This document shows, piece after piece, positions 1-64,000 of a stretch of DNA of 64,000 bases (within the stretch, counting starts at the first letter, position 1; each line of letters opens with the position of its first letter). The position numbers were made by a program, and so were the translations under genes. The DNA comes from a virus. The notes under the pieces are model-generated. The model did no database searches. It saw only the letters and a list, made by a program, of their open reading frames with translations, and was not told the origin of the DNA. The stretch is taken from the IMG/VR virus record IMGVR_UViG_3300020178_000002, positions 248,001-312,000 of that record; one strand, 5' to 3'.

Positions 1-2
1 AA

Positions 3-2597
3 AAAAAGAACACAGGTGAAGGTGGTCTTGATACATGGTTTGCAGGGCATGGTGGTGGTAAACCTGATGAAAGAGCAACATGGGGTGATTGGGTTTCTAT
101 AACTCCTGTTAAGAAAACAATAACTAAAGAAGATGGATCTAAGAAGACATATGAACCAGGTGACATTGTTGGCCCATGTGGGATATCTAGTGACCCAGAG
201 TGGTCATCCATTACAGAGAATGGAAAAAAGCCCCTCAAATGTATGCCAAGAGAAAAAGCTCATGATATGGCAAAAAAAGACAGAGCAGAACTCGCTAAGA
301 ACAAGAAAAAACAAGAGAGTGGTGGAAAGAAGCCTACTAACACTCCTACCTTTTCTGAGGAAGCTAAAGAAGTTTTAGACAAGAAGTCTGCTCTAGGGAT
401 TACTAGAAACTCTAGGGCTGTATCGAAGCTGAAAAAAGCTATCTTACACCTTTTAGCTTTCTATGCAGAAGATCAAGACAAGAAGATTACAGAGTTCTTG
501 AGCCTTGTTTTGGATAAAGTCGAGTCTAGGCTTCAAAATCAGTTCAATATCAGAAGGTTTTCTTTAGAATCTGCTTCAATAAATAGGTATGACCCTTCTG
601 CAACTAACATTTCCCTTTACTATGCGATAAATGGGGGGAGTTATAGGGTAGACCTGAACATAGGGTATTCAAACCAATACTCTAGATTTAATAGCAATGT
701 TCCTTTGAGAAAGAGAATGGGTGTAGCTCTGTACTCCATAAAAAAGGTGGCAAGTAGTTCTATCTTAATCCCACCCCCACCCTCTGAAGAAGAACACCTC
801 CGAGAGCTTTCTGAAGTATCGTATCAGTATGAAAATAGATATAATGCTCCAGAGTTGCAGGACGCTTTAGATTCAAGTTCAGAACATCTTTTTTCAAATC
901 TCTTACTAGAACATGGTCATGTTGAGTCACCTGTTAACATCAAATCTATGATGGATGGGATTCTGGGAAGTATAGTTATTCATAAAAGCTTCTTCAATGT
1001 CTCAAGGCCTAATGTTCTAGCTAGCAAACATGGTATTCCATTTAAGTATGACTACTTAGAGTCTGCACAGACACCTAGCTACCCTAGTGGACACACAGCT
1101 CAGGCTTACTATGCTGCTCTCTTACTTGCTGATAAATACCCTCTCCTGAGAGAGGGTTTATTAAATATAGCCAGGATGGTTGAACAATCGAGAGTAGATA
1201 GAGGTGTCCATTACCCTTCAGACAACAAGGCAGGTAAACTACTCGCTACTGTTCTTTATGAGAATAAGAAGCTAGGAAAGAAAGCAGACTTCTTTAGAGA
1301 AGTATCTCCACCAGATTCTTTAACAAGTTTAAATCAAGGAAGTCATGGTAAGGATGAGAACCCCGATGGTGTAAATGACCACAGTTCTTTGCCTAATGGG
1401 GATTCAGCAAGGAATATAGGCAGACCTTCTCCAGATTCTCCTAATCTGAAGTATAAAGATCTTCACAATCAACCTAGACCTACAAATGTTATAGACAGAG
1501 GGTATGTGAATAACAGTGGTAGTGGTTCAGCGAGGGTCATACCTCAGTCTTTAAAACAAGCTGGTTCTCAACCTGCACAAGATTTAGCTGGTGTGAAGAC
1601 ATGGGTGACTAAGACCAGACAAGATCAAATAAATAATGACACTAACCCCGAAAAGACAAGAGCAGATTATGAAGACGGTAAGCCTCAGAGAGACAGAGTT
1701 CTACCTTTACCTAGTGGACACCCAGAGGGGAGAACGGAAGACAGGGCAGCACCGAAAGGATTTAATACTGTGCCCGATTCTAGTGGTCAGGGTGGACAGA
1801 ATAGACCACCGAAAGATCCAAGTGCATTAAAAGACCAACCAGAGGGTAAAGCACTACACGAAAGACCTCGATCTAGTGCTGTTCCAGGAGAGAACTATGG
1901 ACATCCTTATATAGATCAGTCTACTTCTACGGGTCTTAAACGCAGAATTGTGGGAAATACTGAATTCTGGGATGTTGAAGATGGTGAGGTTGTGGCTGGT
2001 CAGTCTAAGCGTAAGACCAACTATAGAATCAAACGCAGACTTAGGATGCGACCTAGTACAAAGTCTCTTCGCAAGAGAAGAACCAATGTACAACAAAGAA
2101 ATAGGCAACGGAAGCTATATAGAAAACGAATCAAGACAGACTCTAATTTTAGAAAGAACAGAAAAGACTATCGTAAGCAGTATTACAAGAAGCACAAAAA
2201 AAGCTCAGAAGGTGAAGTTCTTCCTTTTGAGACTCAAGGGCTAAAGAAAAGTAAGATGATTAAACAGATGCCTGCTCAAATAGATGAGATCTGGGATGTT
2301 GATGACAATGGTGAATTAATAAAAGTTGCTGTAAGGTCTTTGATGCCTCAAAAAAATAGACAGAAGAAGATGAAGGGTCAAGTCCGTATTGAATATGATA
2401 AGAAAAGAAGACGGATGTCCAAAGGTGAAAAGCACAAAGAGTCTCTCAGGGCTAAAAGAAGATATAATAGAAACCCCAATAGGGCTATAAAGTATCAACA
2501 AAACAGGAGAAAGAGGCCAAAGCCTTATAGTCGTAAGGAATTTGGTGGCCCTCGAACTAAAATCCAACAGAAAAAACAGAAAGAGAAAGATAAATGA
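3..2597 (+). CDS. Partial fusion protein: DUF5872-like N-terminus, PAP2 phosphatase domain, very basic C-terminal tail
   Basis: The frame is open from the first bases of the window, so the gene starts upstream; the internal ATG at 243 is not a convincing start. The first ~85 codons (GGLDTWF, W..W, PCG, KCMP) resemble DUF5872, which I recognise only tentatively. Further on are all three PAP2 phosphatase motifs: K-x6-RP (KSFFNVSRP, near 985-1012), PSGH (1083-1094) and SR-x5-H-x3-D (SRVDRGVHYPSD, near 1188-1223). They suggest a phosphatase acting on a phosphate ester or phospholipid. A long polar, glycine- and proline-rich stretch follows. Two copies of a WDV[ED]D motif (near 1966 and 2290) are each followed by a very Lys/Arg-rich segment that could bind nucleic acid. 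The 3' end overlaps the next gene by an ATGA. The PAP2 assignment is firm; the overall role (perhaps a virion-internal protein) is inferred. Confidence 0.75.
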   Translation, partial: KKNTGEGGLDTWFAGHGGGKPDERATWGDWVSITPVKKTITKEDGSKKTYEPGDIVGPCGISSDPEWSSITENGKKPLKCMPREKAHDMAKKDRAELAKNKKKQESGGKKPTNTPTFSEEAKEVLDKKSALGITRNSRAVSKLKKAILHLLAFYAEDQDKKITEFLSLVLDKVESRLQNQFNIRRFSLESASINRYDPSATNISLYYAINGGSYRVDLNIGYSNQYSRFNSNVPLRKRMGVALYSIKKVASSSILIPPPPSEEEHLRELSEVSYQYENRYNAPELQDALDSSSEHLFSNLLLEHGHVESPVNIKSMMDGILGSIVIHKSFFNVSRPNVLASKHGIPFKYDYLESAQTPSYPSGHTAQAYYAALLLADKYPLLREGLLNIARMVEQSRVDRGVHYPSDNKAGKLLATVLYENKKLGKKADFFREVSPPDSLTSLNQGSHGKDENPDGVNDHSSLPNGDSARNIGRPSPDSPNLKYKDLHNQPRPTNVIDRGYVNNSGSGSARVIPQSLKQAGSQPAQDLAGVKTWVTKTRQDQINNDTNPEKTRADYEDGKPQRDRVLPLPSGHPEGRTEDRAAPKGFNTVPDSSGQGGQNRPPKDPSALKDQPEGKALHERPRSSAVPGENYGHPYIDQSTSTGLKRRIVGNTEFWDVEDGEVVAGQSKRKTNYRIKRRLRMRPSTKSLRKRRTNVQQRNRQRKLYRKRIKTDSNFRKNRKDYRKQYYKKHKKSSEGEVLPFETQGLKKSKMIKQMPAQIDEIWDVDDNGELIKVAVRSLMPQKNRQKKMKGQVRIEYDKKRRRMSKGEKHKESLRAKRRYNRNPNRAIKYQQNRRKRPKPYSRKEFGGPRTKIQQKKQKEKDK

Positions 2598-3229
2598 TTA
2601 TAGAAGCAAGTAATTTAGCAGTATTACAGTTTGTACTCTGCACCCTTAGAGCTGCTCACTGGTCTCATTGGACTAGCCATTGGCAAGTCAGAGGTGGTCA
2701 TTTTTATGGAGACCATGAAATGATGGATAGGATTTATAGTTCTTTAGTAGAAGAGATTGATCTTCTTGCAGAGAAGATTGCAGCTTCTGCTGGGTCAGAA
2801 GCATTAGATCCTGTTCCTCAAGCTCAACTTATGGCAAACAAGTTGCTTCCTATTGTTGAAATAAAGGGAGAAAAAGACCCTATAAAAAGGGCTTTGTTTG
2901 TAGAGGAGGCTTTGCAGTTCATATTCAAGCATTCTTATAACATCCTTAAGGAAAGAGATGCCTTGACTCTAGGTATGGATGATTTCCTCATGTCTATTGC
3001 AAGTGCTCACGAAACCAATCTTTATCTTTTGAGACAGAGATGTGATAGTAGACCTATGTCCCGTAAAGCCTTTAACAAATACAACCCCACAGAGCTTATC
3101 TTGCAGTTATATAGAGTCCTATACAAAAATGGTCTTACAGATACTGTTGAGTACTTAAATAAGCACAGAGTACCTAAGGTTGTAAATGATGCTTGGATAA
3201 ACAGGGGTAAACTCGAGCTTATCGACTAG
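2594..3229 (+). CDS. Dps/ferritin-like protein
   Basis: This 211-aa protein matches the Dps (DNA protection during starvation) ferritin-like pattern near its N-terminus: HW..HWQVRG, then FYGDHEMMDRIY, then EEIDLLAEKI. The spaced His, His, Asp, Asp and Glu correspond to the Dps ferroxidase ligands, which bind and oxidise Fe(II) and consume peroxide. The remainder is predicted to be mostly helical. It is a little longer than typical Dps (~160-190 aa). The start ATG overlaps the upstream stop (ATGA), so translation is probably coupled to the PAP2 fusion gene. Whether it forms dodecamers or coats DNA cannot be told from sequence. Confidence 0.65.
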   Translation: MIIEASNLAVLQFVLCTLRAAHWSHWTSHWQVRGGHFYGDHEMMDRIYSSLVEEIDLLAEKIAASAGSEALDPVPQAQLMANKLLPIVEIKGEKDPIKRALFVEEALQFIFKHSYNILKERDALTLGMDDFLMSIASAHETNLYLLRQRCDSRPMSRKAFNKYNPTELILQLYRVLYKNGLTDTVEYLNKHRVPKVVNDAWINRGKLELID

Positions 3230-3251
3230 ATTCTATTGTTAAAAAAATAAT

Positions 3252-3287
3252 CCCCCCATGTCTGTATTTGATAATAAGAGTAAATAC
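3252..3287 (+). promoter_or_regulatory. C-run / TTGATAAT element upstream of the 3316 gene (copy 1)
   Basis: Six C residues (3252-3257), then 10 nt, then TTGATAATAAGAGTAAATAC (3268-3287), 29 nt before the ATG at 3316. Four other intergenic regions have the same arrangement with 9-10 nt spacing. It is probably a phage-specific promoter; the spacing does not fit sigma70 -35/-10 boxes. Confidence 0.5.
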
Positions 3288-3315
3288 AGATTAAATTAGA
3301 AAAGGATTATTTATT

Positions 3316-3825
3316 ATGGCAATTCAAACAGTTGAAGTTAAAATTGAGAATCTCCCAGCCCACATTTCAGCCCCTTTCTATGGCAAGAATGTTGATGAGA
3401 ATGGGAACGCTCTTCCAAGCAAGAGAGAGAAGTCTTGGACATTCACCCTAAGTAATAGTCGGTTGAATACACACATGACTTTCAAGTCTGTTCGTTCAAA
3501 AGGTGACTACCTTACTGATCCCACAACTCTATATGTTATGGATGGTAATGATGTTTATGAGAGAATCGGTACTGTCGCTTTTGGTGTCTTCCGACCCTCA
3601 GCAGTAAATACCTCTCGGTTAGTCCTAGCACAAGAGACACTAAGCTGGTTATTGCAATCAACTCAAGAGGACATGGATAACTCTCCACACCTCAAGATTT
3701 ACGCTCAGTCTCGGTGTGCTAGGTGTGCTAGAAAGCTAACGAACCCCAACTCTATCGAGTTTTTCTTTGGGCCTATTTGTCGAGGCAAGGCAAACATTAG
3801 TAAGCCTGCTCAACCTAAGAAGTAA
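3316..3825 (+). CDS. DUF6011-like zinc-finger protein
   Basis: A 169-aa protein whose C-terminal part carries CARCARKLTNPNSIEF followed by FGPIC, a C-x2-C...C arrangement seen in DUF6011-type small zinc-binding modules (CxxCxRxLTdPeSI...GPxC). The N-terminal ~110 residues look like a mixed alpha/beta domain that I do not recognise. A good ribosome-binding site (AAAGGA) precedes the ATG, and element copy 1 lies just upstream. Function unknown; single-stranded nucleic-acid binding is one possibility. Confidence 0.7.
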   Translation: MAIQTVEVKIENLPAHISAPFYGKNVDENGNALPSKREKSWTFTLSNSRLNTHMTFKSVRSKGDYLTDPTTLYVMDGNDVYERIGTVAFGVFRPSAVNTSRLVLAQETLSWLLQSTQEDMDNSPHLKIYAQSRCARCARKLTNPNSIEFFFGPICRGKANISKPAQPKK

Positions 3826-3978
3826 TTTACTTCAGTAGGTCTTTTATTGCACCAAAGAAGAATGGGGAATAAAAGACAAATATCATTGTGATGTATATGT
3901 AGCTCATAACTGAAACCTTTCAAAGCTTTTAGTTTTTTCGCCATATACTCACCTAAATAAGAAAAGGCAAGGCGGTTT

Positions 3979-4149
3979 ATGAATTTTTTTGACAGGTTTA
4001 TTTCTAAAAACCTAGACAATGCTTGGGTGATGCTTCCTATTAGCTCCCTATTCATGTTTGGCTATATTTTTTGCATCTCACTGTGGTTTTCTTCACCTAT
4101 AATTATTTTGATGGTGATCGCCCATTATTTAGATGCTTGGGGGTTATAG
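3979..4149 (+). CDS. Small two-helix membrane protein (56 aa)
   Basis: ATG at 3979 follows a Shine-Dalgarno-like AAGGCGG. The 56-aa product is strongly hydrophobic, with two likely membrane segments around residues 17-37 and 39-50 and a charged N-terminus (MNFFDRFISKN). No known family is recognised. Size, position and hydrophobicity resemble phage lysis-accessory or host-envelope proteins, but that is only a guess. Confidence 0.5.
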   Translation: MNFFDRFISKNLDNAWVMLPISSLFMFGYIFCISLWFSSPIIILMVIAHYLDAWGL

Positions 4150-4156
4150 AAATATA

Positions 4157-4194
4157 CCCCCCCCTCATTACTATTGATAATAATAGTAAATAAC
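4157..4194 (+). promoter_or_regulatory. C-run / TTGATAAT element (copy 2)
   Basis: Eight C residues (4157-4164), 9 nt, then TTGATAATAATAGTAAATAA from 4174. It lies 26 nt upstream of the ATG at 4220 and is nearly identical in sequence and geometry to copy 1. Confidence 0.5.
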
Positions 4195-4219
4195 AACACA
4201 AAACAGAAACGAGGATATT

Positions 4220-4297
4220 ATGATTGTACTATACAGCATTATTTTAACAGCCAGCTATACAGTTCTACTAATGAGTGCTCTTGAGGTTCAGAATTAA
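4220..4297 (+). CDS. Tiny hydrophobic peptide (25 aa)
   Basis: ATG preceded by an ACGAGGA ribosome-binding site and by element copy 2. It encodes 25 mostly hydrophobic residues (MIVLYSIILTASYTVLLM...) in a single membrane-length helix. It may be a genuine micro-protein or only a leader peptide. Confidence 0.35.
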   Translation: MIVLYSIILTASYTVLLMSALEVQN

Positions 4298-4357
4298 ATG
4301 ATTATTCACACAATTATTGTCATTCTAGTCATTAGTATTATCACTGATCTATGCTAG
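4298..4357 (+). CDS. Tiny hydrophobic peptide (19 aa), possibly coupled to the preceding one
   Basis: ATG immediately follows the TAA at 4295-4297. It encodes 19 residues, nearly all Ile/Val/Leu/Thr. There is no ribosome-binding site of its own, so it would depend on reinitiation. Listed as a possible micro-ORF only. Confidence 0.2.
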   Translation: MIIHTIIVILVISIITDLC

Positions 4358-4403
4358 TATATTAGTAACTATACTTTGACCTAATAGGTTTCAGTTATAG
4401 TCC

Positions 4404-4435
4404 AGCCTCTACTAATAGTAGGGGCTTTTCTTTTT
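4404..4435 (+). terminator. Rho-independent terminator
   Basis: AGCCTCTA pairs with TAGGGGCT (one G-U pair), followed by CTTTTCTTTTT. It lies between the micro-ORFs and the gene at 4448. Confidence 0.6.
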
Positions 4436-4447
4436 AGGGGAAGAAAT

Positions 4448-4681
4448 ATGGAAAAGAAAAAGCTATCTCCCCAAGCAATCGCAAACATTAAGATTAAGAA
4501 CTTGCGAAATAGAACTCCAGAAGAAGCTGAAGAAGCTCGTAGGAGATTCAGGGAGAACATGGAAAGTCAAGAGGTCTTAGAGTTCATTGAAAGAGAAGTG
4601 AGCCGACAGAACCTTGAAGACGAACACAAGAAAGCAAAAGACTATCTCAAAGAGAGACTAAAGCAGATTTACTCTAGGTAA
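4448..4681 (+). CDS. Hypothetical charged helical protein (77 aa)
   Basis: Rich in Lys, Glu and Arg and very probably one long helix or coiled coil (EEAEEARRRFREN...). The ribosome-binding site GGGGAAG precedes the ATG and comes directly after the terminator. No family recognised. It converges on terL, whose stop is at 4721. Confidence 0.6.
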   Translation: MEKKKLSPQAIANIKIKNLRNRTPEEAEEARRRFRENMESQEVLEFIEREVSRQNLEDEHKKAKDYLKERLKQIYSR

Positions 4682-4720
4682 GTTGCTTAGTCCAGAGATA
4701 TTCTTTTGCCTTTTTTTTGC

Positions 4721-7700
4721 CTATTTTTTTCCGTACCTTCCGTTTATAGACCCTCTGAGATCATACCTAGATCTTTTAGGTGCTATTCTCTTTGAATCAG
4801 ATCCGCCTCTGCCTGTGTATCTACCACCTGTAGCAAAGCTTTTCCCACCAGCAAGAGGGTGAGATCCACCTCTTGAGCCTTGTGCGAAGTATCTGGTTTT
4901 ACCCATACTGTTTGAAGCTAACCAGATCATTCTAACAAGTGCATCAGACATATCGTCATGTTTCCCAGCAGTTTGCGGTGCTTCCACAGTAATAAGGTGT
5001 TTTGAATGCACTGTTTGCTGTAGCTCTAAAAGCTCTGCAATATAAGGTTCGTGACCATCTACATAAGGGTCTTTCTTGTTGTAGAGCTTTAGCTTCTTAT
5101 CCCACATCATGTCCTTAAAGTTTTGGAACATATTCGATGTGATTTGTTTAGTCATGTTGACAGAAGTCAGTTGTTTCAGCCCTCTCTTTTCGAGAGCTTG
5201 TTGAAAAGGAATCCCAGCCCATTGGTCAAAGATCCCTTCAGTGAAGAAGAACTTCTTAGAATACTCAAGAACCCAATCCGCAACATCATCAAACTCTAGT
5301 CTCTCTTTATCATGGTAGATGCCTTCACCAGCTTTTATTTGATCTACCAAGTCAAGAACTATCATATCGTCTTCAAGGTGTCCTATTGCTATTGCAGTAC
5401 CATCGCCAACCAAAGCTAAGTCGATTCCAACAAAGTGTGGCTTTCTAGCTGGTGCTGATCTCTTGGGAGATAGGCTTGGGTCTACACAAGCTAAAAGGTC
5501 TTCTTCTTTCTCAATCCAGCCTCTGGTTCTATCTGTAAACTCACCACCATACTCTGTAAAGAACACAGCAGCGTTTTTGAGGTAATGCTTTTCAAACTCT
5601 TGAGCAGGGACTGTGGGGTTTACTTCCCAAGTCGGTGCTTGTACAGCTAGGATATTATCAGCAGCCGCACCACCTCTCATACCTATTTGAAATAAGTTAT
5701 AAAATAGCCCTTGTCGGCCTAAAGGAGATGAAATAAGGATAACCCTACCCTCTACCTCTCCAATTGGCTTTGTGGGGTCTTCTGGGTCTTTAGCAGAATA
5801 TGCAGATGTCGAAGGTACGACAGCGTTATAAACTTCTTCTGCACCAGATTGACCTGTCTCTGTAAAGTGAGCAACCTCGTCAAGAATAACGCATATATTA
5901 CCAGCACCACGAAGACCTTTAGCGACACAAGACCTAAAGGTAACTTTCAGCGTTGCTTTTGCAGAGGGGTCTTCGATATACCTACCATATTTCTCTACAT
6001 CTGCTGGTGTCTGAAACCTTGCATATGAGAGAGTGTTATTTGCAGTGTAAGGGCCAAAAAATGCACAGTTTCGATAGTGTCCTGACACCTCTTGATAGAG
6101 AAGTCCAGCTTGGTCTTTATCGGTCGCTACTGATATAATCTGGATGTTATTTGAAGCAGGTAGGCCATAGAACTTTTGAGGGTTTTCTTTTTTAATAAGT
6201 TTATATGTCTCATAGGCAGCAATACAAGCAGAGATTGTTGTGTTGTGGTTCGTAAAGCCATTACCTACAAACATAGATCCATCTGGAACATTCAAGTCAA
6301 AGACATGGCTCTCAGATTCTTCAACTTTTCTAACTGGTTCAAATATGTAATCTTTATCTAGGATCTCATTTAGCTTAAGGATAGAAGATTCTGAAATCTT
6401 CGCTTCTTTTATGATACTTCTTACCTTTTCAAAGCTTGTGCTTTTCTGTCTTAAACCCAAGTCTTCATGGCTATTTAAGTAAGAGCTGATTCTAGGAGGT
6501 AGTCCTATTTCGCCACTCTTTGGGGTTGAGGTCATCCTTTTAGCTAGGGAGTCTAGCTTTTCTCTTTTCTCTTTTGAGATGAAGCCTATGTCCTTGTGGA
6601 AGATTCTGTATGAAGCCCATTTCTTTAGTCTGATTCTGTAGTAGGGCTTTCCATCTCTTATTGTTTCTTTTCGAGATGAGAACACTCCTAAGCTCAAGAG
6701 CAAGGTTTGAACCTGTTTACCTAGTAGTTCGCTTTTTGTTGTGAAAGAGACATCTCGTCTGTCTCTTGATACAGACCCATCTGTTTCAAAAAGACCTCTA
6801 ATAAAAGCACATTGAACATCTCTTGGTGATCTTAGTATAATGTCTGGTATGCATTTATCTTTATACTTTGCTTTAATCTTCCAGCCAAGATTGTGCAGGA
6901 ATTTTCTGAAGTTCTTGTCATAAACGACAATCTTACTACAGTTCTTATTTTTTTGAGGTATCTCAGCGACCTTTCCAAAAAGGGAAAACATGGTTAAGAT
7001 GAGGTTTTCTTTAAAAGAGTTATCTCCTACTGTCACAACAATACAGTTTTCTTCAGACCAAGATCCATCTCCAGCCAAGATACCTAACATCTCACCCCAA
7101 TCTTTTGTGAGATACTCTGGAAATCTTTTATTTGGGTTCAGGTCTTTAGTGTATTCATTTAGCTTTACATATTGGTCAGTGAATATACTTCTTTTGTGGT
7201 TCAGGCAGGTAATGTCTCCCTCTTTTAGGTTTTCAAGATATTTCCAAGAGATGTTTAAGTTCTTATCGAGGACTTTGATTCTATGGTTTCCAGTTCCTTC
7301 TAAAGTGTACCCTGATTCTGTTTCCAATTTGAAAGTAGGTTTTATACCACCATTGTAGAAGTAAGCTGCTCTTGCAGTTTTGCCACCTTCTTGTACAACC
7401 TTAACTGATATTTTTTGGTATTCAGGTGCATCAAGGGAAGAGTCTCCTAATGAATCTATACGAACCAAACCTTTATCTGTAGGTATCAGAGTATCTCCTG
7501 TAACGCATTTACCAGATCTTCGACCTATCGAGAGAATCATTTCCCTTCTTTGTTTTCCAGGTATGACCTCTCCTATATTGCATCTTCCCTCATCAAAAAG
7601 TTTTTTGAGGTAAGACTTTTCAGTGTGGGTTTCAACTTTGGTTCTAGTCCAATCAGAAATCTGGAAAGTTTCGACATCATCTAACTCTAAGCCATAGTGT

Positions 7701-7843
7701 GCTTTGAGTATAACTCTCTGTACAGGAAATAGGGTCATTTTTAGACCCCAAGAAGACTCTACAAACTCTATAATGTCTGCATCTTTTTCTGATTTTTTCC
7801 CAGCCCTAGCACTAGCACTTATAGCTACTGAGGATAAGCTCAT
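4721..7843 (-). CDS. Terminase large subunit (intein-containing precursor)
   Basis: DNA-packaging ATPase/nuclease, encoded as a 1040-aa precursor. Removing a 422-aa intein (residues 113-534) leaves a 618-aa TerL of normal size. Splicing joins GRRSGK to TTISAC and so restores the Walker A loop. Walker B is ICVILDE (about residues 650-656). The C-terminal RNase H-like nuclease domain shows FVGIDLALVGDGTA and KHDDMSDALVR, supplying the acidic metal ligands. The C-terminus is glycine- and arginine-rich. The start overlaps the upstream gene's stop by one base (TAATG), and that upstream gene is the best small-terminase candidate in the window. Confidence 0.93.
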   Translation of the reverse strand: MSLSSVAISASARAGKKSEKDADIIEFVESSWGLKMTLFPVQRVILKAHYGLELDDVETFQISDWTRTKVETHTEKSYLKKLFDEGRCNIGEVIPGKQRREMILSIGRRSGKCVTGDTLIPTDKGLVRIDSLGDSSLDAPEYQKISVKVVQEGGKTARAAYFYNGGIKPTFKLETESGYTLEGTGNHRIKVLDKNLNISWKYLENLKEGDITCLNHKRSIFTDQYVKLNEYTKDLNPNKRFPEYLTKDWGEMLGILAGDGSWSEENCIVVTVGDNSFKENLILTMFSLFGKVAEIPQKNKNCSKIVVYDKNFRKFLHNLGWKIKAKYKDKCIPDIILRSPRDVQCAFIRGLFETDGSVSRDRRDVSFTTKSELLGKQVQTLLLSLGVFSSRKETIRDGKPYYRIRLKKWASYRIFHKDIGFISKEKREKLDSLAKRMTSTPKSGEIGLPPRISSYLNSHEDLGLRQKSTSFEKVRSIIKEAKISESSILKLNEILDKDYIFEPVRKVEESESHVFDLNVPDGSMFVGNGFTNHNTTISACIAAYETYKLIKKENPQKFYGLPASNNIQIISVATDKDQAGLLYQEVSGHYRNCAFFGPYTANNTLSYARFQTPADVEKYGRYIEDPSAKATLKVTFRSCVAKGLRGAGNICVILDEVAHFTETGQSGAEEVYNAVVPSTSAYSAKDPEDPTKPIGEVEGRVILISSPLGRQGLFYNLFQIGMRGGAAADNILAVQAPTWEVNPTVPAQEFEKHYLKNAAVFFTEYGGEFTDRTRGWIEKEEDLLACVDPSLSPKRSAPARKPHFVGIDLALVGDGTAIAIGHLEDDMIVLDLVDQIKAGEGIYHDKERLEFDDVADWVLEYSKKFFFTEGIFDQWAGIPFQQALEKRGLKQLTSVNMTKQITSNMFQNFKDMMWDKKLKLYNKKDPYVDGHEPYIAELLELQQTVHSKHLITVEAPQTAGKHDDMSDALVRMIWLASNSMGKTRYFAQGSRGGSHPLAGGKSFATGGRYTGRGGSDSKRIAPKRSRYDLRGSINGRYGKK
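6242..7507 (-). mobile_element. Intein with LAGLIDADG homing endonuclease in the TerL Walker A motif
   Basis: In-frame insertion of 422 codons. The intein begins with Cys (CVTGDTLIPTDKG, block A), has GNHRIKV (block B), two LAGLIDADG-type motifs (LGILAGDGSW and GLFETDGSVS) and ends VFDLNVPDG...TNHN with the terminal His-Asn. The +1 extein residue is Thr. The insertion lies between the invariant Lys and Thr of GKT, so TerL cannot hydrolyse ATP until splicing occurs. Confidence 0.93.
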
Positions 7844-8502
7844 TATTTATCCTTTTCCATTGCTTTCTTTGCATCAATAATCCATTCAGGGTCATCTACC
7901 AAAGCCCCAAAAGTTGCAAACACACTTTCAGCTAGCTCTGGTCTAACCCCAGCTTCGTCACATGCTTTTCTGAAAGTCTCTGCAATGTGTCCAAATAGCT
8001 TTTTAAAAGCTTTTGATTCTAAATCTATCGACTTAGAGGACATGATCTCTTTTTTCTTGAGCCATGTATCACCAACTGCTCTCAAGGCATTAACTCTTCT
8101 GAGAGAGATTTGTGAAGTCGCTTCTCCCCTTCTCTCTGCTTCTTCTCTTTCAAAAGCAAGAGAGGCAGACTCTTCAGCAAGACCTACAAGCACTTGAGTT
8201 AAGACATTTTCTGACTCTGGTGCTTTTTTCGTTTCCTCTAAAACCTTGTCAGAGCTGACTTTGCTCTTTTTACGAGCTTGAAGATTATTTAAGCTCACAG
8301 AAGGGTTTGTCTTTTGAGTGTTGGCACTAGGTGAAGAGCTAGGAGATCCAGGCGTACCAAACATAACGTATGCTTCACCTGTTTTTGGGTTGATCTGGAT
8401 GCTATCTGTGGGCAAAACCTCTGATGGCTTTTTCCAGACTGACTTTCCGTATTCATTTCTTACTTGTACTCTAGTAGCACCTTTAGGGATAGGTATCGAC
8501 AT
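7843..8502 (-). CDS. Hypothetical protein; candidate small terminase subunit or packaging partner
   Basis: A 219-aa protein directly upstream of terL with a one-base start/stop overlap. A Ser/Pro-rich linker (about residues 50-75) separates an N-terminal beta-rich part (MSIPIPKGATRVQVRNEYG) from a C-terminal helical half (LRRVNALRAVGDTWLKKK and LAESVFATFGALVDDPEW). Small terminases often sit just before terL and are helical, but I see no clear HTH motif, so the role rests on position only. Confidence 0.5.
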   Translation of the reverse strand: MSIPIPKGATRVQVRNEYGKSVWKKPSEVLPTDSIQINPKTGEAYVMFGTPGSPSSSPSANTQKTNPSVSLNNLQARKKSKVSSDKVLEETKKAPESENVLTQVLVGLAEESASLAFEREEAERRGEATSQISLRRVNALRAVGDTWLKKKEIMSSKSIDLESKAFKKLFGHIAETFRKACDEAGVRPELAESVFATFGALVDDPEWIIDAKKAMEKDK

Positions 8503-8515
8503 GGCAACTTATCTT

Positions 8516-9181
8516 TCATAAAATCTCCATAGGAGAGAAGTTCTTATTCTGGAGCAGGTTAATATAAGAGCCTCCCTCCGTAAGAGTTGGGTCATATAAT
8601 ACATTACCATCCTTGTCTTCTAATATGAAAGGTGGGTCGCCAGCCAAGAGTAGGTAAGACAATGAATATATCTTGATAAAGACTTCATCTAGTACTCCAG
8701 AACTTTTAATGTGCAGGTGGTTTAAGTTATTAGGGTCTAGAGTTGATATTAGTCCAATCTTCATATCGTTTATGACATCATTAAGATCTGCAGCTACATC
8801 AAATTTGCTACCAGCACCTTCACCCTCTGCCCTACCGAAATACTCACCTGCTTTTAAAGCTGTAAGCCTATCTTCAAGCATATAAGACTTCCCAAAGATT
8901 TGGATTTGATCTTGAAGATAATAAGGTGGTGCATTTCCTAAGTTCTCATTTCCAAAGTCTGTTGTTTCTACTTTGAGAACTAAGAGGGTTTCTGCTTCTT
9001 TAACATTAGCAAGAACACCTGTTCCAAGTTGTGTTGTTATAACTTGAGACTCAAACACCTGTCTTGTAGGAACTGGGTTTCCAGCTTCCCCTTTAGAAGG
9101 GTCCGAAGACTTTTGACTGTGAGCGACTAGCATTTTAAATCTAGGTGATACGCTGATTCTTCTTCCATATCCAGAATACAT
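8516..9181 (-). CDS. Probable virion protein of unknown function (221 aa)
   Basis: Acidic, mixed alpha/beta protein without signal peptide or membrane segment. Its position among the minus-strand packaging genes suggests a structural role (neck, connector or tail component). No family recognised. Only 13 bp separate it from the next gene. Confidence 0.5.
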   Translation of the reverse strand: MYSGYGRRISVSPRFKMLVAHSQKSSDPSKGEAGNPVPTRQVFESQVITTQLGTGVLANVKEAETLLVLKVETTDFGNENLGNAPPYYLQDQIQIFGKSYMLEDRLTALKAGEYFGRAEGEGAGSKFDVAADLNDVINDMKIGLISTLDPNNLNHLHIKSSGVLDEVFIKIYSLSYLLLAGDPPFILEDKDGNVLYDPTLTEGGSYINLLQNKNFSPMEIL

Positions 9182-9190
9182 CTCTACTCC

Positions 9191-11542
9191 TTAAATCTCA
9201 AAGCCACCAAAAAGGATGCCACCGAGTTTTTCAGAGCTTGGCATATCTTCTTGTAATTCAATATTTTCTGATGCGGTTAGGTTGAACTCACCCTCATCAT
9301 AGTTATTAACAAACAGAGAAGCTGTCTTCTCACTGTCGCTTGCATTAGCTAACCTGATCATCTCTTTTTGGTAGGTTGCAGGGCTTTCTACTATCTCTGT
9401 CACAGATGCAATGATTTGTTTGTTGTACTTTTGACAAGAACCCCCTGTATTAAACACACAAGACCCACACTTAGCTGTTTTTAATAAAGTAGGTATCTGG
9501 TTTGCTCTATGAACCAAAGATCCTTTATCACAGCCCTCTGTTCCTTTTGACATATAAGCATCTGCATCTACATAGGCATGGCCAGAGAGTCCTTCGTGTG
9601 CTTCTCTAATAGAGGCAATCCTTGAGCTATATTCATTAAGTACATTCTGGTCAAATCTGGTTGCAAGAAGTATATCAAGCTCTTCACCTGCAGCACCTTC
9701 ACTGATCTTTTGCCTAACCCATGTAGCAACTTTCATTTCAGAAGCTGACATCTTGTTAGACTTCTTTTGGCCTAACACATGTGCTGTTTCCTCACCAACA
9801 TATTGAGTAGCGGTTGAGGGTCTTGAAGCAAGGTCAAAAGCTTTTCTAACAAAGTCATTAGGGTCTTTGATAGATTCAATCTTCTTATAGTTATCTTGAC
9901 TTAGCAAACCTGTTGAAAGAAGCTTTTCAACTTTAGAGTGTGCCTCTTTCCAAAGGTTAGCACTTGCTCTTTTCTCTCTGTCTGGCACAGAGTCCAAAGC
10001 TTTGCTTCTATCTTTAACCATTCGGTGTTCTGTTAAGTTGTACTCACCATAAGATGCAGTTTTACTTGGCTTCTTAATGTACTTAACTACTGAAGCAAGC
10101 TTTTCTTCTGGAGTATTCTTGCCCTTAACAACTTTCTCAACTTCTTCAAAAGAGACAAGCCCTGCTTTCACGAGCTTTGAAACTTTCAAGGCAGCTTGTA
10201 ACTCCCTATTTTGAAGTTCTCTGTCTTCTTTCTTTGGTATGAGGACATTGCTTTGAACCTGTCTCTTCTTCATGTTGTGGTAAGAAGCAGATTTACCTTG
10301 ACCCTCATATTCAGAAATTTTTGTAGGCTGACTTGCTACAATATAGAGTCTTTCGATTTTTTGAGATGCTGTTCTGTCAGAATCTACAATGGCTGAAACT
10401 TGTTCTTCGTCTAAGAAGTTCTGTGCAACAAGTTCATGTGCAATTCTTTCTAGCTTCTTCTCGATTTTTGTTTGTTCAACTTCTTCATAAGATGCGACAA
10501 ATATGTTTTCTTCTCTGGCATTCTTTAGTTCTTCTTGTGCTTGATCTAAAGAAATAAGGCTCGCTTGGTCTATTTGCTGAGGAAACCATGTTGCAGACTT
10601 TTCTTCTCTAGCTACACGACCCTCAATTAAGTCAATAAATGCACTCTGAAGCCTCTCTTTTGAATTTCCAGATGCTACCTTTACCCCATAAGATTCGAGC
10701 TTAGGAAGCAAGCTTTTAGCAGCTTTATTCCAAGGTACTTCTTTAACAACTTCCATGCCTAAGAATCTGTCAAAGGCACAGTCTTTGTTTTTAGGAATGA
10801 TGTACATAGAGGTAGCACAACGTTTATTGATGACTTCGTTCCATCTGCCATTGAACAAACCTGGGAAGTGTTCTTCTTTAATATAAACACGACCATGTAG
10901 CCCATATTCAGAAGCAAGCTTAGACTTAGTTCTTAAGACATCTTTGCCCTCTACTTCTGAGAGTAGGTTCTTCATAGAGTGACCATAAGCAAGCTTTCTG
11001 TGTAGCTTCTCTTGCTTTTGTCTATAGTCATCTCCAGGTAAAGAGCTTTGGTCTTTTCTGTAAGAGTTTTGGTAAGGGATGTTTTTTCTATTGCTATTAG
11101 GGATTATGTTTATCCCATCAGTAGAAGCAGAGCCCCAAGCGTCTTGTAGAGTCATCAGTTGGTTAGCTTCAGGGTTTCCTGACTTGCCCTCTTCCATATC
11201 TTTAAGAACTTCTTCGAGAGATCTAAGTCCATCTAAATCGGGTTCTGGTTGACTGGCTAACCAAGAGTGGTCAACTAAGTTGATATTTTGACCAGCTTCT
11301 CTTGTGATTTCTTCAATGTTCAAATCAGTATTTGTGTTTATACCTAAAGGAATATCAGAGAAAGAGGGGCTGTCATTGGGAATCATTCCTTCAGGTAGGC
11401 CAGAAAGTCCCTTTGCTTCTGGTAGCCTTGCACCATCTAAGACACCATCATTGTAGTCTGTGTCAAAGTGGAAGCCATCTAGCATATAGTTAGACCCATT
11501 GGTCATGGAGTATCCTCCATTTGGTAGCTTACTCTCACTCAT
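9191..11542 (-). CDS. Large probable virion-associated protein (783 aa)
   Basis: The N-terminus is acidic and low in complexity; the middle and C-terminal parts are helical and repeatedly contain short Ala-Ser segments after charged helices (KTASYG, KIERLYIVASQP, EKTASLF). A cysteine cluster near residue 690 (CGSCVFNTGGSC) could bind a metal. A conserved-looking patch around residue 225 (GRVYIKEEHFPGLFNGRW) is not assignable. It lies between terL and probable head genes, so portal-adjacent, scaffold or internal virion roles are possible. No portal or capsid fold can be recognised. Confidence 0.5.
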   Translation of the reverse strand: MSESKLPNGGYSMTNGSNYMLDGFHFDTDYNDGVLDGARLPEAKGLSGLPEGMIPNDSPSFSDIPLGINTNTDLNIEEITREAGQNINLVDHSWLASQPEPDLDGLRSLEEVLKDMEEGKSGNPEANQLMTLQDAWGSASTDGINIIPNSNRKNIPYQNSYRKDQSSLPGDDYRQKQEKLHRKLAYGHSMKNLLSEVEGKDVLRTKSKLASEYGLHGRVYIKEEHFPGLFNGRWNEVINKRCATSMYIIPKNKDCAFDRFLGMEVVKEVPWNKAAKSLLPKLESYGVKVASGNSKERLQSAFIDLIEGRVAREEKSATWFPQQIDQASLISLDQAQEELKNAREENIFVASYEEVEQTKIEKKLERIAHELVAQNFLDEEQVSAIVDSDRTASQKIERLYIVASQPTKISEYEGQGKSASYHNMKKRQVQSNVLIPKKEDRELQNRELQAALKVSKLVKAGLVSFEEVEKVVKGKNTPEEKLASVVKYIKKPSKTASYGEYNLTEHRMVKDRSKALDSVPDREKRASANLWKEAHSKVEKLLSTGLLSQDNYKKIESIKDPNDFVRKAFDLASRPSTATQYVGEETAHVLGQKKSNKMSASEMKVATWVRQKISEGAAGEELDILLATRFDQNVLNEYSSRIASIREAHEGLSGHAYVDADAYMSKGTEGCDKGSLVHRANQIPTLLKTAKCGSCVFNTGGSCQKYNKQIIASVTEIVESPATYQKEMIRLANASDSEKTASLFVNNYDEGEFNLTASENIELQEDMPSSEKLGGILFGGFEI

Positions 11543-12123
11543 CTTTTACTCCTATCACTTAAATAGTCTCTTGAAGGAACAGGTTTTCCATCTTCATCTA
11601 CAGGGGTGTCATTTTCTTCCTGCTCTTGCAAAGCCCAAGCTTCTGGGTCTTCTTTGATATCTTCAATATCTTCCATTACTTGCTCTAAGACTTTTGCTTG
11701 AGCAATTTGCCAATGGTCTGCTGTGACTTCATCATATAATGTGTCCGATAAAGCAGATAGGGCTTCTACAATATTCATATATTGTCTACGCATGGCTTTT
11801 ATTTCCATGATGTAGCCTCTACCCCCAAGATTCCCATCTGGAGATATGTCTCTAGACTTAATCTTTGCAAAAGTAGAATAAGCACTCATAGCGTGGCCTA
11901 AAGAAGAGAGTGTTGCTCTCAAAACTTTTGCCATATCTTTACTGCACTTTTTATTAAACTTATGCTCTGGGTCCATTAGCCTTCCACTTGGAGGGTGTTG
12001 TCCCCAAGCCCATGCATTAGAATCATCACCATGATCTTTAATAAAGCGAACTTCACCAGCAGTTTTTACTCTTTTGCTGGTTTGGTATCTTTGAGCTACT
12101 TTTTTAGGGTCGGCTGAACTCAT
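11539..12123 (-). CDS. Hypothetical protein (194 aa)
   Basis: Helical and charged, with an acidic C-terminus (EEDNTP-like composition). The start of the next gene overlaps its 3' end by four bases, so translation is coupled. Upstream on the same strand is an A+T-rich TTATTTATAAAT, similar to sequences before other minus-strand virion genes. No family recognised. Confidence 0.5.
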   Translation of the reverse strand: MSSADPKKVAQRYQTSKRVKTAGEVRFIKDHGDDSNAWAWGQHPPSGRLMDPEHKFNKKCSKDMAKVLRATLSSLGHAMSAYSTFAKIKSRDISPDGNLGGRGYIMEIKAMRRQYMNIVEALSALSDTLYDEVTADHWQIAQAKVLEQVMEDIEDIKEDPEAWALQEQEENDTPVDEDGKPVPSRDYLSDRSKR

Positions 12124-12175
12124 TATAAATCCCCTCTGCCTGTGTTTACTGCAAAGAGGATTTATAAATAACTTA

Positions 12176-13177
12176 TTAAGAATCTACACTTGTTTCAACA
12201 ATGTCAGTTAGTCTAGCTCTAAACTCTTCATGCCATGCTTTTTCACTAGGCATGTCAGCAGAAGAAGAAACGAAGTAAAGCTTACCTACGCTAGGATTGA
12301 TGGTTGTAAACCCACGACCATCTCTTTCTTCAATTAAGAAATAGAACTGATTGTCGCTGTTGTATCCTGCTGAGATGATATTACCCTCATAGTAGAGAAT
12401 TGAATAGTCTCCAATAGTTCCTTCCATTAAGTCAGAGAAGTTTCCATGTAGAGAAGTCTTCTTTTCTCTTTCCATTAACATTCTTGAAGTTAAATCTTTC
12501 CTTGCAGCAGGTGCTTTAGTTTTTCCACCTTTGTCATAGACAATAGCATATAGAGGTTTTGGTGCATTTGAACTCAAATAAGCTCCAATGTTTTTAAAAG
12601 CTCTGTATAGACCAACACCATCATGTGGGCTAAGGCTCTTCTCTCGAATAGTCTTTAAGAGTACTTCGATCTTTGCTTTTTCAATGTTAGCTTTAGCTTG
12701 ATCGTTCTTATCTTCGAACCTTTTAAGCTTTCTCTGGGCACTCTCTAGCTTTTTTGTAAGTCCACTGATTTTAACGGGATCTACTGCGATAAAGCTGAAC
12801 TTGTTTCCAGGCTTTCCATTTTGTAAAGAAATTGGAGCAACTTCAATAGTACAAGACTCTTTTAAATCTTCTGGTTTGTGGATCTTAGTGATCACACAAT
12901 AAATAGGGTTTTCTGGTGAGTGTGTGAGTGCACCACAGTTCTTCTTATTTAGAGGATGAGTGCATTTATCTCCATTTACTTTAACAACTTCACCTACCTC
13001 TAAAGGGCCTTTCCTAATGGAACGCTTTTCTCCCTTAGGTTTGATGTATACGCCTTCTCCTGAAAGATATGAGATAGTGGCATCTGGAGTCATTCCTTTT
13101 GGGAAAGCTGTTCTAGCCCAAGCTGCAAATGCTGCTGGGTCGTTTGTGAGCGAGCTTGCTGAAGATATTTTAGTCAT
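12176..13177 (-). CDS. Hypothetical protein (333 aa)
   Basis: Contains a charged coiled-coil stretch (about residues 140-180) flanked by beta-rich segments, and three cysteines in the N-terminal third (CTHPLNKKNC, YC) that could be metal ligands. It is first in the minus-strand packaging block, preceded by AAAGGAT and a TATATAATAC sequence. No homology recognised. Confidence 0.5.
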   Translation of the reverse strand: MTKISSASSLTNDPAAFAAWARTAFPKGMTPDATISYLSGEGVYIKPKGEKRSIRKGPLEVGEVVKVNGDKCTHPLNKKNCGALTHSPENPIYCVITKIHKPEDLKESCTIEVAPISLQNGKPGNKFSFIAVDPVKISGLTKKLESAQRKLKRFEDKNDQAKANIEKAKIEVLLKTIREKSLSPHDGVGLYRAFKNIGAYLSSNAPKPLYAIVYDKGGKTKAPAARKDLTSRMLMEREKKTSLHGNFSDLMEGTIGDYSILYYEGNIISAGYNSDNQFYFLIEERDGRGFTTINPSVGKLYFVSSSADMPSEKAWHEEFRARLTDIVETSVDS

Positions 13178-13336
13178 GGCTTAATCCTTTCATATTTTTT
13201 TTTATTTCCTATGTGTATTATATAAATATAAAGCCTACAAATAAAATAAAGAGAGCAATACTCCTTAGATTGTGAGCTCTAAATAAGAGAGCTTAGGTTG
13301 AAGCTCAACCCCCACAATTCTCTGAGGAGTATATTT

Positions 13337-14629
13337 ATGCAGGAAGCAGTACTTTTAGATACGAGTGTTTTAATTCATGACCCTCTTTCAATAAAAAGCT
13401 ATGGAGAAGGTGTTCAAGTTCTAATACCTATTTTTGTAGTCATGGAATTGGATGTTCTCAAGGACATGAGTAAAAGAGAGAAGGCTCATGTTGGTGCATT
13501 GGCTAGACAAGCTTCAAATCTGATTCTCGAAGCCATAAAAGACCAGTCTGTTATTATTGTCACACATCAAGATGCTGTTGACATCAAGTCTTTGGACAGA
13601 GCTTCTCAAATAAGATATGTGGACTTACTCATTTTACAGACCTCTATTTACCAGAACGAACACTACAACCTGACTTTGGTTTCTAAAGATGTGAACTTAA
13701 GGATTATCGCAGAGTCTTATGATATTAAGACCTCTGACTATGTTTCAGACTCAATTTCTTCAAACATCTATGATTCCTTAGGTCTAAGGGAGTTTATGCC
13801 AAATGCTGAATTTGCAACTTCTTTGATTAAGTCGTATTGGGAAGGTCCTGTTAATATTCCTTTTGATTCAGACTTCGAGGCATTTCAGAATGAGTATTTG
13901 TGGTTTACAGACTTCAATGGTAAGAAGCACACTTTTCAATATAAGGATTGGACTCTCTTTCCTGTAGATAAAGTTAGCACTTCTAAAGCTAAACCAAGAA
14001 ACCTTGAGCAAAGAGTTGCTTTAGATATGCTTCTTGATCCAGAGGTTCAACTTGTATCCCTTTTGGGTAAAGCAGGAACAGGCAAGACCTTTTTAGCTTT
14101 GGCAGCCGCTCTTGATCAAACAAGCCTATATAATAGAATCTTGTTATCTAAGCCTGTTGTTGATGTTGGCAAGGGTATCGGCTTCTTGCCTGGTTCTCTC
14201 TCAGAGAAGATGGAGCCTTGGATGCAAAGCTTCTTTGATAACTTAGACCAGATTAATCCTTTGTGGGACACTGCACCTATGGGAATGGAAGCTGGATCAA
14301 AAGAGATTTTCCTTGAAAAGAATCAAATTGAGATTCAACCGATACACTCAATAAGAGGTCGCTCTTTAAAGCAAGCTTACATGATTATAGATGAGGCTCA
14401 GAACTTAACAAAACATGAGATTAAGTCTATTATCACCAGAGCAGCAGAGGGTACTAAGGTTGTATTATTAGGCGACCCTTACCAAGTAGACCACCCTTAC
14501 TTAGACACGAACTCTAATGGCCTTGTTTATGTAATAGAGAAGATGAAAGGTCAGTCTATATTTGGTTGTGTTAGTCTACACAAGTCAGAAAGATCTACTT
14601 TATCAGACATTGCAGCAGATCTTTTGTAG
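13337..14629 (+). CDS. phoH: PIN-PhoH protein (PhoH2-type)
   Basis: A 430-aa fusion of a PIN nuclease domain (LLDTSVLIHDP at the N-terminus, MELDVLKDMSKRE and later acidic residues) and a PhoH ATPase domain (Walker A GKAGTGKTF; Walker B MIIDEAQNLT; then GDPYQVDHPYLD). PIN-PhoH proteins are described as RNA helicase/RNase combinations and are common in phages. I chose the ATG at 13337 because GAGGAGT lies at the right distance; an in-frame ATG at 13298 lacks a ribosome-binding site. Both domains look intact. An A+T-rich TATATAAATATAAAG lies about 110 nt upstream. Confidence 0.9.
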   Translation: MQEAVLLDTSVLIHDPLSIKSYGEGVQVLIPIFVVMELDVLKDMSKREKAHVGALARQASNLILEAIKDQSVIIVTHQDAVDIKSLDRASQIRYVDLLILQTSIYQNEHYNLTLVSKDVNLRIIAESYDIKTSDYVSDSISSNIYDSLGLREFMPNAEFATSLIKSYWEGPVNIPFDSDFEAFQNEYLWFTDFNGKKHTFQYKDWTLFPVDKVSTSKAKPRNLEQRVALDMLLDPEVQLVSLLGKAGTGKTFLALAAALDQTSLYNRILLSKPVVDVGKGIGFLPGSLSEKMEPWMQSFFDNLDQINPLWDTAPMGMEAGSKEIFLEKNQIEIQPIHSIRGRSLKQAYMIIDEAQNLTKHEIKSIITRAAEGTKVVLLGDPYQVDHPYLDTNSNGLVYVIEKMKGQSIFGCVSLHKSERSTLSDIAADLL

Positions 14630-14676
14630 TGTTTTTATACTTTTCTTTGGTGAATGGCTGAATCAAAAGGAGTATT

Positions 14677-15219
14677 ATGTCTCTTTCATCAAAGCAAGAA
14701 AAGATACTAAAGAACTTTATCGGGAAAGAATACGTTAACCTCTACAAAAACTTCTCCCTAAGACACCACAGGGTTTCTGTAAAGTTAAAGAAGGTTATTC
14801 AAGGTTATGCGTCTGTTTATTCAGGCACGGAAAAAGGGATTGCATACTACAATGACTTTATCAAGTTGCCTGTTGTAGGTCTTAGTCTTCATCTTTTTTT
14901 TAAAACAGAGATAGACTATTACAAGATTGATGAGCCTTTCTTTTTAGGGAGGGCAAAGCCCAAGATTCTGGAAGCCCTTTCTGAAATCTTTTCACAAACT
15001 TTAGAGAATAAAAGGGATGTAGATATAGCTCGTTTCTTTGGGTTCACTGAGGAAGATATAGTTATCCCGAATGGTTTTGAGTTACATGAACCCTTTGACG
15101 AGACAGAGTATAACTTTGAAGTTGTAGATTACAGAAAAGATGGGGATAACTTAGCCCTCGAAATAAATTTCTGGATTAAGACTTATCCTCTTCTTGGGAA
15201 ATCTGGAGTTGGAATCTAA
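14677..15219 (+). CDS. Hypothetical protein (180 aa)
   Basis: ATG preceded by AAAAGGAG. Mixed alpha/beta soluble protein, many aromatic residues, no recognised motif. It overlaps the 3' end of the convergent gene at 15176-15367 by 44 bp. Confidence 0.55.
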   Translation: MSLSSKQEKILKNFIGKEYVNLYKNFSLRHHRVSVKLKKVIQGYASVYSGTEKGIAYYNDFIKLPVVGLSLHLFFKTEIDYYKIDEPFFLGRAKPKILEALSEIFSQTLENKRDVDIARFFGFTEEDIVIPNGFELHEPFDETEYNFEVVDYRKDGDNLALEINFWIKTYPLLGKSGVGI

Positions 15220-15367
15220 GAGATTCATTTATCATTTGTATAGTAAAATCACCTCTAAAGGTATAGGTTTTACCTTTAACTACTATCTGAATCTCTTTAA
15301 AACCTTTAAGATCTTTTTTTTCGACTCCAATAAGTATCACAGGTTGAGTTGTGCTATATTCACTCAT
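15176..15367 (-). CDS. Small hypothetical protein (63 aa)
   Basis: Start overlaps the stop of the 15364-15882 gene (ATGA), which supports a real coupled gene. Beta-rich, no recognised motif. Confidence 0.45.
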   Translation of the reverse strand: MSEYSTTQPVILIGVEKKDLKGFKEIQIVVKGKTYTFRGDFTIQMINESLRFQLQISQEEDKS

Positions 15368-15882
15368 ACCTTTAATGGGTTGCCATCATCATCAAAGAGC
15401 CTTTCTACATCATAAGTCCCATCTTCAGAAACCTTAACACTCCAAAGGTCTTTAGTAGACTTGTGTACTAAAGCGTTCTCTCCAGATGCAATGTGGCTCA
15501 TAAGAGATGGACCACTTAATATGATGAAGTGTTCATCTAGGTTGGAAACTTTCATACTTGCCAGCTTCAAGAAGTCAGCAGGTACATTATCTATTTTGTT
15601 TCTGCCATCAAATCTAACAAAGATTTCATTTCCTAGATGAGTAGTAGGTCCATTAACAGTTTCAACAGTGACGACTGTTCCTTTAGTACCCGAAGATGGG
15701 AGTTGACCAGGTATTACAATGCCATTGTTAGTGAAAGCAACTACTCTAGAACCCTCTTTAAAAGTTGCAGCTTCTTTCTTATTTTTCCTACCTACAAGAT
15801 CTATCATATTTGTAGATAGGATAGCATCTATCCCAGAGGTCTTTGAGTTTGAAGTAAATGATATATCATTATTGTCCCACAT
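15364..15882 (-). CDS. Hypothetical protein (172 aa)
   Basis: The ATG at 15882 (MWDNNDISF) has an AGAGAG ribosome-binding site; the longer reading frame upstream has none. Beta-rich central part with Gly/Val patterns (EGSRVVAFTNNGIV; GTKGTVVTVE) reminiscent of an SH3-like barrel, but I cannot name a family. Confidence 0.55.
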   Translation of the reverse strand: MWDNNDISFTSNSKTSGIDAILSTNMIDLVGRKNKKEAATFKEGSRVVAFTNNGIVIPGQLPSSGTKGTVVTVETVNGPTTHLGNEIFVRFDGRNKIDNVPADFLKLASMKVSNLDEHFIILSGPSLMSHIASGENALVHKSTKDLWSVKVSEDGTYDVERLFDDDGNPLKV

Positions 15883-15932
15883 AGTTATCTCTCTTTCTCT
15901 TTGTTTAAGAGTAGTCAGAGATAAATAAATTA

Positions 15933-16265
15933 TCAAATAAGGAACAAAGCATTATTTGTAAAGAACTTAAGGCTCTCCCTCAGAGGTCTGTTGCTTTCTG
16001 TTATTCTGATTTCGTAGGAAAGCTCTGTACCATAGAGGTCATCTTGTAGTTCTTCTCCAGAGGTATAGCAAAGTTTGTTGTCTCTTATGAGGTCACATCC
16101 TCTAGCAAACCACTTGTCTTGGGTGTGTTTTCTGATAAACAAGAGAACATCAGCAAAGTCGTCTGTTTCCACAGATTCAACCTGAGACTCTTCTTTGGTT
16201 GATTCATAGTTCTCGTCAGGGTTACCTTTTATTATTTCAAATAGCTGGCAAGTATATTTTTTCAT
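15933..16265 (-). CDS. Hypothetical acidic protein (110 aa)
   Basis: ATG preceded by AAAAAGGAAG. Acidic, with two cysteines in the C-terminal half. No family recognised. Transcribed divergently from the nuclease gene at 16342. Confidence 0.5.
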   Translation of the reverse strand: MKKYTCQLFEIIKGNPDENYESTKEESQVESVETDDFADVLLFIRKHTQDKWFARGCDLIRDNKLCYTSGEELQDDLYGTELSYEIRITESNRPLRESLKFFTNNALFLI

Positions 16266-16341
16266 GGTCTTCCTTTTTTTAATGTGGGGTATGTTAGTTC
16301 ATATAACTTGGTAAAGTAATTTATAAAATGGAGTTTCGTGT

Positions 16342-17268
16342 ATGAGATATATTTATTGGTCGCATTTAAAGATGATGCGAGAGTGTCCTCAAAAGTACCT
16401 TTGGTACAAAGGTCACCCTGACCATGATTTAGGTGCAGGGGTTGGAAAGCCTAAGCCTATTCCAGATGAGAACAGAGCTTCAGAACACCATCAGCTCATG
16501 GGTTCAGTCTTATCTAAGGTAGTGGAGTTGATGTACAACAATCAAATGTACTTAAAGCCTAAGACACTCCTTTCAGACTTAGAAGATATTGCACTAAAAG
16601 AGTTTGAGGAGTTAGAGAAGAAGCAATACATTCTTTGGACATACTTAACAAGGGATGAAGCGATAAACACCTGTACTAATGGTGTTAAGAACTTTTTAGA
16701 GATTGTTAAAACTAACAAGCTTTTAGGTCCTTACTCAGAGTCAGAGCTAAGAATGACACCACAGATCAACAAGTCTTTTAAAGTTTGTGGGATTGCAGAC
16801 CTTGTATTCAAGGACAAAGAAGGGAATACCTATATCTTAGATGGTAAAAATGCTTCTACTCCTATGAAGTATGAAGATGAAGATCAGTTAAGGTGGTATG
16901 CACTTTGTTTTCGTTTAGAGTATGGCTTTGTTCCAGACAAACTTGGCTTTTTCTATTTCAGATACCCCAAGTCTAACCCACCTAAAGACCAAGATCCTGA
17001 AACATGGACAGGTTTAGTGGAAATTTCGCTTTCAGAAGAAGACATTGAAAGACTTGGTAGAGAAGCTATTGAAACGAATAGAGCCATTGATAGAGGAGTT
17101 TTTGAAGCTAATCCTATACCAAAGCATTGCAATATGTGTACGTTTCAGCATATGTGTGAGCCACGCATAGAGCAAAGAAAGCGAAACGCAGCAAAAAGAA
17201 AGCCTAAAGATGAGGAGAAATTCTATAATGGCAATAACACTTTTACTTTAGGGAAAGGTAAATTTTAA
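16342..17268 (+). CDS. PD-(D/E)XK nuclease with Fe-S cluster cysteines (RecB/Cas4-like)
   Basis: A 308-aa member of the PDDEXK superfamily. Visible are the N-terminal Cys in MRECPQKYLWY, the catalytic core GIADLVF followed by ILDGKNAS (Asp...Asp-x-Lys), a QLRWYALC helix, and a C-terminal CNMCTFQHMC. One N-terminal plus three C-terminal cysteines is the 4Fe-4S pattern of AddB/Cas4-type exonucleases. Such enzymes process DNA ends in recombination or replication. It overlaps the next gene by TAATG and heads a probable replication/repair operon. No cas genes or CRISPR repeats are nearby, so it is not a CRISPR Cas4. Confidence 0.8.
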   Translation: MRYIYWSHLKMMRECPQKYLWYKGHPDHDLGAGVGKPKPIPDENRASEHHQLMGSVLSKVVELMYNNQMYLKPKTLLSDLEDIALKEFEELEKKQYILWTYLTRDEAINTCTNGVKNFLEIVKTNKLLGPYSESELRMTPQINKSFKVCGIADLVFKDKEGNTYILDGKNASTPMKYEDEDQLRWYALCFRLEYGFVPDKLGFFYFRYPKSNPPKDQDPETWTGLVEISLSEEDIERLGREAIETNRAIDRGVFEANPIPKHCNMCTFQHMCEPRIEQRKRNAAKRKPKDEEKFYNGNNTFTLGKGKF

Positions 17269-17522
17269 TGGATGTAAAAGACTACCTTGAAAAGAAGAAT
17301 GATCTTGAGAGGAGAAAAGAAAGGCTTATTGGTAAGCTAGAAACCTCAAAAGAAAATCTTGCAAAAATTGATTCCAGGCTCAAGGAAAGAGGGATTGACC
17401 CCTCTACCTTAGATGACGAGATCGCTAGACTTAAATCAGAACATGAAAAACACATTAAGACTATTGGTGAGCTTTTGAAGAAAGCAGAAGAAGTCTTAAC
17501 TCGAATTGAAAATAGAATATAG
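17268..17522 (+). CDS. Small coiled-coil protein (84 aa)
   Basis: Almost entirely heptad-like charged helix (DYLEKKNDLERRKERL...). Start is coupled to the nuclease stop (TAATG). It could be a bridging subunit for the neighbouring nuclease or clamp; that is inference from position. Confidence 0.55.
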   Translation: MDVKDYLEKKNDLERRKERLIGKLETSKENLAKIDSRLKERGIDPSTLDDEIARLKSEHEKHIKTIGELLKKAEEVLTRIENRI

Positions 17523-17535
17523 AAAGGGAACAGAA

Positions 17536-18729
17536 ATGCAGATTAATATTTCTACTCCAGACCTTAAAGAAGCACTGAGCTTGTCACAGAACACTCTTGG
17601 TACAAACTCAGATATTACTTCTCACTTTGTTTTTGTTAAAGAAGGCACTAATGCAAGTGTTCTTTCTTGTACTTTACCTCGAACTTTTACCAAAGTACCT
17701 TTGGTAGGAGCTACTGTCACAGGTGATGACCCTTTTACTGTCGAGGGCAAGCGTATCATGCAAGCCATCTCTGCTGTATCTGGTGTCCTTGAGATCAAGT
17801 CTGATGATGAGGGGGGTGTCTCTATTTCTCTTGAAAAAGGAGAGATTGCACTTCCATCACTAGACAGTGACAGTTTCCCACCTTGGATTACAAAGCTAGA
17901 GGAAGCGACTTCTATGAAGTCTATCTCGGCTTCCATTCTTTATGATGCAATTAACTCTTTGAAGAGTTATGTGTCAGTAGAAGAAAACCGAAGACCAGAG
18001 CTTGCTATGCTTTATGTCAGTGATGGCAAAGCATATGGGTGTGATGGTTTTGGTATGTCAGTAGCTCGACATGATGATCTTAATGGTATTGATCTCAAGA
18101 TTCACACAAAAGACTTAGCACCTCTTTCTAAGTTCCTAAAAGCAAATGATGGAGGTCTTATTGAGGTTCTTTCTGGAGAACAATGCTACTTCTTTAAAGC
18201 TCAGAATGGTGCTGTGTTTGGATTGACAGATCTTCCTCACACTTTCCCTCAAGTTGTTATCAACTATGCAGAAGCATTTGATTGGACACCTCACAAGGTG
18301 TGGGCTGTGACTAAATCAAGCCTAAACACCGCAATCAAGTTCTTACGAGCAGGTGCTGATACCTCTGATTGTAAAGTTTCATTTAATGATGAGGGTGACA
18401 TTCTAGCACCTTCTCTTTCTATGAGACCCTCAAGTGGAAAAGGTAGCCTAAGCTATAGTTTAGACTTAGCTAGTCTTCCTACTCCAGAGGAAGGTGTTGA
18501 GATTGTAGATCCTGGTGAGAAAATGTATCAAGATAGACAGAGTGAAGCTTCAGATGTAAGTATTGATTCTTTCTCTTTCAACTATCTTTATATGGTTCGT
18601 GCTATGGAGTCTTTATCAGAGAACATCTTCATTGGCTGTAATCAAGAGAACAACAAGGGTTATATGGTATTTAAGGCCATTCAACCTAGTGGTCTTGAAA
18701 CTGTATCTGTAGTAGGCTGGATGGTTTAA
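17536..18729 (+). CDS. Candidate DNA sliding clamp (beta/PCNA-like)
   Basis: A 397-aa protein whose length and repeating beta-rich pattern fit a DnaN-type clamp (366 aa in E. coli). It has internal segments such as ISASILYDAINSLKSYVS and ELAMLYVSDGKAYGCDGFG that parallel clamp repeat elements, and a hydrophobic C-terminus. The ATG at 17536 has GGGAA upstream; an in-frame ATG at 17506 overlaps the previous gene more deeply and lacks a site. Neighbours are a recombination-type nuclease and an SMC-type ATPase half, consistent with a replication module. This is fold-level recognition, so moderate confidence. Confidence 0.55.
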   Translation: MQINISTPDLKEALSLSQNTLGTNSDITSHFVFVKEGTNASVLSCTLPRTFTKVPLVGATVTGDDPFTVEGKRIMQAISAVSGVLEIKSDDEGGVSISLEKGEIALPSLDSDSFPPWITKLEEATSMKSISASILYDAINSLKSYVSVEENRRPELAMLYVSDGKAYGCDGFGMSVARHDDLNGIDLKIHTKDLAPLSKFLKANDGGLIEVLSGEQCYFFKAQNGAVFGLTDLPHTFPQVVINYAEAFDWTPHKVWAVTKSSLNTAIKFLRAGADTSDCKVSFNDEGDILAPSLSMRPSSGKGSLSYSLDLASLPTPEEGVEIVDPGEKMYQDRQSEASDVSIDSFSFNYLYMVRAMESLSENIFIGCNQENNKGYMVFKAIQPSGLETVSVVGWMV

Positions 18730-18730
18730 T

Positions 18731-19345
18731 ATGGATATCGACTCTCGCTTCAATCGTCTTAAAACATTACAAAGTTCTTGTCTTGAAAGAATTGCTTCTT
18801 TGGAAGCAGAAACTTCAATGCTTGAGCTTCAGATAATGAAGACAACAGAGGCCAAAGCTATTTTAGACAAGATAGCAGAGGAAGAAGTGAAGCAAGGAGT
18901 CTCGGCTTATGTTAGCTTATTAGAAGAAGGTCTGAAAGCCATCTTCCCAGAACAAGATGTTGGGTTAAGTGCAGAGGTGACCAAAGTTAGAGGTAAAGTC
19001 TCTGTTAAGCTCAAGACGACATTTAAGGGTCAAGATGGTATTGAGGTAGAGGGAGAGGGCTTAGATGCGTTTGGTGGTGCTGTTGCAACCATTCAAAGCC
19101 TTTTGCTAAGAATATCTCTTATCCTCAAGAGAGGTTTGAGACCTTTCCTAATTCTCGATGAAACTTTCCCTGCTGTGGATTCTTCTAGGTCTGAGATTCT
19201 AGTAAGTTTTTTAAAGGTTCTTTGTGAGAGATTAGGCATGGATATACTATGTATTACGCATGACTCAACAATTGCAGAGGGTGCAGATATAGGATATAAA
19301 ATATACCCTAGTAAATCAGGTGCAAAGCTAAAGAGAATAACATGA
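18731..19345 (+). CDS. C-terminal half of an SMC/Rad50/RecN-type ATPase
   Basis: A 204-aa protein with an N-terminal coiled coil (about residues 1-60), a signature-like FGGAVATIQSLLLRIS, Walker B FLILDETFPAVD and the H-loop ITHD. It has no Walker A motif anywhere and is only the C-terminal lobe of an ABC-type SMC head. The start lies one base after the clamp stop. In Rad50/SbcC the missing N-terminal lobe is in the same polypeptide, so here it must be supplied by another protein or the gene works differently. No disruption of the frame is seen. Confidence 0.7.
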   Translation: MDIDSRFNRLKTLQSSCLERIASLEAETSMLELQIMKTTEAKAILDKIAEEEVKQGVSAYVSLLEEGLKAIFPEQDVGLSAEVTKVRGKVSVKLKTTFKGQDGIEVEGEGLDAFGGAVATIQSLLLRISLILKRGLRPFLILDETFPAVDSSRSEILVSFLKVLCERLGMDILCITHDSTIAEGADIGYKIYPSKSGAKLKRIT

Positions 19346-19752
19346 GAACCAAAGGTGCGGTTAAGCATAAGCTTAAGCAAGTTAAACATCGCCTATTACA
19401 AAAAGCTGTTCGAAACAACCTAAGTAAGAAGCCTTGCAACTGTACGCACTCTGGTTTAGTTAGAGGCTCTGCATCAGAACCTTTATTTCATGTATGCTTG
19501 TTAGACTCTGATAAGCCAAAGGAATGGGAAGGCACTGTATGTGACCCTTCTGTTCCTAACACTTGTCCTTTTTTCAAGCCTACTAGAACTAAGGAAGAAA
19601 TAGAGATAGAGTTTAACACTAATTTTGAAAAGCTAATATCAGAGAATGATATTGGCAAGATTGCATCTAAGTACCCAGATGTAGCAGCTTTATTGTGGGT
19701 TCTTTCAGAAGAACAAGAGGATAGTAGTGATGATAGAGATAGTGAGACTTAA
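19342..19752 (+). CDS. Hypothetical cysteine-containing protein (136 aa)
   Basis: Basic N-terminus followed by five cysteines (CNC, then single Cys in HVCLL, TVCDP and NTCPFF), which may form a zinc or Fe-S site, then an acidic C-terminus. Coupled to the SMC-half gene by a 4-bp overlap. No family recognised. Confidence 0.5.
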   Translation: MRTKGAVKHKLKQVKHRLLQKAVRNNLSKKPCNCTHSGLVRGSASEPLFHVCLLDSDKPKEWEGTVCDPSVPNTCPFFKPTRTKEEIEIEFNTNFEKLISENDIGKIASKYPDVAALLWVLSEEQEDSSDDRDSET

Positions 19753-20161
19753 GTCAAAAGGGAAAACTCCTTTGTTTATGGAAGTTGATGTTCCCCCTAT
19801 GTGTAAGCCTTTGTTGGTTGGCAGTAGTAAAGATGGCCTTTTAAGATGGGCTGAAAGTCCTTCTAATAGAAACACCATCTTAACTTGGGGGCAGGAATCC
19901 TCTATCGAAGAAGTCCTCACAGAAATGGTTAAAATGACCTTAGAGAGAGGTTTGGAAGAAAATTGGGGTGTGCATCAAGTTGACGAGAAAAGTGCCTTAG
20001 GACGAATGTCAGGTGTCGGCATTGAAGATGTTATAGTTAAAGAGGGTTTGGTTTTTCCAAAAGACCCCTCAGTTTTAGGTTCTTTGATCATTATGGACAA
20101 CCGACTTTTCCCTGTTTTACACAATGTGAAAAGAGGAATCTGTGTCATCAAAGAACCTTAG
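19727..20161 (+). CDS. Hypothetical protein (144 aa)
   Basis: Overlaps the previous gene by 26 bp. Two adjacent ATGs (19727 and 19730) could start it. Mixed alpha/beta, no recognised motif; part of the same plus-strand operon. Confidence 0.5.
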   Translation: MMIEIVRLKSKGKTPLFMEVDVPPMCKPLLVGSSKDGLLRWAESPSNRNTILTWGQESSIEEVLTEMVKMTLERGLEENWGVHQVDEKSALGRMSGVGIEDVIVKEGLVFPKDPSVLGSLIIMDNRLFPVLHNVKRGICVIKEP

Positions 20162-20567
20162 CTTTATTAAAGGTGGTCTAAGAGAAGTTCACATTGAGAA
20201 TTCCATTAGACTATATAATCAAGTTCTCTATCATACTAAGAAGTACCCTTTTAGGTCACTTGCTTATGTTTTCTTTAACTTAAACAAAGAGATAGATGGA
20301 GAGTTCTTTGAGATGTCTCACTATCAAGGTTTTCATGATATGTGTGGTCGTTCTTGGTCTATTCATGGGATAGACGTAGATCTATTCTTAGATCTTAATA
20401 CAGACGTAATATCTCTCAAGCTAACTAAGGACAGTTGCTCTTTTCGAGAAGATAGGTCTTTAAAAAAGTTTAGCTATGAAGAAGTTATTGGAATCTTCAT
20501 GCCTTACTATTTGTTAAAGATAAGAAGTCTCTGGATGACTTTTAATTGTCCAGACCCTTCTCGATAG
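20142..20567 (+). CDS. Hypothetical protein (141 aa), GTG start
   Basis: A GTG at 20142 preceded by AAGAGGA is the only well-placed start; it overlaps the preceding stop by 20 bp. Soluble, aromatic-rich, no recognised motif. Its 3' end overlaps the convergent gene at 20542 by 26 bp. Confidence 0.5.
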   Translation: MSSKNLSFIKGGLREVHIENSIRLYNQVLYHTKKYPFRSLAYVFFNLNKEIDGEFFEMSHYQGFHDMCGRSWSIHGIDVDLFLDLNTDVISLKLTKDSCSFREDRSLKKFSYEEVIGIFMPYYLLKIRSLWMTFNCPDPSR

Positions 20568-21474
20568 CAGCAACAACACCCTTGCTTTCAACTTTGATGA
20601 TCTCTTGAATCACTTCTGGTTGATCTCCATACATTTCGAGAGCAATCTTAGCTCTCTTTGACCAATGCTTTGAGGTGTCCCATTCAACACCACCTGGAAG
20701 TACTTTGATCTTAGAGTTATCTTTACCAAGAGCAATCGCACCTTGTGCAGACTCTACTCCACCATCAATGACTTGGAGGATTTGCTTGTTCTCAAGGTCT
20801 TGTTCTTCAGTAGGAGTCATCTCTGGTTCTTCTTGAGCCACATTAAGCTTTGCAGAAACATCATCTTGAAGTTCAACAACAGGTTGAGAAGCAGTTTTGC
20901 TCATTTCAGTCACAGGAGCTTCAAGATTGTCTAGTTTTGAGATCTCGGCACTTGCTTGACTTCCATCAGAGATGACAGTCTTTTGCTTAGAAGATGTAGA
21001 AAGCTTGATCGTAGAAACAGTGTCAGCATCTTGCATTTCTGCAACACCATTTGTGACCTCTGCACCAGACTTATTCTCTACCTTTGCAACAGCAATAATA
21101 TCATCGTCTTGGCTTTCAACCACTAATGGGAATCTCTTTGTTTTTTCTCCCTCTTTCTTAGGGTTTACTTCTGCAACAGACCTTTCCTCATCATACACGC
21201 TTTGGACAGGCATTTCTTTTTTAGGTGCTGGTGCTGGTGCTGGTGTGACAGGTTCGCTTACTGCTGATTCTTCTTGTACAATAGAAAGCCAACCACGTTT
21301 AACACCAGCTTTTAGTTCAGGCATTTCAGTGGTTTGTCCACTAAACTTAAGTTGGAGACCATCATATTCAACAACCTCACCCTCATAGATATTTCTTTCA
21401 AGTCTTCCAAGGTGGATGATTGTGTTTGCACGAAGTTTAGTAAATGTACCTCTTTTGAATGAGAACTCGCTCAT
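20542..21474 (-). CDS. Hypothetical protein with long disordered centre (310 aa)
   Basis: A short beta-rich N-terminal domain (FTKLRANTIIHLGRLERN...) is joined to a small C-terminal helical domain (SKHWSKRAKIALEMYG) by about 150 residues of acidic, Ala/Pro/Glu-rich linker including a PAPAPAP stretch. Probably a virion or tail-associated protein by location. The upstream region holds an inverted repeat overlapping TATAAATA. Confidence 0.5.
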   Translation of the reverse strand: MSEFSFKRGTFTKLRANTIIHLGRLERNIYEGEVVEYDGLQLKFSGQTTEMPELKAGVKRGWLSIVQEESAVSEPVTPAPAPAPKKEMPVQSVYDEERSVAEVNPKKEGEKTKRFPLVVESQDDDIIAVAKVENKSGAEVTNGVAEMQDADTVSTIKLSTSSKQKTVISDGSQASAEISKLDNLEAPVTEMSKTASQPVVELQDDVSAKLNVAQEEPEMTPTEEQDLENKQILQVIDGGVESAQGAIALGKDNSKIKVLPGGVEWDTSKHWSKRAKIALEMYGDQPEVIQEIIKVESKGVVAAIEKGLDN

Positions 21475-21486
21475 ATTTCCTCCATA

Positions 21487-21526
21487 ATGTCGGTATCTAA
21501 GTATTACCTTTTATTTATACCGACAT
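21487..21526 (-). promoter_or_regulatory. Inverted repeat enclosing a TATAAATA late-promoter-like sequence
   Basis: ATGTCGGTAT (21487-21496) is exactly complementary to ATACCGACAT (21517-21526). Read on the minus strand the element contains GGTATAAATAAAAGG shortly before the 21474 start. TATAAATA is the T4-type late promoter core. It could be an operator/promoter or an mRNA leader hairpin. Confidence 0.4.
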
Positions 21527-21551
21527 AATAGAGAGATTATGAGTAGAAAAC

Positions 21552-22133
21552 TCAATTAGGTTGGAAAATCTCACTGGTTTGTAAAGAAACCGAACCCTGT
21601 GAAGGCCTTTGCCACTTTATAATCATCCCTTCTCCACCACTATATTCCTGTGATCTTGCAACCAAAGTATATCTCTCTCCTGCAACAACATCATAAGTAC
21701 CTGTGCCTGAACCTTGACCTGTTCCATGACCACCATAATAAGTTGTAATGCTAGTTCCCTCTATGTGTATATCCCCACCATCATCTGAATCGACAGAGAA
21801 TGTGTAAGTACCTGTTTCTTTAGGTACGAAAAGGAAAGTCACTTCAACAGAAAAGTAGTTGCCACTATTAGGTACAGTAGCACCTGCACCTGTTAGTGTA
21901 GTATACACATTCCAATTAAGAGATACACTTCCACTTAAGCTCCCAGACCAACTCAAGTTTGTGTTTGAATTATTTACATCAAATAGCTTATCAAACTCTG
22001 TGGTGTTTTCAGGGTGGTCAGCATACTGAGATGTGCTGCCATTTCCAGCATGTGTGCTGAAGATACGAACATTGGTCACATTGTTTGTTAAAGGAGTCCT
22101 TACTGCCACAACTCCATGTAATGATTTCATCAT
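21552..22133 (-). CDS. PA14-like domain protein, probable adhesin/receptor-binding component
   Basis: A 193-aa protein. VPKETGTYTFSVDSDDGGDIHIEG followed by a Tyr-rich stretch, YTLVARSQEYSGGEG and IIKWQRP follows the PA14 carbohydrate-binding pattern. The N-terminal tag MMKSLHGVV closely matches that of the neighbouring LamG protein, and both have the same ribosome-binding site layout (AAGGAG, 8 nt, ATGATG). It lies downstream of the giant fibre genes on the same strand, which suggests a fibre tip or decoration protein. Confidence 0.65.
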   Translation of the reverse strand: MMKSLHGVVAVRTPLTNNVTNVRIFSTHAGNGSTSQYADHPENTTEFDKLFDVNNSNTNLSWSGSLSGSVSLNWNVYTTLTGAGATVPNSGNYFSVEVTFLFVPKETGTYTFSVDSDDGGDIHIEGTSITTYYGGHGTGQGSGTGTYDVVAGERYTLVARSQEYSGGEGMIIKWQRPSQGSVSLQTSEIFQPN

Positions 22134-22144
22134 CTTTCTTCTCC

Positions 22145-22864
22145 TTAAACTAGAACAACATTATCAGTGGGTGAGCTATAATTTTGAGCAATCTGTGAAG
22201 CACTTAGCTCAACATCATAAACCCTCATTATTCCAAATCTACCATCAAAGTTTGTTCCATCTCCTTGGTTGGTTGCGTCTTGATACCCAAAGTTGTAATA
22301 AAAGTCACCTGTAGACTCTTCTGGTGAATCCCAAGCAACATTAACAGAACCAGAGAACTCGCCATCTAGGTAGCCTTTCACAGTTGTTCCATTATAGGTC
22401 AAGACCACTTGATGCCATTCATTAAATGAGATGTTGTCTGTAGCACCCGTAGAAGTAATCCCTGCCCCATTCCATAAGCCAAACTCAAGACTCCCATTGA
22501 CTATTTCTATTGAAGTGTGATGGTAGCTTATATCTGGTGTTGCTTGGGCATTGGCCTGCATAACAACACCATTATTTGTAGGGTATATCCATAACTCTGT
22601 TGAATGGATTTCTGTTAAAGAAGAGTTTAAATTTGCTGTAGTGATATAGTCATTTACAAAAGTGAAATAGCTACCACTAAAAGCTGGTGAGCCTGTAATA
22701 CTTCCATCTAGGCCATTACCAGAGATGTCTGTAATAACAGCACCATCACCATCTTGATAAGAAGATGTTTTAAAGGTGTTATAGTGAATGACCAAGTTGT
22801 CTGTCACTATCCCCCTAAAACTGCCTCTAGCTGAAACCACTACTCCATGAAATGTTTTCATCAT
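22145..22864 (-). CDS. LamG/concanavalin-like lectin protein, probable adhesin
   Basis: About 239 aa. The pattern DISGNGLDGSITG, then TELWIYPTNNGVV, ISFNEWHQVVLTYNG, VKGYLDGE and GRFGIMRVYDVELS is typical of LamG/Laminin_G_3 jelly-roll domains, which bind glycans. I chose the second ATG (22864) because AAGGAG is then 8 nt upstream, exactly as in the PA14 gene. It shares the MMK[ST]xHGVV tag with that gene, pointing to a common docking site. Confidence 0.7.
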   Translation of the reverse strand: MMKTFHGVVVSARGSFRGIVTDNLVIHYNTFKTSSYQDGDGAVITDISGNGLDGSITGSPAFSGSYFTFVNDYITTANLNSSLTEIHSTELWIYPTNNGVVMQANAQATPDISYHHTSIEIVNGSLEFGLWNGAGITSTGATDNISFNEWHQVVLTYNGTTVKGYLDGEFSGSVNVAWDSPEESTGDFYYNFGYQDATNQGDGTNFDGRFGIMRVYDVELSASQIAQNYSSPTDNVVLV

Positions 22865-22898
22865 ATTCATTCTCCTTAGTGGCTTTAGCTTATTGGCA

Positions 22899-23234
22899 TT
22901 AGACTCCTGTCAAATCTCCAAATAAATACCACTCGTCACTTGCTATCTTTACTAGGGTTGCTGCCCCATATTGTGTAGATATATAACGATTACCACTTAC
23001 AGAATTAATGGTAACACCAACTGCATTGCCAATGTTAAGTGTACCTGTGCCTTTACGGACTACAATAATCTGTGTTCCGATAGGGAAAGGAATATTGGCA
23101 TTTGTATCAACTAAAACACTTTTGGCAGTAGCACTGTTCATTTCAACCAAACCACCACCATCAGAAATGGCAAGGGTGTGGTTGTCAGTTACGCTGACTA
23201 TGTGGACTCTCTCTTTTTCAACTAAGTAGCTCAT
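22899..23234 (-). CDS. Small tail-fibre-associated protein (111 aa)
   Basis: Beta-rich protein with segments common in phage tail-fibre C-terminal domains (FPIGTQIIVVRKGTGTLNI, TLVKIASDEWYLFG). It follows the giant fibre gene by 14 bp and precedes the lectin-like genes. Likely a short fibre or a trimeric tip domain. Confidence 0.55.
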   Translation of the reverse strand: MSYLVEKERVHIVSVTDNHTLAISDGGGLVEMNSATAKSVLVDTNANIPFPIGTQIIVVRKGTGTLNIGNAVGVTINSVSGNRYISTQYGAATLVKIASDEWYLFGDLTGV

Positions 23235-23248
23235 TCAAAATCCCTTTC

Positions 23249-26200
23249 TTAGACTACATACCAAGCTGTTCCAAAAGCCATAAGAGTCAGAGAAGCACCT
23301 TGAACAACGTCTTTAGTAGCAGCACCATCTACTTCTTGACCACCACTACCATCAACAGTCAAGGTATTAGTGCCTGTGTTGAAAATCTGAAGCACATAAC
23401 CATCATACCCTGCTGTGAGGTCAAAGAGATTGACAGTGCCTGCTGTACCCCCATTGCTCAGGAAGTAAGCATGTTTATTTTCAACTGCGTCTGGAGCAGA
23501 GATGCTTACAGCATTAGTTGCAAAAGCAGGACTAGCACACTCGTAACGAGAACCTTCAGAAGCCTTAACAGTTACAACAGAATACTTACTACCAGCTCTG
23601 TCTACCTCAACCTCTCCCTCAAAAGTTGCCTTTTGAGCAGAGTCGATAGTAAGAGCAGTTGTTCCAGAGTTTAATGTGCTTCCAGAAGCTCCTGCTGAAG
23701 TAGTTTCAAATACAATCGAGCCACCATTTTCATTACCTGTGCTCGCACCTCCAGAGACAGTAAGACTTGAACCTGCACTATCAGCACCTGTTGCCCTACC
23801 ACCTCTTACTTTACTTAAGTCAAGTAATGCAAGCTCTGCATCTGTTCCTGGAACAGATGAGTCAGAACCATTAGAGTTAAGGGTTGTGTTGTCAGAGAAT
23901 AGTACAAATCTTTCAGCTTCGTCTGGTTGGAAAACTAAACCACCGAATCTGATTGCCAAACTATCATTACGATATTGGAAGTAGTGACCTGTATCTGCTT
24001 GGCTAGCTTGACCGCTACCTAAGAAAATCAATGGGTCTGTCATTCTAACAGTAGCACCTAAAGAGGTGATTGAGTTTACATTCAAGTCACCTGTGATTGT
24101 GACTGTATTAGGCAACCCTACTGTCACAGTACCATTACTGTTTGTAACAGAAATCTGGTTTGAAGTACCTTCAATTGTAAGTGCATTGTTTGTCTTCTGA
24201 TTGAAGTCGTATGTACTCCCTCCACCAGAATCCGTTGTTAGACTGAATAATGTATCATCTTCATGGATAATGACTTTACCAGCACCACCATCATTAGATA
24301 GCAACCAGCGATTAACACCCTCATCCCACTGAATAAATGTATTTGAGTCTGTTCCTCTGTCAACATAAATGAAAGCGTCTACATCTGCTGCTGCATTTGC
24401 CACACCCTCATTTAATGTTAAAGTTTTTGTCGTTGCGATAGTGACATTTTCATTAAAGGTTGCAACACCATCTACTTGTAAAGTACTCTCAAGAGTAGTT
24501 GCACCATTAGCTGTTAATGTGCCACCACCTGTTGTAGAAATATTTCCTGTTGTAGTGAGAGCATCGCTTCCAAAGTCAATTCCAGAGTTATCTCCTGTTG
24601 TGATAGAACCTGCTGCAAGAACCACCTTCGCTGCTTGGTCACTGTCTGCAATAATACTTCCTTCAGCTTGGACATTTCCAGCACCATTGAACTGCCAAAC
24701 ATTAGAACCCTCATCCCAATAGAAGATAGCGTCTGTGCCAGCAGTTGGTCTTGAAACAGTGATTCCAAAGTCATGTGCGTCAAGCTCTGCTGTATTATCA
24801 GAGTTGAACAGGATTGCACCTTGACTTGGGGTGTCAATCTCAATAACACCTGTCGAGGTTTTAATGTTCCCTGTTGCTGTGACAGTAGACAATGTGCTTA
24901 CAGCACCTGTCGTAGCAACTGTGAAGTTAGGGGCTGCTGTAATTGTTCCACCAACAGTGACCTGAGTCTCTGAATGTAGCTTTCCACCCTTAACAACAAA
25001 TGAATCTTCTGAGTCATCCCAATCAAGTTGGACATTTGCAGTAGTGTCATTGACCTTGAAGATTGAAACATCAGCGTCTGCTGTGTCCGAGTTAACAAGA
25101 ATCGCAACATTGTTTGTAGGTGCTGTCTTGATGTTTAAAGTATCATCAAGAGTAGACTGTCCTGTAACAGAAAGGGTAGTTCCTACATCAAGAGTAGTTC
25201 CCACAGTTAAATCAGCAGTTGTAGAGGTGCTTTGGTTCAATGTTGTTGTTAGAGCTGTAGTGTCGATAGTGAGGTAAGACTCACCTGCATTACCTTGCTT
25301 GATAACCAAAGCAGAGGCTTGAGTATCAGCAAGTTGTACTACAACCCCATCACCATCATTGTCAGAAAGAGTATTGATTGCAATGTCAGTAACATTTGAG
25401 ATTGCACTCTCTCCCATATCAATGCCTGCAACAGTGAGTGAAGAAGAAAGAGTCAAAGCACCTGCTGTTGTAAGAACAGCCGTTGTAGTTCCTGCTGAAG
25501 TTGTGTCTCCAACAGTAAGTGCATTACCACCTGCTTTACCTTGTAGGTGCAATCCAGATTGTGCGTTTACATTGAACTCGTTATTTGTCTCATCCCAAGA
25601 GATGATTGCATTTGTTAAAGTTCCTCTTTCAATAGTAATAAGAACAGCATCGTCTTCTTCTGCAGCACCCGTTAGGTCTGAGTTGAAGAGTATACCATTT
25701 GTATTTGTAGACTCTATCTTAAGGTCTGCTTTTAATGTTGAGATGCCATTCACACTAAGAGTAGAAGAAAGAGAAGTAGGTTGTACAAGAGTGATTAACT
25801 CAGACCCCTCTCTTGTATCAAAGGTCATGTAAGAGTCTGCGTTTCCATCAGTACTCAAATCTTTAATCTCAAGAGCATTTTCAATGTTATCTACAAGATT
25901 AATCTTGAAGCTACCTGTTGCAGCAGAAGAAGCTCTTAAGTCGTCTGTCTTAAGTTGACCTGTAACAGTAGTAATACTACTTGTGGTGTCTACATTAAGA
26001 ACATCAGTACCATTAGCTTTCTCTACCACAAAAGCAGAAGCAGAACCTGTTGTAACATTTAAAGTGTTGAGGATAGAGGTAGCACCTGCATTACTTACAC
26101 TAAATACATCAGCACCTACATTGATACCTGCATCTGGCTCGAACAAGGCACTTGTAATAGTGACCTTTGGAGTGTTGGTGTCAATGTTAAAGATTTCTGC

Positions 26201-29200
26201 ATTAGCTCCTGTTTCAACTTTGAAAGCTGTTGCAGAAGTCTTTGTTACCAGAACCTCGCCTGTTGTAGCTAAGTTATAGTTAGCACCATCAACAGTGAAC
26301 TTGTCAGTATCAACTGCAATTCCACCATTAGCGTTAACAATCCCTGCTGAAGTAATTGTGCTAGTTGTGGTTAGAGTACCAATCTTCAAGTCACCCCAAG
26401 TATCAGGATCACCAAAGTCTGTTTCTGTAGAAGCAACAGTAGTTGTACCCATCTTAAATGTGTCATCACCCTCATCGAAGAAGAAGATACCATCTTCTAC
26501 AGCATCTCCCAGACCATCAACACCACGCTCAAAGAAAAGACCAATGTCTCTACTGTTTTGAGCATTAGCAATACCTTGGTTAAGTCGGATTACAGAATCT
26601 GTCACATCAAGGTCTGTCGAGTTAATGGTTGTTAAAGTTCCATTGACAGTCATGTTAGTGCAGGTAATAGACCCTGTTGTTGTAAGATTCTCGTCATTGA
26701 AGTTGATAGTACCTGTAGCAGAAGTCAAAGACCCATTGTTAAAGGTAAAGTCAGCAATCTGAGAACCAACAGCAGTTGCTGTGATAGCACCTGTAACTCC
26801 AAGAGTACCACCTACAGAGGTGTTCCCATTAGAAGCATCTACTGTAAATTGGTCAGCACCGATGGTTAGGTTGCCAGCAGAGTTTAGAGCATTAGAGATC
26901 AACCATTCATCTTCACTCTCATCCCATTGGATATAAGAGTTTGTTAAAGCACCTCTTTCTACTTCAATTTTAGCATCTCTTTCTGCACCATTTCCTGTAG
27001 CGTCAGAGTTTAGAAGTATAATAGCGTTCTGAGCGTCAGCGTTCTGAGCTAGATCATCAGATCTAACATTCAAAGCACCTGCAAGAGTAGTTACACCATT
27101 AACATGGAACTGAGTAGCTGGAGCACTCTCATTGATACCTACCCTGTCAGTTGTTCCATTTGTAAACAATAGGTGGGTTTGATTGTCACCCTCAACTCTA
27201 AAGTCGAAAGCATTACCATCTTCATTAACAACAATGTTTCCACCATTAAGCCCGATAGCACCATTTGTGAAACTTGCTGTTCCTGAAAAAGTAATATTCT
27301 TGCTTACAGTGATTAACTCAGAACCATCTGTGGTATCTACTTTAAGATAGCTGGTAGCTCCCTCTTTAATCTCAAAAGAACCAGCAACATTGTCATCCAT
27401 AACAACGACAACTGTATTTCCAACACTTGAAATAGTTCCTAGAGAAATCTCTCCTACATTAGTAATGTTGCCATTACTAGCATTTAAAGAGGTAACAGTC
27501 GCATCACCAGCTCCTAGAGTACCTGTTGTAGACAGGTTATTGTCGTTGAAAGATAGGTTGTTATTAACATTTGTGGTCTGGATTTGACCATTTGTTATTT
27601 CAATATCTCCAACAGTAGATCCAGAGGCTAAGGTACTTTGACCTGTGACAGAAAGAGTACCATCAATAGAAGTATTTCCTGTTCCATCAGCAACAACGAA
27701 CTTATCAGTGTCTACTACAATACCACCATTAGCTGTTAATGTGCTGTCTACTATAAGAGTACCACCTATAGAAGTGTTGCCTGTTGTATCGGCAACAGTA
27801 AAGTTATCGGCAGTAATACCACCATTAGCTGTAAAACTACCATCCACAGTGAGAGCAGCGTCAGCATTTAATGTGTTTGAGAAGTTAGCTATGTTTGAGA
27901 AAGTTGTTTCTTGAGCTACAGTGATTAACTCGGCAGTGTTTGTAGTATCTACTTTAATATAGCTGGTAGCTCCCTCTTTAATCTCAAAAGCCCCAGCAAT
28001 ATTGTCATCCATAGCAACGACAACTGTAGTTCCTGCACTTGAAATAGTGCCGAGAGAAATCTCTCCCACGCTAGTAATGTTTCCACTACTAGCATTTAAA
28101 GAGGTAACAGTGGTAGCACCTGCACCCAGAGTTCCTGTTGTAGTAAGATCCTCATTTCCAAAGTCGATAGTACCTGTATCAGAAGTCAAAGAACCATTAT
28201 TAAAAGTAAAGTCAGCAATCTGAGAACCAACAGCAGTTGCTGTAATAGTGCTGGTCACAGTAAGAGTGCCACCTATAGAGGTATTTCCTGTTCCATCAGC
28301 AACAGAGAAGTTTTCTGCTGTGAGACCACCTGTTAGGGTAAGTAAGCCAGAGACAGTTGCTGTATTTAAGGAAGCATCTCCTGTTGAGGTAATGTTTAAT
28401 GAAGTCCAGTTGCCTGTTGTAGACACATTTTCATTACCGAAGTCAATACCAGCACCATCCGTAAAAGCTTCAATAGTAGTGCCTGTAAAAGTAAGACCTG
28501 CAAGTTGGTGACCATTGCTGTCTGTTGTGATAACACCAGCATTAGAGACAGTGAAGTTTGAAGCCCCATCTACAGCACCTTGAGAGATAGCACCTACAAT
28601 GTTAAGTCCATCACTTACAGAGAAGTATGCTGAAGACTCATCCCAAGAGAGGGTTGCATAAGTGATACCTCTATCTACACGGATAAGTGTTTCATCTTCA
28701 GCATTAGCCTCATCATGTCTAAAGGTAATGCCATTAGCTGAAGAATTACTAATGTTAATGTTCCTAGTGACAATCAAATCTTGTCCCACAGTAAGATCTG
28801 TTGCTGTAGAAGCATTGTGACTCAAAGCCCATGTGCTAGTTCCATTATTCCATTGCATGGTTGCATAGGTTGGTCCATTTGAGAGGGCGACAGCAATTGA
28901 AGCATTTGCTGGAGTATTATCTGTTACTACATCAGAGTTCAGGATAATGCTGTGGTCAGCATCTTTTTCAACGAGTACAGAACCTTGAGCAGTTATATCA
29001 CCTGTCAAAGTAGATGTGCTTCCAATGGTTAAAGTACCTGTTGTAGACAAGTTGTTATCATTGAAAGATAGGTTGTTATTAACATTTGTGGTCTGGATTT
29101 GCCCATCTGTTATTTCAATGTCACCAACAGTAGAGCCAGAAGCTAGTGTGCTTTGACCTGTGACAGAAAGAGTGCCATCAATAGAAGTGTTGCCTGTGCC

Positions 29201-30283
29201 ATCTCCTGCAACAGTGAACTTATCAGTGTCTACTGCAATACCTTCATTAGCATTTAACAAGCCTGAAAGTGTTGTGACCCCTGTGACACCAAGAGTTGTC
29301 GTAACGCTAATAGCACCTGTAGTTTCTAGGGATTTTAGCTTGAGGTCAGAGTAGTCTGTCGGGTTGAAGTCAGTATCCCCACCTGTACTACCATTCGGGG
29401 CTTGTGCTAGCTTAAAAATCTGATCTGTATTATCAAAGATAAATACCTGATCACCTTGAGCACCTGGGTTAGTGAAGAACAATCCGACATCACTTGCCAC
29501 ATCACCATTATTTAAGATCATCACAGGGTCTTCTACTGTGAGCTGGTCGGTGTTAATGGTTGTTAAAGTACCACTGACAGTTAAGTTTCCAGATACATTA
29601 AGATCGTTAGAGACAGTCAAGTCGTTTGCAATGGTGACATCATTAGGTAAGCCAACAGTGACAACAGTGCCATTGGTGTTGTTTCCATCATTGGTGACAG
29701 CTATTGTTGTCTCATTTGGAGTAGCAGTTAATGTTAAAGTCTGACCGAGAGGTAGGTTGTCAGTATTAGTGCCATCAGAAATTGTGATGGTACTGTTAGC
29801 CAATTTAGCATTCGTGACTTGACCCTCTTGGATGTTTACTGTTTGGATCGCATCTGTAGTGAGTGTAGCTACACCCAATGCGTCCACTTCTATATCACCA
29901 CTGAAAGTAATATTTTCCCATCTACCATCATTATCGTTGTCATAGATTAGGAATTGGGCTTCTCCAAGATTTGTTAATGTCACATCTGATAACCCTCCGA
30001 CAGTGATTCCACCACCAGAGTCAACGTATGCTTTGGTTGCGACATCCTGATTGTTTACAGGATCTGCAACATTTATCAATTTTTGACCATTGAAGTCGAC
30101 ATCTGCATTAGGTGAGATGTTTGAAAGCGTAGGGTGTGCAGTAGCAGTACCACCTTGTGTGCTTCCATCATGAACTCGAATGGTATTTAGTGTTGTATCA
30201 ACTGTTATCTCACCGACTGCTCCTGTGAACGAATTGTTCTCGGCAGTAGTTCCTCTTCTTAGTTGGACTCTACGGACTGACAT
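23249..30283 (-). CDS. Giant tail-fibre protein 1 (2344 aa), repeat-rich
   Basis: The N-terminus (VQLRRGTTAENNSFTG, then GEITVDTTLNTIRVHDG) is the phage tail-fibre/hyaluronidase-type head domain. The rest is composed of many degenerate beta-helix-type repeats such as TGNTSIGGTLTV, NLSTTGTL and SYIKVDTT, rich in Thr, Asn, Gly, Ser and Asp. The last ~100 residues form a compact beta domain. It is probably a long trimeric fibre carrying host specificity. DNA-level similarity between blocks is visible (for example 27390-27560 with 28005-28150, and 27530-27720 with 29030-29250). A ribosome-binding site AAGGAG precedes the start. Confidence 0.85.
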   Translation of the reverse strand: MSVRRVQLRRGTTAENNSFTGAVGEITVDTTLNTIRVHDGSTQGGTATAHPTLSNISPNADVDFNGQKLINVADPVNNQDVATKAYVDSGGGITVGGLSDVTLTNLGEAQFLIYDNDNDGRWENITFSGDIEVDALGVATLTTDAIQTVNIQEGQVTNAKLANSTITISDGTNTDNLPLGQTLTLTATPNETTIAVTNDGNNTNGTVVTVGLPNDVTIANDLTVSNDLNVSGNLTVSGTLTTINTDQLTVEDPVMILNNGDVASDVGLFFTNPGAQGDQVFIFDNTDQIFKLAQAPNGSTGGDTDFNPTDYSDLKLKSLETTGAISVTTTLGVTGVTTLSGLLNANEGIAVDTDKFTVAGDGTGNTSIDGTLSVTGQSTLASGSTVGDIEITDGQIQTTNVNNNLSFNDNNLSTTGTLTIGSTSTLTGDITAQGSVLVEKDADHSIILNSDVVTDNTPANASIAVALSNGPTYATMQWNNGTSTWALSHNASTATDLTVGQDLIVTRNINISNSSANGITFRHDEANAEDETLIRVDRGITYATLSWDESSAYFSVSDGLNIVGAISQGAVDGASNFTVSNAGVITTDSNGHQLAGLTFTGTTIEAFTDGAGIDFGNENVSTTGNWTSLNITSTGDASLNTATVSGLLTLTGGLTAENFSVADGTGNTSIGGTLTVTSTITATAVGSQIADFTFNNGSLTSDTGTIDFGNEDLTTTGTLGAGATTVTSLNASSGNITSVGEISLGTISSAGTTVVVAMDDNIAGAFEIKEGATSYIKVDTTNTAELITVAQETTFSNIANFSNTLNADAALTVDGSFTANGGITADNFTVADTTGNTSIGGTLIVDSTLTANGGIVVDTDKFVVADGTGNTSIDGTLSVTGQSTLASGSTVGDIEITNGQIQTTNVNNNLSFNDNNLSTTGTLGAGDATVTSLNASNGNITNVGEISLGTISSVGNTVVVVMDDNVAGSFEIKEGATSYLKVDTTDGSELITVSKNITFSGTASFTNGAIGLNGGNIVVNEDGNAFDFRVEGDNQTHLLFTNGTTDRVGINESAPATQFHVNGVTTLAGALNVRSDDLAQNADAQNAIILLNSDATGNGAERDAKIEVERGALTNSYIQWDESEDEWLISNALNSAGNLTIGADQFTVDASNGNTSVGGTLGVTGAITATAVGSQIADFTFNNGSLTSATGTINFNDENLTTTGSITCTNMTVNGTLTTINSTDLDVTDSVIRLNQGIANAQNSRDIGLFFERGVDGLGDAVEDGIFFFDEGDDTFKMGTTTVASTETDFGDPDTWGDLKIGTLTTTSTITSAGIVNANGGIAVDTDKFTVDGANYNLATTGEVLVTKTSATAFKVETGANAEIFNIDTNTPKVTITSALFEPDAGINVGADVFSVSNAGATSILNTLNVTTGSASAFVVEKANGTDVLNVDTTSSITTVTGQLKTDDLRASSAATGSFKINLVDNIENALEIKDLSTDGNADSYMTFDTREGSELITLVQPTSLSSTLSVNGISTLKADLKIESTNTNGILFNSDLTGAAEEDDAVLITIERGTLTNAIISWDETNNEFNVNAQSGLHLQGKAGGNALTVGDTTSAGTTTAVLTTAGALTLSSSLTVAGIDMGESAISNVTDIAINTLSDNDGDGVVVQLADTQASALVIKQGNAGESYLTIDTTALTTTLNQSTSTTADLTVGTTLDVGTTLSVTGQSTLDDTLNIKTAPTNNVAILVNSDTADADVSIFKVNDTTANVQLDWDDSEDSFVVKGGKLHSETQVTVGGTITAAPNFTVATTGAVSTLSTVTATGNIKTSTGVIEIDTPSQGAILFNSDNTAELDAHDFGITVSRPTAGTDAIFYWDEGSNVWQFNGAGNVQAEGSIIADSDQAAKVVLAAGSITTGDNSGIDFGSDALTTTGNISTTGGGTLTANGATTLESTLQVDGVATFNENVTIATTKTLTLNEGVANAAADVDAFIYVDRGTDSNTFIQWDEGVNRWLLSNDGGAGKVIIHEDDTLFSLTTDSGGGSTYDFNQKTNNALTIEGTSNQISVTNSNGTVTVGLPNTVTITGDLNVNSITSLGATVRMTDPLIFLGSGQASQADTGHYFQYRNDSLAIRFGGLVFQPDEAERFVLFSDNTTLNSNGSDSSVPGTDAELALLDLSKVRGGRATGADSAGSSLTVSGGASTGNENGGSIVFETTSAGASGSTLNSGTTALTIDSAQKATFEGEVEVDRAGSKYSVVTVKASEGSRYECASPAFATNAVSISAPDAVENKHAYFLSNGGTAGTVNLFDLTAGYDGYVLQIFNTGTNTLTVDGSGGQEVDGAATKDVVQGASLTLMAFGTAWYVV

Positions 30284-30339
30284 AGATTACTCCTTAAAAA
30301 ATGACTCTAATTTAATAAACGTGTTCTATATAAACACTA

Positions 30340-33300
30340 TTAAGAGACTAATACCCCATAGTCTTCTTTTGCATAAACAACTGCATCGTTAAGTCCAGAT
30401 CCATTCCAATCAGTACTAAAGTCAGTGTTTAATACGAAAGCATCTGCTACAGAACCATAATCTATGGTTTCAATGACTCTACCTAAAACGATCAAATCAG
30501 CAACAGCATTGACATTTGACTGTGTTGGTGTGCTAAGGAGAATAAGCTCTCCAGGGCTTGTTCCTACATCGTAGTCTGTTGAAGTGCCTAAAACAGTAGG
30601 AACGTATTTATTAAGACCATTAGCAGTGGTGTATCTTAAAACTTGCTTATCGGTATCAGGTGCTGCATTAACATCAGTTAAGTTGTTTGAGCTTACTTCC
30701 ACGCTTACATCAATGACATCACCTGCATCGTTATTTGCAAATGTTAAAGAATCTACACCTGTTGCAGTTCCTCCAGCAAGTGCAGTCGCAACTACATCTC
30801 TTGCTTTCTCATCGAAATTCTCAGCAACAAATTCTCCTGCATTAGAATCCCAAACAAGAACTTCATCTCCTGTAAATGCACCTGTGTTGATATTAACATC
30901 AGAATGTGTGGAAATAGATCCGAGATTAGTTAGATTCTCACCACTTATAGCACCTAGCTTACCATTCCCATCTGTAATAACTACTTTACCTGCATCTGCT
31001 ACACCACCTGTAATAGTTGTGTCTAGGGTAGATACATTACCTAGTCCAAGTGTGGTTCTTTGTGCAGTGTTATCAGCATCATCCAGTAACGCTAGACCTG
31101 CTGCTGTTATTGTTGAATTTGTTAAAGCCCCAGCCCCTGTTGTATGGAGTAGCTGATTATTCCCTAAAGGATTAAGGTCTGCTATTTCTTGAAGCAGGGT
31201 GTCTTGAGCTTGGACATCTGTTCCTATTGCTAAACCAAGAGTAGTTCTCTGTGCAGTATTATCAGCATCATCTAGTAATGCAAGACCTGCTGCTGTTATT
31301 GTGGCAGTTGTTAAAGCTCCAGCCCCTGTTGTATGGAAGAGTTTGTTATTTCCAGCAGGGTTTAGGTCAGCAAACTCTTGAAGTAGCGTATCTTGAGCTT
31401 GGACATCAGTTCCAATCTCAAGGTCTAAAGTTGCTTTTACTTGTGCCTTGGTTTGTGCAACAAAGTTATTCCCATCGCCTACAATGAAGTTTCCATCTGT
31501 ATTGGCTAATCCAGAGATGTCAGAAAGATTCCCTGTTAGTTGGATAGTTAATTCACCATTTGCATCGTCATAAGTAGTTGAAATACCTGTATCGTGGTTG
31601 TTGTTAACTAACAATCCACCTGCAATGTCTTGAACAAGTTCTGTTGTGTCTGTTAGGTCATTGACAGTAAGACCACGAACCCAAGCTGCTGTTACAATCT
31701 GGGTTGCATTTGCATTTTGAGCAGGTGCAGTGATTGTACCTGTGCCTGTTACAGTTATGTTTTTATCTAAAGAGACATTCTCACCAAGAATAATTTCTTC
31801 TGCTGTATTAGTTGTGACGAAAGTAAGGTATCCATTGCCACCCTCTGTAATATTAAGGGCAGATGGCTGATTGTCTGCAAGAGAAATCTCTGCTACAGAC
31901 AAAGAACCACCAAGAGTTAAGTTGCCATTGTTTAATAAAGGTATGTTCGCTGAGTTGGAAAGGTCTGTGGTAGAAATAGTTCTGTTACTGAAAGCACCTA
32001 GTGCATCACTTACAATAAAGTGGTTAAGGGCAGGATTTGCAATACTAACATCTCCTAGATCATCAAGGTTTGATCCAGCAGAAAGAAAATCTCCTGTGTT
32101 ATTCTGGGAAGCTGTACCCAGAGCTAATGCGGTGATAGAATCGCTCACCTGTCTGTCTGTATATGCGGTACTTGCTATTTTAGTGCTGTTATCACTTGCA
32201 GCCTGTGTTGTTACTTGCACTGTGCCTGTGAAAGTTTGATTTGCATTTAAGAGAGATATGTTCGCTGTATCAGATAAATCACTACTAGAGATAGTTCTAT
32301 TACTGAAAGCACCCAGAGCGTCACTTACAATAAAGTGATTGAGAGCAGGGTTTGCAATACTAACATCACCGAGATCATCAAGGTTTGATCCAGCAGCGAG
32401 AAAGTCTCCTACATTAGAGGTAGAAGCAGTTCCTAGCCCCAAGTCTCCAATTTCAGCAACTACAAAAGCTGTTGTTGCTATCTGGGTTGTATTTGTATTA
32501 ACAACAGCAGTAGGTGCTTCTGGAACGCCTGTAAATGTCGGTCCTGCAAGTCTGGCTACAGTATTATCCACAGAAGCTGTCATTGTGTTGGCAGCATCAT
32601 TATAAGTGAATGTTATATCGGTGTGGGCAGACCCATTTGTTATGAACAGTTCATTTACAGCGTCTTGTGCTGATTCTGTAGGTGCTTGAGCTACAAACGT
32701 ACTTACTCCATCCCAAACTAGAGTATGTCCAGCTTGAGCGTTTGAAGCGTCTATGTCTGAGATATTTGCTGAACTTAATGCAACACTCTCAAAAACATTA
32801 GCACCATTCGCTGTCGTGTAGATTAGTGCTTCTCCATTATTTGGAGCTAAGTTAGCGTCTACATCAGACAAGTGAGAGAGCTGTGTTATGTTCCCCCCTA
32901 CTTGGGCAACTACTGCTCTAACAAAGCTGGCAGTTGCAACCTCTCTACCAACAGAGTTATTGGCAGGGTTGTTTGCAGTGATTACAGCACCTGTTAAATC
33001 TATATCTCCTGATACAGTCAGATCTCCTGTAATAGTTTGGTTGGCATTTAAGAAAGCAATGTTGTTCGAGTCTGACAAGTTTGTTGTAGATAAAGCAACA
33101 TTATCAAAGGTGGCATTAACAGCATCATATATTAAAGCCTCACCAGCTTGTGGGTTTGCTAGTGTGACTAGTGAGGATGCTAAGAAATCTCCTACATTAG
33201 AGGTAGAAGCAGTTCCAAGTCCTGATTCAAAGTCAGCTATTTCAGCGACAACAAAAGCTGTTGTTGCTAATTGAGTTGTATTTGAATTAACAGCAGCAGT

Positions 33301-36300
33301 AGGTGCTGTGGGAACACCTGTTAGAGCAGGGTTGTTCAGTCTTGCAACAGTTGCATCTACAGAGTAGTCTATTCTATTATTAATGTCATCATAAGTAACA
33401 GTAATATCAGTCTGTTGACCTGCATTAATCATGCTACCGATAGCATCTTGTACTTCTTCAACTATTGTATTGTCCCCAACAATGAGGCTGCCTTGAGCGT
33501 TAAAGACAAGAATTTTATCTTGAGCTTTATTGGCTGTACTGACATCATTCAAGTCATTAATGGATGAAGTAGTTTTTATTAAACTTGTTCCATCACTAAG
33601 TTGGCTTGAAGAAAGCTGTGCATTCTCGAATACATTGTTTCCTGTATAAACCAAAACTTGATTAGTTAAAGGAGTTCCTGCTTGAGGATCATTTGTGATT
33701 GTCACATCACTCAAGCTATTAATAGCAGATCCTGTTGCTAAGAAGTCACCTGTATCATTTGTAACAGCAGTTCCAAATCCAAGAGTGACTCTTGCATTTA
33801 CTTGATCTAATGCTAATGAAGTCCTTGCTTGTGCTGGTGTTTTTAGAACAAGGTCATTCCCATCACCAGCTAAGAAGTTGTCTGCTGTGGGTTGTGCAAT
33901 AGCAGATATTTCTTCCAGCCTAGCATTTTGAGCTTGGACATCAGTCCCAATCTCAAGATTTAGGTGTGCAACTGGGTCAGCAGAGGCGATTAAATCCCTA
34001 CCTTGTTGAGTTATGTCAGCAGTAGCATAGGTATTAGCACCTGTTGTGTAGATTATTTTATTGGCTGCTTGAGGATTTAACCCAGCAATAGATACAAGAG
34101 ATGCTTGTAGAGTTGCAGTAACATTTCCATCATTTACTCCACCATCATCAGTATAGGCGAAAGTAATGCCTGCACTGTGGTTTGCATGAGCAAACTGAGC
34201 ACCTACAACGTCTTGGATAGATTCTGTAGATCCTGTGAAATCAGAGACTGTTAAAGCTCTAACCCAAGCAGAAGTAACAATATGATTATCATTTGCATTA
34301 GCAGCAGGTGCTAGGATAGTACCTGTACTTGTGATAGACAGACTTCCTGTTGCTGAGATATTTCCTTGAGAAGAAACATTTCCTAGTCTTAGGTTTGCAT
34401 CTGAGATACCTGCCACAGCACTAAAGTCTGTTGTGTTTACATCAACAGCACCACTGTGTAATGCTAGTCTGAAGGTATCATCTCCTTCATCCCAGAAGAT
34501 AACTGCATCATCTAAGTCCCCTCTTGTTAAAAGAAAACCTAGATCATTAGCATTGTTTCCTACAAAACCATTATTAAGTTCAATTACACTATCTGCTACT
34601 GCCAAGTTATTTTGGTTATTGATATTTTGAACACCATTAACAGTTAAGTTTTGAACAGTGATGTCACCACCTGTAGTTAGACTTGTGTTTCCAAAGTCAA
34701 TAGTTCCTGTACTATCTACAATAGAACCAGAACTAATATCCATTGTGCCATCTATTTCAACGGGCTTTAATAATCTAATTTCTTCAGCACCATCTGTGGT
34801 GTCTACCTCAATGTAAGAAACATTATTGGTAGACTCTTCAACTTTAAGGGCTATCGGCTGGTTGTCTGTAATGTTGAGCTGTACTAAGTTACCCTTTGCA
34901 GAGATTGTATTAAGCTCAATGTCATCAACATTTCCAATATTTTGGTTATTGAGGTTTGCTCCAGAAGATAAAGTTGAGATTCCATTTACAGAGAAGTTTC
35001 CTGTTACACCTGTATTTCCATTTAGAGCATTAACAACAAAGGCATTGTTACCTACAATAAGATCTCCACCTATGTTTATTTGATTAACTCCGAAATCAAT
35101 ACCTCCATTGTTAGAGGTTGTGATTGAGTTATCTGCAAGAACAAGATTTCCAATAGAAGACCCAGATTGTGCAGTAAATACTTTTCCAAATATTATACTT
35201 TCTGTGTTGTCTGTTGTATTGAAGGTTAGGTAAGCATTAGCTCCTTCAGCTACAACAAGAGCTGCTCCATTATTGTCTGGGATAGATATGGAAGAAGTGG
35301 ATAGTGAATTTACTGTCGTAGCCCCTGCATTTAGAGTTCCTGTTGTACTTATATTTATAGCACTGAAAGAAACATCTCCACCTGCACTGTTTATTGTTGC
35401 ATTGTTTCCATTAGGTGTAATGGAAAGCGAGACAGCATCTGTTAATGGGTTGATTACATTCAAACCACCATCCATAGAAGAGAGTCCATCTACATCTAAA
35501 GTACCAAGAACTGCTGTGTTTCCTGTCAACCCATCCACAGTAAATAGGTTGCTTACATTGATTCCACCATTTGGTTTTAAGACGTTTGTTAAAACTAGCT
35601 CGTCATTATTGTTTAGAAGAGGTACTTTTGAGCCATTCGACAGATCTGTGGTTGATATGGTTCTATTTAAGTAATTACCAAATCCATTATTCACAAGAAA
35701 TTGACTGGGTGCATTACCGTTAAGGCTCACATCACTTAAATCATTTAACCCTGATCCACTTGCTAAGAAATCACCTGTGGCAGAAGTAGATGCAGTTCCT
35801 AAACCAAGAGCATTTCTTGCATCTTGACCAGAGAGGATTGTAAACTGATTCCCATTACCTACAATGAAGTTGTTATTTCCATTGTTAAGTCCAGCAAGGA
35901 TGTCTAGTTGTGCAGATTGGGTTTGTACATCTGTTCCAATCTCAAGACCCAAAGCTGTTCTAGCTTGTGCTGGTGTATTGAGTCCGAAGTTGAGACCATC
36001 ACTTATCAAGATATTATTTACAGCATGTCCTACATTAACAATATCTTGAAGAGAATTAGAAAGTGTGGCTCTTACCTCAGAGCTTGGGTCATCATAAGCA
36101 AAAGTAATTCCTGTACTATGGTTTAGATGACTAAACTGAGCACCTACAATATCTTCAACTTCTTCTTGGGTAAATCCTGTGTTGGGTGGGTCTTGTTGCA
36201 CAAGGACACCACCAACAACTTGTAATATCTTTCCATTAACTAGACCTGCACCAAAGTCAATGTCAGAAAGATCTCCTGCTGAAGAAGCATTTGTTAAAAG

Positions 36301-37305
36301 ATTTGCTCCATCTGATAAATCTAGGGTTGATATGATCCTATTCTCAAAGTTAGCTCCATTATGGACAATGAAATGATTATTAGCAGCACCAGCTATGGTG
36401 ACATCATTTAGATCATTGAGTTCAGATACAGAGCTTACTAATCCAGGTGCAAAAGAACCATTGTTATAAACAATAGTTTCTCCATTTTGGATATTCTGAA
36501 TACTCACATCAGAGAGAAGTCCGATGCTAGGCAATGCTGTGAGGTTTGAACCATCTAAAGCAGGCAGTGTGTTTTGAACAGTGATTTCTAAGACATTGCC
36601 AGCGTTTGTACCAAAGTCTTTTGTTGAAGCAGTTCCTAATGCTGGGGTGTCTGCTAGATCATTGTAAGAGAGTGCTTGGTTTACAAAGCTAACACCATTG
36701 TGTCTTAAAACTTCTCCATCTAAAGCACCTGCAACTACAACATCAAGTAGGTTATCAATAGAGAGATGGTCTATAGTAACACTTCCAGATATTTGAGAGT
36801 TGTCGTCATCATAAGTCCAAGTTATGCCCCCACCATCGGTAAACATTGCCCCAACAAAGTCTTCAATATTTTCTTGGGTGAACCCACCACCACCATTAGC
36901 AGGGTCTACTTGTTGGAATACTCCACCTACTGCTTGTAGTATTTTTCCATTTACAATCCCATCGCCCAAATCTACATCTGTGAGTTCACCTATAGAAGTT
37001 GCATTGAGTATGCCCAGATTTGTTCTTGCATCAGCTTGAGCTTGTACTCCGAGATCTGCAATCTCAGAGAGTACGTTATCGGCCACAAGGAAGTTTTGAG
37101 GGTTGCTTCCATTCAAGGTTTCAATCTCGATTATTGCGTCTTGAATTGCAGCATGGACTTCTGCTGGATAATCGTTTGTCCAAACAACTCCATTTCTTCG
37201 GATATTTCCAACAGAGGTAAAACCATTTTCATCAGAAGTTACTGTGAAAGTGTAAACCCCAAAAGAAGTGACTACTTCATAGTTCTTACTAATTGCATCT
37301 GCCAT
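30340..37305 (-). CDS. Giant tail-fibre-like protein 2 (2321 aa), repeat-rich
   Basis: The N-terminus (ISKNYEVVTSFGVYTFTV) differs from fibre 1. The body consists of repeats such as NLDDLGDVSIANPALNHF, GTASTSNVGDFLA and ALGLEIGTDVQ, compositionally like fibre 1 and including shared TTGTL/FTVDGLTGNT-type units. It is probably a second long fibre, or the proximal half of a fibre completed by protein 1. The two genes lie 56 bp apart on the same strand. Blocks of near-duplicated DNA occur at 31041-31421 and 31931-32415. Confidence 0.8.
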   Translation of the reverse strand: MADAISKNYEVVTSFGVYTFTVTSDENGFTSVGNIRRNGVVWTNDYPAEVHAAIQDAIIEIETLNGSNPQNFLVADNVLSEIADLGVQAQADARTNLGILNATSIGELTDVDLGDGIVNGKILQAVGGVFQQVDPANGGGGFTQENIEDFVGAMFTDGGGITWTYDDDNSQISGSVTIDHLSIDNLLDVVVAGALDGEVLRHNGVSFVNQALSYNDLADTPALGTASTKDFGTNAGNVLEITVQNTLPALDGSNLTALPSIGLLSDVSIQNIQNGETIVYNNGSFAPGLVSSVSELNDLNDVTIAGAANNHFIVHNGANFENRIISTLDLSDGANLLTNASSAGDLSDIDFGAGLVNGKILQVVGGVLVQQDPPNTGFTQEEVEDIVGAQFSHLNHSTGITFAYDDPSSEVRATLSNSLQDIVNVGHAVNNILISDGLNFGLNTPAQARTALGLEIGTDVQTQSAQLDILAGLNNGNNNFIVGNGNQFTILSGQDARNALGLGTASTSATGDFLASGSGLNDLSDVSLNGNAPSQFLVNNGFGNYLNRTISTTDLSNGSKVPLLNNNDELVLTNVLKPNGGINVSNLFTVDGLTGNTAVLGTLDVDGLSSMDGGLNVINPLTDAVSLSITPNGNNATINSAGGDVSFSAINISTTGTLNAGATTVNSLSTSSISIPDNNGAALVVAEGANAYLTFNTTDNTESIIFGKVFTAQSGSSIGNLVLADNSITTSNNGGIDFGVNQINIGGDLIVGNNAFVVNALNGNTGVTGNFSVNGISTLSSGANLNNQNIGNVDDIELNTISAKGNLVQLNITDNQPIALKVEESTNNVSYIEVDTTDGAEEIRLLKPVEIDGTMDISSGSIVDSTGTIDFGNTSLTTGGDITVQNLTVNGVQNINNQNNLAVADSVIELNNGFVGNNANDLGFLLTRGDLDDAVIFWDEGDDTFRLALHSGAVDVNTTDFSAVAGISDANLRLGNVSSQGNISATGSLSITSTGTILAPAANANDNHIVTSAWVRALTVSDFTGSTESIQDVVGAQFAHANHSAGITFAYTDDGGVNDGNVTATLQASLVSIAGLNPQAANKIIYTTGANTYATADITQQGRDLIASADPVAHLNLEIGTDVQAQNARLEEISAIAQPTADNFLAGDGNDLVLKTPAQARTSLALDQVNARVTLGFGTAVTNDTGDFLATGSAINSLSDVTITNDPQAGTPLTNQVLVYTGNNVFENAQLSSSQLSDGTSLIKTTSSINDLNDVSTANKAQDKILVFNAQGSLIVGDNTIVEEVQDAIGSMINAGQQTDITVTYDDINNRIDYSVDATVARLNNPALTGVPTAPTAAVNSNTTQLATTAFVVAEIADFESGLGTASTSNVGDFLASSLVTLANPQAGEALIYDAVNATFDNVALSTTNLSDSNNIAFLNANQTITGDLTVSGDIDLTGAVITANNPANNSVGREVATASFVRAVVAQVGGNITQLSHLSDVDANLAPNNGEALIYTTANGANVFESVALSSANISDIDASNAQAGHTLVWDGVSTFVAQAPTESAQDAVNELFITNGSAHTDITFTYNDAANTMTASVDNTVARLAGPTFTGVPEAPTAVVNTNTTQIATTAFVVAEIGDLGLGTASTSNVGDFLAAGSNLDDLGDVSIANPALNHFIVSDALGAFSNRTISSSDLSDTANISLLNANQTFTGTVQVTTQAASDNSTKIASTAYTDRQVSDSITALALGTASQNNTGDFLSAGSNLDDLGDVSIANPALNHFIVSDALGAFSNRTISTTDLSNSANIPLLNNGNLTLGGSLSVAEISLADNQPSALNITEGGNGYLTFVTTNTAEEIILGENVSLDKNITVTGTGTITAPAQNANATQIVTAAWVRGLTVNDLTDTTELVQDIAGGLLVNNNHDTGISTTYDDANGELTIQLTGNLSDISGLANTDGNFIVGDGNNFVAQTKAQVKATLDLEIGTDVQAQDTLLQEFADLNPAGNNKLFHTTGAGALTTATITAAGLALLDDADNTAQRTTLGLAIGTDVQAQDTLLQEIADLNPLGNNQLLHTTGAGALTNSTITAAGLALLDDADNTAQRTTLGLGNVSTLDTTITGGVADAGKVVITDGNGKLGAISGENLTNLGSISTHSDVNINTGAFTGDEVLVWDSNAGEFVAENFDEKARDVVATALAGGTATGVDSLTFANNDAGDVIDVSVEVSSNNLTDVNAAPDTDKQVLRYTTANGLNKYVPTVLGTSTDYDVGTSPGELILLSTPTQSNVNAVADLIVLGRVIETIDYGSVADAFVLNTDFSTDWNGSGLNDAVVYAKEDYGVLVS
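31041..31421. repeat. Tandem DNA repeat inside fibre gene 2 (two units of ~190 bp)
   Basis: 31041-31230 and 31231-31421 are highly similar through their length (shared blocks such as TTATCAGCATCATC and CAGCCCCTGTTGTATGGA). They encode consecutive protein repeats, so this is a recent internal duplication. Confidence 0.8.
31931..32415. repeat. Second near-duplicate repeat pair inside fibre gene 2
   Basis: Segments around 31931-32100 and 32250-32415 share long blocks (such as ACTGAAAGCACC and TCATCAAGGTTTGATCC) and encode the repeated NLDDLGDVSIANPALNHF module. Confidence 0.75.
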
Positions 37306-37401
37306 AATTATTGCCTCTCTTATGATGTCTCTATTTTATTAATCTTATTAAAAGACTATTAGAACACAGTATAACTCATTAGCTGATTTAAGGAGATTAT
37401 A

Positions 37402-38358
37402 ATGAATAAGGTAAGAGCTTCTTTTCTAAACCTGGTAGAGGAAAAAGGCGGTTTTGTGTGCCATCACGCACACTTTGATAAATCTCATTTAATAACCCCA
37501 GAGATTCTGAGAAAAAGTCAATCTAGCCTTCAAGAAAAGTGGTACATATACAGAGACTTGAAAGAATCTTACACTAGGGAAGATCTAAGACTTCGTATGG
37601 TTCGATGTATTGAAAAAATGCGATCTCAAGGTGTTAACAAATGTAAAACCTTCATAGATGCAGACCAGATTGTAGGTTTGACTCCTATGGAAGTTGCTGT
37701 TGAGCTAAAGAAAGAGTACTCAGCTAAAGGCTTTGATCTGCTTCTGGCAGTTCAGCCTCTTGAGGGAGTTCTAAATCCTTTTGCTAGAGAGATTTTTGTT
37801 AAAGCCTGTGGAATGGCTGACGTTGTTGGAGGTCTTCCAGATAGAGACAAAGAGCCACTATCTCATATGGACTTTATTTTAAGCCTAGCAAAAGATTTAG
37901 GCAAAGACCTTGATGTTCATGTTGGTCAAAACAACATACCCTCTGAACAAGAATCCGAGATGGTTGTTGATAAAGTTAAAGAGCATAACATGGAGGGTAG
38001 AGTGAACTTGGTTCATGCAATCTCTTTATCTTGCCAAACCAAAAGCAAGAGGAAAGAGGTTATACAAAAGATTAAAGATACCAATACAGGTGTGATTGTG
38101 TGCCCCTCTGCTGCAATAAGTATGAAGCAACAATCTAATGTTTCCGCCCCTATCCATAATTCCATAGCTCCTGTCTTAGAAATGCTTGAAGCTGGTGTAG
38201 ATGTAATGTTAGGTGTGGATAACATACATGACCTATTCATGCCTTTGGTTGATGGAGACCTATGGTTTGAGTGTAGGCTGATGATGGAAGCAATAAGATG
38301 CTATGACTTGGAACTGATTTCTAAAATAGCTTCAAATAAAAGAGGTTTTAATGATTAA
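37402..38358 (+). CDS. Amidohydrolase, cytosine deaminase/AtzC-like clade, substrate unknown
   Basis: A 318-aa metal-dependent hydrolase. The HHAHFDKS motif near residue 22 corresponds to the HxHxDK metal site of CodA/AtzC-type amidohydrolases. Later DVHVGQ, VNLVHAISL and MLGVDNIHDLFMP supply the further His and Asp ligands. Known relatives deaminate cytosine or triazine-type rings. It heads a four-gene overlapping cluster with purB, purA and guaC, so a nucleobase or nucleoside substrate is likely. The HxHxDK motif and 'GVDN' ending argue against dihydroorotase. RBS AAGGAG at proper distance. Substrate is not determined. Confidence 0.7.
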   Translation: MNKVRASFLNLVEEKGGFVCHHAHFDKSHLITPEILRKSQSSLQEKWYIYRDLKESYTREDLRLRMVRCIEKMRSQGVNKCKTFIDADQIVGLTPMEVAVELKKEYSAKGFDLLLAVQPLEGVLNPFAREIFVKACGMADVVGGLPDRDKEPLSHMDFILSLAKDLGKDLDVHVGQNNIPSEQESEMVVDKVKEHNMEGRVNLVHAISLSCQTKSKRKEVIQKIKDTNTGVIVCPSAAISMKQQSNVSAPIHNSIAPVLEMLEAGVDVMLGVDNIHDLFMPLVDGDLWFECRLMMEAIRCYDLELISKIASNKRGFND

Positions 38359-39592
38359 AAGATATGAACACCCTAAGATTAAAAAGATCTTCTCTCCTGA
38401 ACAGAGGCTTTCTTATTTTGTAGACATCGAAAGATACGCATCTCTTTATCATGGAGTTGAAATACCAGATATAAACATAGATTCCCTGCTTTGTAGTATG
38501 GATGAATGTGAAAAGATCACGAAGCATGAGACAGTTGCTTTCTTACAAGCTCTTTCTTATCAGTTAGATGATATTTCAAATCTTCACTTTGGTATGACAA
38601 GCTCTGATGTTTTAGATACCTGTCTTTCTTTACAAATCAAAGAAGCATCTAGTGTTTTGGAAGATGAGATAAAGATTCTTCTCACTAGCCTTAAGACTTT
38701 CTGCTTAAAGAATAAGAATACTCTTATGGTAGGTAGATCTCATGGTAAAGCAGGTGAATTGATCAGCTTAGGGTTTTCTTTTCTTTCTTACTATAAAGAA
38801 TGGGAGAGGAACTTAGATAGACTCACTCATGCTAGAGAAGAAGTCTCTTATGGGATGGTTTCTGGTCCTATGGGTAACTTTTCAAACATTAATAGAGAGA
38901 AAGAAGACTTTATTTGCTCTAGATTAGGGATCAAACCAGAGCCTGTTTCAACTCAAGTTATTCCAAGAGATAGACATTCCTATCTTATGTGTGTACTAGG
39001 CATCATTGGAGCATCTCTCGAAAGATTATCCACACACATTAGAAACTTGAGTCAGTCTGGCATTGAAGAAATTTCTGAATCCTTTTCCGTTTCCCAAACA
39101 GGGAGTTCGGCTATGCCACATAAGAAGAACCCTATCTTATCAGAAAATGTGACAGGACTTGCCAGACTGTTAAAAAGTTATGTCTCTCCCTCTTTAGATA
39201 ATGTTTCCCTCTGGTTTGAAAGGGATATGAGTCATTCTTCTGTTGAGAGGGTGACAATAGAAGATGCGTTTCACTTATCATGCTTTGCAGTCAAAAGAAT
39301 GACTTTTGTCATTGATAGGCTTTCTGTTCATAAAGAGTCTTTGGATAAAAACATTGAAAGAGAAGGCAATCACATTTATTCTCACTCTGTTCTTTGCCAT
39401 CTTATGAAAAAAGGTGTAGACAGACATGAGGCATATCGCTTCATTCAAAAGGTCACTCAGGGAAACAAGGACTTATTTAAAGAATTAGAGACTTCCTATC
39501 CCGAGCATAAGGTAGGACAAGTGGTATTATTTAATGAATGTGTGTCAAACATAGATCATATTTTTAGGAATGTATTTGGAGATTCTAAATGA
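38351..39592 (+). CDS. purB: Adenylosuccinate lyase
   Basis: A 413-aa fumarase/aspartase-superfamily enzyme that converts adenylosuccinate to AMP and fumarate; bacterial enzymes also act on SAICAR. Visible are LHFGMTSSDVLDT (substrate binding), RSHGKAGE (catalytic His region) and the superfamily signature GSSAMPHKKNPILSE, with the flexible catalytic Ser loop. Length is close to bacterial PurB (~430 aa). It overlaps the amidohydrolase by 8 bp and purA by ATGA. Confidence 0.93.
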   Translation: MIKRYEHPKIKKIFSPEQRLSYFVDIERYASLYHGVEIPDINIDSLLCSMDECEKITKHETVAFLQALSYQLDDISNLHFGMTSSDVLDTCLSLQIKEASSVLEDEIKILLTSLKTFCLKNKNTLMVGRSHGKAGELISLGFSFLSYYKEWERNLDRLTHAREEVSYGMVSGPMGNFSNINREKEDFICSRLGIKPEPVSTQVIPRDRHSYLMCVLGIIGASLERLSTHIRNLSQSGIEEISESFSVSQTGSSAMPHKKNPILSENVTGLARLLKSYVSPSLDNVSLWFERDMSHSSVERVTIEDAFHLSCFAVKRMTFVIDRLSVHKESLDKNIEREGNHIYSHSVLCHLMKKGVDRHEAYRFIQKVTQGNKDLFKELETSYPEHKVGQVVLFNECVSNIDHIFRNVFGDSK

Positions 39593-40806
39593 GTACAACG
39601 GCAGTTATAGGTGGTCAATGGGGTGATGAGGGTAAAGGTAAGATTGTTGACTTTCTTTCAGAAGGTGCAGACTATTGTGTTCGCTTTCAAGGTGGCAGTA
39701 ATGCAGGTCATACTATCACAGTAAACGATCAAGTGTATAAGCTCAGATTATTGCCCTCAGGAGTCCTTAGAGGTTCAACGGGTGTTCTTGGTGCTGGTAT
39801 GGTTATAAACCTTGATGTGCTTCAATCTGAAGTCTCTTATCTACAAGAAAGAGGGATAGAGCCAAAGTTCTTTATTGATCATAGAGCACATCTTGTCACT
39901 CCAGAGCATATTTCCAATGATGTTCTTCGAGAGAAAGAATCTGGAAACAGAATTGGCACTACAAGAAATGGTATTGGCCTTTGTTATGAAGATAAAGCAA
40001 GAAGAACAGGTCTTCGTGCAGGAGATCTACTAACAGACTTTGATTCTAAGGTAGATGCCTTTCTTAAGTTTTATGATAACAGCCCTCGTGTTAAGTTAGG
40101 TCTGGTGAAAGTTTTGAATGAGTGGAAAGACACTTGGTCTAAATACATTCGTACAGACCTCACAGATGTTCTATATAGAGCAATGCATATAGAAGATAAG
40201 GAAGTTGTTATTGAAGGGGCACAGGGGACTCTCTTGGATGTTTCACATGGAACATATCCTTTCGTTACATCTTCTCATACAATAGCCCCAAGCATTGCAG
40301 CAGGAGTAGGTGCTTCTTTACCAAGAGACTATAACTGCATTGGTGTTTTTAAAGCATACTGCACTAGAGTTGGCAAAGGGGGCTTCCCATCAGAAGATTT
40401 TACAGAAGATGGAGATGCTTTACAGAGAATCGGTAAAGAGGTAGGTGTTGTCACAAAGAGAGTTAGAAGATGTGGCTGGCTTAACCTTGATGATATGATT
40501 TATGCGAACCAGCTTAATGGCTTCACTTCAATTGTTTTAACAAAAGTGGATGTCTTAGATGGATTCTCTAAAGTTAAAGTAATGTATAAGGGTGATTTGC
40601 AAACTCTAGATGGTTGGGCAGGTTCAGGAGATGCCAAAACTTGGCTTGAGCTACCAGAGAATCTTATGAAGTTTATTGATTACATTCAAGAGAAAACAGG
40701 TGTTTCAGTTACCATGATTTCTAATGGTCCAGATCGCAAGGACACAATAATGCACCCTTTTTTAACTATGCCAAAACTTGAAACCACACCTAGCATGGAG
40801 CTTTAA
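39589..40806 (+). CDS. purA: Adenylosuccinate synthetase
   Basis: A 405-aa enzyme catalysing IMP + Asp + GTP to adenylosuccinate. The P-loop [14 protein letters not shown] places the catalytic base at Asp13; GGSNAGHTI holds the catalytic His; [24 protein letters not shown] and [11 protein letters not shown] are classic PurA motifs. Retention of Asp13 distinguishes it from phage PurZ, which makes 2-aminoadenine precursors and has Ser there. It is flanked by purB and guaC with overlapping or adjacent ends. It lacks some C-terminal residues compared with E. coli (432 aa) but looks functional. Confidence 0.95.
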
Positions 40807-40807
40807 T

Positions 40808-41860
40808 ATGAGAATTGAAACAGAGTCGAAGCTGGACTTCAAAGATGTATTGTTTAAGCCAAAGAGATCAACTCTGACCTCTCGAAAAGAAGTAGATCTA
40901 AATAGGGATTTCAAGTTCCCTCATAGTAATCGTGTCTGGAGTGGTGTTCCTATTGTAGCAGCCAACATGGACACTGTTGGAACTATTGAAGCAGGTAAGG
41001 TTCTTTCTCAGAACAATATGCTAACTTGTCTCCATAAACATTACACTGAAGATGAGTATGTAGACCTCTATAATTGGGTATATGCGAACCAAGGCTCTAC
41101 TTATGCTTCCTATTGGGCTTACTCTATGGGTATTTCAGATGAGGAGTTTGCTAGATTAGAATCAGTCCAGAAGAAAACTTCTGGTAAGATTACTACAATC
41201 TGTATTGATGTCGCTAATGGATATACTGAGAGGTTCATTAACTTTGTTTCTAAGGTTAGAAACAGATATCCAGAAGCGATTATTATTGCAGGTAATGTCG
41301 TGACTGCTGAAATAACAGAGCAGCTTATCCTAGCAGGTGCAGACATAGTAAAAGTTGGGATAGGGTCAGGGAGCGTTTGTACGACTCGTATTCAAGCTGG
41401 TGTAGGCTATCCTCAGTTGAGTGCAGTTATTGAGTGTGCAGATGCAGCACATGGTTTGAATGGTCGGATTATGTCTGATGGTGGTTGTACTTGTCCTGGA
41501 GATGTAGCTAAGGCATTTGGTGGTGGGGCTGACTTTGTAATGCTGGGTGGTATGCTTGCAGGTCATGTTGAGAACCTTAAGCTAGATGACCAAGGAAATG
41601 CTTTATTTTATGGTATGTCATCAGATACAGCTATGGACAAGTATCATGGTGGTGTTAACGAGTATCGCTCATCAGAGGGTAGGACAGTATCTCTTGACCA
41701 AAGAGGCAATATAAAAGACACCATTCAAGACATACTTGGTGGAGTTCGTTCAACTTGTACTTATATTGGTGCGAGTGAGCTTCGTGAGCTGAGTAAATGC
41801 ACGACTTTTATTCGTGTTTCTCAGCAGTACAACCCTGTGTATGAAAGCAAGACTGTTTAA
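40808..41860 (+). CDS. guaC: GMP reductase
   Basis: A 350-aa NADPH-dependent enzyme converting GMP to IMP and ammonia. The sequence follows E. coli GuaC almost throughout: the [16 protein letters not shown]-terminus, [20 protein letters not shown] with the catalytic Cys, [18 protein letters not shown], and a C-terminal STCTYIGA. There is no CBS domain, so it is not IMP dehydrogenase. I chose the ATG at 40808, two bases after the purA stop, because it gives the canonical family N-terminus. Together with PurA and PurB it completes a GMP to AMP route. Confidence 0.95.
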
Positions 41861-43047
41861 ACCTTAACAGGGTCTCGCTTATTCTTGTAATAAGCAGTTA
41901 TGATTTTAGCAGTGCCTGTATCCTTATCAAACTCAAAGGCTACAGTTAAGTTTTTGGTCATAGGGTCTGTCCACTCAGCTTGCATTCCATAATCTATAGC
42001 TGAGATTAAGTCTTTAGCTCTTAGGTTGTATTCATTCCTCTCGTAATACTTCTCAAGATTAAAGAAGAAAGATTTCAGTTTGTGTACTGAAATACCTCTC
42101 TGATCCATTCTGTATTGAGCATGTGAACTGATGCAGAATTGTTTAATCTTATTTAGACCACTTTTATTGCAATCTACATAGGTATAAACCTCTCTGGCTT
42201 CACTGTTAGGTATGTTCTGACCTTGTTCAAGCTTTTTGATGAGTCTTAGTTCAAGGTTGTGATCAGCGACATTTTTAATAATCCTGTCTCTGGTATGTTC
42301 TATCCCACCTGGTTTTCCTAAAGGGGGGACTAGATCAGCCTTTTTCAGAGTTTTCTTTAAATCTTGGATTTCTCTCTGGAGCGTTTTACTCAAATCCTTG
42401 ATCTCTTTCCTCGTTTTGTTCCCATCCTCCTCAATAGTTTCCTCTAATATGTAACTAGTTGAAAAAGAACCAAAGGCTTTTTTTTCTCTGCTAAGGGTTT
42501 TAATCTCTTGGTTGAGTTCGTTAAGCATCTTCGATGCAGTACGAATCTGAGAAGCTCTTTTACCTCTGCTGAAGAGTCTCTTTAAGAATCTGACCCCCTT
42601 GCCTACAAGGGAGTACTTCTCCTCGATTTTTTCTTTTAGGTCTTCAAGAACTGTTCCATACTCTTTGAGGTACTCAGGCTGACCCATTAGCTCACCTAAT
42701 TCAAAAGCAAGTTTTTCTAACTCTTTGTCTTTTTCTGCCTTAGAAATGTCTCTTTTCATTTCTTTTATCCTGAACTTACGCTCAATTTTTCGAGCTGCCT
42801 TGTCTTCTTTTTCTCTTTTAACTCCTTCAATGAACTTTCTTAGTCGGTAGTTATCTAATTTTTTTTGCTTAATGGTCGCTAAAAAGCCATCAAGTACCGA
42901 ACCATATTCTTCAACATACTCTGGTTGAGCCTGTAAGCCAACAACCTCTTTTTCTAGGTCATCTAGGTCTTTGTCATTTATTTTATCTCTAGATACACGC
43001 TTGCTGATGTCTTTTATAGCTTCTTCTCTTTCAAGTAAGGTCTGCAT
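41857..43047 (-). CDS. Coiled-coil protein with C-terminal HA..RM..RGI domain (396 aa)
   Basis: Residues 1 to ~260 are highly charged coiled coil. The middle holds a module ([30 protein letters not shown]) that is repeated almost identically in the neighbouring pentapeptide protein. The C-terminus ([14 protein letters not shown] ... [20 protein letters not shown]) resembles the HA-R-M-x-x-R-G-I signature of DUF4258/BrnT-type RNase toxins and phage MuF-associated domains. A virion-delivered effector or maturation protein is conceivable. It converges on guaC with a 4-bp overlap. Confidence 0.55.
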
Positions 43048-43059
43048 ATCTTATCCTTT

Positions 43060-43995
43060 TTATTTTCCTTGGTTCTTGAGATCTCTAATCTCTTGGTTAA
43101 TTTCGTTAAGCATCTTCGATGCAGTACGAATCTGAGAAGCTCTTTTCCCTTTGCTGAACATATTCTTGAGATACTTGATGCCTTTACCTACAAGTGAGTA
43201 CTTCTTCTCAATAGTTTCGTGCATTTCTTTCAGAACATTTTCATAGACTTTGGAGTATAGAGGGTCTGCCTCTAAAGCACCTACCTCAACAGCAAGTTCT
43301 TCTAAGTCTCTATCTTTTCTTGAGCTCTTAATAGCTCTGCCTAGATCCTTAATGGTGTCCTGCATCTCTTGCTCTAATATAGTGAATCCCTTATGGGGGA
43401 AGTTCATAGTGATCTCTACACTAAGACCCTCCACCATGCTTAGATTAGCACCTGTGAAATCTGGGTTTAGTAAGACAGCTTTGCTAAAACTTGCTTCTGT
43501 AAGATTACTGCCTTTGAAGTCAGCACTTCTTAGTTGAACATTAGTGAAGTCAGCACTTGTAAGATCAGCACCAGAGAAGTCAGGTTTTGTTCCTTTAGCG
43601 ATGTAGAATTGACTGCCTCTTAGGATGCTTTTTCTAAAGTCTGTTCCATTCAAGGTAGAACCACTGAGTTCAGCACTTCTGAGGTCAGCATCTTGTAGGT
43701 TTGCTTTTGTTAAATCTGCATAATCTAATTTGGCTTGTCTGAGATCTGCTGATTTCAAAGTAGCATCACTTAGATCAGCTTTGGTTAGTATTGCTCTTGC
43801 TAAGTCAGCACCTGTGAAGTCTGCTTCCATTAACTTAGAATTTTCGAGAGAAGACCCATGAAACGTAGCACCTCTCAGATCAGACTCTCTAAGGTCTATT
43901 TCTCTGAGATCCATATTTTTAAAAACACCTCTGGGAGCTTTTGTTTGTGGCATTACAGCTCTTTCGAGGTCTTCTTTTGTATAGTCTTTACTCAT
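43060..43995 (-). CDS. Pentapeptide-repeat protein with shared C-terminal module
   Basis: Residues ~20-190 form a right-handed beta-helix of pentapeptide repeats (DLRGATF, ADLSDAT, ADLRQAK and similar A[DN]LxX units). The C-terminal ~110 residues (LAVEVGALEADP ... [32 protein letters not shown]) match the central module of the downstream gene. Pentapeptide proteins can mimic DNA and bind gyrase, but here the role is unknown. Confidence 0.75.
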   Translation of the reverse strand: MSKDYTKEDLERAVMPQTKAPRGVFKNMDLREIDLRESDLRGATFHGSSLENSKLMEADFTGADLARAILTKADLSDATLKSADLRQAKLDYADLTKANLQDADLRSAELSGSTLNGTDFRKSILRGSQFYIAKGTKPDFSGADLTSADFTNVQLRSADFKGSNLTEASFSKAVLLNPDFTGANLSMVEGLSVEITMNFPHKGFTILEQEMQDTIKDLGRAIKSSRKDRDLEELAVEVGALEADPLYSKVYENVLKEMHETIEKKYSLVGKGIKYLKNMFSKGKRASQIRTASKMLNEINQEIRDLKNQGK

Positions 43996-44033
43996 GGTTC
44001 TTAACCCTTTCTTTTTTTAGAAAGAGATTATAA

Positions 44034-44078
44034 ATAAACAAAAAAAAGCCCCACTTCCCAAATGGAAAGCAGGGCTTT
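44034..44078 (-). terminator. Rho-independent terminator (minus strand)
   Basis: On the minus strand AAAGCCC (44078-44072) pairs with GGGCTTT (44051-44045), followed by a T-run. It lies just downstream of the 44099-44461 gene. Confidence 0.75.
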
Positions 44079-44098
44079 AGAAACCTATGAGCTTGAAA

Positions 44099-44461
44099 TT
44101 ATTTGTTTGAGTAAACAATGAGTAGCTTACCGAGTTCTTTTTTAACCTTTTTCAGAGAAATGCTAGGTTCTAGTTTGCTGATAAGTACGCTATCTCCGAA
44201 CTGAAGTAGCTGGACTGTATCTTCTAGTGTTGTGAGATTTAATGTTCCCATTGAAGCATTCTTCAAATGTACTGTGTCACCCACAATACTGTAAGTTGTG
44301 TTTTTCTGGAGAACTACCTCTAAGACCATAAGCTCTTTTTTATAGTTGTTGTATTTACATAGAATCAGATTAGACTCTAGAGTCTCATCACAACCCTCTG
44401 GCTTTGTAGCAAACACATTGGTAGAGATAAGTAGTAAGATTCCGATTAGTAAGTTTTGCAT
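44099..44461 (-). CDS. Small exported protein with signal peptide (120 aa)
   Basis: The N-terminus MQNLLIGILLLISTNVFA followed by TKP is a clear signal peptide with a plausible signal peptidase I site after VFA. The mature part has two cysteines that could form a disulphide and is otherwise beta-rich. A periplasmic location is likely in a Gram-negative host. RBS AAAGGAA; element copy 3 lies upstream and a terminator downstream, so it is a single-gene unit. Confidence 0.6.
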   Translation of the reverse strand: MQNLLIGILLLISTNVFATKPEGCDETLESNLILCKYNNYKKELMVLEVVLQKNTTYSIVGDTVHLKNASMGTLNLTTLEDTVQLLQFGDSVLISKLEPSISLKKVKKELGKLLIVYSNK

Positions 44462-44498
44462 ATTAGATTCCTTTCATTGTCGTATATATCTACTTTAT

Positions 44499-44520
44499 AT
44501 TATCAATCCCCCTAAGGGGG
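44499..44520 (-). promoter_or_regulatory. C-run / TTGATAAT element (copy 3)
   Basis: On the minus strand: CCCCC (44520-44516), 9 nt, TTGATAAT (44506-44499), upstream of the exported protein gene. The C-run is also part of a CCCCCTTAGGGGG palindrome. Confidence 0.5.
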
Positions 44521-44542
44521 TCTGTTCTTTTTAGGTCTTTTT

Positions 44543-45253
44543 ATGAAAATAATCTTATCTCCACCCTTCAGTAATTTGGCTTTAACAAACCTTTATCCTA
44601 ACACCACAAGAATCATTGGCACATACACTCTAAATAAGAGAAGGGGTTTGTGGAGAGTTCTTACTACCCTTAAGAAAACAAACAGGGGCTGGGTAAATAA
44701 TGTAGGCTTAAGGAATGGTGGTATTACGACAGTCCCAAACAAACCTTTCATAGTCTCTATTGCAGAGCTTGAGTCAGGTGATTGGTTACAGATGCTGAAT
44801 CATTTATCTACTTTGGATAATATTCTGGGGGTAGAGCTTAATATCTCTTGCCCTAATGCTCAGGTTAAAGGGGTGGGAGAAGATCTTCTGCGTAGCTTCA
44901 ATGATACTTTTAATAATGTATTTGTTAAAGTTCCTCATAACTACCCAGAGCGTCACCTTTTTAGCTTGATAGAGTGTGGTGCAAAGGTTATTCATATTTC
45001 TAATACGAAGAAGACAGAGGTTGGTTCTCTCTCTGGTGTGGAGTTGATACAAAAAAACCTCCAAACCATTAAAACAGTGAAGAAGCATTATCCTCATGTT
45101 AAAGTGGTTGGAGGTGGTGGTATATACAACTTAGAATCAGCTAAACAGTATATAGAAGCAGGTGCAGACTACATTTCTTTGTCTACAAGTTTGCTTAGAC
45201 CTTTTCGGACATATTTCCTAATTAAAGGATTACATACCTTCTTAGCTGACTGA
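44543..45253 (+). CDS. pyrD: Short dihydroorotate dehydrogenase
   Basis: A 236-aa TIM-barrel flavoprotein-type protein, predicted to oxidise dihydroorotate to orotate. Visible are SPPFSNLAL, the active-site ELNISCPNAQVKG with Cys (class 1 enzymes use Cys as base), VFVKVP (catalytic Lys), and GGGGIYNLESAKQYIEAGADYISLSTSLL for FMN phosphate binding. It is much shorter than cellular enzymes (~310-340 aa), largely because N-terminal and intervening loops are reduced. It stands close to the UMP synthase fusion gene, separated by one small antisense gene. Activity needs testing because of the reduced size. Confidence 0.75.
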   Translation: MKIILSPPFSNLALTNLYPNTTRIIGTYTLNKRRGLWRVLTTLKKTNRGWVNNVGLRNGGITTVPNKPFIVSIAELESGDWLQMLNHLSTLDNILGVELNISCPNAQVKGVGEDLLRSFNDTFNNVFVKVPHNYPERHLFSLIECGAKVIHISNTKKTEVGSLSGVELIQKNLQTIKTVKKHYPHVKVVGGGGIYNLESAKQYIEAGADYISLSTSLLRPFRTYFLIKGLHTFLAD

Positions 45254-45509
45254 AGCTTAAGAAGTATGCTTCTTGAGTTCCTCTTTCGAGAACTTCAACT
45301 ATTGGCTTTTCATATTCAGTGTTGTATAAGATCGAAGCCCTGACATTCTGACCTCTGTTTCCTCTGTTCTGACTTTTGACTATTACAGGCCAGTTGTACT
45401 CTTCTTTGTGTTCAGAGTAAGGAGTTGCTTCATATACTCTTTTAGCTGAGGGCTTTCCAAGTATTCTTATTAGAGTATACACTCTATCTTCTTTTAGACT
45501 GTCTAACAT
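45222..45509 (-). CDS. Hypothetical protein (95 aa), antisense between pyrD and pyrF-pyrE
   Basis: Start is preceded by GAAAGGA. Basic, beta-rich; its C-terminus overlaps the end of pyrD by 32 bp. Size and charge would suit a small nucleic-acid-binding protein, but no motif is recognised. Confidence 0.45.
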   Translation of the reverse strand: MLDSLKEDRVYTLIRILGKPSAKRVYEATPYSEHKEEYNWPVIVKSQNRGNRGQNVRASILYNTEYEKPIVEVLERGTQEAYFLSFSQLRRYVIL

Positions 45510-45525
45510 CTAGGTGTCCTTTCGT

Positions 45526-46638
45526 ATGATTAAAAAAGTATGTGTTGGTTTAGATCTTCCTATTAATAGTTCTTTAGAAGACTATATAAAAATTATTAAC
45601 GAGGTTGGCTCTACAAGCTACAAAGTCAACCCTGCCTTTGTATCGCCCCATATAATGCCATTGCTTGCTTCTGAACTCAATATAAGGGGCTTCTTTTGGA
45701 TATATGATGGTAAGCTGGGTGATGTTCCTCATACAAATGAGAGATATGCAGATTATGTATTCAATCAGCTAGGTGCAAATGCAGTCACCTTAAATCCTTT
45801 TGTTGGTCTGGAGGCACTTGAGCCTTTCTTTCAATATGAAGATAGATACTCTTTTGTTCTTTGTAAAACTACCAACTCTGGAGATAAAAAAGCTCAGTCT
45901 GCTATGTATACAGACATAATTTCTTTAGCTTCCGAGAGAAGCAATGTAGGTATTGTCTACTCGTCACTAGATTCTGAGGGTTTGAGAGCAGTATCAGAAG
46001 GCAACTTTTTGATACTTGCACCTGGAGTGGGCTCACAAGGTGGCTCTGCTGCAGTAGATGAGTTGAATATTCTTTATACAGTAAGTAGGACTATAATAAA
46101 TTCACCTGACCCCCGTGAGACTTATCTTGAAATCAAAGGTGGTGTTGAAGCTATTCTCTTAGAGAGTTTGAGGTCTAGGGGTTTCATTAAAGAAGGTCAG
46201 TTTACACTTTCAAGTGGTCTTTCTTCTAACTACTATATTGACTTAAGGTGTCTTTCTTCTGACATAGACTTCTACCAAGAGGTATGTTTGCTTTTGTCTA
46301 GGCAAATAAAAACCCCTGATATACTAGGTGTCGAGAGTGGAAGCATATCTCTAGCTTCTTCTCTTGCTTGTCTTCTAGATAAACCTTTTGGTTTTGTTAG
46401 AAAGACTGCAAAGTCACATGGTACATCAAGGGTTGTTGAGGGTATCTCAGAGGGAGAAGCAACAGTTGTAGATGATGTTTTAACAACTGGTAGTAGTCTT
46501 ATAAAGGCTGTTTTAAATGCTAGAGCCTCTGGTATCTATGTCAGTGAAGTTTTAGTTGTAATAGAAAGAGTTGGTTATGGTGGTAGAGAAGCTCTTGAGA
46601 GTTATGGTATTAAAGTCAATTCTTTAGCGAGACTTTAG
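45526..46638 (+). CDS. OMP decarboxylase - orotate phosphoribosyltransferase fusion (UMP synthase, PyrF-PyrE order)
   Basis: A 370-aa bifunctional protein. Residues 1 to ~200 are OMP decarboxylase: VCVGLDLP, YKVNPAFVSP and IYDGKLGDVPHTNERYA, which carries the D-x-K-x-x-D active-site triad. From ~205 it is orotate phosphoribosyltransferase: FTLSSGLSSNYYIDLR, FVRKTAKSHGTSRVVEG and the PRPP signature VVDDVLTTGSS. Together these convert orotate plus PRPP to UMP. The order is the reverse of animal UMPS; inverted fusions are known in kinetoplastids and some bacteria. I chose ATG 45526 because AGGTG lies upstream; a GTG at 45514 is an alternative. Confidence 0.9.
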   Translation: MIKKVCVGLDLPINSSLEDYIKIINEVGSTSYKVNPAFVSPHIMPLLASELNIRGFFWIYDGKLGDVPHTNERYADYVFNQLGANAVTLNPFVGLEALEPFFQYEDRYSFVLCKTTNSGDKKAQSAMYTDIISLASERSNVGIVYSSLDSEGLRAVSEGNFLILAPGVGSQGGSAAVDELNILYTVSRTIINSPDPRETYLEIKGGVEAILLESLRSRGFIKEGQFTLSSGLSSNYYIDLRCLSSDIDFYQEVCLLLSRQIKTPDILGVESGSISLASSLACLLDKPFGFVRKTAKSHGTSRVVEGISEGEATVVDDVLTTGSSLIKAVLNARASGIYVSEVLVVIERVGYGGREALESYGIKVNSLARL

Positions 46639-46961
46639 AGCCGACCTTTTGCAATTAGCTCTTTTTCAATCTTCTCTGCCAGAGAGAGATAAACCTTTTG
46701 GTTTTGTTTTTCTGTCCATTGAGCAGATTGGCTCAGGATTCGGTTCTGCTTGTCTGTCAAGAATACAAACCAATTTCCTTTTGCTTCTACCTTATAAATC
46801 AGGTGGTCTGTGAAGTGGCTTGTGCTTTTAACAACTTTCCAGCTTTCGACAGGCACTAGGTTGAAACTGTTTCTGTTTAGGTATTTCCAAACAGCCATTT
46901 GTACTGCTTGTGGTGCTTCATTGTCTTTTGTGGTGAATAGTGGGTATTTTGCTTTAATCAT
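46635..46961 (-). CDS. Hypothetical protein (108 aa)
   Basis: Start overlaps the preceding stop (TAATG). Contains aromatic-rich basic beta strands and a helical C-terminus. No family recognised; converges on pyrF-pyrE with a 4-bp overlap. Confidence 0.5.
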   Translation of the reverse strand: MIKAKYPLFTTKDNEAPQAVQMAVWKYLNRNSFNLVPVESWKVVKSTSHFTDHLIYKVEAKGNWFVFLTDKQNRILSQSAQWTEKQNQKVYLSLAEKIEKELIAKGRL

Positions 46962-47317
46962 TATTTTAGTCCTTTTTTGTAATCACTTGGGTTGATTTTG
47001 TCTGCTAATTGGTGTGCTGCAATCATTTGAGCTTCTATTACAGAAGTAAGATTCTTTAGATTCACATATGTAATTCCATGATAAGAATTGAGTCTTGTAT
47101 TAGAAGCTTCGGAAGACCAGCCCTCAAAATAAACTCCATGTTCATCTGTAGCAATAACTGTCAGCCTGAAGTATCTTGTGAGCTTACGCATAGGGTCGGT
47201 ATGGTGGTATCCTTTTTTGGCAGCTTCACCATCACCGAACTTCTCCGTTAAAGATTTTTCAAAGAATGGCAATAGTAAATAGTCTTTCTTTATAGCTTGT
47301 AAAAATTCTTTTTTCAT
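46961..47317 (-). CDS. Hypothetical protein (118 aa)
   Basis: The ATG at 47317 has AAAGGAAT upstream and follows element copy 4; a longer frame to 47359 would swallow that element and is rejected. No known family. Confidence 0.5.
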   Translation of the reverse strand: MKKEFLQAIKKDYLLLPFFEKSLTEKFGDGEAAKKGYHHTDPMRKLTRYFRLTVIATDEHGVYFEGWSSEASNTRLNSYHGITYVNLKNLTSVIEAQMIAAHQLADKINPSDYKKGLK

Positions 47318-47352
47318 AATAGATTCCTTTTTTGTGTAAGTGTTATAAACTC

Positions 47353-47376
47353 TTATCAAAATTGTTTAAGGGGGGG
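47353..47376 (-). promoter_or_regulatory. C-run / TTGATAA element (copy 4)
   Basis: On the minus strand: seven C (47376-47370), 10 nt, TTGATAA (47359-47353), then a TTTATAAC-type sequence, before the 47317 start. Confidence 0.45.
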
Positions 47377-47382
47377 TTAAAA

Positions 47383-47775
47383 ATGCCTGTTCGTACTATA
47401 GTAGTTATTTGCTTATCTTTATCTTATCTGATGTTATTTGGTTTCATTGCTAGAGAACCCCAAGAGAGGTTTGTTCTATATGCTGTGCCAGAGTCTAAAG
47501 GTTGTATTTACCCAATAAACGAGATAAAGGAGACCAAAGTAGAGCTAAGGCATGTCATTCCCTATACGAAGATACATACTTGTAAATATGATGATTCCAA
47601 AAGACTCATTAGTGTTAAGACATATAACTTTGAGATAGGCTATCAAATGAAAAAGCCCACCCATGAAATAATCTATCATTGGGTGGGCACTAGGTTGAGT
47701 AAGGTCTCTTTTCGAGAGGCTTCTCATGGTCAGGGCGAAGTTGATGTTAGAGTCCTTGAGTTTTCAAAGAAATAA
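47383..47775 (+). CDS. Membrane-anchored small protein (130 aa)
   Basis: The ATG at 47383 begins MPVRTIVVICLSLSYLMLFG, a single N-terminal membrane anchor or signal sequence, followed by a soluble domain with two cysteines (GCIYP, HTCKYD) likely outside the cytoplasm. Overlaps the 3' end of the convergent pentapeptide gene. No family recognised. Confidence 0.5.
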   Translation: MPVRTIVVICLSLSYLMLFGFIAREPQERFVLYAVPESKGCIYPINEIKETKVELRHVIPYTKIHTCKYDDSKRLISVKTYNFEIGYQMKKPTHEIIYHWVGTRLSKVSFREASHGQGEVDVRVLEFSKK

Positions 47776-48346
47776 AACCAATGATTGGAAACTTAGCCTG
47801 ACCTTGTTTTCTAAGGCTTTGAGGGATATTAGCAAATCTAAAGTCAGCACCCTCAATGATTGCACCTGTGAAATCACAGCTAGAAACATCAGCTCCTGTG
47901 AAATCAGCCCCTCGTAAATCAGCGTTTACAAAAGATACCTCTTTGAGAACACTATCCGAGAAATCAGCCCCTCTGAGGTCTGATCTATAAAAGCTGGCTT
48001 TCTCTGCTTCTGTCCCTGCAAAATTAGCTCCGATAAGGGTTGCTTGAGCGAAGCTCACCTTTTCTAGCTTTGCAAACTCTAAATCTAAGCTTACTCCATA
48101 AGACTCATTTAAGTTGACCTTAGAGAGTTCAGCTTCGCTAAAGGTAGCGTTTGTTAGTTCGCAATTTTTCATAACAGAGTCTTTAATGACCAGCCCTGAA
48201 ATGTTTGAGTTTACGAACTGGCAATCTGTTAGATTGCATTCATAGATTCCGACATCAATTCCAGAAGAAAGTGTAAAGTCAGAGCCTGTTAAATCCTCAT
48301 TTGAAGAGGACTCTAAAATTGTATTTGTGTTATCTTGGAATCTCAT
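47747..48346 (-). CDS. Pentapeptide-repeat protein (199 aa)
   Basis: Most of the sequence is pentapeptide repeats (ADLRGADF, SDLRGADFSD, FTGAIIEGADF). The ATG at 48346 directly follows the stop of the small membrane gene, so translation is coupled; a TTG further upstream is rejected. The membrane partner suggests it may act near the envelope, but that is only inference. Confidence 0.75.
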   Translation of the reverse strand: MRFQDNTNTILESSSNEDLTGSDFTLSSGIDVGIYECNLTDCQFVNSNISGLVIKDSVMKNCELTNATFSEAELSKVNLNESYGVSLDLEFAKLEKVSFAQATLIGANFAGTEAEKASFYRSDLRGADFSDSVLKEVSFVNADLRGADFTGADVSSCDFTGAIIEGADFRFANIPQSLRKQGQAKFPIIGFISLKTQGL

Positions 48347-48347
48347 A

Positions 48348-48482
48348 TTAGCCCCCAAACCCTACGGGTGTCATTGCAATGCAATATCCCAAGGTAGCTA
48401 GAGCAACCCAGATTAACAGAAGAAGTGAAATTCCTAGTTGAGTGAGGAATGATTTAATCCCGTTTGCAAAAATCTTGTACAT
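48348..48482 (-). CDS. Small membrane protein (44 aa) coupled to a pentapeptide gene
   Basis: ATG at 48482 with AAAAGGAG upstream, after element copy 5. The product has a strong hydrophobic helix (GISLLLLIWVALATLGYC) and ends just before the start of the 47747-48346 gene. Confidence 0.55.
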   Translation of the reverse strand: MYKIFANGIKSFLTQLGISLLLLIWVALATLGYCIAMTPVGFGG

Positions 48483-48522
48483 GCAAAACTCCTTTTAAAA
48501 ATAAATGTTTACTTATTACTAC

Positions 48523-48544
48523 TTATCGAAACCTAAATAGGGGG
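48523..48544 (-). promoter_or_regulatory. C-run / TTCGATAA element (copy 5)
   Basis: On the minus strand: five C (48544-48540), 9 nt, TTCGATAA (48530-48523), then AGTAGTAATAAGTAAAC, upstream of the 48482 start. One base differs from the TTGATAA core. Confidence 0.4.
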
Positions 48545-48606
48545 TGTGAAAAAAAGGCTCTTTTGGTATAGTTAAGGTGTTAATTTGTTCGATATGAGGA
48601 AATAAA

Positions 48607-49128
48607 ATGGGAAACAAGACATTAATTTTGGTTCGAGGTTTAAGTGGGTCTGGAAAAACAGACCTTGCAGATCTAATTGTAGGGGATAATGATGAAAGAG
48701 CATCAATCGCAATGGATGATTACTTTTATGATGACGAAGGCAATTTCAAATTTGTGCCAGAGAAATTAAAGACAGCTCATGAATGGTGCTTGAGAGGGTG
48801 TGAAGAACACATGAAAGAAGGTCTTGAGGTTGTTGTTGTTCACAATATCTTTACTAGGAAGTGGGAAGTTGATCCATATCTCGGTATTGCAAAGGATAAT
48901 GGCTACCGAGTTCATATTATAAACCTCTATGATAGAGGTATGAACGACTATGAGCTTTCAGAGCAAAGTGACCACAACATAAACCCAGGTCTCATTCAAC
49001 GACAGAGAAAGAGATGGGATAAGGATGTCTACAGAGATAAGGTAATGAAACCTCAAAGACCTTTTTATGACAGAGGTTATGATAGAGGTTATGACAGAGG
49101 CTACCGCCAGAGAAAACCTTGGTACTAA
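48607..49128 (+). CDS. P-loop kinase (N4BP2/polynucleotide-kinase-like) with repeat tail
   Basis: A 173-aa protein with Walker A GLSGSGKTD, then MDDYFYDD and VVVVHNIFTRKWEVDPY, matching the AAA_33/N4BP2-like kinase family that phosphorylates nucleic-acid ends or small molecules. The C-terminus carries YDRG repeats (three copies) encoded by near-identical 12-bp units, an odd low-complexity tail that could bind RNA. A TATAGT sequence at 48567-48572 may be a -10 box. Confidence 0.7.
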   Translation: MGNKTLILVRGLSGSGKTDLADLIVGDNDERASIAMDDYFYDDEGNFKFVPEKLKTAHEWCLRGCEEHMKEGLEVVVVHNIFTRKWEVDPYLGIAKDNGYRVHIINLYDRGMNDYELSEQSDHNINPGLIQRQRKRWDKDVYRDKVMKPQRPFYDRGYDRGYDRGYRQRKPWY

Positions 49129-49129
49129 G

Positions 49130-49591
49130 ATGTCTATAAGAGTAGGTAATATTGTTATCCTCCATGAAAAAGGGAAGGAATATCAGGATTACTTGGTCTT
49201 GTGCATAGAAAGAAACCCTACTTTTTTTTTAGGTGTTATTGGCATAGGCTCTCAAGTCTTCAACTTTATTACAGTGGATAAAGTTGAAGATCTGATTTTG
49301 AATGATGTCTTTGAACCAGAGACAGTAGATTTGCCTGGTACTTTTAAGATAGAGCGTGAAGATGCATTAGAAGCAGACCAACAACGAGAAGAAGTTTTCC
49401 GTAGAGGTGACCTAGTTAGCTTTTCATATTTAGAGCAAGGTGCAGAACTAAGCATTACAGGCTACTATTTAGATGTTTCTGCTGAGAAAGACTATGTTCT
49501 TATTTCGGAGAGAGGTGTGACTGTTAGAAGATTTTGGGAAGTACCTGTCACTTCGGTTGTTCTCATTTCCCAGCTTCCACTTCGTCTTTAA
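49130..49591 (+). CDS. Hypothetical protein (153 aa)
   Basis: The ATG at 49130 lies one base after the kinase stop; an earlier in-frame ATG inside the kinase repeat tail gives a non-natural N-terminus and is rejected. Beta-rich, soluble, no recognised motif. Confidence 0.5.
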   Translation: MSIRVGNIVILHEKGKEYQDYLVLCIERNPTFFLGVIGIGSQVFNFITVDKVEDLILNDVFEPETVDLPGTFKIEREDALEADQQREEVFRRGDLVSFSYLEQGAELSITGYYLDVSAEKDYVLISERGVTVRRFWEVPVTSVVLISQLPLRL

Positions 49592-49691
49592 ACCAAGGAT
49601 CTGTTTGATCTTTATACTTTAATGGTCTTGGGTCATCTTCTATGAAGAACCCTGCTATTGTGAAGATCGAGATAATTGTAATAGCTAACAT
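49563..49691 (-). CDS. Small membrane protein (42 aa)
   Basis: ATG at 49691 with AAGGATT upstream. N-terminal hydrophobic helix (MLAITIISIFTIAGFF) followed by an acidic, charged tail. Overlaps the stop of the HTH gene by 7 bp and the end of the convergent gene by 29 bp. Confidence 0.45.
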   Translation of the reverse strand: MLAITIISIFTIAGFFIEDDPRPLKYKDQTDPWFKDEVEAGK

Positions 49692-50119
49692 ATTGAATCC
49701 TTGTAATTTTTAATTGCCCTATAGCAGTTTGATTTGTTTTCATACCCTAATGCATCCGCTATTTCTTGGTATGTCATATTTTTTTCTGTTCTTAAAGTGT
49801 AAGCAGCTTTGGCCATACTTTGTTTCCTATAAGGAAGCTCTATATTTTTATTATTACAGAATATGGCTATTCTGGTTTGAGCAGTTGTTTCTCCTATATT
49901 GAGATACAATGCAATATCTTTTAGAGACATGCCATTCACATATAGGTCATAACACTTTTTGTGATTGACACTTGGTCTAGGGAAAGAGAGTTGATGTCTT
50001 AGTGCATAGTTTCTTACTATGTGTTTGGAATCTTCTTCCCTAAACCCTAAAGAGCTACCTATTTCTTTATGTGTCATTCCTTGCATATACATTTGATATG
50101 CTTGTTCAGATTTTTGCAT
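49685..50119 (-). CDS. Helix-turn-helix protein with three HTH units
   Basis: A 144-aa protein with three consecutive HTH-like segments: MTHKEIGSSLGF, MSLKDIALYLNIGET and MTYQEIADALGYEN. Each has the pattern of sigma-region-4/MerR-like recognition helices and the spacing suggests tandem duplication. Probably a transcription factor or DNA-binding protein of the phage. Its start overlaps the end of the 50106 gene by 14 bp. Confidence 0.65.
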   Translation of the reverse strand: MQKSEQAYQMYMQGMTHKEIGSSLGFREEDSKHIVRNYALRHQLSFPRPSVNHKKCYDLYVNGMSLKDIALYLNIGETTAQTRIAIFCNNKNIELPYRKQSMAKAAYTLRTEKNMTYQEIADALGYENKSNCYRAIKNYKDSIC

Positions 50120-50417
50120 CTTTCACTACTTCTACTTTTTCAGCTAAGGAAGACATTCTCTTTTCCATGCTTGAAATAAGCTTTCTGTCTTCTTTAGATA
50201 AAGAGTAAAGGTTTGACCTCTGTTCAAAAGAAACAACACACAGGCCGTATTCTAGGCTTGTTTTCAATCCTCTATCTAAAACTTCAAGCCATAAGAGAGA
50301 TGCTGTAAATGCATCACACTCTTCTTCCACAGAAAGATGTATGTGTGGACATCCTTTTTCAATTTTTATCTTCAAGGCATTAGCTAGAGAAGGTTCTATA
50401 TAGAGGATTGGTTTCAT
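50106..50417 (-). CDS. Hypothetical protein (103 aa)
   Basis: Mixed alpha/beta N-terminus with three cysteines and a helical C-terminus. No known family; ten bases from the endolysin gene on the same strand. Confidence 0.5.
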   Translation of the reverse strand: MKPILYIEPSLANALKIKIEKGCPHIHLSVEEECDAFTASLLWLEVLDRGLKTSLEYGLCVVSFEQRSNLYSLSKEDRKLISSMEKRMSSLAEKVEVVKDAKI

Positions 50418-50426
50418 TTTGATTCC

Positions 50427-51377
50427 TTAGTTGCCAAACAAGTCTTCCCACCAGCAGGCACAATCCCATTTCTTTTGTGTGATATGGTGGTGTCCAATTA
50501 CACCTGTAAAGTCATTAATCAAATAATTCTTATCGACAACACCATGATAGAAATCACCATCATAAGACTGTCCATCAGAGCCACAAGGGAACTGATAAGG
50601 TATCTCTAATACGTCACAAAGAGACTTAACTGCTTCTTGTACAGCAAGTTTAACTCTTGGTTCAAGTGTTAGTACTTTCTTGTCACCTCTACCTGTATTA
50701 TTATCCATTGTATCAATTCGATAGCCTTTCTTTGTGTAGTGATCTTTCCACTTCAAAGAAGGCTGCTGACAAATGTCAATACCGACAGAATAACTATTAG
50801 CCCACCCAGCATGCCAAGACTTATGGTTTAAGTCCATGTATTGATAAACAGTTGCAATACCCTCTGGTGAAACACCGATTCCTGCATGTGAGCTTACTTT
50901 TCTGTCTGGGCTTGAAAATACTCTATAACAGTGGTGAGGGTCAAGGCCACCCCAATGCACAACAATAAAGGTAGGCTTTCTTCCATTTCGAGATGAGAAG
51001 TGACCAAATCTATGGAGATCAAGACCGCCTCTTTGATCAAAGTTCTTAAAGACAACTTCTTCATGGCTGTCTACTTTGATTCTTCTGTCATTATAAGTCC
51101 AGAAAGGTTCATGGGCTTCAACAAAGTCAAACTTCTTTAAAAGAGCAGACCATGTTCCTCTGCCTAGTTTCCCATCAACACTTGCACCTGCTCCAAAGGT
51201 ATCTTCTTGAAATGCTTCTACTGCAAGTGCGAAGTCTTCACTCTCATGGCAAGAGCCTAGACCAGGATAACAATTAATAGCACTTTCAGGGATAATACCT
51301 TCCCAGCCAACAGATGAAGAAGCTTTCTTATTATATGCACAAGCTGATGATCTTGTTTGTATTATTACAGATGACAT
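50427..51377 (-). CDS. N-acetylmuramoyl-L-alanine amidase endolysin
   Basis: A 316-aa cell-wall hydrolase. The C-terminal Amidase_2 domain shows FIVVHWGG (zinc His), a long central part with SHAGIGVSPEGIATVYQYMD and WHAGWANSYSVGID, and GVIGHHHI..KWDCACWW with the second His and Cys zinc ligands. The N-terminal ~100 residues (LGSCHESEDFALAVEAFQE ... GKLGRGTWSALL) look like a peptidoglycan-binding PG_binding_1-type domain. It cleaves the MurNAc-L-Ala bond in host lysis. Five small genes intervene between it and the next known gene, none clearly a holin. Confidence 0.85.
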   Translation of the reverse strand: MSSVIIQTRSSACAYNKKASSSVGWEGIIPESAINCYPGLGSCHESEDFALAVEAFQEDTFGAGASVDGKLGRGTWSALLKKFDFVEAHEPFWTYNDRRIKVDSHEEVVFKNFDQRGGLDLHRFGHFSSRNGRKPTFIVVHWGGLDPHHCYRVFSSPDRKVSSHAGIGVSPEGIATVYQYMDLNHKSWHAGWANSYSVGIDICQQPSLKWKDHYTKKGYRIDTMDNNTGRGDKKVLTLEPRVKLAVQEAVKSLCDVLEIPYQFPCGSDGQSYDGDFYHGVVDKNYLINDFTGVIGHHHITQKKWDCACWWEDLFGN

Positions 51378-51406
51378 ATCTATTTTCCTTTCTGTGAGTT
51401 TTACAC

Positions 51407-52792
51407 ATGTCTCTACATTTATTTATACCCTCTATAAATGAAATCTTAGCTCTTTTAATAAAAAGTCATGCTTCTTCTGGAGGCACTGTTTTGTTATCAA
51501 GGGCAGGCAAGGTTTGGAATAACCCCTCTACTAAGTCTATACTTAATGCTTGGCATCCAAAAGACATCGCAGGGAAACTACTTCAGAATTCTTTTTTAGA
51601 GCTTTGTGATGGTGGTGATGGTGGCAAAATGTCTGTGTTCATCGCCTGCTCACTGATAAAAAGCTTCTATCGGTTAAGTGTCTCAGAAGATTATCAAGAG
51701 AAGAATGTTAAAGAATCCTTGTCTGGTATTCTAGGGCAAATAAAAGCTTTTCCCTCTAGTGAAGATATTTTAATAAAAGTGGGTCTTCAGAGTGGTCTGG
51801 ATATAGAGGATGTTAAAAGTGTAGCTCAATCTATCTCGCTATCTGGTGCTTCTTCTTCACACATCTCTTTAGAGAAATGGGAGGGTGTAGGCTGTGAGGT
51901 CATACAGACAGACTCTTTCCTTGCTAATTTGAAGATACATTCAGATAAAGAAGTCTATCTCAAGGGTGCTATGTTCGTCTTATTTCAGAAACCACTCTTT
52001 GAGGTAAAAGAGATAGTTCCAGTTATGGAATTCATGTCTTCTTTTGAAGGTAGGCCTTTAGTTGTAATAGCCCCGATGGTTGGTGGTGGAGCTCTCAAAA
52101 CGATAAATCTTAATAGGAACAAAGGAGTTTTGGAAGCTTATGCTTGTGATGCACCAAGAGTAACTTGGTCAGAAGGCTGGCTTGAAGATATGGCTTCCTT
52201 TACAGGTGCAACAGTCTATAATACTTCATTTGATTCAGAGTTTAAGCCTGTGTTTTTTGGTTCTGCTTTAGAGGTAGTTTTAAACTACAATGAAATGGTC
52301 GTCACTCCTTATGATGAACATGTTGAAAGAACATCAGAGAGAGCAGACTTTCTTTTAAAAGAAGCTGAACTTTCTCCTTTCCCTCATACTCAGGATACTT
52401 TGAGGAAAAGAGCCAATGCTCTGAATGGTACTTTAGTTAGATTAAAAGTTGGTGGTGTAACAGAGTCAGAATCTAGGTGGAGAAGGGTTCTTATTGAAAA
52501 AGCTCTTATCTCAATGTCTGATGTAAATCGCTCTGGCTATGTTAAAGGTTCTATTCCCTGTTTGTATAATATAGAAACAAACAATCCAATACTAGAGAGA
52601 GCATTAAAGTCACCTTTCAATGTTGTTTGTCACAATTTAGGTAAGGCTGTTAATGATAAAACAGTCTGGGAGTCTCCCTTGTTGTATGAGCTTTTTCCAG
52701 CTTCTCGACTTTCAAATTTGATAACAAAAGCAGTTTCAGTGGCTACCACTATTGGTTCAGTAAGTCACATTGTAGAAAAGGAAAAAAGATGA
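51407..52792 (+). CDS. Divergent GroEL/Hsp60-like chaperonin (461 aa)
   Basis: Hand comparison with GroEL: DGGDGGKMSV (residues 67-76) sits where GroEL has GDGTTTATV; RPLVVIAPMVGGGALKTINLN (216-236) and VLEAYACDAP (241-250) match the apical segments around 'EGEALATLVVN' and 'AVKAPGFG'; WLEDMASFTGATV (258-270) matches 'MLEDIAVLTGG'; LRKRANALNGTLVRLKVGG (332-350) and VTESESRWRRVLIEKAL (351-367) match the 'RLAKLAGGVAVIKVG...RVEDAL' block. The aspartate equivalent to GroEL Asp398 appears replaced by Lys, and the protein is ~90 aa shorter than GroEL, so ATP hydrolysis may be lost. Start uncertain; no strong ribosome-binding site. Phage-encoded chaperonins are known in giant phages. Confidence 0.7.
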   Translation: MSLHLFIPSINEILALLIKSHASSGGTVLLSRAGKVWNNPSTKSILNAWHPKDIAGKLLQNSFLELCDGGDGGKMSVFIACSLIKSFYRLSVSEDYQEKNVKESLSGILGQIKAFPSSEDILIKVGLQSGLDIEDVKSVAQSISLSGASSSHISLEKWEGVGCEVIQTDSFLANLKIHSDKEVYLKGAMFVLFQKPLFEVKEIVPVMEFMSSFEGRPLVVIAPMVGGGALKTINLNRNKGVLEAYACDAPRVTWSEGWLEDMASFTGATVYNTSFDSEFKPVFFGSALEVVLNYNEMVVTPYDEHVERTSERADFLLKEAELSPFPHTQDTLRKRANALNGTLVRLKVGGVTESESRWRRVLIEKALISMSDVNRSGYVKGSIPCLYNIETNNPILERALKSPFNVVCHNLGKAVNDKTVWESPLLYELFPASRLSNLITKAVSVATTIGSVSHIVEKEKR

Positions 52793-53100
52793 AGATTCTA
52801 AAAAGATATGAAATCCCTTTAGATGATGTAAACGAAATTATGATGAACATAGAGTCATACCAGAGAATGCTAAATTTTTATGGGGAGTGGGTGGAGAAGC
52901 ATGGGGAATATGATTATGTAGACGAGAGGGTTCGAGACCTATCTGGCATTCTCTGTGAGTATTTGATTGCAAGAGAATATGTAAAAGAGGGTGCGAGGAC
53001 ATTTGGTGATGATAAGACAGTTTATGCATCTGTTGAGTTGGAGTTTAAAAAGAAGTACCCAAATCTCGAATACCCTTTTTCAAAGGTTTCAGGCAAATGA
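52789..53100 (+). CDS. Hypothetical protein (103 aa)
   Basis: Overlaps the chaperonin stop by ATGA and the next gene by ATGA, so it is part of the same coupled operon leading into the methyltransferase cluster. Acidic, helical, no motif. Confidence 0.5.
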   Translation: MKILKRYEIPLDDVNEIMMNIESYQRMLNFYGEWVEKHGEYDYVDERVRDLSGILCEYLIAREYVKEGARTFGDDKTVYASVELEFKKKYPNLEYPFSKVSGK

Positions 53101-53744
53101 TTATTACAATATTAAGAAAGCCTTTAGAGGGAAGCGTAGCTGATAATGTACTTAAACATGGTTGTGGTGCTTTAAACATAGATGCGTCAAGAGTTTCCTC
53201 TCACGACAAAACAAAAAACCACAGTCGCAAGCCAGAGGCTTCTAAACCAAAAGGCATTTATGGAGACTCAAAAGAACAAGAGACACATCAGACAAAGGGT
53301 CAAGAGATTGGTAGGTTTCCTGCTAACTTTATTCTGACTCACCGAGAGGGCTGTGAGTTAAAAGGCACTAAGAAAATTAAAAGTTCTTCTGGAAGAGGTG
53401 CTGTGAAAAAAGAGTCCTCTGCTGAAAAGTTGGGTAATCAAGGATATTCTTACTCTAAAGAGTCAAGAAAAGAAGGTACTGTTATGATTTGTCATGTAGA
53501 TGAAGATGGGAAAGAGACAGTAGCAGATTGGGCTTGTGTAGAGGGTTGTCCTGTTAAAGAGATAGATCGACAAAGTGGTTCGATAAAGAGTGGTGGTCGC
53601 TCTGCCAAAAACTACGCAGACAGCGATTCTGATCGGCTTGTCTATGGAGGGTTCTCTGGAGTGGCGAAAGAAATACAGCCCTCAAGTGGTGGTGCTTCTA
53701 GGTTCTTTAAACAGTTTAAGAAAGAAGAATCAAATGAACCCTAA
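53097..53744 (+). CDS. Split DNA methyltransferase, middle (target-recognition-like) subunit 1
   Basis: A 215-aa protein equal to the central section of beta-class N6-adenine/N4-cytosine methyltransferases: it begins MIITILRKPLEGSVADNVL, then GRFPANFILTHREGCELKG, DWACVEGCPVKEIDRQSG, and ends GGASRFFKQFKK. In intact enzymes these blocks lie between the DPPY and FxGSGTT motifs, and the variable parts between them contain the target-recognition region. Conserved blocks are nearly identical in three copies in this window; the intervening segments differ. It lacks catalytic motifs of its own. Coupled by ATGA to the upstream gene. Confidence 0.8.
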   Translation: MIITILRKPLEGSVADNVLKHGCGALNIDASRVSSHDKTKNHSRKPEASKPKGIYGDSKEQETHQTKGQEIGRFPANFILTHREGCELKGTKKIKSSSGRGAVKKESSAEKLGNQGYSYSKESRKEGTVMICHVDEDGKETVADWACVEGCPVKEIDRQSGSIKSGGRSAKNYADSDSDRLVYGGFSGVAKEIQPSSGGASRFFKQFKKEESNEP

Positions 53745-54186
53745 GCATCTTTCTGTAAGAGTGAAGCAATGTGACCTCATAGCTTCAAACTCTCCCTGTC
53801 CAAGAAGAAAAGTAGGTGCTCTTATCATAGACCCAGATAACAATGTTGTTATTAGTGAGGGGTATAATGGTACTCCTAGAAGTTCTGATAAGCAGTATTG
53901 TGGTGGCTCTGTCTGTAGAAGGACAGAGGATAATATAAAGAGTGGTACTAGGAATGATGTTGGATGTCACCACGCTGAAATGAATGCAATACTAAATGCA
54001 ACTAGGGTAGGGCAGTCTACTCTAGGTAAATGGTTAATTGTAAACTGTGACCCTTGTCTCATGTGTGCAAAAGCAATTCACCACAGTGGGATAGTGAGAG
54101 TTTACTGTCCTAAAGAGTTCTCTGGGAATCATAAAGAAGGTCTAAAATATCTTCTTGAAAACAGTATTGAGGTAGAAGATTTATGA
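53734..54186 (+). CDS. dCMP deaminase (deoxycytidylate deaminase)
   Basis: A 150-aa zinc enzyme of the CDA superfamily, predicted to convert dCMP to dUMP and feed dTMP synthesis. The zinc site is seen as CHHAEMNA and CDPCLMCA; SPCPRRKVGALIID and GYNGTPR are typical of phage dCMP deaminases, and CGGSVC could be the second zinc site. The ATG at 53734 is inside the end of the preceding gene; the longer frame is not protein-like. Confidence 0.85.
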   Translation: MNPKHLSVRVKQCDLIASNSPCPRRKVGALIIDPDNNVVISEGYNGTPRSSDKQYCGGSVCRRTEDNIKSGTRNDVGCHHAEMNAILNATRVGQSTLGKWLIVNCDPCLMCAKAIHHSGIVRVYCPKEFSGNHKEGLKYLLENSIEVEDL

Positions 54187-54302
54187 GTAAAGTAGTTATT
54201 TGCAAAAGATGTGGCAAAGACTTAAAATATGGCTGGAAATGTTCTGCAAGACCTGATTTGTCTTGTGTTCCTTATTCTAAATACTTAGAGGGTAAGCCAT
54301 GA
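54183..54302 (+). CDS. Small zinc-ribbon protein (39 aa)
   Basis: Four cysteines (CKRC, then single Cys in WKCS and LSCVP) suggest a zinc-ribbon. Start overlaps the dCMP deaminase stop and its own stop overlaps the start of the phosphoesterase gene (both ATGA), which supports a real coupled gene. Confidence 0.6.
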   Translation: MSKVVICKRCGKDLKYGWKCSARPDLSCVPYSKYLEGKP

Positions 54303-54979
54303 GGGTAGTTTGTATTTCAGATACTCATAATCAGCATGATAAAATAGATCTTCCAGATGGGGATGTTTTAATCCATGCTGGTGATTGGACAGGTACAGGA
54401 ACTCAGAGACAAGTTATAAGCTTTATTCGCTGGTTTGCTAGTCAACCTCATAAGCATAAGATACTTATTGCAGGAAACCATGAAGTAACTATGGACACTG
54501 ATTTCTATAAGCAAGCATGGCCTTCTTTTCATAAGGAACAGCTTCCTTATCAAGATATTAAAGATTATGTCTTGAGAGAAGAAGATATTTTCTACTTAGA
54601 AAATAGTGAAGTTGTGATAGAGGGTGTTAAATTTTATGGGAGTCCTTATCAACCTGCTTTTGGTGGCTGGGCTTTTGGTGCTAATAGAGGATTTGAAACA
54701 AAGTCTACTTGGTCTAAGATACCAGAAGATACAGATGTTCTTATTACTCATGGACCACCTAAAGATATAGGAGATAGGTTAGAGATTGGTGACTGTGTTG
54801 GGTGTGAGGATCTTCTTTATAGGATAAGAGAAGTTAAACCCTCACTTCACATCTTTGGTCATATACATGAGGGGTATGGTGAATATAAAATTGGAGATAC
54901 TGTCTTTTTAAATGCTTCGATCTGTGATGAAAACTATAAGTTGACAAATAAACCTTTAGAATGGGAGTTGGATAAGTGA
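54299..54979 (+). CDS. Calcineurin-like metallophosphoesterase (226 aa)
   Basis: Motifs in order: ISDTHNQH, HAGDWTG, GNHEVTM, LITHGPP and GHIHEGYG, forming the two-metal site of the metallophosphoesterase superfamily. Relatives act on cyclic nucleotides, nucleic acid ends or phosphate esters. It is not an SbcD because it lacks the larger C-terminal region and is not next to an SbcC. Coupled by ATGA to neighbours. Confidence 0.8.
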   Translation: MRVVCISDTHNQHDKIDLPDGDVLIHAGDWTGTGTQRQVISFIRWFASQPHKHKILIAGNHEVTMDTDFYKQAWPSFHKEQLPYQDIKDYVLREEDIFYLENSEVVIEGVKFYGSPYQPAFGGWAFGANRGFETKSTWSKIPEDTDVLITHGPPKDIGDRLEIGDCVGCEDLLYRIREVKPSLHIFGHIHEGYGEYKIGDTVFLNASICDENYKLTNKPLEWELDK

Positions 54980-55593
54980 TTATTACAATATTAAGAAAGC
55001 CTTTAGAGGGGAGTGTGGCAGATAATGTTTTAAAACATGGTTGTGGTGCATTGAATATAGATGCTTCTAGGATTAGTACCTCTGACAACCTCAATGGCGG
55101 AGCTTATGCTGAGTCTGCGAGTGAGAGACATGACGGAAAAGAGAACTGGAGGTATGAACGAGGTAAAGCAGGAGAGTATGAGCAACCGAAAGGCAGGTGG
55201 CCTGCTAACTTTATCCTCATGCATAAAGAGGGTTGTGAGTTAAAAGGAACTAAGAAAGTAAAGTCGAATGGTCATTGGACTCAAAAAGCAAATATTGGGA
55301 AGTTCTATGAGGGGGGTTGGAATCATCAAGAAATAGATGAGGGGAACAAGATGTCTGATGAAGATGGGAAAGAGGCTGTAGCAGATTGGGCTTGTGTAGA
55401 GGGTTGTCCTGTTCAGAGTTTAGATGCCCAAACAGGCATCTTGCGTAGTGGCAAAGATGTAAATCCAACAACTTCAAAAGTTAGTGGCTTTTTTGGTCAA
55501 ACAGATAACTACTATTCGGCAAAGTCGAATTATGGGGATAGCGGAGGTGCTTCTAGGTTCTTCAAGCAATTCAAGAAAGGAAATGAAAAATGA
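54976..55593 (+). CDS. Split DNA methyltransferase, middle subunit 2 (GTG start)
   Basis: A 205-aa paralog of the middle subunit with the same ends (ILRKPLEGSVADNVLKHG ... GGASRFFKQFKK), the GRWPANFILMHKEGCELKG and DWACVEGCPVQSLDAQTG blocks, and three quite different intervening segments. Start is GTG, overlapping the previous TGA; the end overlaps the N-terminal subunit gene (ATGA). It is an intact frame. Confidence 0.8.
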   Translation: MIITILRKPLEGSVADNVLKHGCGALNIDASRISTSDNLNGGAYAESASERHDGKENWRYERGKAGEYEQPKGRWPANFILMHKEGCELKGTKKVKSNGHWTQKANIGKFYEGGWNHQEIDEGNKMSDEDGKEAVADWACVEGCPVQSLDAQTGILRSGKDVNPTTSKVSGFFGQTDNYYSAKSNYGDSGGASRFFKQFKKGNEK

Positions 55594-56132
55594 TAGAGAT
55601 TAAAATAGGTGATTGCACCGAAAGACTAAAAGATTTAGAGGACAACTCAGTTGATGCTGTTATATCAGACCCTCCTTATGGGCTTAAATTTATGTCTAAG
55701 GGCTGGGATGATATAGGTGATGGCAGCCAGCAAAGAGAATGGCACAGAAAGTGGCTTACAGAGGCATACAGAGTTCTTAAGCCTAATGGAGTTATTAAAG
55801 CTTTCTCTGGGTCGAGAACTTTCCACCATCTGATAGCAATGATGGAAGAGATAGGGTTTGAAGACTTAAAAGTGGAGTCTTGGAGTTATGGTTCAGGTTT
55901 TCCTAAGTCTCACAATGTGAGCAAAGCGATAGATAAGTTAGGTGGTCGTCAATATAAGGCAATACCTGCTTCTGGTGTAGGGTTTATGAACTCAGATAAA
56001 GAGAACTGGAATGCTTGTCACAACCAACTCATTCCTGTCTCAGAAGAAACAGAAGAAGCTAAAGTTTGGAATGGTTGGGGTACGGCTCTTAAACCTTCAT
56101 GGGAGCCTGTCTGTGTTGGAGTTAAGAAATGA
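55590..56132 (+). CDS. Split DNA methyltransferase, N-terminal catalytic subunit (DPPY)
   Basis: A 180-aa protein with DPPYGLKFMSKGW (motif IV, residues 27-39), the LKPNG..KAFSGSRTFHHL and EEIGFEDL segments and YGSGFPKSHNVSKAID, as in beta-class DNA methyltransferases. It stops at GWGTALKPSWEPV, exactly where intact enzymes continue into the target-recognition part. DPPY usually indicates N6-adenine methylation. It is flanked on both sides by middle subunits and needs the C-terminal gene for the SAM-binding motif. Confidence 0.85.
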   Translation: MIEIKIGDCTERLKDLEDNSVDAVISDPPYGLKFMSKGWDDIGDGSQQREWHRKWLTEAYRVLKPNGVIKAFSGSRTFHHLIAMMEEIGFEDLKVESWSYGSGFPKSHNVSKAIDKLGGRQYKAIPASGVGFMNSDKENWNACHNQLIPVSEETEEAKVWNGWGTALKPSWEPVCVGVKK

Positions 56133-56734
56133 TTATTACAATATTAAGAAAGCCCCTAGAAGGGAGCGTAGCAGATAATGTGCTGAAACATGGATGTGGT
56201 GCTTTGAACATAGATGCCACTAGGATTGGTTTAGAGACTATGGTTTCTAGGTCTATGGGTAGTCTAGGGGTTATGCACGATGATAATTGGGAATCTAAAC
56301 CTATTGAAGCTAAAGAAGCCACAGGCAGGTGGCCTGCTAACTTTATCCTCATGCATAAAGAGGGTTGTGAGTTAAAAGGCTCTAAAAAAATTAAAGAGGG
56401 CAAAGCTAATAAAGATAAGGGTGGCTCATTTAGAGAAGTGGGTCTTTATGAAGATGGGTTGAAGACTAGAGCTGTAGACCATTTTCAAGGAGAAGAAGAG
56501 ATAGAAGATTGGGCTTGTGTAAAGGATTGTCCTATTAGGAAACTAGACCTGCAAAGTGGTCAAGTCAAAGGTTGGTCGAGTCAAAACCATAATACTTTTA
56601 ATCCATATCAAGGAAACTCGTTCCACAACTCGTCAACCCAAAGACAAGGATATAAAGAGGGGTATAACGATGATGGAGGGGCTTCTCGGTTCTTCAAGCA
56701 ATTTAAGAAAGGTAATGAAAAATGGAAGATATGA
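56129..56734 (+). CDS. Split DNA methyltransferase, middle subunit 3
   Basis: A 201-aa third paralog (ILRKPLEGSVADNVLKHG ..., GRWPANFILMHKEGCELKG, DWACVKDCPIRKLDLQSG, GGASRFFKQFKK) with its own variable segments. It is directly between N- and C-terminal genes, as the middle segment of an intact enzyme would be. ATGA with the N gene; 13-bp overlap with the C gene. Confidence 0.82.
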   Translation: MIITILRKPLEGSVADNVLKHGCGALNIDATRIGLETMVSRSMGSLGVMHDDNWESKPIEAKEATGRWPANFILMHKEGCELKGSKKIKEGKANKDKGGSFREVGLYEDGLKTRAVDHFQGEEEIEDWACVKDCPIRKLDLQSGQVKGWSSQNHNTFNPYQGNSFHNSSTQRQGYKEGYNDDGGASRFFKQFKKGNEKWKI

Positions 56735-57495
56735 TTGAGTATTTTAAAGTAATGATAACCCCACCTGTAGAAGAGCCTATTATCTTAGTAGGTAAGCCCT
56801 CTGAGATTGATTATACCAGCTTCATGGCTTTAGAGGGGGCTTCCATCGTTCCCATATATAACCCATCTGTACATGGGATCATTTTACTTGGAGAACCCAC
56901 AGAGGAAGAATCGAGTTTAATCAATGAGATTCTACTTCCAGGTGCTCATGTTATTCTTATCCCAGAAGATATTGGATATAAGGGTGTTATCTCCCTTGAA
57001 GACAAGGGTGGTTTAGAAGTTAGAGATGCCATTTTTGTAGCAGACGAGAACTCAGAGTTCTGCTATACTTCTAAAGCAAGTAGAGGTGAGCGAGAAGCAG
57101 GTCTTTCTAACTTCGATGAGAAAGAGGGTCATGGTACATTTAGGGCAACTAGAGATCAAGCTATGCTAACAGGTTCTGGTAATGTTAGGGACAACAAGCG
57201 TAAGAATATCCATCCTACTGTTAAGCCAATAGAGATAATGGAATGGTGTGCTAGAGATATAGAACCTAGCTCTACTGTTGTAGACCCTTTTATGGGGTCT
57301 GGAACAACAGGTATCGCTATGTCTAAACTACACCATGACTTTGTAGGGATAGAGCTTAATCCTGAATATGCTAAAATATGTGAGGCGAGGATGAAGTATT
57401 GGAAACCTGTGGACACAAAGATTATTTCAGAGAACCCTGTCGAAGAAGAAGACCAACAGGTCTTCACAGGGCAAGTTTCTCTATTTGACTTTTAG
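56722..57495 (+). CDS. Split DNA methyltransferase, C-terminal SAM-binding subunit
   Basis: A 257-aa protein whose second half carries CYTSKASRGEREAGL, HPTVKPIEIMEW (164-175) and the AdoMet-binding DPFMGSGTTGIAM (188-200), followed by FVGIELNPEYAKI. The first ~110 residues are unexpected: they include PGAHVILI...LEDKGGLEVRDAIF, which resembles a degenerate copy of the 'PGAHLLAFGGTR...IEDAGFEIRD' segment found near the DPPY motif in intact enzymes. A second ATG at 56731 is an alternative start. It converges with the pentapeptide gene (4-bp overlap). Confidence 0.85.
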   Translation: MEDMIEYFKVMITPPVEEPIILVGKPSEIDYTSFMALEGASIVPIYNPSVHGIILLGEPTEEESSLINEILLPGAHVILIPEDIGYKGVISLEDKGGLEVRDAIFVADENSEFCYTSKASRGEREAGLSNFDEKEGHGTFRATRDQAMLTGSGNVRDNKRKNIHPTVKPIEIMEWCARDIEPSSTVVDPFMGSGTTGIAMSKLHHDFVGIELNPEYAKICEARMKYWKPVDTKIISENPVEEEDQQVFTGQVSLFDF

Positions 57496-58769
57496 TAGAG
57501 GTTACGCTCAAAACGTGCAGCTACTCTTTCTGCTAGCATTTCTTCTTGAGATGCTTTGCGAAGCAGGAGCTTCTTCACAGATCGACCAAGACTCATATCC
57601 ATCTTTGTGGCTCTGTCGGTCTTTATTCCTCTTAGGTTAACCTTTGTGAGGTCAACACCTGTAAGGTCAGCACCATGTAGAGTAGCACCTGTAAGGTCAG
57701 CACCAGAAAGGTCTACATTTCTAAGATCAGTTCCTGTCAGATCAGCATCTTTTAGAGTAGCACCTTTTAAAGATTTTGCCTTTGAAAGGTCAGCATACTC
57801 TAGGCTAGCACCAGAAAGGTCAGCACCAGAAAGATCAGATCTTTCAAAGTCAGCACCAGAAAGGTCAGCTCCTTTTAAAGATGTTCCTGAGAATACAACT
57901 TCTGTAAAGTCACAATTAGAGAGATTAGCTCTGTCAAGAACAGCAGCACTAAAGTCTGACCCTGTAAAGTCTACACCAATAGCTTTGCAACCAGAAAAAT
58001 CAGCACCATTGAACTTGGTGTTCTTTACATCAGAAGCATCAGCAAATTTCCCTCCCACATACTTAATGCCTGCAAGATTGCATCTTGTAAAGGTTGTTCC
58101 TTCTAGACCATCTTCGTCAGTAATGGTGATGCCTTTTAAGTGGGTTGAAATTAGAGTAGAGTCTTTAAAAGAAGCTATTTCATCTACTCCTGTAAATTTA
58201 ACTCCTGTTAAAATGTTGTCTTGGAACTCTACACCTAAGAGATTAGCACTTGTAAAGTCTGTGGCAGTTATACCATCTGCGTTTGTAAAATCAGCACCGA
58301 TTAAAGTAGCTTTTGTAAAATCTGTTCCAGTTAAGCAACTTAGTTGTAAGTTAGCACCTGTTAGGTTAGCACCTTTAAAGTCACTACCTTTTAGATTTGC
58401 ACCTTCAAAATCAGCTCTGAGTAGTTTAAACCCAGCAAAGTTTGATAGCTCAATCTCGGATTCTTGGAAATTTGTGTGGCTCAGATCATTTTTCGGAATA
58501 CCAAGGCTAGTAAAGTCTGTCTGGTTGAAGTTTATTTCAGAAAGATCTTTATTCTTCAGTACTCCAGCCACAGATTTAATGTCGTCAGGATAGCTGTTTA
58601 AGTATTCTTTGACTTTACCGCCTTCGAGAGCTTTTTGATAAGCTTCATCTTTTTCTCGGAATTCTTTTAGCTCTTTGCCTTGAAGAGCTGGTTCAGCAGC
58701 ATACATTCTCTCCATATATGCTTTTCTTTTCATTCTCATACGAGCTTCGTAATATGATCTTCTTCTCAT
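57492..58769 (-). CDS. Large pentapeptide-repeat protein (425 aa)
   Basis: The N-terminal ~90 residues are charged and helical. From ~95 to ~395 the sequence is a near-continuous run of pentapeptide repeats (ADFEGANLKGSDF, ADLTGTDLRNVDL, SGADLTGATL), predicting a long right-handed beta-helix. The C-terminus (LLLRKASQEEMLAERV) is helical. It could mimic DNA and bind a topoisomerase or be a structural spacer; no evidence here decides. Confidence 0.8.
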   Translation of the reverse strand: MRRRSYYEARMRMKRKAYMERMYAAEPALQGKELKEFREKDEAYQKALEGGKVKEYLNSYPDDIKSVAGVLKNKDLSEINFNQTDFTSLGIPKNDLSHTNFQESEIELSNFAGFKLLRADFEGANLKGSDFKGANLTGANLQLSCLTGTDFTKATLIGADFTNADGITATDFTSANLLGVEFQDNILTGVKFTGVDEIASFKDSTLISTHLKGITITDEDGLEGTTFTRCNLAGIKYVGGKFADASDVKNTKFNGADFSGCKAIGVDFTGSDFSAAVLDRANLSNCDFTEVVFSGTSLKGADLSGADFERSDLSGADLSGASLEYADLSKAKSLKGATLKDADLTGTDLRNVDLSGADLTGATLHGADLTGVDLTKVNLRGIKTDRATKMDMSLGRSVKKLLLRKASQEEMLAERVAARFERNLY

Positions 58770-58869
58770 TGGTTTACCCTTTTCAGTAAATGTACAGCAA
58801 AGTAGTTTTATAAATGATCTACAAAAAAGATTTTGATAATAGGATTACTAACAGTCTTATGGAGAAGCT

Positions 58870-59058
58870 ATGATAGAAGTTATTAAAGATGTGCCTTTAA
58901 AGTGTTTTAATGATGGTAAGACATACCTTGTAAAAGCAGGTACTCAATTCCACATTGTTGAAAGAAAGGGTGTTTTTTACTTGAGATACAAGCACCTGTA
59001 CTTTACTTTTGTAGAAGGCACTGTAGCCAGAAACCCACGATTTTTTAAAAGTGTGTGA
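58870..59058 (+). CDS. Small hypothetical protein (62 aa)
   Basis: ATG preceded by TGGAGAAG. Basic and beta-rich, no known family. Upstream at ~58832 lies TTTTGATAATAGGATTAC, similar to the TTGATAAT part of the repeated element but without a C-run. Confidence 0.5.
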   Translation: MIEVIKDVPLKCFNDGKTYLVKAGTQFHIVERKGVFYLRYKHLYFTFVEGTVARNPRFFKSV

Positions 59059-59086
59059 AAAAGTTATATCTCACCCTCTATTATTG

Positions 59087-59092
59087 TATAAT
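59087..59092 (+). promoter_or_regulatory. Promoter -10 (TATAAT) for the first tRNA
   Basis: TTGTATAATA centred at 59087-59092, about 11 nt before the tRNA 5' end at 59103. The -35 region is weak. Similar TATAAT boxes precede the other RNA clusters. Confidence 0.55.
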
Positions 59093-59102
59093 ATAGATAT
59101 GT

Positions 59103-59176
59103 GGGCCTTTAGCTCAGTTGGTTAGAGCACCCGACTCATAATCGGGCGGTCCTGGGTTCAAGCCCCAGAGGGCCCA
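59103..59176 (+). tRNA. tRNA with anticodon CAT (Ile2 or Met)
   Basis: Cloverleaf: acceptor GGGCCTT/AGGGCCC (one G-U), D-arm AGCTCAGTTGGTTAGAGC, anticodon arm CCCGA-CTCATAA-TCGGG, T-arm CTGGG/CCCAG with TTCAAGC. The GACTCATAATC context resembles tRNA-Ile2 (lysidine-modified CAT) but Met cannot be excluded. No CCA is encoded. Confidence 0.9.
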
Positions 59177-59180
59177 CTAC

Positions 59181-59216
59181 AAAGGAAGCATCTTTATGAG
59201 GGCTTCCTTTTTTTTA
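59181..59216 (+). terminator. Rho-independent terminator after the first tRNA
   Basis: AAAGGAAGC pairs perfectly with GCTTCCTTT (9 bp) followed by TTTTTT. Confidence 0.8.
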
Positions 59217-59232
59217 TCTTGAGGGATGTCAC

Positions 59233-59466
59233 ATGGGAAGTACTAAACTTGTTATAGAAGAAACCACAAATGGGTGGGTGGTCAAAACACTTGATTGTGA
59301 AGGTGTGGAGATTACCTATGTTTATGAAGACCTTGAGGGTACTGATTCTTCTAGGGCTAAGGCTTTCAAGAGGTTATTGTTTGAACACTTCTCCCATGTG
59401 TTTGCTAGTAAACGTAAAGCTGGGTTAGATGTTATGGTTCTGGAGAAAGGTTGGGGAGAAGTATGA
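59233..59466 (+). CDS. Hypothetical protein (77 aa)
   Basis: Small soluble protein, mixed charge (ETTNGWVVKTLDCEG...). Stop overlaps the next start (ATGA). No family recognised. Confidence 0.5.
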   Translation: MGSTKLVIEETTNGWVVKTLDCEGVEITYVYEDLEGTDSSRAKAFKRLLFEHFSHVFASKRKAGLDVMVLEKGWGEV

Positions 59467-59672
59467 AAAGGACTTTATTTATTAAAAAGAATGGTGCTGA
59501 GTTCTACAAGGAACTGAGTAAAGAAGAGAGGAGACAGAAAGTCATCTCTTTAGAGGTACAGAAGAAAACTACAGCAATGCAAGTAGCTAAAGACCCTATG
59601 CTTTTGTTTGGGTCTGCTGTTAAATACAAGCGTTGTGTTGAAGCTGGTTTCTTGAGCTTCAAAGAAATCTGA
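59463..59672 (+). CDS. Hypothetical basic protein (69 aa)
   Basis: The ATG at 59463 overlaps the previous TGA and has GGGGAG upstream; an in-frame ATG at 59451 is inside the preceding gene. Basic helical protein, no motif. Confidence 0.5.
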   Translation: MKRTLFIKKNGAEFYKELSKEERRQKVISLEVQKKTTAMQVAKDPMLLFGSAVKYKRCVEAGFLSFKEI

Positions 59673-59701
59673 AAAAACTCCTTGTTTTAGTCTCGGCTTT
59701 G

Positions 59702-59707
59702 TATAAT
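59702..59707 (+). promoter_or_regulatory. Promoter -10 (TATAAT) for the structured RNA/tRNA-Thr/tRNA-Lys unit
   Basis: TTTGTATAATAACTATG; the -10 box is consensus, the -35 is poor. Confidence 0.5.
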
Positions 59708-59714
59708 AACTATG

Positions 59715-59990
59715 TCGGTCATGTTAGACCTTTGTTCTTTGACATTTAGAACAACTCCTTAGGGAGGCTTCCTACAGGTAAAGCTGTTGGGTTGTGTGGT
59801 ATGCCCTTTCACCTCTTTGGTTAGGAGGTGTCTCCTGCTCTGTTGTTCCGTGGAGTGGGGCAAAACGGAACGCTTATCATATCTGATCTCTATTTGGTGA
59901 GATTTAGGGTTCGATTCCCACAGATGTGCTAGGCCCTCTTAAATTTAGCTCATTTTGAACGGTGTGTATCTAACTTTCGAGGGTCTAATT
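59715..59990 (+). ncRNA. Highly structured non-coding RNA ending in a tRNA-like domain
   Basis: No plausible coding frame. Complementary stems are visible in order: GGTC/GACC (59717-59730), TTGTTCT/AGAACAA (59732-59754), CTCC/GGAG nearby, CACCTC/GAGGTG (59810-59830), GTTCCGT/ACGGAAC (59845-59871). Next comes a tRNA-like domain: CATATCTG/CAGATGTG (59878-59885 with 59921-59928) enclosing ATCTC/GAGAT and a T-loop-like GGG-TTCGATT-CCC. Finally TAGGCCCTC/GAGGGTCTA (59930-59987) leads to ATTTTT. The tRNA-Thr follows. I do not recognise tmRNA, RNase P or 6S features. Confidence 0.55.
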
Positions 59991-59993
59991 TTT

Positions 59994-60066
59994 GCTGGTG
60001 TAGCTCAATTGGCAGAGCAACTGATTTGTAATCAGTAGGTTATGGGTTCAAGTCCCTTCACCAGCT
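59994..60066 (+). tRNA. tRNA-Thr (anticodon TGT)
   Basis: Acceptor GCTGGTG/CACCAGC, D-arm AGCTCAATTGGCAGAGC, anticodon arm ACTGA-TTTGTAA-TCAGT, T-arm with TTCAAGT. CCA is not encoded. The T-stem has one mismatch. Confidence 0.92.
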
Positions 60067-60071
60067 TTTTT

Positions 60072-60143
60072 GGGTTGTTAGCTCAATGGTAGAGCACACG
60101 ACTTTTAATCGTTAGGTTCTGGGTTCGAGTCCCAGACGACCCA
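60072..60143 (+). tRNA. tRNA-Lys (anticodon TTT)
   Basis: Acceptor GGGTTGT/ACGACCC, anticodon arm CACGA-CTTTTAA-TCGTT, T-arm CTGGG-TTCGAGT-CCCAG. Five bases from tRNA-Thr. Confidence 0.93.
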
Positions 60144-60190
60144 CTTTGAATTTTTGCTAAAGTCATCACGCTGGTTCAAGGATAATAATA

Positions 60191-60496
60191 ATGAGCGAGA
60201 AAAAAACATATACGATAAGAAGAAAATATGGTTGGGATGTTTACTCATACCATGTTGGTTGGAAAGAGATTGAGCTAACTGAGGAACAAATCGCAGAGGT
60301 TCGTGCTAATCCTGACTTGCTTGATGACGATGAATGGTTAGATAAAGCCTTTGATTGGGTTGATATGGATGAGGAGGAGTTGGTCACAGACTCTTGGTGT
60401 AAGGGTGGTGTTGACCAAATTCCCCTAGAGACTGAGATTGATTTCTACATTGAGGATCTTACAGGAGAAGAAGATGAGTCGGAAGATCAAGGTTAA
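60191..60496 (+). CDS. Hypothetical acidic protein (101 aa), paralog of the next gene
   Basis: Shares the motif LVTDSWCKGGVDQIPLE with LVSDEWCKGGVNQMPFK in the following gene, so the two are tandem duplicates. Very acidic C-terminus. Overlaps the next gene by 23 bp. Confidence 0.5.
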   Translation: MSEKKTYTIRRKYGWDVYSYHVGWKEIELTEEQIAEVRANPDLLDDDEWLDKAFDWVDMDEEELVTDSWCKGGVDQIPLETEIDFYIEDLTGEEDESEDQG

Positions 60497-60800
60497 ATAC
60501 GAGTGGACCATCTGGGCTCACTACGAAGGGTATAAAGAGATTGATGTTGATGAACACCCAGAGCTTTTAGAGAAGATCAAAGACAACTTTGAATCTATCG
60601 AGGACTTACAAACCGACATGAATACATGGGACTATGTTTGTGAGGATATTTGTGAGATCGAAGGTGAACATCTTGTATCTGATGAATGGTGTAAGGGTGG
60701 GGTTAATCAGATGCCTTTCAAGGTTGAACTAACCAACATTGAATTTGATGAACTTTTACATCCAGAAGAGGATGAAGAAGATGATAAACCTAAAGGATAA
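60474..60800 (+). CDS. Hypothetical acidic protein (108 aa), paralog of the previous gene
   Basis: The ATG at 60474 has AGGAGAAGAAG upstream; the longer frame (from 60438) lies inside the previous gene. Shares the WCKGGV[DN]Q motif with it. Acidic, C-terminal EEDEEDD tail. Confidence 0.5.
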   Translation: MSRKIKVKYEWTIWAHYEGYKEIDVDEHPELLEKIKDNFESIEDLQTDMNTWDYVCEDICEIEGEHLVSDEWCKGGVNQMPFKVELTNIEFDELLHPEEDEEDDKPKG

Positions 60801-61069
60801 TGGTTATGGGTGAGAGAGAAGACTTGATTGAAAGATACAAGGAAGCAAACCTAAAGAGAATAAAATATGGCTTTTTGAGTGCTATCTGTTTTCCTGTTGG
60901 GTTTCACTTGATTTTAATCATAAGTCATATTTTAGATATTGATCTTTTGTTTCCCATACTCTTTTTTATTGTTCTTCCTGTTTCTCAAATAGCTTTTATA
61001 GCTTTATGGTTTAGTAATCATACTCACCAGAGTGATTTAGAAGCAAGGATAAAAATAAAGTCAAAATAA
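60800..61069 (+). CDS. Membrane protein with two helices (89 aa)
   Basis: A charged N-terminus is followed by two hydrophobic segments (GFLSAICFPVGFHLILIISHIL and LLFPILFFIVLPVSQIAFIALWF) and a charged tail. Start overlaps the preceding TAA (TAATG); ATG at 60806 is an alternative. Could be a holin-like or envelope protein. Confidence 0.5.
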   Translation: MVMGEREDLIERYKEANLKRIKYGFLSAICFPVGFHLILIISHILDIDLLFPILFFIVLPVSQIAFIALWFSNHTHQSDLEARIKIKSK

Positions 61070-61093
61070 TTGTTGGCTTCTAGTCCTTTATTG

Positions 61094-61099
61094 TATAAT
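61094..61099 (+). promoter_or_regulatory. Promoter -10 (TATAAT) for the tRNA-Arg unit
   Basis: TTGTTG (61070-61075) and TATAAT (61094-61099) with 18-nt spacing; transcription would start near the GAGCTTGCC hairpin at 61108. Confidence 0.55.
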
Positions 61100-61147
61100 A
61101 CATACATGAGCTTGCCTTATAGCTTAATATTAAAGGCAACTCTTTAA

Positions 61148-61219
61148 GCATCAGTAGCTCAGTGGAAGAGCAGTGGCCTTCTAAGCCATTGGTCGTAGGT
61201 TCAAATCCTACCTGATGTA
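61148..61219 (+). tRNA. tRNA-Arg (anticodon TCT)
   Basis: Acceptor GCATCAG/CTGATGT, D-arm GCTCAGTGGAAGAGC, anticodon arm GTGGC-CTTCTAA-GCCAT, T-arm GTAGG-TTCAAAT-CCTAC. Flanked by a leader hairpin TTGCCTT/AAGGCAA (within 61112-61138) and by GAGCTT/AAGCTC arms outside the tRNA. Confidence 0.92.
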
Positions 61220-61303
61220 CTCGACAAAGCTCTCTCCCAGTATTTAAGGTTGGATTTAAGTCCTGTTAGACATGTTGAACAGCATTGGGGCTTTGTCGTA
61301 CTT

Positions 61304-61376
61304 GCACTCATAGCTCAGTTGGAAGAGCACCACTTTCCTAAAGTGGGGGTCGCAGGTTCAAGCCCTGCTGGGTGTA
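61304..61376 (+). tRNA. tRNA-Arg (anticodon CCT)
   Basis: Acceptor GCACTCA/TGGGTGT (two G-U pairs), D-arm GCTCAGTTGGAAGAGC, anticodon arm CCACT-TTCCTAA-AGTGG, T-arm GCAGG-TTCAAGC-CCTGC. Some longer open frames across it are incidental. Confidence 0.9.
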
Positions 61377-61377
61377 C

Positions 61378-61452
61378 TAGGTTCTCTATATTTTTTTGTA
61401 GTTTACAAGAAGCGAGAAAGAATAACTTTGCTAGAGTTGTTTAGAGAACCTA
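61378..61452 (+). repeat. Perfect inverted repeat between tRNA-Arg(CCT) and the minihelix
   Basis: TAGGTTCTCTA (61378-61388) is exactly complementary to TAGAGAACCTA (61442-61452). It would form an 11-bp stem closing a 53-nt loop in the transcript, perhaps separating the two RNAs. Confidence 0.6.
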
Positions 61453-61458
61453 ACTTAT

Positions 61459-61499
61459 ACACTTGTTAGGTTTTTGCAGGTTCGAGTCCTGTCAAGTGT
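61459..61499 (+). ncRNA. tRNA-like minihelix (acceptor stem + T-arm only)
   Basis: ACACTTG (61459-61465) pairs with CAAGTGT (61493-61499). Immediately inside the 3' strand is a five-pair T-arm, GCAGG-TTCGAGT-CCTGT (61476-61492), with a standard T-loop. Only 10 nt (TTAGGTTTTT) lies between the 5' acceptor strand and the T-arm, so the D-arm and anticodon arm are absent. This is the minimal substrate for RNase P and RNase Z. An alternative hairpin CCTAAC/GTTAGG (61449-61470) would compete. Confidence 0.65.
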
Positions 61500-61503
61500 T
61501 CTG

Positions 61504-61571
61504 GCTCTCCCCTACTTTATTTTTTAATCATTAGAGAAAATTAGGCAAAAGTAGAGGAGAGCTTTTTTTTT
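61504..61571 (+). terminator. Strong Rho-independent terminator
   Basis: GCTCTCC.CTACTTT pairs with AAAGTAG.GGAGAGC (one mismatch), followed by a run of eight or more T. Confidence 0.75.
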
Positions 61572-61592
61572 ATTTTTCCTTTCGTGTGTCGG

Positions 61593-61598
61593 TATAAT
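61593..61598 (+). promoter_or_regulatory. Promoter -10 (TATAAT) for the 61658 gene and downstream RNAs
   Basis: GGTATAATTA; the transcript would begin near TTGAGCA/TGCTCAA (61603-61619), a 5' hairpin, followed by an (AC)7 tract at 61627-61640 before the ribosome-binding site. Confidence 0.5.
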
Positions 61599-61657
61599 TA
61601 AGTTGAGCATGTTGCTCAATCTCCAAACACACACACACACATGAAAGGATATATCCT

Positions 61658-61861
61658 ATGGGAGATAATAAAAGGAACGCTTACGAGATCAGAGAGTCTC
61701 TTCTTGGTATGGCTATTGGCATTTTATCAGATCGAGATTCGAGACTGCGTGAGAATGAGTACTTGAAGCCAGAAGGCAATCGTCAGCCTGTTGAAGGTTA
61801 TGATGTTGATGAGGTTATCAAGATTGCTAATAAGCTAGACTCTTTTGTGAGTCAAAGTTAA
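61658..61861 (+). CDS. Hypothetical protein (67 aa)
   Basis: ATG preceded by AAAGGATATATCCT. Charged, helical, no family recognised. The transcript probably continues into the following tRNA-like RNA and tRNA-Glu. Confidence 0.5.
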   Translation: MGDNKRNAYEIRESLLGMAIGILSDRDSRLRENEYLKPEGNRQPVEGYDVDEVIKIANKLDSFVSQS

Positions 61862-61864
61862 TTA

Positions 61865-61983
61865 TATAAGTGCGGTGATAGCATACAGGGTTCTACTAAC
61901 TATTTTCGTATATACGACCCAGTGAGGAATAAGACAAGTTAGGAATACTCACTTACTTGCAGGTTTTAACCCTGCCACTTATA
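61865..61983 (+). ncRNA. Unusual tRNA-like RNA with enlarged central region (119 nt)
   Basis: TATAAGTG (61865-61872) pairs with CACTTATA (61976-61983). Directly inside is a perfect T-arm GCAGG-TTTTAAC-CCTGC (61959-61975). The central part is about 85 nt, roughly twice that of a class I tRNA, and contains GGGT/ACCC (61888-61920) and AGTGAG/CTCACT (61921-61953), which looks like an enlarged variable arm. No anticodon arm can be placed with confidence. The T-loop lacks the usual TTC. Confidence 0.5.
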
Positions 61984-61994
61984 TTACTAGCTTA

Positions 61995-62060
61995 CACCCC
62001 ACATGGTTTTCCATGTTAGCTAGGTTCAGGTCTTTTGTTGTTGTGATCTGAATTGGGGTG
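61995..62060 (+). ncRNA. Three-way-junction RNA element upstream of tRNA-Glu
   Basis: CACCCC (61995-62000) pairs with GGGGTG (62055-62060), enclosing CATGG/CCATG (62002-62015) and TTCAG/CTGAA (62025-62052). A competing pairing CTAGCT/AGCTAG also exists. It might be a processing or folding element for tRNA-Glu. Confidence 0.35.
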
Positions 62061-62065
62061 ACTAA

Positions 62066-62138
62066 GGACCATTCGTCTAGGGGTCTAGGACTCCAGCCTT
62101 TCACGCTGGCAACACGGGTTCAAATCCCGTATGGTTCA
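62066..62138 (+). tRNA. tRNA-Glu (anticodon TTC)
   Basis: Acceptor GGACCAT/ATGGTTC (one G-U), anticodon arm CCAGC-CTTTCAC-GCTGG, T-arm ACGGG-TTCAAAT-CCCGT. CCA not encoded. Confidence 0.92.
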
Positions 62139-62140
62139 TT

Positions 62141-62177
62141 AAAGCCTTTCCTATTCTTAGGAAGGGCTTTTTTTTTG
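62141..62177 (+). terminator. Rho-independent terminator after tRNA-Glu
   Basis: AAAGCCTTTCCTA pairs with TAGGAAGGGCTTT, followed by eight T. Confidence 0.8.
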
Positions 62178-62251
62178 GCTTGTGGAAGCCTAGCTTTTAT
62201 AAGTTAGGGTGGACTCACAGTGAGCCAAATACTTTAATAGGAGAAAAGATT

Positions 62252-62839
62252 ATGAATCTTGACATTGAAAATGGCACAATTATTACTTTCCATACACAAA
62301 GAGTTGGGAAGAAAGACTTAAAAAAAGATGGTGGGGTACATCGAGGTAGACACCATGTTAAAGTAACTATGCTTGTTGGAACAGACTATAAAACTGTCGC
62401 TGGTATTGACTTTATGAAGCTCTATGAGAAAAATCCTGATGACTACTACGACAAGTTTAATTCTATGGGCATTGTTGAAGACATGGACAAATGGGCATTT
62501 AGTTGTGCTTGGCACAGCAGAAGTCTTTATGAAGGGTTGTACGAAAGCTCAAGAGGCGAAAACACTTACAATAAGCATTTTGATGTTTATGACCCACATC
62601 CTTGTGGTGTTCGTGGTGTCCTAGTCCACAAAGAAACAGGAGGCATCTATCTTATGGGGATTTTAATCAATGAAGAGATTGTTGAAGAAGATCCTAATGG
62701 TGATGCAAGAAAGAGTACATACTCTAAAGAGCGTAAGATTGTTAGAGCTATCCAGAAAGAGTTTGGACTCGTTTCAGGTAAGTGGAGAAGCTATAAGCTT
62801 CCTGCTGGAACAACAATCAATGGTCTTGAAGCCAAATAG
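62252..62839 (+). CDS. Hypothetical protein (195 aa)
   Basis: The ATG at 62252 has AGGAGAAAAG upstream; a TTG at 62180 would begin in the terminator and is rejected. Contains a His/Cys-rich middle (CAWHSRSLYE, DPHPCGVRG). No recognised family. Confidence 0.5.
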   Translation: MNLDIENGTIITFHTQRVGKKDLKKDGGVHRGRHHVKVTMLVGTDYKTVAGIDFMKLYEKNPDDYYDKFNSMGIVEDMDKWAFSCAWHSRSLYEGLYESSRGENTYNKHFDVYDPHPCGVRGVLVHKETGGIYLMGILINEEIVEEDPNGDARKSTYSKERKIVRAIQKEFGLVSGKWRSYKLPAGTTINGLEAK

Positions 62840-62850
62840 GATTATTTCAA

Positions 62851-63183
62851 ATGGGATTAGATCAAACAGCTTTCATTCGTAAAGAAGGCGAAAAAGACAC
62901 TACTATAATGACTTGGAGGAAACACGCTAACCTTGAGGGCTGGATGCATGAGTTGTATCGAGACAAAGGTAACGAGGGTGTTTTTAATCAAGAAGAAGTA
63001 TCTTTAACAAAAGAAGACTTAACCCGACTCATGGAAGAGAACAACGAAGGCTTAGATGAAGCCTGTGGCTTCTTTTGGGGTGTTTCTGATGAAGAAGATA
63101 AGATAAACACAACCTTATTCATTATCCAAGCTCTTGAAGCCCTTGAAAAGGGGTATGAGGTGATCTACACATCTTGGTGGTAG
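62851..63183 (+). CDS. Conserved phage protein (MGLDQ.../WRKH family, 110 aa)
   Basis: The MGLDQTAF N-terminus, TWRKHANLEGWM and DEACGFFWG resemble a small conserved protein family frequent in phages, sometimes wrongly labelled phosphoglycerate kinase. Function unknown. Confidence 0.6.
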   Translation: MGLDQTAFIRKEGEKDTTIMTWRKHANLEGWMHELYRDKGNEGVFNQEEVSLTKEDLTRLMEENNEGLDEACGFFWGVSDEEDKINTTLFIIQALEALEKGYEVIYTSWW

Positions 63184-63225
63184 TTTATTTATAGGTCACT
63201 CTATAGAAAAGCGAAGGAGATATGA

Positions 63226-63981
63226 ATGTCTAAAATAAAACAACTTGAAATGAGAATTGCCAGACTAGAGAAACAATCTGCAATGACTATGGAAAACAAA
63301 AACAAGATACTAGGTAAGGGTTGTTATGTAAGCCTTAGCAAAGGTGGTAACATCAAACTAGTAGAGCAGTTTCCAAAAATAAAAAGAGGTATGACTCTCA
63401 GGGTAACTGAGTGGAATCGTCTTACTTATCTGTGGAGGCTTGATAATTTTCCAGAGTTGAAATCACAAAACCTCTTTGACAATGATCTAAGGCGAAAAAT
63501 TAGATATGCTGACTATGATCGAGCTAAGAAGATTATTCAATCTAAGATTGATGAAGTCAAAAAAGAGACTTACAACAATCGAGTTAGGCATCTGAAGAAA
63601 GATTTAAAAAATCTTGGAGGAAACCCATACCCATCCAAGCTCTTTAAGGTTTTGGAAAAAAATACCAAAGCACATGAAGAAGTTAAGAAAGCTATTGAGG
63701 TAGAGCCTTATCACTATGAAGACATAGAGGCTAGAGGTAAAGACTTCTCTATAGAAGTAAGATGGGATTACTCTAAGATAGAAGCAGATGGCAGTTATAA
63801 AGACCCTTATGAGGGAATGAGTACTTTCTACACTACAAAGACAAGAGCAAGTGCTAGGAATCTATGGTATCTGGTGAGCAGCATGGGTCATGACATAGAA
63901 GATTATACTTTAGAGGAGTTCCTTGCCTTAGCAAAGAGTAAGAGAATATCTTTAAGGTATGTTCCTAGTATTTGGAGATAG
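63226..63981 (+). CDS. Hypothetical protein with N-terminal coiled coil (251 aa)
   Basis: ATG preceded by AAGGAGATATGA. The N-terminus MSKIKQLEMRIARLEKQ is a short coiled coil; the rest is basic, mixed alpha/beta, ending RYVPSIWR. No known family; near the window end but complete. Confidence 0.5.
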   Translation: MSKIKQLEMRIARLEKQSAMTMENKNKILGKGCYVSLSKGGNIKLVEQFPKIKRGMTLRVTEWNRLTYLWRLDNFPELKSQNLFDNDLRRKIRYADYDRAKKIIQSKIDEVKKETYNNRVRHLKKDLKNLGGNPYPSKLFKVLEKNTKAHEEVKKAIEVEPYHYEDIEARGKDFSIEVRWDYSKIEADGSYKDPYEGMSTFYTTKTRASARNLWYLVSSMGHDIEDYTLEEFLALAKSKRISLRYVPSIWR

Positions 63982-64000
63982 TACATAGGCTCTGTTATGG

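Follow-up and report, generated by a model that had tools for sequence, protein, structure and literature searches.

A Short-Family Dihydroorotate Dehydrogenase and a PyrF-PyrE Fusion Point to a Terminal Pyrimidine Branch in a Likely Jumbo Phage

Introduction

Can a large virus complete the synthesis of UMP, and with what kind of dihydroorotate dehydrogenase (DHODH)? The question is raised by two genes, pyrD and pyrFE, in a 64,000-base stretch of DNA (the window) that comprises bases 248001–312000 of a 312,136-base IMG/VR virus record. A preliminary description had assigned to them the steps from dihydroorotate to UMP and had called such a set unusual for a phage. We regard it as quite likely that the window virus is a jumbo phage with its own terminal pyrimidine branch, composed of a DHODH of a short family and a PyrF-PyrE fusion. 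The terminal UMP pathway is real, probably functional and, judged from sequence, would be built on a new DHODH variant.

Genomic Setting

The viral setting was borne out by the IMG/VR record itself and by terminase, PhoH, and endolysin-like genes close by; exonuclease and clamp-like genes and six tRNA genes are also present in the window. A near-DNA search across the phage collection returned no relative. The genes pyrD and pyrFE are not adjacent cistrons, being separated by a gap of ∼260 nt with a small antisense ORF (Table 1), and promoter-like matches around them were at chance level.

Table 1. Pyrimidine and purine features of the window (window positions)
Feature	Position	Strand	Evidence
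Amidohydrolase (PRK06886, cytosine-deaminase-like), first of four overlapping genes	37402..38358	+	366 bits, cut-off 340
PurB, adenylosuccinate lyase	38351..39592	+	TIGR00928, 341 bits, cut-off 326
PurA, adenylosuccinate synthetase	39589..40806	+	PRK01117, 403.5, cut-off 402
GuaC, class 1 GMP reductase	40778..41860	+	PRK05096, 538, cut-off 397
Short DHODH (PyrD), 236 aa, ATG start, complete TIM barrel	44543..45253	+	PF01180, AF2, PDB folds
Gly26 codon, place of class 1 flavin/orotate Lys43	44618..44620	+	Gap-free alignment GTYTLNKR / KATT...R
Cys103 codon, expected catalytic base (ELNISCPN)	44849..44851	+	Invariant in 62/62 sequences
Lys129 codon, equivalent of class 1 Lys164	44927..44929	+	Invariant in 62/62 sequences
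Small antisense ORF, 95 aa, between pyrD and pyrFE	45222..45509	-	Without family match
PyrF-PyrE fusion (inverted UMP synthase)	45514..46638	+	Pfam, PRK05500, 3qw4 matches
OMP decarboxylase half; DGKLGD at 45706-45723	45514..46140	+	PF00215, residues 8-206
OPRT half; PRPP motif VVDDVLTTGSS at 46465-46497	46141..46635	+	TIGR00336, residues 220-372

Other features of the window include a GroEL-like chaperonin gene (51407–52792; phrog_5725), also found in the PyrD-bearing contig L014, and a C-terminal stretch common to pentapeptide-repeat and other proteins (41857–43995), which recurs in the related virus L006 (11178–13615). Two ORFs at 55590–57495 match successive parts of the DNA methyltransferase family phrog_67 (123–244 and 275–344); they are separated by another ORF and may represent an interrupted gene.

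A Short PyrD without One Active-Site Lysine

The preliminary description had reported a 236-aa DHODH-like protein with a catalytic Cys, a Lys, and an FMN-binding glycine motif. The reading frame is present and matches DHO_dh (PF01180; E = 3.2e-12, 46.7 bits, cut-off 27), with a score to the PRK07259 equivalog of 64 bits, under the cut-off of 269. The named signatures were recovered as well (Cys103 in ELNISCPN, Lys129, and GGGI at residues 191–194), but a second lysine, Lys43 of class 1, is replaced by Gly26. Truncation was considered and rejected on the basis of a common start position across the family and a complete model. An AlphaFold2 model built with 32 family sequences reached a pLDDT of 93.9 and a pTM of 0.91, and every one of its best 50 PDB fold matches is a DHODH (TM-score ∼0.69–0.79 by query length). 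A search of a viral structure library gave no DHODH-like match (best E 2.6e-4, 12% identity).

In studied class 1 enzymes, Lys43 contacts ligands at the orotate site. The position aligns without a gap and reads K-A/G-T-T or similar in class 1B and G-T/S-x-T in the short family; the Gly is invariant in the viral set and is also found in the Candidatus Actinomarina and planctomycete members shown (see below). Comparison with the residues that PMC12060061 lists at the orotate site of trypanosomal DHODH placed class 1 N67, N127, C130, N132, K164, and N193 at window residues N52, N100, C103, N105, K129, and N154, leaving Lys43 as the sole loss among the residues checked, the other six being invariant or nearly so. 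The segment preceding GGLSG is shortened across the short family.

Each known DHODH class shares part of this profile. Class 1B (PyrDB, Lactococcus 1ep1/5ue9; PRK07259) is the best family-profile sequence match (E ∼1e-20) and has the TIM barrel, the SCPN cysteine, the FMN glycine motif, and the second lysine in common with the short PyrD, whereas the latter is ∼70 residues shorter, lacks Lys43, and has a short loop before GGLSG; in addition, the window and the viral and Actinomarina loci examined yielded no PyrK-like gene. The top fold matches belong to class 1A (1dor and the trypanosomatid enzymes), which uses the same catalytic Cys and which the short PyrD also resembles in that no partner gene was seen in its loci, but identity is ∼20% and Lys43 is again missing. 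At the place of the class 1 Lys, the short PyrD and class 2 (E. coli 1f76) have a G-T-x-T pattern in common. Class 2 traits are otherwise missing: the protein begins at the first barrel strand, without N-terminal membrane helices, carries Cys103 in place of the Ser base, and lacks the class 2 lysine (first strand, GFDKD), near which Asn11 is, on our reading of the alignment, an invariant residue.

The Lys43-to-Gly change, the short loop, a long branch away from class 1B, and scores far under the PyrD equivalog cut-offs would all suit a DHODH-fold flavoenzyme with another substrate, e.g., another dihydropyrimidine or a nucleic-acid base, whose nearness to PyrFE is incidental. We consider this unlikely; the remaining orotate residues checked are all kept, and the company that the gene keeps in viruses and in cells, described below, argues for dihydroorotate oxidation.

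The PyrF-PyrE Fusion

For the second gene, a 370-aa OMP decarboxylase/orotate phosphoribosyltransferase (OPRT) with intact D-x-K-x-x-D and PRPP motifs had been proposed, fused in the order opposite to animal UMPS, and each of these points held. The frame measures 374 aa from GTG (45514) and 370 aa from an in-frame ATG at 45526, the latter being the likelier start since TAGGTG precedes it at a ribosome-site-like distance. The motifs read D65-x-K67-x-x-D70 and VVDDVLTTG (318–326), together with an RKTAKSHG loop, and the order is PyrF-PyrE, as in kinetoplastids and cyanobacteria. Matches exceed the cut-offs of OMPdecase (PF00215; E = 1.2e-22, 81 bits, cut-off 27) and Pribosyltran (E = 1e-7, 31.8 bits, cut-off 26.3), while those to TIGR00336 (pyrE; E = 3e-26, but 92 bits against 106.8) and PRK05500 (PyrF-PyrE; E = 3.6e-34, 118 bits against an equivalog cut-off of 656) fall below them. 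The closest solved relative is the Leishmania UMP synthase 3qw4 (residues 9–363 aligned, E = 1e-35), and Leishmania UMP synthase was also the first match of the predicted structure (pLDDT 82, pTM 0.58, at which the domain arrangement in the model is not reliable). Both 3qw4 and the cyanobacterial PRK05500 proteins (∼480 aa) carry OMP decarboxylase followed by OPRT in one chain with the same motifs, but the viral fusions, at 370–393 aa, fall ∼100 aa short of the cyanobacterial length and form a group of their own by score.

PyrD and PyrFE also occur, arranged as in the window, in one related virus (61% and 51% identity, respectively). The fusion of the relative L006 (14767–15906) has TTRDYG for TAKSHG and LVEDVLTTG for VVDDVLTTG; with its catalytic loop thus diverged, some relatives may not have maintained OPRT. 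This altered loop would fit a view of pyrD and pyrFE as decaying acquisitions without function in the virus, which we hold to be very improbable given complete ORFs with key residues in both halves of the fusion, a gene order kept at 51–61% identity, the wide recurrence of the short PyrD family, and few amino-acid changes among close variants (PyrD, no nonsynonymous and up to four synonymous changes; PyrFE, three and up to five, respectively).

Short PyrDs and Companion Genes in Viruses

The PyrD of the window had been singled out as very short, which it is, but it is not a one-off: it belongs to a coherent family spanning viruses and bacteria. Scanning viral contigs with a three-row PyrD alignment that included the close virus L006 (177 kb) retrieved 74 loci; single-sequence PyrD or PyrFE scans and a two-row PyrD alignment gave no match in viral contigs because the sampled peptides were too divergent. 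The family comprises 62 distinct viral sequences, counting the window and the uncultured phage LR756511 (595 kb), whose 243-aa protein (32%) is the closest phage-collection record to the window PyrD. The family is uniformly short (∼225–260 aa), with full-length representatives (n = 34) of 224–259 aa, and each of the 32 members aligned has matches to PyrD models, at scores far under the cut-offs. Invariant or nearly invariant positions are R33, N52, E98-L99-N100, S102-C103-P104-N105, K129, N154-T155, S164-G165, and G191-G193. Phylogenetically, the short PyrDs form a single clade (100/100) on a long branch away from class 1B, within which the window protein groups with those of L005 and L014 at 100/100. 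On sequence grounds, the short PyrDs of viruses and some bacteria make up a distinct, coherent family lacking one active-site lysine. Viral pyrDI and pyrF were noted in passing by an earlier metagenomic survey (PMC13288924); the papers found contain no description of the short family, the missing lysine, or the cellular operon described below.

The companion enzymes recur alongside it. Among 47 short-PyrD virus records searched, OMP decarboxylase is found above the Pfam cut-off in nine and OPRT without PyrF in two (LR756511 and the 532-kb G029), so that 11 carry PyrF or PyrE; since most of these records are fragments, these counts are lower bounds. This association is a further argument against a different substrate for the short PyrD. 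By comparison, a search of 50,697 catalogued phage records found PyrF in 9, several of them resembling host DNA (Fisher p ∼1e-23 against 9/47, a rough contrast that is indicative only because the search methods differ). The set is accordingly rare among catalogued phages, as had been supposed, but it recurs in environmental viruses. Matches to PyrD and PyrF in Listeria and Enterococcus "phages" were dropped, these being short unannotated records with pyrD beside pyrF that resemble host pyr DNA.

The 375-kb virus L088 seems to have paired the same UMP steps independently: alongside a 393-aa fusion it encodes a PyrD of class 2-like type (4337–5218), with Cys for the class 2 Ser and a loop shortened as in the short family. 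LR756511 additionally carries an aspartate/ornithine carbamoyltransferase gene (397538–397954, in a 316-codon frame).

Cellular Short PyrDs

A genome scan for relatives of the short PyrD, considered for the best 80 of at least 436 matches, contained four members of the short family, three from Ca. Actinomarina and one from a Planctomycetaceae genome, the rest being ordinary PyrD; short-family scores were at least 164 bits and classical PyrD scores at most 88. The Actinomarina proteins (225 aa, 33–37% identity) likewise have Gly for Lys43. Across the Actinomarina order, a DHO_dh match was found in 25 of 42 genomes, in every case within a frame of 226–229 codons and never at full length; many of these genomes are partial, and the absence of another DHODH is therefore a statement about the set, not about single genomes. 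The planctomycete gene adjoins a PyrF, in an order otherwise mostly equipped with normal PyrD.

The Actinomarina genes belong to the same family as the window PyrD but lie in a cellular pyr operon, with carB, PyrF, and a small phosphoribosyltransferase (PRT)-like gene as neighbors where the window has the PyrFE fusion. One locus (L118) reads pyrR-pyrB-pyrC-carA-carB-pyrF-short pyrD followed by a 118-aa PRT-like gene, with pyrR, pyrB, pyrC, and pyrF supported by family-level Pfam matches; a second (L119) is arranged alike. The order carB-pyrF-short pyrD-mini-PRT was found in 14 of 14 loci checked, from 14 different genomes of the order. Given that the short PyrD is the only DHODH detected in the order and occupies this place, pyrimidine synthesis in a cell lineage appears to depend on it, which is difficult to reconcile with a flavoenzyme for some other substrate.

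The mini-PRT (116–118 aa, CDDVxTTGTS motif; L118 8675–9031, L040 12232–12579) takes the place of PyrE in the Actinomarina operon and also lies near the short PyrD in the viral contigs L024, L028, L040, and L078. The L118 protein is weakly PRT-like (E = 0.005 to Pfam PRT), and a minimal OPRT is possible.

In the tree, the Actinomarina PyrDs form a single clade (100/99) amid viral sequences, without a settled neighbor, and gene transfer between viruses and Actinomarina bacteria is likely. We give about even chances to a broader proposal, namely that short PyrDs constitute a separate DHODH class that viruses share with a streamlined order of marine actinobacteria and with at least one planctomycete, the gene having been exchanged between viruses and bacteria. 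Lacking both the flavin-site lysine and PyrK, such a class would have an altered flavin environment and perhaps an unrecognized electron acceptor.

Proposed Role during Infection

The virus record contains no match to PyrB (PF02729) or CarB (PF02786), and since the only amidohydrolase found in it is the cytosine-deaminase-like gene at 37402, dihydroorotase is not evident. Because PyrB and CarB were not found, the virus would be expected to enter the pathway at dihydroorotate, supplied by host enzymes. The compact, FMN-dependent short PyrD would then oxidize dihydroorotate to orotate, and the PyrF-PyrE fusion would add ribose phosphate from PRPP and decarboxylate the resulting OMP to UMP. The data show what the genes are, how their products are predicted to fold, which residues are conserved, that the set recurs, and that the short PyrD also occupies a cellular pyr operon; from this we infer catalysis, an electron acceptor other than PyrK (on the loci examined), and a benefit. 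The latter is probably a supply of UMP that an infecting virus would have without relying on host pyr genes being expressed, with GuaC, PurA, and PurB providing a parallel route from GMP to AMP.

Hosts under phage attack are reported to shut down UMP synthesis as a major early response, and in Lactococcus the pyr operons are shut down within minutes (PMC10986495). Viral terminal enzymes could blunt this response, and a viral bypass makes the nucleotide-starvation idea testable. The same host behavior lends plausibility to proteins whose main role would be to regulate host pyrimidine metabolism or to act as decoys in it, e.g., by binding orotate or OMP, instead of carrying flux (PMC10986495). 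That the window virus keeps the catalytic residues for all three activities, which a decoy would not need, makes such a role highly unlikely.

If the terminal-branch reading is correct, large phages carry a UMP branch entered at dihydroorotate, and a natural minimal DHODH exists without a lysine conserved in studied class 1 enzymes, for which the viral and cellular proteins test each other.

Neighboring Purine Genes

Upstream of pyrD and pyrFE stands the amidohydrolase-PurB-PurA-GuaC run (Table 1), of which PurB, PurA, and GuaC suffice on paper to convert GMP to IMP and then AMP. Assignment of the PurA gene as PurZ, of Z-genome viruses, was rejected on score (125 bits with the PurZ model, whose cut-off is 300). 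Parts of the purine gene set recur in four other loci (L006, L007, L008, and L282), and GuaC by itself occurs widely in viruses (134 loci). In the 226-kb virus L007, GuaC (5051–6535) harbors an apparent intein-like insert (CFVAGTPILTNNG...VVHN) inside the GSG-CTT active-site region.

Follow-up and report, generated by a model that had tools for sequence, protein, structure and literature searches.

A putative beta-class DNA methyltransferase divided among separate genes, with three modular middle subunits, in a large phage

Organization of the Locus

The analyzed window (64,000 nucleotides, positions 248,001 to 312,000 of the IMG/VR record IMGVR_UViG_3300020178_000002) contains genes of a putative DNA methyltransferase, divided between an N subunit, a C subunit and three paralogous middle (M) subunits. 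The genes of the locus are as follows:

53097..53744, + strand: M1, middle (target-recognition-like) subunit gene; intact ORF, 215 aa; PHROG 3008 'DNA methyltransferase' (1.4e-9); module types A7-B8-C16
53734..54186, + strand: dCMP deaminase gene, interleaved; PF00383 (1e-21)
54299..54979, + strand: calcineurin-like phosphoesterase gene, interleaved; PF00149 (5.1e-14)
54976..55593, + strand: M2, middle subunit gene; GTG start, 205 aa; PHROG 3008 (3.1e-11); A1-B9-C5
55590..56132, + strand: N, subunit bearing DPPYG (catalytic motif IV) and, behind SGFPKS, a variable loop (loop typing); 180 aa; PF01555 positions 1–96 (1.8e-14); PHROG 67 (6.7e-34)
56129..56734, + strand: M3, middle subunit gene; 201 aa; PHROG 3008 (5.1e-9); A4-B1-C2
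56722..57495, + strand: C, subunit bearing DPFMGSGTTG (SAM-binding motif I) as well as HPTVKP; 257 aa; PF01555 positions 154–219 (2.5e-15)

The frames of M1, M2, N, M3 and C are all intact, as had been read from the letters. The junctions had been described as four-base or small overlaps; four-base A/GTGA overlaps were found at the upstream gene/M1, phosphoesterase/M2, M2/N and N/M3 junctions, and the M3/C and M1/dCMP deaminase overlaps comprise 13 and 11 bases, respectively. The arrangement from M2 to C is identical on a second contig (L014/L054). In relatives, the dCMP deaminase gene is also found inside this locus or next to it, at a varying position (51 phmmer matches among the fetched loci).

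A search of the whole 312 kb record revealed exactly three M copies and no fourth one. PF01555 matched N and C at the locus, and five further matches were different methyltransferases. This bears out the proposal of the sequence-only reading that one N gene and one C gene accompany three M paralogs in this phage.

Enzymes of the PF01555 family transfer a methyl group to adenine N6 or cytosine N4 within a defined sequence. The beta-class motif IV, (D/N/S)PP(Y/F/W), is present in N as DPPYG, and motif I (FxGxG), which follows the recognition region, is present in C as DPFMGSGTTG. In the phage under study, motif IV, the recognition region and motif I are placed in separate genes; in fused relatives (L018, L020 and proteins of many phages) they lie in one polypeptide with the proposed N-M-C order. 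These comparisons confirmed, at the level of sequence, that the five genes together would rebuild a beta-class DNA methyltransferase.

The C protein had been regarded as the C-terminal subunit. It does contain the motif I half, but it is not a simple C-terminal half because it retains part of the N-half without DPPY: an hmmsearch with this part of C (residues of about 60–105) revealed homology to the N-halves of the fused enzymes, with a best value of 1.8e-6. A profile comparison of C with the split N gave a probability of 2% and an E-value of 0.021. The AlphaFold model of C was poor (pLDDT 61), with fold matches of low TM-score. In many relatives, N is also present in several copies and has its own variable loop.

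Common Scaffold and Variable Modules of the M Proteins

The identity of M2 and M3 to M1 is 58% and 49%, respectively, and the other two M proteins match M3 far above chance (52% and 49% identity, E 1.8e-51 and 1.7e-40). The first 30 residues are identical in M1–M3, close to the previously noted 32 or so. The blocks GR[FW]PANFIL..H.EGCELKG, DWACV..CP[VI] and GGASRFFKQFKK proved to be common to all three, and the three segments between the common blocks have no meaningful alignment among M1–M3, as had been observed earlier. M can be described as a conserved scaffold with three variable, optional modules (A, B and C), which are located as follows:

53196..53309, + strand: M1 module A; 92% identical in DNA to its counterpart in an L067 M (376 kb phage contig), scaffold 71%
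53382..53492, + strand: M1 module B, flanked by H-x3-C and C-x3-C as a putative metal site (sequence comparison, typing)
53580..53687, + strand: M1 module C, so far unique to M1 (typing)
55075..55191, + strand: M2 module A; 98% DNA identity with the L063 M, adjoining scaffold 77%
55264..55350, + strand: M2 module B; by eye like the fused L018 (SDGHW.. / SNGHW..), under the clustering threshold
55438..55542, + strand: M2 module C, type C5, common to L066 and L068 (typing)
56228..56323, + strand: M3 module A, type A4; 86% identical in DNA to one L064 M
56396..56470, + strand: M3 module B, type B1, found in seven phage M genes
56561..56674, + strand: M3 module C, type C2; 94% identical in DNA to L064 and L065, compared with 65–75% in the flanks

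The HxxxC and CxxxC pairs were found in 22/22 M proteins that bear module B. Sequence searches of Pfam and PDB with M1–M3 alone gave no significant or informative match; a Bunya_G2 match to M in Pfam (E 0.2) was rejected as chance.

The profile of the fused relatives was compared with solved beta-class structures (CcrM, M.RsrI, M1.HpyAVI and others). It matched two blocks, and the M region fell into the unmatched gap between them, in agreement with the earlier statement that the recognition region of known enzymes lies in their middle part. Loops of CcrM that contact bases of the target strand (PMC13092597) appear to lie partly within this gap. In the AlphaFold model of a fused relative, good confidence was limited to a large part of the catalytic core, and modules A and C had a pLDDT below 50.

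Exchange of Modules and Selection

Single-linkage clustering at one identity threshold sorted the modules of 42 M sequences into 14 A, 9 B and 16 C types, which occurred in 37 combinations. Four-gamete quartets were found in this set for AxB, AxC and BxC and thus the modules reassort independently. A common module was closer in DNA than the scaffold in 35/79 cross-phage pairs; for module A of M2 and its counterpart in L063, 119/120 bases are identical, compared with 68/90 in the preceding scaffold. These DNA comparisons show that the variable M segments pass between phages as cassettes.

Purifying selection on the common blocks of M1–M3 (dN/dS of 0.09–0.14, i.e., about 0.1, at dS of 0.7–1.0) agrees with the suggestion that the extra M copies are maintained. 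Within several module types, dN/dS was 0.03–0.13. Similarity of the M heads was higher within a phage (88.3%) than across phages (82.9%; permutation p 0.0015), which could come from shared ancestry and not from a shared partner; for the tail block, the within-phage excess of similarity was not significant (p 0.20). A tested tendency of modules to be common less often within than between phages was also not significant (p 0.17).

Related Loci

The same split was found in at least 20 other contig populations of large phages, which have one C, 1–4 M and usually 1–4 N; many phages have a single M. The order M-N-M-N-N-M-N-C of L059 was seen in two separate contigs. Six split-locus records were searched whole and contained one C each, plus weak matches to other methyltransferases, with no M outside the locus. 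Natural fusions besides the N-M-C chains include an M joined to C (L065) and a chain with two M units, N-M-M-C (L040), and the fused relative L125 contains repeated GRWP..B..C units. Short M forms with only module A or only module B stand beside full-length M in the same cluster in L064, L067 and L017. As for decay of extra copies, those of the window are intact and under selection, but among the relatives L073 has a 35-codon N stub and the N of L089 is frameshifted. A scan of bacterial genomes revealed one distant fused relative only.

Discussion

Taken together, the data make it likely that M is the target-recognition subunit and that one N/C pair serves several M proteins, giving several methylation specificities. 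The enzyme would be a DNA methyltransferase of the beta class (DPPY), probably acting on adenine N6, and would consist of three kinds of polypeptide, with motif IV supplied by N, SAM-binding motif I by C and target recognition by M. The same single N and C would serve all three M proteins. A different target would be methylated by each N-M-C complex, or by an enzyme with more than one M, and the phage DNA would therefore be protected against several restriction enzymes. The M scaffold with its conserved ends would carry up to three modules recombining between phages as DNA cassettes, so that specificity could evolve by module swapping. We infer that N, M and C form a complex, that DNA is read by the modules, that every M works with the same N/C and that the system serves to counter restriction. 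The three M proteins would differ in the target sequence that they set, and they may be used in turn and not jointly.

The most serious competing explanation, which we nevertheless consider unlikely, is that N and C join with several M proteins at a time to form one larger enzyme, with a longer or composite target or with several targets at once. The tandem M units of L040, the repeated units of L125 and the short A-only or B-only forms adjoining full M fit such an enzyme; however, the many phages with a single M indicate that one M is enough, and the common M ends would compete for the same N/C seam. It is less probable still that the diversity of M has a non-recognition role, such as evasion of an inhibitor made by the host or interaction with various partner proteins. 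The modules are hydrophilic, without a predicted fold, and none is linked to a known motif, which would suit this role, but M occupies the target-recognition position of the beta-class order and module types keep their sequence between phages. Moreover, replacement of whole modules is how the S subunits of Type I systems change specificity (PMC3874165).

A decaying methyltransferase, with extra M and N as debris of tandem duplication, is very improbable. The N stub, the frameshifted N and the shortened M forms at several loci are what decay would leave, but it does not agree with the intact frames of the window, with purifying selection on the common blocks and within module types, with the same layout in separately assembled contigs or with conserved start/stop overlaps with the upstream gene. 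That a diversity-generating retroelement, or some other active device for hypermutation, varies the M segments has a negligible probability: strong variation is indeed confined to defined segments of an otherwise conserved M, but modules are replaced as a whole and several of them are conserved from phage to phage, and retroelement-driven variation was rejected as no reverse transcriptase (PF00078) was found in the 312 kb record.

If the targets set by the M proteins differ, one virus would obtain several methylation specificities from one catalytic pair, and the modification of several DNA sequences by a single enzyme may allow it to evade restriction by bacteria. A broader reading, which we put forward tentatively and consider somewhat less likely than its opposite, is a viral modular recognition code: a shared split N6-adenine core would work with interchangeable specificity subunits, each of up to three independently exchangeable modules would read part of the target, and cassettes of ~100 bases would be traded to track host restriction, with multi-copy N and its variable loops as a further layer of combination. 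Since modules recur in natural combinations, a comparison of methylation motifs for a small number of M proteins would then link individual modules to the bases that they read. Such a natural code could possibly be a source of programmable methyltransferases. The split separates the catalytic half of a methyltransferase fold from the cofactor half, which also raises the question of how such a fold is assembled.

Comparison with Known Systems

In the literature library searched, no account of this system was found, nor anything comparable among split or combinatorial beta-class enzymes. The known beta-class PF01555 enzymes (CcrM, M.RsrI, M.MboIIA, M1.HpyAVI and M.BceJIV) have, like the phage system, motif IV followed by the recognition region and then motif I (FxGxG). 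However, they are single chains, whereas the phage locus has three separate kinds of gene with a multi-copy and modular recognition part.

M.AquI and M.EcoHK31I are likewise one methyltransferase made from separate polypeptides. They are C5 enzymes of two polypeptides in one version each (PMC3404938), without alternative recognition subunits, unlike the phage M1–M3; the locus has amino-methyltransferase motifs of PF01555 and three kinds of gene instead of a C5 enzyme over two genes. The multispecific C5-methyltransferases of Bacillus phages (M.SPRI, M.phi3T and M.H2I type) are also phage enzymes with several recognition units on one catalytic core. They are single chains with tandem units, whereas the putative recognition units of the window are separate proteins of an amino-methyltransferase; several units in one chain were found only in the relative L040, which is the nearest single-chain counterpart.

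The S subunits of Type I systems are like the phage layout in that a separate protein, which for M would be a specificity protein, works with a shared catalytic part. Recombination between conserved blocks changes the specificity of S and would do so in M. M is unrelated to S in sequence: M1–M3 have no significant Pfam match, HsdS included, and match PHROG 3008 instead. If the M proteins set different targets, large phages would have arrived separately at a Type I-like exchange of specificity, in a split amino-methyltransferase in which catalysis itself is divided between N and C.

Organization of the Methyltransferase Locus

The locus comprises three middle, recognition-like paralogs (M1–M3), the N gene (DPPY) and the C gene (DPFMGSGTTG). 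All five frames were found where the sequence-only reading had placed them:

53097–53744: M1, intact frame
54976–55593: M2, GTG start, intact frame
55590–56132: N, intact frame
56129–56734: M3, intact frame
56722–57495: C, intact frame

Protein comparison showed that residues 1–30 are identical in M1, M2 and M3 and that the blocks GR[FW]PANFIL..H.EGCELKG, DWACV..CP and GGASRFFKQFKK are common to them, with three intervening stretches (modules A, B and C) that cannot be aligned, as that reading had described. Its four-base or small overlaps hold at the start of each M and of N (a 4-base A/GTGA overlap with the preceding gene); the overlap is 13 bases for M3/C and 11 bases for M1/dCMP deaminase. 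Upstream, a GroEL-like protein (PHROG 5725) is encoded at 51407–52792, with a homolog upstream in many relatives. A pentapeptide-repeat-like protein (57492–58769, minus strand) is convergent with C; in the L066/L068 group of relatives, genes for homologs adjoin C.

Searching all 312 kb of the virus record that contains the window gave M1–M3 and no further M gene. PF01555 matched N and C at the locus; the five hits it gave elsewhere in the record belong to different methyltransferases. A 337-aa methyltransferase of a different class, with motif I before TSPPY, is encoded shortly before the window begins (246902–247915 of the record; L195:903–1916). More methyltransferase genes are located at 75.2–76.7 kb and 95.8 kb of the record.

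Domain Order and Structure

The order of beta-class enzymes is N-IV-TRD-I-C. N matched the first part and C the last part of the N6_N4_Mtase profile, M matched PHROG 3008 ("DNA methyltransferase"), and single chains with N, M and C in that order occur in many phages, including mycobacteriophages; the proposed beta-class domain order is thus borne out. Solved enzymes matched the profile of these fused forms in two blocks, DPPY and HPTxKP...DPFxGSG. The M region falls in the unmatched gap between them, which is the target-recognition position of the class.

The model of the fused relative L018 has a beta-class fold (best Foldseek match: CcrM with DNA, 9e-10). Its catalytic core was mostly confident; modules A and C (pLDDT <50) were uninformative on DNA contact. 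CcrM is a beta-class enzyme whose loops contact target-strand bases (PMC13092597). From residue numbering, we infer that its loop-45 lies directly after the block aligned with N, and this position coincides with the variable loop that follows SGFPKS in N.

Residues about 60–105 of C resemble the N-half of 27 of the 29 fused sequences (E 1.8e-6 to 0.003; best shuffled E 0.5), the PF01555 match in the C part of the relative L065 begins at position 37, and DPPY is absent from C. C therefore looks less like a simple C-terminal half than like a methyltransferase that has lost motif IV as well as its recognition region. Its AlphaFold model was of poor quality.

Recurrence in Related Phages

Viral contigs were scanned with M, N and C, and the loci were then surveyed in six frames. 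The split form recurs in over 20 separate phage populations, whose contigs reach 376 kb, and the search for relatives and M counts proposed earlier showed that C is single per split locus and that M and N copy numbers vary (M', shortened M):

L059 (two contigs): M-N-M-N-N-M-N-C
L064: N-M-M-N-M'-M'-C
L067: M'-M-N-M-C
L077: N-M'-N-N-M'-C
L066: M-N-C

Eight records were searched whole: six with an uninterrupted split locus, L089 and the fused L018. Each of the six (6/6) contained one full-length C, a few weak matches being other methyltransferases, and no M beyond the locus. In many relatives, a gene for a GroEL-like protein is located shortly upstream and one for dCMP deaminase is found inside the locus or next to it, so the split loci are one ancestral locus, since rearranged.

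M and C are joined in one frame in L065 (8206–9639, 477 aa), which is direct evidence that they belong together. A single chain with two tandem M units (L040:5506–7224) resembles a multispecific methyltransferase.

A split N (L067:7501–9267) and a fused enzyme (L125:8648–11362) both carry an intein-like insertion, in each case at the point where YG meets SGFPKS/SGMPKS; the C-start and ...VTGN|S end of these insertions were read by eye, with no Pfam intein match there. In L089, a 297 kb phage contig, an intein containing Hint and LAGLIDADG domains interrupts the HPTVKP motif of C (10001–11914), and a frameshift breaks up the second N. A chimeric M with module B only (L017:2140–2652) ends in the tail of an N protein, a relic of an M gene having recombined with an N gene.

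Module Exchange and Selection

From 42 M sequences (41 of split or M-C fused proteins, the other of L018), the variable stretches were excised and clustered at 45% identity, which gave 14 module types for A, 9 for B and 16 for C, occurring in 37 combinations. Modules are optional (A only, B only or A + C in some M). Four-gamete quartets were present for A/B, A/C and B/C, so strict co-inheritance cannot explain the combinations. Exchange is plain at the DNA level: M2 and the L063 M share 68/90 positions in the first 30 codons and 119/120 in module A and diverge beyond; module C of M3 is 94% identical to that of an L064 M, with flanks at 65–75%; and module A of M1 is 92% identical to that of an L067 M, against 71% in the head. 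Within the 312 kb record, no reverse transcriptase was found.

Pairwise dS in the common blocks of M1–M3 was 0.67–1.01 and dN/dS 0.09–0.14; all three copies are maintained, as had been suggested. Several pairs of same-type modules between phages gave dN/dS of 0.03–0.13, which indicates that module sequence matters. M heads were more alike within a phage (88.3%) than between phages (82.9%; permutation p 0.0015), and the tail block showed no such excess (p 0.20). The likeness of the heads is expected from a shared partner and also from shared ancestry.

Comparison with Known Systems

The best-supported interpretation is a split methyltransferase in which an N/C pair would be common to several putative recognition subunits M, with modules traded between phages. 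Its role would probably be to shield phage DNA against a range of restriction enzymes, as methyltransferases of lactococcal phages are known to do (PMC4190342). The arrangement was not described in the literature searched, which is not proof of absence. By motifs and order the system belongs to the beta-class family, but it is not one chain, and it would work in a manner like Type I specificity exchange (PMC3874165) and the multispecific phage methyltransferases.
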